A DNA stretch of 18,554 bases, from positions 1 to 18,554 of the forward strand of contig JANXOO010000152.1 of assembly GCA_025353525.1 (NCBI GenBank), written 5' to 3'. This DNA comes from Schlesneria sp. GTDB taxonomy: Bacteria; Planctomycetota; Planctomycetia; Planctomycetales; Planctomycetaceae. Position numbers and translations under genes: made by a program. This document shows, piece after piece, positions 1-18,554 of this stretch (within the stretch, counting starts at the first letter, position 1; each line of letters begins with the position of its first letter). A model generated the notes under the pieces. It ran no database searches, was not told where the DNA came from, and saw only the letters and a list, made by a program, of their open reading frames with translations.

Positions 1-329
1 ATTCGATCGAGGAAATCAAACACTTCGATCATCCGTTGACCCGAGGGGGCTATACCGATTGGCAGAAAGACTGTCGACGAGAGCATTTGCCGTATGGACT
101 CGGAATCGTCGTGCCAATACTCGCGCGTCGCCGCCAAAAACATCAACAGGGCATCGAGCGGAGGAAGTCCGCGCGGGCACAGTCGTTCGACGACGGCGGA
201 CAATTCTTCTCGAAACGCTAACGTGGAGCCGTTAGACCACGCGACAACTTCGCCTTGATCGTCCCATTTCCAGAACGCGCCGATCGGCGATGACAGATAC
301 TCCATCGCCTCGGCCAAGCTACTGTCCAT
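1..329 (-). CDS. N-terminal part of an unassigned companion of the MoxR operon (truncated by window edge)
   Basis: Reading leftwards from ATG at 329, 109 codons are open to the window edge without a stop, so the gene continues beyond position 1. The start overlaps the end of the preceding gene: its TAG (321-319) lies inside codons 3-4 of this one, an 11-base overlap that suggests translational coupling. Visible residues include an aromatic stretch (AFWKWDDQGEVVAWSNG), then FREEL and a leucine-rich helix around RGLPPLDALLMFLAA. There is no signal peptide and no P-loop, so it is probably cytoplasmic. I cannot assign a family. By position it could be another bpX-type accessory protein or the N-terminal region of the beta-propeller or vWA component of a MoxR ternary system. 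That the frame is coding is well supported; the role is inference from the operon. Confidence 0.75.
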   Translation of the reverse strand, partial: MDSSLAEAMEYLSSPIGAFWKWDDQGEVVAWSNGSTLAFREELSAVVERLCPRGLPPLDALLMFLAATREYWHDDSESIRQMLSSTVFLPIGIAPSGQRMIEVFDFLDR

Positions 330-1038
330 CGGTCAGTCTCACTGCCGAGCGTGTGGCATGAACGAATGCTGAATCAGGAATTCGTTCGAACGAACCGTTG
401 GCTGCAAACAGGGCAATCTCGGAAGCGTCAAGTTTCAAAATTTGCCGCACGACGGAGGGGGAAACATCGGGTTCAAAACGCCATCCGGACGGAACGGCGA
501 TCCCGTCACGTTCGACGAGACCCCGACCGGGAATGGGGGGCAACGGCACACCACGTATCAAGACTTTCTTACTCACTGACACGGCAAAACTCCAACGGGT
601 TAGTCGAATCTGCGGTGCCGTGACGGCATAGTCCCGCCACGTCTGCCAGTCGGCATGCCAAATATTCGCGGCGACAATTGCCGCGCTGCGAGCCAATTTC
701 AAGACGACCGTCCCCTCCACGATTGCGGCAAATCCTGCTCGCGGCAGTTCCGGCTTCAACCATTCGATCAAGGGGTGCCATTCTCCCTCGGGAAGTTGAG
801 CACGGGGAACAGTTTCATTCCAGCGCGTCAGCTGTCGATCGAAATGAAGTTGAAACTGTTCCGCATCGGGAATCGAGCGGATCCGAACACTCAACGCCTC
901 GTCGAAGATTCGACCTTGCAGCCACAATACTTCCGCCTGTTCGAGGACTTGCAGTCCAGGCACGAGTCGCAACGCTCCCAGCGCGTTAGCCTCTGCGAGA
1001 CTGAGTTTCACAACCCACGGCAAGTCGGTCGACATCAT
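319..1038 (-). CDS. bpX-type accessory protein of a MoxR ternary system (putative)
   Basis: This 239-residue protein is probably cytoplasmic, with no signal peptide or membrane segment. Its start codon overlaps the ATPase stop in an ATGA (1038-1035), which implies translational coupling. A second Met follows at once (1035), and an AGGAG on the minus strand lies 4 bases before the first ATG and 7 before the second, so the second may be the one used. The sequence has no known catalytic motif. Recognisable blocks are HADWQTWRDYAV near residue 130, a proline-rich GVPLPPIPGRG near 164, a PSGWRFEPDVSP segment near 182 and a C-terminal FVHATRSAVRL. Mixed beta-strand content and the position behind a MoxR ATPase resemble the bpX accessory proteins described with MoxR-vWA-beta-propeller ternary systems. 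I think bpX2-like is most likely, from memory of the family and not from a search. It may act as an adaptor or substrate-recognition component. Confidence 0.72.
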   Translation of the reverse strand: MMSTDLPWVVKLSLAEANALGALRLVPGLQVLEQAEVLWLQGRIFDEALSVRIRSIPDAEQFQLHFDRQLTRWNETVPRAQLPEGEWHPLIEWLKPELPRAGFAAIVEGTVVLKLARSAAIVAANIWHADWQTWRDYAVTAPQIRLTRWSFAVSVSKKVLIRGVPLPPIPGRGLVERDGIAVPSGWRFEPDVSPSVVRQILKLDASEIALFAANGSFERIPDSAFVHATRSAVRLTDGQ

Positions 1039-2207
1039 GCCGCTCCTGTGGGGGGATCAAATTTCGACCAAATCTTGGCGATTTCCTGTTGCAAGTATTC
1101 TCGCTGGTGTGACTGAGCGATCCATTCGCAACGCGAAGCCAGCAAACCGAGTTCGTCGCGCAGTTGAGCCCGTTCAATGTGCGAGAGTGATTGTTCGTCA
1201 AGCCGTCCAACAATTCGTCGCATTTCTTGTGACAGGATTTCGGGATTGGGAGCCGTGGCCTCTTGAGAACGTGGATGAACAGCCTCTCCCTCCGCACCGC
1301 TTCCCGCCGCAATCGCCTGGTTGACCAGCGCCGCAATGACCTCTTGTTGTTCGTCCGAATCCCAGATGTACCTCAGCACCCACAAATCCGAGATGGCGGC
1401 AAGACGTCGCCCGCAGAGGAGCGCGCTGGCGGCGATCATTCTCTGCAATTTCACCGCGCGACGATCCGAGACCTTGATCCCGCTGTGTCGCAAGCGACGA
1501 ACCAGGTCGACGTACGCCGACTGAATGTTTTCTAGTGAGACTTCGTGCAATTGACGTTGCAGTTCCCGCACGCGATCGACGTGCAAGCCGGAAGCTCGCT
1601 CGCGACCCAACAATTCTCGCGACCAACCGGCCTGCAGGACATCCGACAGACGTTCAGTCGGGACGTTGTCACAACGGACCCGCAACAGGAAACGATCGAA
1701 GAGAGCCCCCAGTGCATCGTCCTGAGGCAAACTGTTGCTGGCCCCAACGACCATCAGGGTCGGCAGGGCGATTGTTTCGCGACCCCGGCGAAAGACGCGC
1801 TCGTTTAAGACCATGAGCAAACTGTTGAGGATCGCGCTATTGGCATTCAACAATTCGTCGAGGAAAACAAAATCGGCTTGGGGGAGCATCCCTTCGATAT
1901 TCGTGACCAGATCACCTTCGCGCAAGCGGCGGATATCGAACGGCCCGAACAGTTCGTTCGGTTCTGTGAATCGTGTCAGCAGATAGTCGAACATTTTGCC
2001 GTCCAGACGAACGGCCAGTTCCTGGACCAACGCAGTTTTGGCGGTCCCCGGTGGTCCGAGAATGAACAGATTCTCTCTCCCCACCAGACAAACTCCCAGC
2101 AGATCGACGACTTCATCTTTACCGACGAAACAGGCTTTGATCGGGTTCAAGACATCGTCGTTCAACTGTCGTCCGAGTTCGAACGCGCGTTCTGAGTCAG
2201 AATCCAT
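1035..2207 (-). CDS. RavA/MoxR-type AAA+ ATPase
   Basis: A 390-residue AAA+ ATPase of the MoxR class, close in motif spacing to RavA. Visible motifs are Walker A GPPGTAKT (residues 51-58), a TRFTEPNELFGPFD block (78-91) typical of RavA/MoxR, Walker B FVFLDE (113-118), sensor 1 GASN (155-158) and a probable arginine finger in ALFDRF (R172). The C-terminal half is a helical lid plus a charged tail that ends in the stop overlapping the next gene. MoxR ATPases form hexameric rings and work with vWA proteins to remodel targets, so this is the NTP-driven engine of the operon. I chose ATG 2207 because homology-like sequence begins just after it. An upstream in-frame start at 2345 would add 46 poorly ordered residues, and neither start has a strong ribosome site. 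Class assignment is firm; the biological target is unknown. Confidence 0.9.
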   Translation of the reverse strand: MDSDSERAFELGRQLNDDVLNPIKACFVGKDEVVDLLGVCLVGRENLFILGPPGTAKTALVQELAVRLDGKMFDYLLTRFTEPNELFGPFDIRRLREGDLVTNIEGMLPQADFVFLDELLNANSAILNSLLMVLNERVFRRGRETIALPTLMVVGASNSLPQDDALGALFDRFLLRVRCDNVPTERLSDVLQAGWSRELLGRERASGLHVDRVRELQRQLHEVSLENIQSAYVDLVRRLRHSGIKVSDRRAVKLQRMIAASALLCGRRLAAISDLWVLRYIWDSDEQQEVIAALVNQAIAAGSGAEGEAVHPRSQEATAPNPEILSQEMRRIVGRLDEQSLSHIERAQLRDELGLLASRCEWIAQSHQREYLQQEIAKIWSKFDPPTGAA

Positions 2208-2383
2208 CGGGCGCTTTCTGAGGAGCCTGGGTGTGGAGCCGAATCTGTACGACGCATCTTCGTCGAAATCGCGCGAATGTTCATCGTTACCGGCAAAAAA
2301 AGTGGTCCCTGTGCTTTCGTCCACGGCGAGACGTTGTCGCAACATGCGCGGTCAGCAAGAGAGCGAATTCGAGTCGGGGTCGA

Positions 2384-3085
2384 TCAAGTTCGATGGCCGA
2401 GAAAATCGATCGTGTCGGCTGCGGTTGGTGTCGATTCCAAGACAAAATCGGGGACGAGTTCCGCGTGGATGCCGATGGCGACGCGGACGGCTCGATCGAC
2501 AACAGTATTATTCAATCGACTTCGATCTTTCGCGGCGAAGATACGATCGACGTAGATCCGCGTCAGACATTCGTCGTCCAGAAAGGTTTCGGGTTCGACC
2601 GTTCCCAAGTCGGCGATTCCCACGGACGACAAGGGCCAACGACGGGCAAGTGTTTTCAAACTTCCGATCATCGGATCTTTCGACGACGTGGCTTTCGCCA
2701 GTCGCAACAGATCGGGCATGAACCGCAGTGTGAGGTCCACGGAATAGCAGGCGTCCGGCGACGGAATGACGTTGCAAGGCTCGGTCAGAAGTTTATCAGC
2801 AATTTCGGGATCGGCGTCCCGATACACAAGCAGGCTACTCGCCCGATAGACGGTGAGCGCTCCCCACAACAGTGCCTCGCGGTGAACGGCTGGCGGGATG
2901 CCGGGCAACTCGCGGCGGTACTCGATTTCGAAGTCCCCGAGCACCGAAGCGACCGCATCCGATTCTTCCGGCGACGGTGCGAAAGTCGACCCGTCGCGGC
3001 GAATCGCCTCACCAACGCGAACTCGACCTTCGGCCAACAGTGATTTCACAAAACTCAAGTAAAACATTGGCAGTGACTCATCCAC
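2384..3085 (-). CDS. First gene of the MoxR operon, putative bpX-type protein
   Basis: A 233-residue protein that opens the minus-strand operon. The start is GTG at 3085, supported by AAGGG on the minus strand about 8 bases upstream; the alternative ATG at 3067 has no visible ribosome site. There is no signal peptide, membrane helix or catalytic motif. The N-terminus (FYLSFVKSLLAEGRVRVGEAI) looks like a helix plus a short beta hairpin. A central helical block contains IPPAVHREALLWGA and a VYRASSLLVYR segment. It ends 176 bases before the preferred ATPase start, or 38 bases before the longest possible one. Position and size fit a bpX accessory component (a bpX4-like guess) of a MoxR ternary system, but I recognise the family only loosely. 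A weak candidate -10 (TATGAT, 3115-3110 on the minus strand) lies upstream without a good -35. Confidence 0.68.
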   Translation of the reverse strand: MDESLPMFYLSFVKSLLAEGRVRVGEAIRRDGSTFAPSPEESDAVASVLGDFEIEYRRELPGIPPAVHREALLWGALTVYRASSLLVYRDADPEIADKLLTEPCNVIPSPDACYSVDLTLRFMPDLLRLAKATSSKDPMIGSLKTLARRWPLSSVGIADLGTVEPETFLDDECLTRIYVDRIFAAKDRSRLNNTVVDRAVRVAIGIHAELVPDFVLESTPTAADTIDFLGHRT

Positions 3086-3213
3086 ATTCGTTTCCCTTCA
3101 AATCGGAAAATCATATCGTGTCAAGCAACCATTGACACCGTATGGTCGTATCCAGGTATTGGGTCAGTTTCAATTAATTGCGCCGTTACGTTCGTTACTT
3201 TCGGTACGAATGA

Positions 3214-3528
3214 ACCCGATCGCCGCGCGGAATCAGTTTTGCGCCAGTCAAGATTCATCTGCCGAAGAGTCTGGAATTGTCCGTTGGCTATCATCACTGT
3301 CCCTGGGAACTCGACGAACAAAATCGAATTCTGCCGGGTTTGGTGCATATTGCCGACGTTCTTGTCGGTAAGACAGGCCTCGGCTACACGCGGACTGTGG
3401 AAGTCGATACTGTCGAACCGTCATTGCCAGACTGCGTCGATTTGACCGAAGCGGATCTCGATGCGGTCGCCGGACAGCTTCCAGCAGCTGTACTGGAAGC
3501 GCACCGACTTTTGTCCAGCGACAATTAA
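3214..3528 (+). pseudogene. 3' remnant of an HDOD/HD-domain gene
   Basis: The frame is open from just after a TGA (3211-3213) to TAA (3526-3528), about 104 codons, with no normal start codon near its beginning. The translation reads like the C-terminal end of an HDOD or HD signalling domain: KIHLPKSLELSVGYHHCPW (the YHH.P core), then LPGLVHIADVLVGKTGLGY (the IAD.L...G.G block) and an acidic DLTEADLDAV helix. HDOD domains lie in bacterial regulators related to HD phosphohydrolases. The N-terminal part, with the first metal-ligand region, is absent from every frame upstream, where stops occur and the MoxR operon promoter region begins. A 5' deletion is therefore more likely than a simple frameshift. 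A short functional protein from TTG 3277 cannot be excluded. The rest of the 3086-3746 gap holds no gene that I can support. Confidence 0.6.
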
Positions 3529-3746
3529 TCTGATCGCAGCCGCACCCGATTTGTCTCTCGCGTCGCCAGTCGTTGCTGTCTGTCGGATGCAACCTGCCGC
3601 GAAATCGTTGAAATTGCGGACGTGCGATTGTTAGACTGTCCGGTACCGGCCCGCTCACACTTGCACCAATCATCGACTGCCGATTTTGTCATGGCAGACT
3701 GGCGCACGTATGGCAGCGAATTGGGTCAATCGAAAAAGGGTCTGCG

Positions 3747-5684
3747 ATGCCAGTGCGAGTTCGCCATTTCTGCCGGATCATTTTCGGATTAGTCGTTGCG
3801 GCGAGCTTCGGCATGGTGCCGGTCGTGATGGCAGAAGGTGAACTTCGTTCGTGGGGGGACGCGAAAGGCAAGAACAAGATCAAGGCGAAATTCGTCAAAC
3901 TGGAAGACAATGTTGTTACCCTGGAAAAAGAGGATGGGGACGAGGTCGAAATCGAGTTGAAAAAACTCAGTCCCGCCGATCAGAAATTCGCAACGGAGGC
4001 GGCCAAAGACGGCGGCGACAATCCATTCAAAGCCAAAACAGACGACCCGTTCAAGGTCAAACCCAAAGGCGGGAAAAAGAAATCGGCAGCGGACACCGAA
4101 GACGCCCCCGAAACCGGTGAATTCAAAACATTCAAATTCAAGATCGCGTCGGCAAAACAGATCAAGTCAGGTGCACCGTCGAAGTCCTGGCGGATCGAGC
4201 TACCTGAAGCCGAACCTCAAACGCCGGTTGAACTTGTCGAAAAGACTTCGATTCCGGCAAAAGTCGACTTCTTTGAACGCCTCAACGGAATGGCAATCAG
4301 TCGTGATGTGTCCAATAAAATGGGTGTCATCGGGTACTACCTCGATAAACACGGTCAGGACGCGATTACCCGAGTCGTCATCTGCGATTTGAAATCCGGT
4401 GAATCGAGCAGTCCGGCTTCGACCAAAGGGCAATACGTTCCCGTTGCCTTGCACGACGATGGGCGTCGAATCGTCGCGCGAAGCACGGAGTCCGGATGGG
4501 GGAAAAACGATCGCCTGGAAGTCTGGACGCTCAACGGAGACGAAGTCTCGAAACAATTCACGTGGACGCCATACGATTTCGAGACCGGCGGGAACAGGGA
4601 TGTCACATGGGTCGAATTCCTCGACAAAGATAAGCTGGCAACTTGTAACAGCCTTGGAAAGCTCATTTTCTGGAAGTTTCCCGACATTAAACCGTTGGCG
4701 GTCTTCGAGACCGGTGCACGGACGGTCCCGGCACTTGGTCACGACAGAAAGATGTTGGCCTACAGTGTCGGAAACGCGATTGGCGTGCTCGACATCGCGA
4801 AGCAAAAAGTTCTCGCACAACAGGCAGTCTCGTCCAGCCCGGTTGAAATCAACCTGGAATTCAGCCCGTCGGGAAAACTGTTGGCGGGTGTTTCCCAGGG
4901 CAAGTTACTTGTCTGGGATCTGGTTTCGGGAAAACTTCAAAAGACCATTTCGTGTGACGGCCTGAATTCGACGGGTGGCGTCGTGTTTATTGACGAGGAT
5001 TTCGTTCTGGTCGGGAATTCCAACGTCATCGATCTTCAGAACGAAGTAAAACTGTGGACGTATTCCGGTGCCGAGCACGTTCGGTCGCTGAACGGCACCG
5101 TGTTTTTCGCTGTTTCCCACGGAACCGATCGGAACGGGGCGTTGATTACGGCCCAACTTCCTCATTCAAATGCCAGGGATCTGCTGGAACGAGCGCTGAA
5201 AGATCCGGTTGATTTCGTTCTGAAACCCGGTGCCACGATCCGGATCGACGTAAGCGGAATCGCGGACGCATCACAGCGGGAACGAGTCACACAGGGACTC
5301 ACCAAACAACTTGCTGCAAATCGATGGACCGTAGACCCCAACGGGACACTCGAAGCGGTCGCAACGGTTGAAGGCCCCAAGGAAACGAGGGTCAGTTTCA
5401 GGCAACGCGGCGACTACAAATTCAAGGAGTACACCGTGCGGATCAAACTCGTTTCCGGGAAACAGGCGATTTGGGAGGCGGCGAGAAATAACTCTCCGAA
5501 TTTCGTTCAACTGAAATCGGGCGAGTCGATGGAAGACTATCTGCGAGGGCAAGAAAAACCTTCGTACGAATTCTTTGAACATGTGGTGTTTCCAATGTAT
5601 TTGATGAAACCTGCCAGCGGGACACCACCTGGAAATTCTGTGACGATCGGAACTTCACGAGTGACCGTCGACGGCATTCAATGA
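3747..5684 (+). CDS. Secreted SHD1-domain protein with WD40-like propeller, paralogue 1
   Basis: 645 residues. The start at ATG 3747 is supported by AAAGGG (3735-3740) with a 6-base spacer and by a Sec signal peptide: basic MPVRVRHFCR, a hydrophobic core, and a likely cut after VVMA (residue 29). Next comes an SHD1 domain (about 33-86: LRSWGDAKGKNKIKAKF ... ELKKLSPADQKF), a fold found in yeast Sla1 and in many planctomycetal secreted proteins. It is followed by DNPF and DDPF motifs (NPF at 92-94) in a Lys/Pro-rich linker. Residues about 180-470 contain degenerate WD40-like blades, for example LEFSPSGKLLAGVSQGKLL and a VWDL end, so a beta-propeller is likely. A C-terminal module (about 489-600, with IRIDVSGIADASQRERV) is of unknown function and is shared with the next gene. 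It probably acts outside the cytoplasm in binding or scaffolding. No catalytic residues are visible. Confidence 0.88.
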   Translation: MPVRVRHFCRIIFGLVVAASFGMVPVVMAEGELRSWGDAKGKNKIKAKFVKLEDNVVTLEKEDGDEVEIELKKLSPADQKFATEAAKDGGDNPFKAKTDDPFKVKPKGGKKKSAADTEDAPETGEFKTFKFKIASAKQIKSGAPSKSWRIELPEAEPQTPVELVEKTSIPAKVDFFERLNGMAISRDVSNKMGVIGYYLDKHGQDAITRVVICDLKSGESSSPASTKGQYVPVALHDDGRRIVARSTESGWGKNDRLEVWTLNGDEVSKQFTWTPYDFETGGNRDVTWVEFLDKDKLATCNSLGKLIFWKFPDIKPLAVFETGARTVPALGHDRKMLAYSVGNAIGVLDIAKQKVLAQQAVSSSPVEINLEFSPSGKLLAGVSQGKLLVWDLVSGKLQKTISCDGLNSTGGVVFIDEDFVLVGNSNVIDLQNEVKLWTYSGAEHVRSLNGTVFFAVSHGTDRNGALITAQLPHSNARDLLERALKDPVDFVLKPGATIRIDVSGIADASQRERVTQGLTKQLAANRWTVDPNGTLEAVATVEGPKETRVSFRQRGDYKFKEYTVRIKLVSGKQAIWEAARNNSPNFVQLKSGESMEDYLRGQEKPSYEFFEHVVFPMYLMKPASGTPPGNSVTIGTSRVTVDGIQ

Positions 5685-5756
5685 CCTGTTCGATTCGTGG
5701 AGATCGTGACAATGCGATCCGTTTTGCAGTTCGCAAGTTTGATTGGGACATCGAAA

Positions 5757-7715
5757 ATGAAGCGATTTTTTCTGCTGTTGATCGGGACGGGATTCCTGGC
5801 GTCGTCATTGGCCCTGGCCAACGACGAATTTCGAATGTGGGGCGATGCGAAGGGAAAGAACAAGATCAAGGCGAAGTTCGTCAAACTCGAAGACAACGTC
5901 GTCACGCTCGAAAATGAGGACGGCGACGAAATTGAAGTCGAACTGAAGAAACTCAGTCCCGCTGACCAGAAATTTGCTGCAGAAGCAGCGAAAGAGGGCG
6001 GCGATAATCCGTTCAAGCCTAAGTCCGACGATCCTTTCAAACCCAAACCGAAAACCGATAAGCCATCAGCCGCTTCCAAAGACAACCCGTCGGGTGTCAA
6101 AGAGACGCAAGCGGGTTCCGAAAAGTTTCGGGAGTTGAGTGTCGATTGTTCGTCGGCAGAGCAGCTTCTTCTCGGTGCGTCGTCAGACACGTGGCAAATT
6201 GAAATACCAAAAGCAGACGCCCCGCCAGCAGCATCAAAGCCAAGACCGACTGCGATTGCGCCCGGAACGGAAATGCACGAAACGCTTGTCGGGATGGCGA
6301 TCAATCGCGGAAGTACCGCAAAAATCGCCGTCGTCGGTTTTTCAATCGACAAGCAGGGTAATAATGATGCAAAATCGCGTGTGGTGCTTTGTGACCTGAG
6401 TACCGGAAAATCGGGCACACCCGCTGTGGGGCCGGGGAAGATGGTTCCGATCGCCCTTCACGACGACGGTCGGCAGATTCTGATGCGCCGCGACGAATGG
6501 GGCGGTGGTTTGCATGATCGCCTGGAAGTCTGGGTCCCCAAAGGCAAGAACGTCGCCCGATTGTTTTCATGGAAACCCTACGACACCGACAACGGACGAG
6601 GTCGCGATGTTGTGTGGGCAGAATTCATCGACAAGGATAAACTTGTCACTTGCAGCAACGGTGGAAAAGTCGTTCTTTGGAACTTTCCGGACATCGAACC
6701 GGTCTTCCAGTTTGATATTTCTGATCGTACGGTGCCGGCGCTGAGTCACAATCGCAAATGGCTGGCCTATTTTGCGGGTAACGACATCGGTGTATTTGAT
6801 CTCGAGAAACGTGAGGTCATCGCACAACGGGGCGCACCCGCCAAAATGCATGCGTCTCACATGGCATTCAGTCCGTCATCGGCCCGGCTTGCCTGTCTGA
6901 CACAAGATGGGCTGAATGTTTGGAATGTCGAGACGGGAAAGGTCGACTTCGACATCCCGCTGACGTTCCATCAAACCGGCTGGCTCATCGATTACCCTGA
7001 TGACAATTACGTCCTTGTCGGAAATCATTTGCTCATCGATATCGAAAATCAGTTGAATCTTTGGTCTTATGACGGTGCCAGCCAGGTTCGGTCGGCAGGT
7101 GGGCTGACTTACTTTGCTGTTGTTGACGGCTTCAAAAAACCAGGTGCGATTGTACCAACAGTCCTTCCCCATGCGGGTGCGAAAGATGTTGTGAAAAAGG
7201 CACTGAACGATCCTGAGTTTTGTGTCCTGAGACCAGGGACAAAGGTCCGGATCGATGTCAGCGGAATCCAGGATGCCGCGCAACGCGACCGCGTTTCCCA
7301 GGGACTGAAATTGAATCTGGAGGGAATTGATTGCCAAGGCGGAGCCCAGGGAGCGATCGATCTGGTGGCGTCGGTCGAGGGCCCTAAGGCGATCAAAGTC
7401 AGCTATATCGGCGTCGGGGAATTCAATTTCAACCAGTCAACGGTGAAGGTCCGTTTTGTTTATCAGAACCGAACCGTTTGGGAGTCGATGGCATCGAACA
7501 CGCCTGGATTCGTTCATCTCCCTCCCGGTGAGAACATGGAAGGCTATCTGCGAAAAAGTGAGACGCCGTATTATGACTTTTTCAAGACCGTCCAACTTCC
7601 GAAATATCTCGTCAAACCCAACGCGGCCCGGAACCAGGCAACAGGTCAGCCTCTGCAGCCCGGGGGTTCGGTCTCGCTCGGCACTTCCCGAATTACAGCC
7701 GCGGGACTCCGGTGA
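5757..7715 (+). CDS. Secreted SHD1-domain protein with WD40-like propeller, paralogue 2
   Basis: 652 residues from ATG 5757. I prefer this start to GTG 5697 because it puts a clean signal peptide at the N-terminus: MKRFFLLLIGTGFLASSLALA, then NDEF. It lies 72 bases behind paralogue 1 on the same strand, so co-transcription is likely. The architecture is the same: SHD1 (nearly identical to paralogue 1 from GDAKGKNKIKAKF to LSPADQKFA), DNPF (84-86) and DDPF in a Lys/Pro linker, WD40-like blades in the middle (for example the HMAFSPSSARLACL strand pair and LNVWNVETG), the unknown C-terminal module from about 487 (VRIDVSGIQDAAQRDRV), and the shared ending GTSRITAAG. The linker and propeller diverge far more than SHD1. 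This is a tandem duplication in which the SHD1 part is held under tighter constraint or has been homogenised. Function unknown. Confidence 0.88.
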   Translation: MKRFFLLLIGTGFLASSLALANDEFRMWGDAKGKNKIKAKFVKLEDNVVTLENEDGDEIEVELKKLSPADQKFAAEAAKEGGDNPFKPKSDDPFKPKPKTDKPSAASKDNPSGVKETQAGSEKFRELSVDCSSAEQLLLGASSDTWQIEIPKADAPPAASKPRPTAIAPGTEMHETLVGMAINRGSTAKIAVVGFSIDKQGNNDAKSRVVLCDLSTGKSGTPAVGPGKMVPIALHDDGRQILMRRDEWGGGLHDRLEVWVPKGKNVARLFSWKPYDTDNGRGRDVVWAEFIDKDKLVTCSNGGKVVLWNFPDIEPVFQFDISDRTVPALSHNRKWLAYFAGNDIGVFDLEKREVIAQRGAPAKMHASHMAFSPSSARLACLTQDGLNVWNVETGKVDFDIPLTFHQTGWLIDYPDDNYVLVGNHLLIDIENQLNLWSYDGASQVRSAGGLTYFAVVDGFKKPGAIVPTVLPHAGAKDVVKKALNDPEFCVLRPGTKVRIDVSGIQDAAQRDRVSQGLKLNLEGIDCQGGAQGAIDLVASVEGPKAIKVSYIGVGEFNFNQSTVKVRFVYQNRTVWESMASNTPGFVHLPPGENMEGYLRKSETPYYDFFKTVQLPKYLVKPNAARNQATGQPLQPGGSVSLGTSRITAAGLR

Positions 7716-7775
7716 GTCGGAAATCGGGGGCGTATTCCGAATTCGTCGGGATCACATTGTGAGCGAACGAGGGGT

Positions 7776-8882
7776 CTACTTTCCTTTGCCAAGGAACGTG
7801 CGGATCGATTCGTAGATTGCGTCCTTGTTTTTGATGTGCGACAGGATCAGGTTTTCGTAATTGCCCGCGACTTTCTTCAATTCACGAATGTAGTCGCCCG
7901 AGCCATACGGACTTTCGACCTGGCCGTAACAGACAAGATTGCAAACCGGCAGAAAATCTTCCTGAAGTGTTTTCAGGCAACTGGTGTTGTCCTCGCCCAA
8001 ATTGTCGCCGTCTGAAAACTGGAAGATGTAGATGTTCCAGTCGGCGGGGGGGAAATCGCGTTCGATGATCTTTCTGGACTCGGTATACGCCGACGAAATG
8101 CGAGTTCCGCCACTCTCGCGAACCCGATAGAACGTGTCTTCATCAACCTCGTGTGCCACTGCATCATGAACGACGTACCGCCGCTGCAGTCCGTCGTATT
8201 GGCTTTTCAGCCACGTGTCGATCCAGAAAGCCTCGGTACGAACAATGACTTTCTGATCGTCGGTCATCGACCCCGACACATCCATGATATAAATGACAGC
8301 CGCGTTTGCCTGCGGTAACGGGACTTCCGTCCAGGACCTGAATCGTTCGTCTTCGCGTGTCGGAACGACAATCGGTGCAGTGGGATTGTATTCGCTCGAC
8401 GAGATCAATCGGCGCAGCGCCCGTTTGTAGGTTCGTTTGAAGTGTCGCAACGAATCGGGACCGGTTTGCCGGATGCTGTTGTATTTCGTCTTGATCGCCC
8501 TGATGGTGTCCTGCCCCTTGGGCTTGATCGCCGGAAGCTGCAATTCATCGCCCAACATTTGTGCCAGTTCTTCGATTGTCAGTTCCGCTTCGCGGATGTG
8601 CTTGCCCGCCTGATCCCCTGGCATCCCTTTGCCGTCGCCGTCGTCGTCGCCCTGGCCGATCGGTTGTCCGGCTTCCCCTTCTCCCTGGCCGACGCCACCT
8701 GAACCTTTTTGACCGTGCCGGAAATGGGGAATCTCGATATTCGGGACGGGAATGCTGACCGTTTCGCGACCTTTACGGCCCAGGACCTCACCATGCGTGA
8801 TGTATTTTTTCAGACCCTGCCGGACCTTGCCCCGCACGATCTCTTTGAATCGCTGGTTGTCGCGGTCGATGGATCGGGTCAT
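7776..8882 (-). CDS. yeaH: YeaH/YhbH-type vWA protein (DUF444)
   Basis: 368 residues, the vWA partner of the PrkA kinase. ATG 8882 (MTRSIDRDNQRF) is preceded by AGGAAG with an 8-base spacer on the minus strand; this beats the longer frame from 8951. The order is an N-terminal DUF444 block with IDRDNQRF and an ETVSIPVPNIEIPHF strand, a Gly/Gln/Asp-rich flexible linker (about 58-92), helices, and a vWA domain with an intact MIDAS start DVSGSM (201-206), a GGTRISSAY loop and SDGDN. The length is close to YhbH of Bacillus (about 390) and below YeaH of E. coli (about 427). It lies 189 bases behind prkA, the standard pairing, and converges on the SHD1 pair with 60 bases between stops. In E. coli this pair is linked to nitrogen starvation and stationary phase; the molecular role is unsettled. 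Confidence 0.93.
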   Translation of the reverse strand: MTRSIDRDNQRFKEIVRGKVRQGLKKYITHGEVLGRKGRETVSIPVPNIEIPHFRHGQKGSGGVGQGEGEAGQPIGQGDDDGDGKGMPGDQAGKHIREAELTIEELAQMLGDELQLPAIKPKGQDTIRAIKTKYNSIRQTGPDSLRHFKRTYKRALRRLISSSEYNPTAPIVVPTREDERFRSWTEVPLPQANAAVIYIMDVSGSMTDDQKVIVRTEAFWIDTWLKSQYDGLQRRYVVHDAVAHEVDEDTFYRVRESGGTRISSAYTESRKIIERDFPPADWNIYIFQFSDGDNLGEDNTSCLKTLQEDFLPVCNLVCYGQVESPYGSGDYIRELKKVAGNYENLILSHIKNKDAIYESIRTFLGKGK

Positions 8883-9071
8883 GGCAGACGCTTCCTGTGG
8901 TTTCGCCGCGACGACCACTGCCGCGACAACAAATTCAAAACTGCCGGGCAAATCCGGGTCAGGCCTTGTTGCCCAATCGAAATACGGGTGGATGTACCGT
9001 CGCCGAAGAACGTCCGGTACACATCACCTTCACGTCAAAGTGTCAAAAGGTTTCGGGTCAGGCAGTCTTCG

Positions 9072-11120
9072 TCAATCGCGTTTTGCGTCTCCCCGAGCGA
9101 AGATGCTGGCGACATATTGCAAAACGTCGGTTGCCGATTCGTCGTTGTAGCCGAAGTTCTTGATCAGGCGACCTTTGACGACGTCGATTTTTTCCTGAGT
9201 GTCCTTGTCGACCACGTTCGACACCAGACTGGTCAGCTTGATTGTGTCCTTCTGATCCTCGAACAATTTCATTTCGAGCGCCTTGTGCAGCCGTTCGTTC
9301 GTCTTGTAGTCGAACTTCTTGCCATCCAGCGACAGGGCTCCGATATAGTTCATGATTTCACGACGGAAATCGTCTTTGCGCGTTTCAGGAATATCGATCC
9401 GCTCTTCAATCGCGCGCATCAGCCGTTCGTCAGGTTGTTCATCCTGGCCGGTGAATTTGTTACGAACCTTTTCACGTTGCGTGTAGGCTTTCACGTTATC
9501 GATATAATTCGAACACAGTCGCATCAGAGCCTCTTCGTCGGCAGCGATCGCACGTTGTACTTCGTTCTTGACCGCGTCGGTGTATTCGTCCTTGACGACC
9601 GAAATCAAACGGCGGTAACCCTCGCGCGTCTCTTCGTTCGGAATCAGCGAATGGTGTTTCAGTCCGTTTTCCAGTTCATTCAGGACCATAAACGGGTTGA
9701 TACACGTTGCTTCGGTGTTGTTGACCAACGCGTTCGAAATCTTGTCCTGAACGTACCGGGGTGAAATCCCCTGCAGGCCTTCGTGACGGGCTTCTTTCCG
9801 CAGTTGCTCGATGTTTTCCGTCGTGAAACCTGGCAGCGTCTTGCCGTTGTAGAGCTTCATCTTTTGTAAGACGGTCAGGCCGTGATGCTTGGGTTCTTCG
9901 AGTCGCGTCAGGACGGCCCAGGTCGCGGCGACTTCCAGCGTATGCGGTGCAATATGCTTGCCGCGAACCCGCCGATCGTTGTAGTCCTTTTCGTAAATAC
10001 GAAGTTCGTGGCCGAGTTTAGTGACGTACGGAATGTCGATTTTTACCGTACGGTCGCGCAACGCCTCCATGAATTCGTTCGATTGCAGCTTACGGAATTC
10101 GGGTTCGTTCGTGTGTCCGAGGATGACAGTGTCGATATCCGTTTGAGCGAACTTTTTCGGCTTGATCTTGTGCTCCTGGGAGGCGCCCAGCAAGTCGTAC
10201 AGGAACGCGACATCGAGTTTCAGAACTTCGATGAATTCGATCATCCCCCGGTTCGCAACATTGAATTCACCGTCGAAATTGAATGCTCGAGGATCCGATT
10301 CGGAACCGAATTCGGCAATCTTGCGATAGTTGATATCACCCGTCAGTTCGGTGCTGTCCTGGTTCTTTTCGTCTTTGGGCTGGAACGTCCCGATCCCGAT
10401 GCGGTCCTGTTCAGACAGGAAGAATCGCCGGACGACGATCCCTTGCAGGACTTTGGTCCAGTCACCATCACACTTTTCCAGTCGCTGTTTGAACAGAAAC
10501 CGGCTGAGCGGACAAACATCGCCGTTGATTTCGACGGTGAATTGCTTATTCCGGTCGCGGCCTTCGTTCAACGACGCGCAGACTTCCTCGCGATGAGCTT
10601 GCGGAATCAGTTGCAGGGGTTCACTGTTCATCGGGTCCCAGGTGATCGACCCGTCATCTTCTTTCCAGCCAAATGAATAGAGGGCTCCTTCCGGCTTGCG
10701 GCTGTAGCGCTGCAGTCCTTTTTTCAGAAGTCGAGCGATCGTACTCTTGGAACTTCCCACCGGGCCGTGCAGCAGCAGCACACGCCGCTCGCTGCCGTAT
10801 TTGAGTGCTGCCGAGCGAAAGACGTTGACCAGTTGCGTCAGCGGCTCGGTCAGCCCGAAAATCGCGTCCTCGCCACCCGTATCAGGATCGTCAAAGAATT
10901 TATAGCGCAACAATCCGTCGCGGCGACCTTCGTCGACGGGATAGGTACCGTACGTCATGATCATATCGTACATTCGCTGGTGCGCAGAACGCGTCACCTC
11001 GGGTGTTGTACGTACGAGATCAAGGTATTCGTCGAATGACCCTTGCCAGTTTTCGTGTCGGTACGCGTCGGCGTTCTGACGGGCTGAAAACTGCTGAAGC
11101 AAACTGAGTCCGGTACCCAT
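9072..11120 (-). CDS. prkA: PrkA AAA+ serine protein kinase
   Basis: 682 residues. ATG 11120 ([11 protein letters not shown]) has AAGGAT about 7 bases upstream on the minus strand; the frame extends to 11210 but the added residues look non-coding. The N-terminal AAA+ domain carries a P-loop GPVGSSKST (119-127). Typical PrkA blocks follow, including [18 protein letters not shown] before it and [24 protein letters not shown] and FMEALRDR after it. The C-terminal PrkA domain ends in the [19 protein letters not shown] region. PrkA is described as a stress and sporulation-associated kinase (with reported Lon-like protease activity in Bacillus). Length matches the family (about 630-690). It is the first gene of the prkA-yeaH unit; spoVR, often third, is not adjacent. 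It is divergent from the fusion permease at 11401, so the 280-base gap must hold promoters for both. Confidence 0.96.
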
Positions 11121-11400
11121 GTGACCAATCCTTGTGACGAATTTCGATCGCGAAATCCGCCGTGCGCAGTTGCGCGCGATTCCGATTCGCGTTCGCGACC
11201 GGATTGCCATCTGCCGTACGTAGCGCGATCGATTCGACGCACCCGTTGCGAGCCTTCAGACGGCCGCCCTGTCCTTGCAATGCAGAAAGTGGTAAAGAAC
11301 AGACCTCGACAGATATTTTGAATTATCACAGTCAGGGCGGTTCCGGCAAGGCCAAAGTTCGAGTCAGAGTGTTTCTTTAAGTATCAGGAGCTTCGGTTTC
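11121..11400. other. Divergent intergenic region between prkA and the fusion permease gene
   Basis: 280 bases with no supportable gene. It must contain the promoters of both neighbours. I see the prkA ribosome site at its left end and AGGAG (11386-11390) at its right. TATTTT at 11314-11319 is A/T-rich, but no matching -35 stands at the usual distance, so I do not call a promoter. Confidence 0.5.
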
Positions 11401-13803
11401 ATGAATTGGCGTAACGTCGTTCTGATATTTCGGCGAGAAGTACTGGATCAATTGCGAGATCGTCGGACACTGTTCATGGTGGCGGTTTTACCGATGCTTC
11501 TTTATCCCCTGCTGGGGATCGGAACGGCTCAAATGACGACGATGTTTGCGGAACTGCCGCGAACAGTCGTCATTCTCGGTGCTGCTCAACTGCCGACAAA
11601 ACCGCTGCTGAACGGAAGCCGTTTTTCAGCAGAATGGTTCCATTCGGCACCCGATTCCGAAAAGCTGAACGTTGTGACCGACCTCGGATCGGAAACCCAA
11701 ATCGATGCCGAATCAAAATCGCAGACATCAGAAACACCCGCTGCCACTCGCGATCACGAGATGATCCAGTCGCGACTTGTTGCCAATGCCAGGCAACTGC
11801 GCGAAGGAATTATCGAACGGCAATCGATCGAATCAGGCATTGCAGCGGCCCGAAGCAATACCCAACCTGTTGATGTTGCGGCGCTCGAGAAACAGCGCGA
11901 TCGACTGAGTGGCGAATTGACGACATTATTCGATCGCAGCGGAATTCAGGTACTGGTCAGCGTTCCCCGTGACTTTGGCCGAAATCTGATGCAGCGGCAA
12001 TCGGAACTCGCACAACGAACGCCGGCTGCGGACGTGTCGACCGACTATGCTCGACCCGTCATTATTCACAACAGTGCCGACGAAAAATCAGAAATCGCTT
12101 ATCGGCGAGTGCGGGATGTCCTGTCGGTCTGGGAACGCTCGATCCTGAAAGAGCAGCTTCGGGAGAGTCAGCTTCCCGAGACATTGATGTCTCCGGTGAA
12201 TGCCGGAGAAATCGATCTTGCCGAAAAGAATCAGATTTCGGCCAATGTCTGGGCCAAGATATTTCCCGCACTGCTCGTCATCATGACACTGACGGGGGCG
12301 TTCTATCCGGCAGTCGATTTGTGCGCGGGTGAGAAGGAACGCGGCACGATGGAGACGCTGTTGATCTGTCCTGCAAAACGGTCCGAGATTGTATTGGGAA
12401 AGTTTTTGACGGTCCTCGTCTTCAGTATGTCGACCGCGATCCTGAATCTGTCGAGTGTCGGGATGACTGGCAAATACATGGCGTCGCTCGCGATGGGCGG
12501 GAGCTCGCGGCTCGGCGATCTCTCGCTGCCACCACTGTCTTCGCTGGTGTGGGTGGTCGTGATCCTTGTTCCTCTGGCAACGCTTTTCAGTGCGCTGTGC
12601 CTTGCTATCGCCACGTTTGCTCGCAGCAGCAAGGAAGGCCAGTACTATCTGACTCCGCTCTTGATGGTGACGTTGGGGCTGACGATGTTCTGTCTGTCTC
12701 CGGGGAATGAAATGCACCCGTTTTACAGTGTGATGCCTGTCATCGGGCCCGGATTGCTGTTGAAGGGTTTACTCAAGGCGAACGGACCTGACACAGCGAT
12801 GTATGTCTATGCCATTCCGGTATTGATGACGTCGATCGGTTACAGTTTGCTCGCGCTGTGGTGGGCGATCGAACAGTTCGGCAGCGAAGACGTACTGTTC
12901 CGCGAGTCCGAACGGTTCGATCTGAGACTTTGGGTCAAGCACCTGCTTCGCGAAAAAGAACCGGTGCCAACGTTCGCCGAAGCGGGCTTTTGTTTTTTGA
13001 TGATCGTCCTGCTGCAGTTTGCGTCGTGGAAGATGTTCCAGATGGCGATTCAGGGTACTCCCAGGGACGAACAGGGTCTGGTCCAGATCCGGATCCTGGT
13101 GATCCAGCAGATCACGCTGATCGCCATGCCCGCTTTGATGATGGGGATACTGCTCACCACAAGCCTGCGTCGCACGTTTTCGCTTCGTTGGCCGGGATTC
13201 GATCGACTCGTGTTTGCGTTATTACTGCCGTTTGCCCTCCATCCGTTGTCACTGGAACTCCTGGTCAGTTTGCAGTGGTTCTTTCCACCTTTACCAGCTG
13301 GAATCGCCGAGACGATGGGGCAACTGAAAACTGTCCGCGTCGAACTCGTTATTGCGGCGTTCGCATTAACACCTGCGATCTGCGAAGAAATCGCTTTTCG
13401 AGGCTTCCTGCTGTCCGGATTTCGCCGAAAGGGGCGTATCCGATTTGCGATTCTGTTGTCGAGTTGTGCCTTCGGGATCATTCATATGATTCCGCATCAG
13501 GTCTTCAATGCAACGCTGCTCGGTTTGATTCTCGGGTCGATGTGCGTTCGAAGTCACAGTTTGCTGCCCGGGATCGCATTCCACTTCGTCTACAATTCGC
13601 TCGGCATCTTGCACGATCGCTTCGGCGACCAAATTCCAACTGAGGGAACCTGGGGATTCCTGTTCAGGATTGAGGACCACTCTTTGCGATATCAATCGGG
13701 ATTGCTGGTACTGCTGGCCGTCGTGTCGATTGGCCTGCTGTACGGCTTGTTGCGTCCATCGACACAGAAGGAAGAGTTTTTGACGAGTGTGGAGCCCGTC
13801 TGA
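11401..13803 (+). CDS. ABC-2 permease fused to a CPBP intramembrane protease
   Basis: 800 residues, start ATG 11401 with AGGAG (11386-11390) and a 10-base spacer. The N-terminal half is a NatB-like ABC-2 permease: a TM1 around residues 22-40 after REVLDQLRDRRTLF, a long extracytoplasmic segment with helical charged stretches (about 60-290), then TM helices around the ABC-2 block CAGEKERGTMETLL. The C-terminal half is a CPBP (Abi) domain with all three motifs: EEIAFR (E662-R667), FGIIH (H695) and HFVYN (H728, N732). These glutamates, histidines and the asparagine are the predicted active site of this protease family (Rce1 relatives). It is probably an inner-membrane exporter with linked proteolysis. 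No ABC ATPase gene adjoins it, which is odd for NatAB-like pairs. The protein is intact, and an inverted repeat follows 16 bases after its stop. Confidence 0.92.
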   Translation: MNWRNVVLIFRREVLDQLRDRRTLFMVAVLPMLLYPLLGIGTAQMTTMFAELPRTVVILGAAQLPTKPLLNGSRFSAEWFHSAPDSEKLNVVTDLGSETQIDAESKSQTSETPAATRDHEMIQSRLVANARQLREGIIERQSIESGIAAARSNTQPVDVAALEKQRDRLSGELTTLFDRSGIQVLVSVPRDFGRNLMQRQSELAQRTPAADVSTDYARPVIIHNSADEKSEIAYRRVRDVLSVWERSILKEQLRESQLPETLMSPVNAGEIDLAEKNQISANVWAKIFPALLVIMTLTGAFYPAVDLCAGEKERGTMETLLICPAKRSEIVLGKFLTVLVFSMSTAILNLSSVGMTGKYMASLAMGGSSRLGDLSLPPLSSLVWVVVILVPLATLFSALCLAIATFARSSKEGQYYLTPLLMVTLGLTMFCLSPGNEMHPFYSVMPVIGPGLLLKGLLKANGPDTAMYVYAIPVLMTSIGYSLLALWWAIEQFGSEDVLFRESERFDLRLWVKHLLREKEPVPTFAEAGFCFLMIVLLQFASWKMFQMAIQGTPRDEQGLVQIRILVIQQITLIAMPALMMGILLTTSLRRTFSLRWPGFDRLVFALLLPFALHPLSLELLVSLQWFFPPLPAGIAETMGQLKTVRVELVIAAFALTPAICEEIAFRGFLLSGFRRKGRIRFAILLSSCAFGIIHMIPHQVFNATLLGLILGSMCVRSHSLLPGIAFHFVYNSLGILHDRFGDQIPTEGTWGFLFRIEDHSLRYQSGLLVLLAVVSIGLLYGLLRPSTQKEEFLTSVEPV

Positions 13804-13819
13804 AGTGTCTGTCGTGCTG

Positions 13820-13865
13820 AAAACGGGGACTGGCACCAGGAAGACTTTGAGCCATTCCCCGTTTT
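13820..13865. terminator. Inverted repeat, probable transcription terminator
   Basis: AAAACGGGGA (13820-13829) pairs perfectly with TCCCCGTTTT (13856-13865), a 10-base stem with a 26-base loop that itself contains CTGG..CCAG. It starts 16 bases after the stop of the fusion permease gene and ends in a T run, the form of a factor-independent terminator. The A run on the other side would make it work in both directions. Confidence 0.65.
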
Positions 13866-14008
13866 GAAACCGGTCAATTTTCTACTACCCGTCGCCTTCA
13901 AAGCCTTCACGAGCAACTGGTCTCCCCGAAAATCCCGGTTTCGGCTATTTCTACCGGTGCTCGAATCATTCGGGCATTATTTCACGCCGATTCCCTGTCG
14001 AGACTATT

Positions 14009-14860
14009 GTGTCTGCTGCATCGCCCCACATTGTTCCCGCTGTTGAGCGTTCGACACCGATCCACTGGATCGGTCGAACCGCGATCGACTTTGTTGTGGC
14101 TGTCGGCGACCTGGTCACTTTTGCCTGCGTGTTGTTTGGCTGGCTGGTTGTCCGTATTCCGCGCGGCCGAGTTCTATGGCCGATTTTGTATCAGGTCGGC
14201 GTTCAAAGCGTCCCGGTCGTATGTGTGACGGGGTTGTTTATTGGCATGGTCCTGGCCGTACAAACGTACGATACCTTGAGCCAACTCCATTTCCAGAGTC
14301 ACATCGGTTCCGTGGTCAACGGATCGCTTGTCAAGGAATTGGGTCCGGTACTCGCTGCGGTGATGCTGGCCGGACGCGTTGGCAGCGCGATCGCGGCTGA
14401 GATCGGCACCATGAAAGTGACCGAACAGATCGATGCGTTACGTGCGCTCGGTGCCGATCCCGTCGCGTATCTGGTCGTCCCGAGGTTTCTCGCCTGCTTT
14501 TTGATGATTCCGGCACTGACGATGCTGGCAGAAGGAGTAGGAATCTTCGGTGGCTGGTTCGTTTCAACTCAGGTCTTCGGGATCAGCAGCCACCTTTTCT
14601 GGACATTTTCCGACCGGTTTGTGTCCGGGTTCGACGTGATTGCAAGCGTTTTGAAGAGTATGAGTTTTGGTGCGGCGATTGCCGTTGTCGCGTGCCATCG
14701 TGGTTTCCATTGCGGTTCGGGGGCAGAAGGTGTCGGACGAGCGGCGACCGAATCGTTCGTCGTGTCGTTCATTGTCATTCTGGCTTTGGACCTGGTGCTG
14801 GCGCTGTTGACGATGCAAGTCATGAAACTGCTGTCAGTGATGGGGATTGCCGTGATTTAG
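14009..14860 (+). CDS. mlaE: MlaE-family lipid ABC transporter permease
   Basis: 283 residues, inner-membrane permease of an MCE/Mla-type phospholipid transporter. Diagnostic blocks are [18 protein letters not shown], the family signature [19 protein letters not shown] followed by [20 protein letters not shown] (about residues 110-150), and the late [15 protein letters not shown] block. About five or six hydrophobic helices are present. I start it at GTG 14009 because no ATG lies in frame near the N-terminus; the ribosome site is weak, so the start is uncertain by a few codons. The gene is 89 bases ahead of the ATPase gene and forms an mlaE-mlaF-mlaD order with what follows. In the E. coli Mla system the permease binds the ATPase on the cytoplasmic side and a hexameric MCE ring on the periplasmic side. 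Direction of lipid flow here is unknown. Confidence 0.93.
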
Positions 14861-14949
14861 TATTTCGACAGATGTTTCGGTGTTTTGATCGATGTCGTCG
14901 CAAGGTGGAATTGAACGAGCGACGATGCGATCCGTCCCTGCAAGATTGA

Positions 14950-15786
14950 ATGATGAACCAGACGATTGCACCAATGCTGCCGCCAACGACGACTACCGCC
15001 TCTGCGGAATCGGTTGCGATCGGGTTGTCACGCGCATCCCGGTCGTTCGGTGGCCAGGCCGTTCTTCGCGATATTTCGATCGACGTTCGCCGGGGTGAAA
15101 CGCTGGTCCTGATTGGAGAGAGCGGGTGCGGGAAGAGTGTTACAACGAAGTTGCTCGCAGGATTGCTCGAACCGACCTCGGGTCGCGTGCTGTGGGACAG
15201 ACGACCGGTTGTCGACCGTACTGCCGGCGAATTGCAACGCGACCGGTTGCGGTTCGGCTATCTGTTTCAGGGAGCGGCGTTGTTTGACAGTATGAATGTC
15301 TTCGAGAATATCGCTTTCGGGCTGCGAGAAAACGGGACTGAGACGGAATCCGCGATCCGGTCGATCGTTTGCGAACGACTTCGCGAAGTGGGCCTCCCTG
15401 AATCTGTCGGTTCCAAAAAACCGGGCGACCTGTCCGGCGGCATGAAGAAGCGGGTCGGACTGGCGCGCGCCCTTGCAATGTCGCCGGATATCGTGTTTTA
15501 CGACGAACCTACAACGGGACTTGATCCCGTCATGAGCGGCGTGATTGACGAATTGATTGTTCGGACTCAACAGCGGCGGCAAGTGACAAGTGTCGTGGTG
15601 ACTCATGATATGACGACGGTCCGCCGCGTGGCCGATCGCGTTGTCATGCTCTATCCACTGTCGAGGCTGAACCCCGATGAACCACAGATAGTGTTTGAAG
15701 GGACGAGCGACGAGGCATTCGACAGCGACGATCCTCGCGTCGCACAATTCGTCCGGGGCGAAGCAGGCTCGCGCATGATGGAATGA
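14950..15786 (+). CDS. mlaF: MlaF-family ABC ATPase
   Basis: 278 residues, ATP-hydrolysing subunit of the MCE lipid transporter. Walker A GESGCGKS (56-63), Q-loop [12 protein letters not shown] (Q107), signature LSGGMKKR (161-168), Walker B IVFYDEP (181-187), D-loop GLD and switch His (H219) are all intact. The [15 protein letters not shown] version is characteristic of MlaF-type ATPases. In-frame TGA ends at 14949, so ATG 14950 (or the next ATG, 14953) is the furthest possible start; a roughly 20-residue Thr/Ala-rich extension precedes the ABC fold. No good ribosome site is visible. Next is the MCE gene, 61 bases on. Confidence 0.95.
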
Positions 15787-15847
15787 GTCCCCTGGTTTTA
15801 TGCGAATCGGGTTAGATGAGGCGAATCGAGGGTTGGGAAGGGAAACA

Positions 15848-17014
15848 ATGGCCACGGAACGGCAGCTTCAATTTCGCGTCGGATTGCTGGTACTTGTCGC
15901 CACTTCGGTGTGCGCGGGTCTGATCTTCCGGTTTGGCGATGTGCGATACGTTTGGACGAAGCGGTACGCCGTGACAATTGAACTCGACAATGGAGCGGGT
16001 CTTTATCCGTCGGCTCCGGTTCAACTGAGCGGTCTTGTGATCGGGTCGGTGCGAACGGTCGGACTGAATCCGGTCGGCGGAGTCAACGTCATCATCGATA
16101 TTGAAGAAGGAATTCGTCTTCCGATCGACAGCCGGGCACTGGTTTCGCGTTCGCTGTTGGGCGAGACGGCCGTCGAATTCATGCGGGGTCGCAAGTCCGA
16201 TTTTTTGGCTCCCGGAGGTCGAGTGCGAGGTGTCTCCGCACCCGATCCGCTGGTGATGTTGCAAAGGCTGGAATCGCGTACGCTGGATGCATTAAGTGAA
16301 TTCGGTGAAACCAGTCAGGAATGGCGCGAGCTGGCTGCCAACCTTAATAAACTGATGGATACGAAGCAGGGCAAACTGGATCAGGTTGTCGAACGGACGG
16401 CCGAATCGCTGCACCAGTTCTCGATCACCATGAAAAATGCCAATCAGATGATCTCCACGGCGAATCAATTTGTATCAGACCCTGCGACACAGCAGGCCAT
16501 GTCAGAAACTTTGGCGGCGCTGCCAAAACTGGTCAGTTCGACAAGGTCGACGATTGAGGAAACTCGCAAAACGGTGGCAGCGTCGCGGGATGTACTGGAC
16601 GGGATGAATCGCAATCTTGTCAACATGTCACAAGTGACGGAACCGCTCGGTAAACGGGGCGAGCAAATGGTGGCCAGGTTCGACAGCAGCATGACAAAGA
16701 TCGATCAGTTATTGACCGAACTGAACACGTTTGCCAAAACCGTCAATCAGAAAGAGGGTTCGATCCACAAATTCGTTTCCGATCCGTCACTGTATGACCA
16801 ACTGGTCCGATCATCTGAATCGATGAGTATTCTGATGAAGCATCTCGATCCGATCATACGGGATCTTCGCGAATTCAGCGACAAGGTGGCCCGGAATCCG
16901 GAACTGCTGGGTATCGGCGGCGTCGTGCGTCCAGGGAACGGCTTGAAGGACGAGGAGCGCCGACCGGGTAAAGCGAGCGGATCGCAAAAGCCACTGGCGC
17001 GTGGCAACAATTAA
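15848..17014 (+). CDS. mlaD: MlaD-like MCE-domain protein with long coiled tail
   Basis: 388 residues from ATG 15848, chosen over ATG 15800 because GAAGGGA lies just upstream and the signal-anchor starts cleanly (MATERQLQFRVGLLVLVATS). A single N-terminal TM helix (about 9-28) is followed by an MCE domain (about 38-115: IELDNGAGLYPSAPVQLSG, GSVRTV, LVSRSLLGETAVE). The C-terminal 250 residues are helical with many Gln/Asn/Ser/Thr and leucines, likely an extended coil. MlaD of E. coli has only about 183 residues, so this protein is long and more like the larger MCE subunits that span toward the outer membrane. MCE proteins form hexameric rings that conduct lipid between membranes. No mlaB, mlaC or mlaA gene is in the window. 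Confidence 0.93.
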   Translation: MATERQLQFRVGLLVLVATSVCAGLIFRFGDVRYVWTKRYAVTIELDNGAGLYPSAPVQLSGLVIGSVRTVGLNPVGGVNVIIDIEEGIRLPIDSRALVSRSLLGETAVEFMRGRKSDFLAPGGRVRGVSAPDPLVMLQRLESRTLDALSEFGETSQEWRELAANLNKLMDTKQGKLDQVVERTAESLHQFSITMKNANQMISTANQFVSDPATQQAMSETLAALPKLVSSTRSTIEETRKTVAASRDVLDGMNRNLVNMSQVTEPLGKRGEQMVARFDSSMTKIDQLLTELNTFAKTVNQKEGSIHKFVSDPSLYDQLVRSSESMSILMKHLDPIIRDLREFSDKVARNPELLGIGGVVRPGNGLKDEERRPGKASGSQKPLARGNN

Positions 17015-17035
17015 TTCGAAGTCAGGGAAGACAGG

Positions 17036-18256
17036 ATGCTCAACCAGACGCCGACATCGGCGATGTATCGCAAGGCCGGGTGGCTGACATGGCTGGCATT
17101 GACGGCGGTGATTACCGCTGTCGTCATTTATTCGATTGCCGTCAATCAGGAGCGATCGGTCACCCCGGCCTATCGTTCAGCGGTTGGTCACTGGTTTTCC
17201 GGTCAACCTCTTTACAACATGCAGGGGCACGGATTTCTGTACCTTCCGCAGGCGGCACTGGTATTCGCGCCGTTTGCGATCTTGCCACACAGTCTTTGCG
17301 AAATTCTCTGGCGTTGGACGATTATCGGCGTTCTGGCAGCAAGTGTCGCGAAGTTGACTCGCAGCCTGAACGGGGACGGACGCTGGTTCTTTGCAATCTC
17401 GGCTGCATCGACGGTTTTGGCGTGGGGCTGCGCCAGGAACGGCCAGTCGACACTGTTGATTACCGGGATGATGATTTTCGCGGCACTCGATCTCGGCGAA
17501 TCACGCTGGTGGCGCGCGACGGTACTGCTGGCTTTGGCATTCGCATTCAAACCGCTCGCCATCGTGATGATTTTGCTCGCCGCCGCCGTGTATCCGCAGA
17601 TGTCGTGGAGATTGGCGATCGGACTGTTACTCGTTGTTGTCGCACCCTTCGCGACGCAGCGGCCTGATTACGTGATCTCGCAGTTTCAGGATTGTATCCG
17701 GAACTTGCAGATCACGTTTCAAGTGGGTGAGTCAGAGCCGTGGGCCCAATTCTTCGGAATGTTGCAAGCGGCCGGGATCGATTTGCCCGGCATTGTTCGT
17801 ACTCCGATCCGGTTGGTGGCTGCAGCGGCAACGCTGTATGCCTGCTGGCGTGCCTCGCGGACACTGTCTCCGCAACGGAGCGCTTTGTACCTGTTCTCGC
17901 TGGGCGCCTGTTACGTGATGTTGTTCAATTCGAGGACCGAAGGCAACACCTACACGATGGTCGGCCCGGTGTATGGTCTGCTGATCGCCGAGGCCGCCTT
18001 TCGGCTGAAGCGACAAACGTCGACAAACTGGCTGATTGCAGCGGTCGTACTGAGCGTTTTGAATTACGAGCTGGCGATTCTGATCACACCGAGACCGACC
18101 GCAGTCTGGATCTGCCCATTGGTTTGCGTCGGAGTCAGCGTTTATCTGGTGCGACGTCTGATCGAAGAAATGAACGACGCACGATCCGGTGATCATCGTG
18201 AGATCAGCGACAGCCTGTCATCGGATACGGTCACAGAGCGAACTGCGGCGGCGTAA
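17036..18256 (+). CDS. GT87-like polytopic glycosyltransferase (DUF2029 type)
   Basis: 406 residues with about nine or ten hydrophobic helices, an integral membrane protein. ATG 17036 has AGGGA (17024-17028) with a 7-base spacer and follows the MCE gene by 21 bases, so it belongs to the same transcript. The N-terminal extracytoplasmic loop carries YRSAVGHWFSGQPLYN and then HGFLYLPQAALVFAPFAILP, the family pattern (A..W..G.PLY, F.Y.P..A...P...LP) of GT87 mannosyl- or related polyprenyl-phosphate-dependent GT-C enzymes. The Asp usually seen in the first loop of many such enzymes is not obvious here (SVTPAYRSA instead), so activity may differ. The C-terminal 30 residues are hydrophilic and probably cytoplasmic. 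Donor and acceptor are unknown. Confidence 0.8.
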   Translation: MLNQTPTSAMYRKAGWLTWLALTAVITAVVIYSIAVNQERSVTPAYRSAVGHWFSGQPLYNMQGHGFLYLPQAALVFAPFAILPHSLCEILWRWTIIGVLAASVAKLTRSLNGDGRWFFAISAASTVLAWGCARNGQSTLLITGMMIFAALDLGESRWWRATVLLALAFAFKPLAIVMILLAAAVYPQMSWRLAIGLLLVVVAPFATQRPDYVISQFQDCIRNLQITFQVGESEPWAQFFGMLQAAGIDLPGIVRTPIRLVAAAATLYACWRASRTLSPQRSALYLFSLGACYVMLFNSRTEGNTYTMVGPVYGLLIAEAAFRLKRQTSTNWLIAAVVLSVLNYELAILITPRPTAVWICPLVCVGVSVYLVRRLIEEMNDARSGDHREISDSLSSDTVTERTAAA

Positions 18257-18518
18257 GAAACGCAGGGACTTGTCAAAAGCCGATTGCATGAGTTACCAAA
18301 TTCACTGGCGACGATGCGTTTGCCAAAAAGAAATCCGCGTTCCAGCGATCCCGGCATATTCAGAATTCGCCACGCTCGATCTCGCAGGCGGTGAATTCTG
18401 GTATCCAAAGGATCGGGTGGATTAAAGTCTTGTTGCTTTTGAATCCGGACGGGTGCGACAGGTAATTTGGCAGTGGTCCCAAAACGTGTCACGGGGAAAA
18501 GTACCAAAGGTAAATTCC
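18257..18518. other. Non-coding gap after the glycosyltransferase gene
   Basis: 262 bases in which I find no convincing gene. An imperfect inverted repeat, CAGAATTC (18361-18368) with GAATTCTG (18393-18400), could form a stem with an irregular inner part. It has no T run, so I do not call it a terminator. A promoter for the gene starting at 18519 would lie here but is not recognisable. Confidence 0.4.
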
Positions 18519-18554
18519 ATGATTGAACGAGTCCTGCTGAATACGAAACTGATG
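18519..18554 (+). CDS. Possible start of a further gene (12 codons visible)
   Basis: ATG at 18519-18521 is preceded by AAAGG with an 8-base spacer, and the frame (MIERVLLNTKLM) stays open to the window edge. Too little is visible to identify a product. It could be chance; the ribosome site is the main support. Confidence 0.35.
   Translation, partial: MIERVLLNTKLM

Follow-up and report, generated by a model that had tools for sequence, protein, structure and literature searches.

The window (the whole stretch of DNA analysed here, 18,554 nucleotides, which is the entire contig C1161 of the Schlesneria assembly G000) almost certainly contains a MoxR-vWA ternary system of the beta-propeller type that is cut by the contig end. 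An earlier note, made from the letters alone, had proposed such a MoxR-vWA-beta-propeller system for four same-strand frames at 1-3085. In our profile searches these frames, all on the minus strand, match bpX4, bpMoxR, bpX2 and bpX0 above the Pfam cut-offs (the families of these systems in Pfam are bpX0 to bpX4 and bpMoxR), which supports that identification. The features are:

2384..3085, minus strand: bpX4, 233 aa (Pfam PF19920, 9e-52, above the cut-off)
1035..2345, minus strand: bpMoxR, a MoxR-clade AAA+ ATPase, 436 aa (Pfam PF20030, 1.5e-96, 322 bits, above the cut-off)
2034..2057, minus strand: Walker A of bpMoxR, GPPGTAKT, residues 97-104 (from the alignment)
1854..1868, minus strand: Walker B of bpMoxR, VFLDE (in FVFLDE), residues 160-164 (from the alignment)
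1734..1745, minus strand: sensor 1 of bpMoxR, GASN, residues 201-204 (from the alignment)
319..1038, minus strand: bpX2, 239 aa (Pfam PF19918, 1.1e-56, above the cut-off)
1..329 (frame 3-329), minus strand: first 109 residues of a bpX0/vWA/propeller/bpX1 protein (Pfam PF19915, 8e-10, above the cut-off), open at the contig end

The four E-values exclude that this arrangement is due to chance. The tight packing that had been noticed before is borne out: bpMoxR and bpX2 share 4 bases (1035-1038, ATGA on the minus strand), bpX2 shares 11 with the fourth frame (319-329), and bpX4 lies 38 bases from bpMoxR. Note that the annotated starts of bpX4 and bpMoxR may be too far upstream, since the alignments of the relatives begin at about ATG 3067 and ATG 2207; with the latter as start, the gap between the two genes becomes 176 bases. 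Frame 3-329 is evidently no small protein; it encodes the N-terminal part of one of about 950 aa.

The ATPase had been described as RavA/MoxR-type with intact Walker A, Walker B and sensor 1, and an alignment of 22 sequences agrees: these motifs and the further motifs DRFLLR and SDRR are invariant or almost so. We take DRFLLR to be the Arg-finger region and SDRR the sensor 2 region, and the Walker and sensor 1 labels are likewise our assignment. The structure model of bpX4 is all-helical (mean pLDDT 92.8), and that of bpX2 is alpha+beta, with an N-terminal part that resembles ferredoxin-like domains; the window thus holds both a helical and an alpha+beta accessory protein. The P-loop of the ATPase, GPPGTAKT, has the pattern GXXXTAK[ST] and is close to GXXXTAKS, a variant that is frequent in the beta-propeller subsystem according to the excerpts of Kaur et al. 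2020 (PMC7159879) used here.

Gene order, distribution and separable halves

The earlier note suggested testing the conservation of the gene order in other planctomycetes, and we find it conserved there and in other phyla as well. In a first survey of 149 genomes, including the window's own, bpMoxR scores above a threshold of >290 bits in 35, with one copy each; together with a partial one in G013 this gives 36 loci. The full order X4-MoxR-X2-vWA-X3 on one strand is seen in 27 of them, five (L072, L073, L074, L075 and the window) stop within about 210 bases of the downstream contig end, and four (L043, L049, L056, L057) are incomplete inside longer sequence. At L075, the G013 locus, X4 was not found in the 3.7 kb upstream and the MoxR frame is without its usual N-terminal part.

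For the second survey GTDB genomes were scanned with the bpMoxR alignment, and the best 80 of 553 confirmed stretches were taken as named loci, which are no census. Labelled by the submitters' titles, these 80 belong to Planctomycetota (34), Bacteroidota (30), Verrucomicrobiota (11), Walliibacteriota (2), Acidobacteriota (1) and Krumholzibacteriota (1), with one unlabelled. The five-gene order is complete in 59 of the 80, and 13 of the other 21 are cut on the side of the missing gene. X4 was not found in L103, L123, L136, L152 and L163 despite at least 1.5 kb upstream; since the gene-finding profiles were built on planctomycetes, a diverged X4 may have been missed. L145 consists of MoxR-X2 only, L102 and L161 of MoxR only. 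With starts chosen by a script, neighbouring genes overlap at 26 of 52 X4-MoxR, 51 of 69 MoxR-X2, 49 of 67 X2-vWA and 40 of 58 vWA-X3 junctions. The GPPGTAK[ST] P-loop, Walker B and DRF are present in all 80 MoxR proteins, sensor 1 and SDRR in 79. Note that the locus sets of the two surveys (L041-L080 and L084-L163) overlap, which is evident from contigs of equal length, so that their counts are not summed.

No sixth gene recurs across phyla in 108 loci. The nearest named relatives of the window's bpMoxR come from uncultured Schlesneria MAGs, with a top identity of 76%. On the bpMoxR tree, 6 phylum changes are required against a possible minimum of 5, and descent therefore looks to have been mainly within phyla.

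Among 15 genomes of the genus, a strong bpMoxR is found in eight, a partial one in G013 and remnants in G007 and G011. G007 keeps the vWA gene from about residue 97 plus X3 (L244) and shows no strong bpMoxR; in G011, what is left is a stretch of about 0.5 kb that contains fragments of vWA and X3 (L245). With one query, vWA was not found in G003, G006, G008 and G009, the first of which has a partial bpMoxR match of 125 bits. Other genomes carry the parts at different places: in G012, X4-MoxR-X2 lies at L057 and an intact vWA-X3 pair at L243; in G052, X4-MoxR-X2 (L056) lies apart from the vWA gene (L246), beside which X3 was not found; and in G020, MoxR stands alone (L043) and a different contig carries a vWA frame at its end (L247). 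These cases suggest that X4-MoxR-X2 and vWA-X3 are separable, i.e. that they may sit at separate loci or that vWA-X3 may survive alone. That parts can persist alone follows from the orphan MoxR genes (L043, L102, L161) and the orphan vWA-X3 of G007.

The operon in the window adjoins a DUF444-PrkA block, which is conserved in 11 congeners (PrkA 88-96%). A tblastn search next to the block did not recover the bpX genes or the SHD1 pair in any of these 11, six of which carry the system at another place. Since the block is kept without bpX genes next to it, the position of the operon is not fixed.

The vWA site and the propellers

In 67 vWA proteins from the named loci (best 80 of 553), the serines of the MIDAS site are replaced, and the D-x-S-x-S motif reads D-x-[GTS]-h-[RK]-x-W-G-x-x-R. 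The first Asp is kept in 66; G (34), T (21), S (9) or another residue (3) follows at the first serine place, and R (46), K (17) or another residue (4) at the second, which makes Arg or Lys in 63 of 67. W-G is found in all 67 and the last Arg in 63. Both overlapping locus sets, taken as 101 rows, agree (D 100, R/K 95, W-G 101). The second MIDAS Asp is expected directly after a conserved T in a later strand, where 10 of 68 proteins from the named loci (best 80 of 553) have an Asp; 29 of 68 have one two places on.

Note that the members of the 67-protein alignment were picked with a profile that still contained an 809 aa ORF of L056. This ORF, by its first residues presumably a glycogen debranching enzyme, was rejected as a vWA member and left out of the recount of the gene order, the 101 rows and the 67-protein alignment.

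We call the region vWA on three grounds. First, its profile matches the ordinary vWA domains of the relatives in register, albeit weakly (E 0.0078 over 104 columns, probability 5%; 0.021 for a longer region; six control comparisons with MoxR, X4 and X2 gave E 0.18-0.61). Second, 16 of 48 vWA proteins have ivWA matches at E<=1, the best at 0.0049. Third, the excerpts of Kaur et al. 2020 (PMC7159879) describe a subset of these vWA domains as being without one or both MIDAS Asp residues. A PDB profile search of the region gave no meaningful match. From the residues at the site, the vWA domain is probably metal-independent, and we infer that the Arg or Lys fills the role of the cation. Within the vWA protein, conservation is highest in a block that directly precedes the vWA domain (residues 271-300 of the L055 protein, mean majority fraction 0.81); this block is a candidate docking site for MoxR.

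Propeller profiles match at the ends of the vWA protein and of X3 in the relatives, weakly and consistently (best E 1.1e-4 and 5.3e-4). To compare selection we used four genomes of the genus (G001, G002, G004, G005). All five operon genes are under purifying selection, with dN/dS of 0.04-0.07 for MoxR and 0.15-0.27 for the other four; among the neighbours, PrkA and DUF444 have 0.01-0.03 and an ABC permease 0.11-0.14. When vWA and X3 are divided into windows of 60 columns, none of the computed values is above 1; some windows have no value owing to saturated synonymous change. Values are highest (up to 0.87) and identities lowest in vWA columns 481-540 and 601-720 and X3 columns 241-300, 721-780 and 841-900; among these four closely related genomes, change is fastest in the propellers and in the X3 linker. 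A clear membrane segment, i.e. a clearly hydrophobic X3 linker, is present in only 5 of 50 proteins. In the pairs with G004, dS is 0.98-1.56 for vWA and X3, 0.69-0.82 for X4 and MoxR and in between for X2, and a second computation agrees in trend. This pattern fits a swap of vWA-X3, as seen in one genome and at high divergences.

Mechanism and possible role

The explanation that we favour overall, with modest confidence, is an accessory ATP-driven remodelling machine with vWA-X3 as its recognition half. The engine would be a hexameric MoxR ring to which bpX4 and bpX2 belong as dedicated subunits or adaptors; the vWA protein would dock on it via the highly conserved stretch that precedes its vWA domain. 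The vWA domain would no longer bind clients through Mg2+, the Arg or Lys beside the kept Asp replacing the cation. In the recognition half, the vWA protein and X3 would meet each other, or a target, through their fast-changing propellers, and ATP hydrolysis would remodel or release X3. We hold this ATP-driven remodelling of the vWA-X3 pair to be rather likely. A hexamer that remodels its partners is general knowledge of MoxR proteins; here the model is also taken from the excerpts of Kaur et al. 2020 (PMC7159879).

A stronger version is doubtful. It makes the system a machine of two cartridges, in which a conserved ATPase cartridge (X4-MoxR-X2) would drive an exchangeable recognition cartridge (vWA-X3) that is moved, lost or swapped separately; the Mg2+ of the vWA domain would be replaced by a built-in Arg/Lys, the choice of target would have shifted to the two fast-changing propellers, and the higher synonymous divergence of vWA-X3 in G004 would be a recent swap.

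As for its role, the system would be accessory and not core, and conflict or stress response is the likeliest single guess. A putative role in biological conflict is plausible, the indirect evidence being mixed, and we put it somewhat below an even chance. About as tentative is the more specific idea of a conflict or anti-phage system in which the threshold is set by MoxR-vWA and the membrane effector is X3, whose variable part would contain a membrane segment. The presence in the genus is patchy, with two remnants, the propellers and the X3 linker change fast, and a conflict role was predicted in the excerpts of Kaur et al. 2020 (PMC7159879). On the other hand, few of the flanking proteins compared (118 of 262 eligible ones) match PADLOC (7 models at E<=1e-15, one protein each, without a control set), phages gave no match and plasmids a single one (Hymenobacter yonginensis, 32% over 62%), the MoxR tree follows the phyla, no dN/dS exceeds 1, and the hydrophobic linker is confined to the few X3 proteins counted above.

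We give a similar, less than even chance to an assembly or quality-control chaperone for a specific cellular complex, unrelated to conflict, which is what RavA-ViaA is said to be. The intact ATPase, the purifying selection, the mainly vertical tree and the flanking families (varied and largely metabolic among the 25 listed of 148 Pfam families) would agree with it. However, no recurring neighbour is fit as a client, the system is patchy and repeatedly lost, and the companions evolve at a much higher rate than PrkA and DUF444 next to them.

The system as such is already known. Compared with the excerpts of Kaur et al. 2020 (PMC7159879), our data suggest that the nearly family-wide altered MIDAS, the separable halves and the fast propellers and X3 linker are new. 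With their subsystem 4 as excerpted, the system shares all the named families, the P-loop variant, the helical and alpha+beta companions, a vWA protein that carries a propeller and additional domains at both termini, and a third component with TPR and propeller. It differs in that the MIDAS is altered almost throughout the relatives examined, whereas the excerpted text speaks of a subset without one or both Asp; in that the variable parts are the propellers and the X3 linker, beyond the N-terminal region of the third component alone; and in the clear membrane segment of 5/50 X3 linkers. The FtsH-type ternary systems (subsystem 3 in the same excerpts of PMC7159879) resemble it in their divergent vWA (the weak ivWA matches in 16/48) and similar P-loop, but the five-gene unit has no FtsH component; an FtsH-type ATPase was not found among the scanned window proteins or the vWA and X3 proteins of two relatives.

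Among the matches listed for the open-licence PMC literature we found no experiment on a MoxR-vWA-beta-propeller system, and the bpX names in this sense appear in none of their titles. The fixed five-gene unit, the near family-wide altered MIDAS and the two halves offer testable residues and gene pairs in planctomycetes and also in cultured Chitinophaga and Hymenobacter. The usual model, in which clients are captured via the vWA metal site, would fail for the beta-propeller branch if its site is metal-free.

The end of the contig and the identity of the ATPase

The assembly (6.28 Mb, 1559 contigs, 89% complete) breaks inside the vWA gene at the end of C1161. In two relatives the vWA protein is 944 and 959 aa long, begins with bpX0 and ends with bpX1, and the next gene encodes a bpX3 protein of 937 or 979 aa; vWA proteins picked by size in the first locus set range from 907 to 1172 aa (one wrong pick excluded). 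The 959 aa protein matches the window genome with its residues 1-91 only, at the window (54% identity), and with this one query the vWA body was not found in the assembly, so that an intact operon is putative in this genome. X3 lies at C286:403-3060 of the same assembly, is 45% identical to the 979 aa relative from residue 106 and matches bpX3 above the cut-off, with a sub-threshold TPR match. C286 has 3162 bases and breaks off inside X3 near residue 106, leaving an open frame of 884 aa; at this end it carries a short inverted repeat of a stretch, taken as an assembly artefact.

By homology, then, the assembly holds X4, MoxR, X2, the N-terminus of the vWA protein and most of X3, and the window and C286 together fit the order X4-MoxR-X2-vWA-X3. 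The vWA component with its C-terminal propeller is represented in the window by the bpX0 N-terminus only, the propeller matches of the relatives being weak and consistent and their vWA match weak; the third component with TPR and propeller regions is present on C286, its propeller being a profile match in relatives. The earlier note had placed vWA and propeller genes beyond position 1. As corrected here, both are parts of a single gene whose beginning lies within the window, and the third component has another propeller.

It is improbable that the cut vWA frame is a broken gene in a decaying operon rather than a contig end. Congeners G007 and G011, with the remains described above, have indeed decayed, but here the frame is open to the first bases of the contig, C286 takes up X3 at about residue 106 with its long open frame, as one assembly gap would give, and X4, MoxR and X2 are intact.

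A metabolic set of the RavA-ViaA or Mg-chelatase type is hardly credible: the ATPase has residual RavA and Mg_chelatase matches, but these are contradicted by a score of 143.9 bits with the NCBIfam RavA model NF010054 (cut-off 681), by the extent of the chelatase match (38 residues round the P-loop) and by the companions, which match the families bpX4 and bpX2 only and no metabolic or chelatase family. With RavA-ViaA the system shares a MoxR-clade ATPase with a vWA partner gene; it differs in scoring far below the RavA cut-off, in its extra bpX and propeller parts and in its altered MIDAS. The Pfam cut-off for bpMoxR is unspecific alone, as 12 of 14 control genomes pass it; the 322 bits of the window compare with about 60 for ordinary MoxR proteins, and a middle class of about 119-216 bits lies between.

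Genes beside the operon

Next to the operon, domain and family matches give the following features:

3747-7715, plus strand: tandem pair of paralogues that match SHD1 (SLA1 homology 1) and, weakly, beta-propellers (domain matches)
7776-11210, minus strand: DUF444/YhbH-type protein and PrkA kinase (family matches)
11401-17014, plus strand: fusion of an ABC permease with a CPBP protease (NF041647), followed by an MlaE-type permease, an ABC ATPase and an MCE protein (family matches)

The DUF444 and PrkA genes are kept as a pair in 11 other genomes of the genus. Since the SHD1 pair was not found adjoining them in these 11 congeners, we place it within the operon's own variable stretch. The pair thus puts a second, unrelated AAA+ gene next to a protein whose D-x-S-x-S motif is intact.

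Divergent bpMoxR-like genes

At four further loci (L076, L078-L080) the bpMoxR-like genes are divergent, with scores of about 125-216 bits, and a search with our own profiles did not find bpX companions there. Perhaps these genes belong to other ternary systems.

Irregular X3 frames

The third component, X3, lies in at least two frames at L064 (genome G014) and L150 (Chitinophaga pinensis YS-16), a split that may be either real or a sequencing error. On contig C286 (L082), which carries the X3 of the window's genome, an inverted repeat of part of X3 at the contig end (3031-3162) is probably an assembly artefact.
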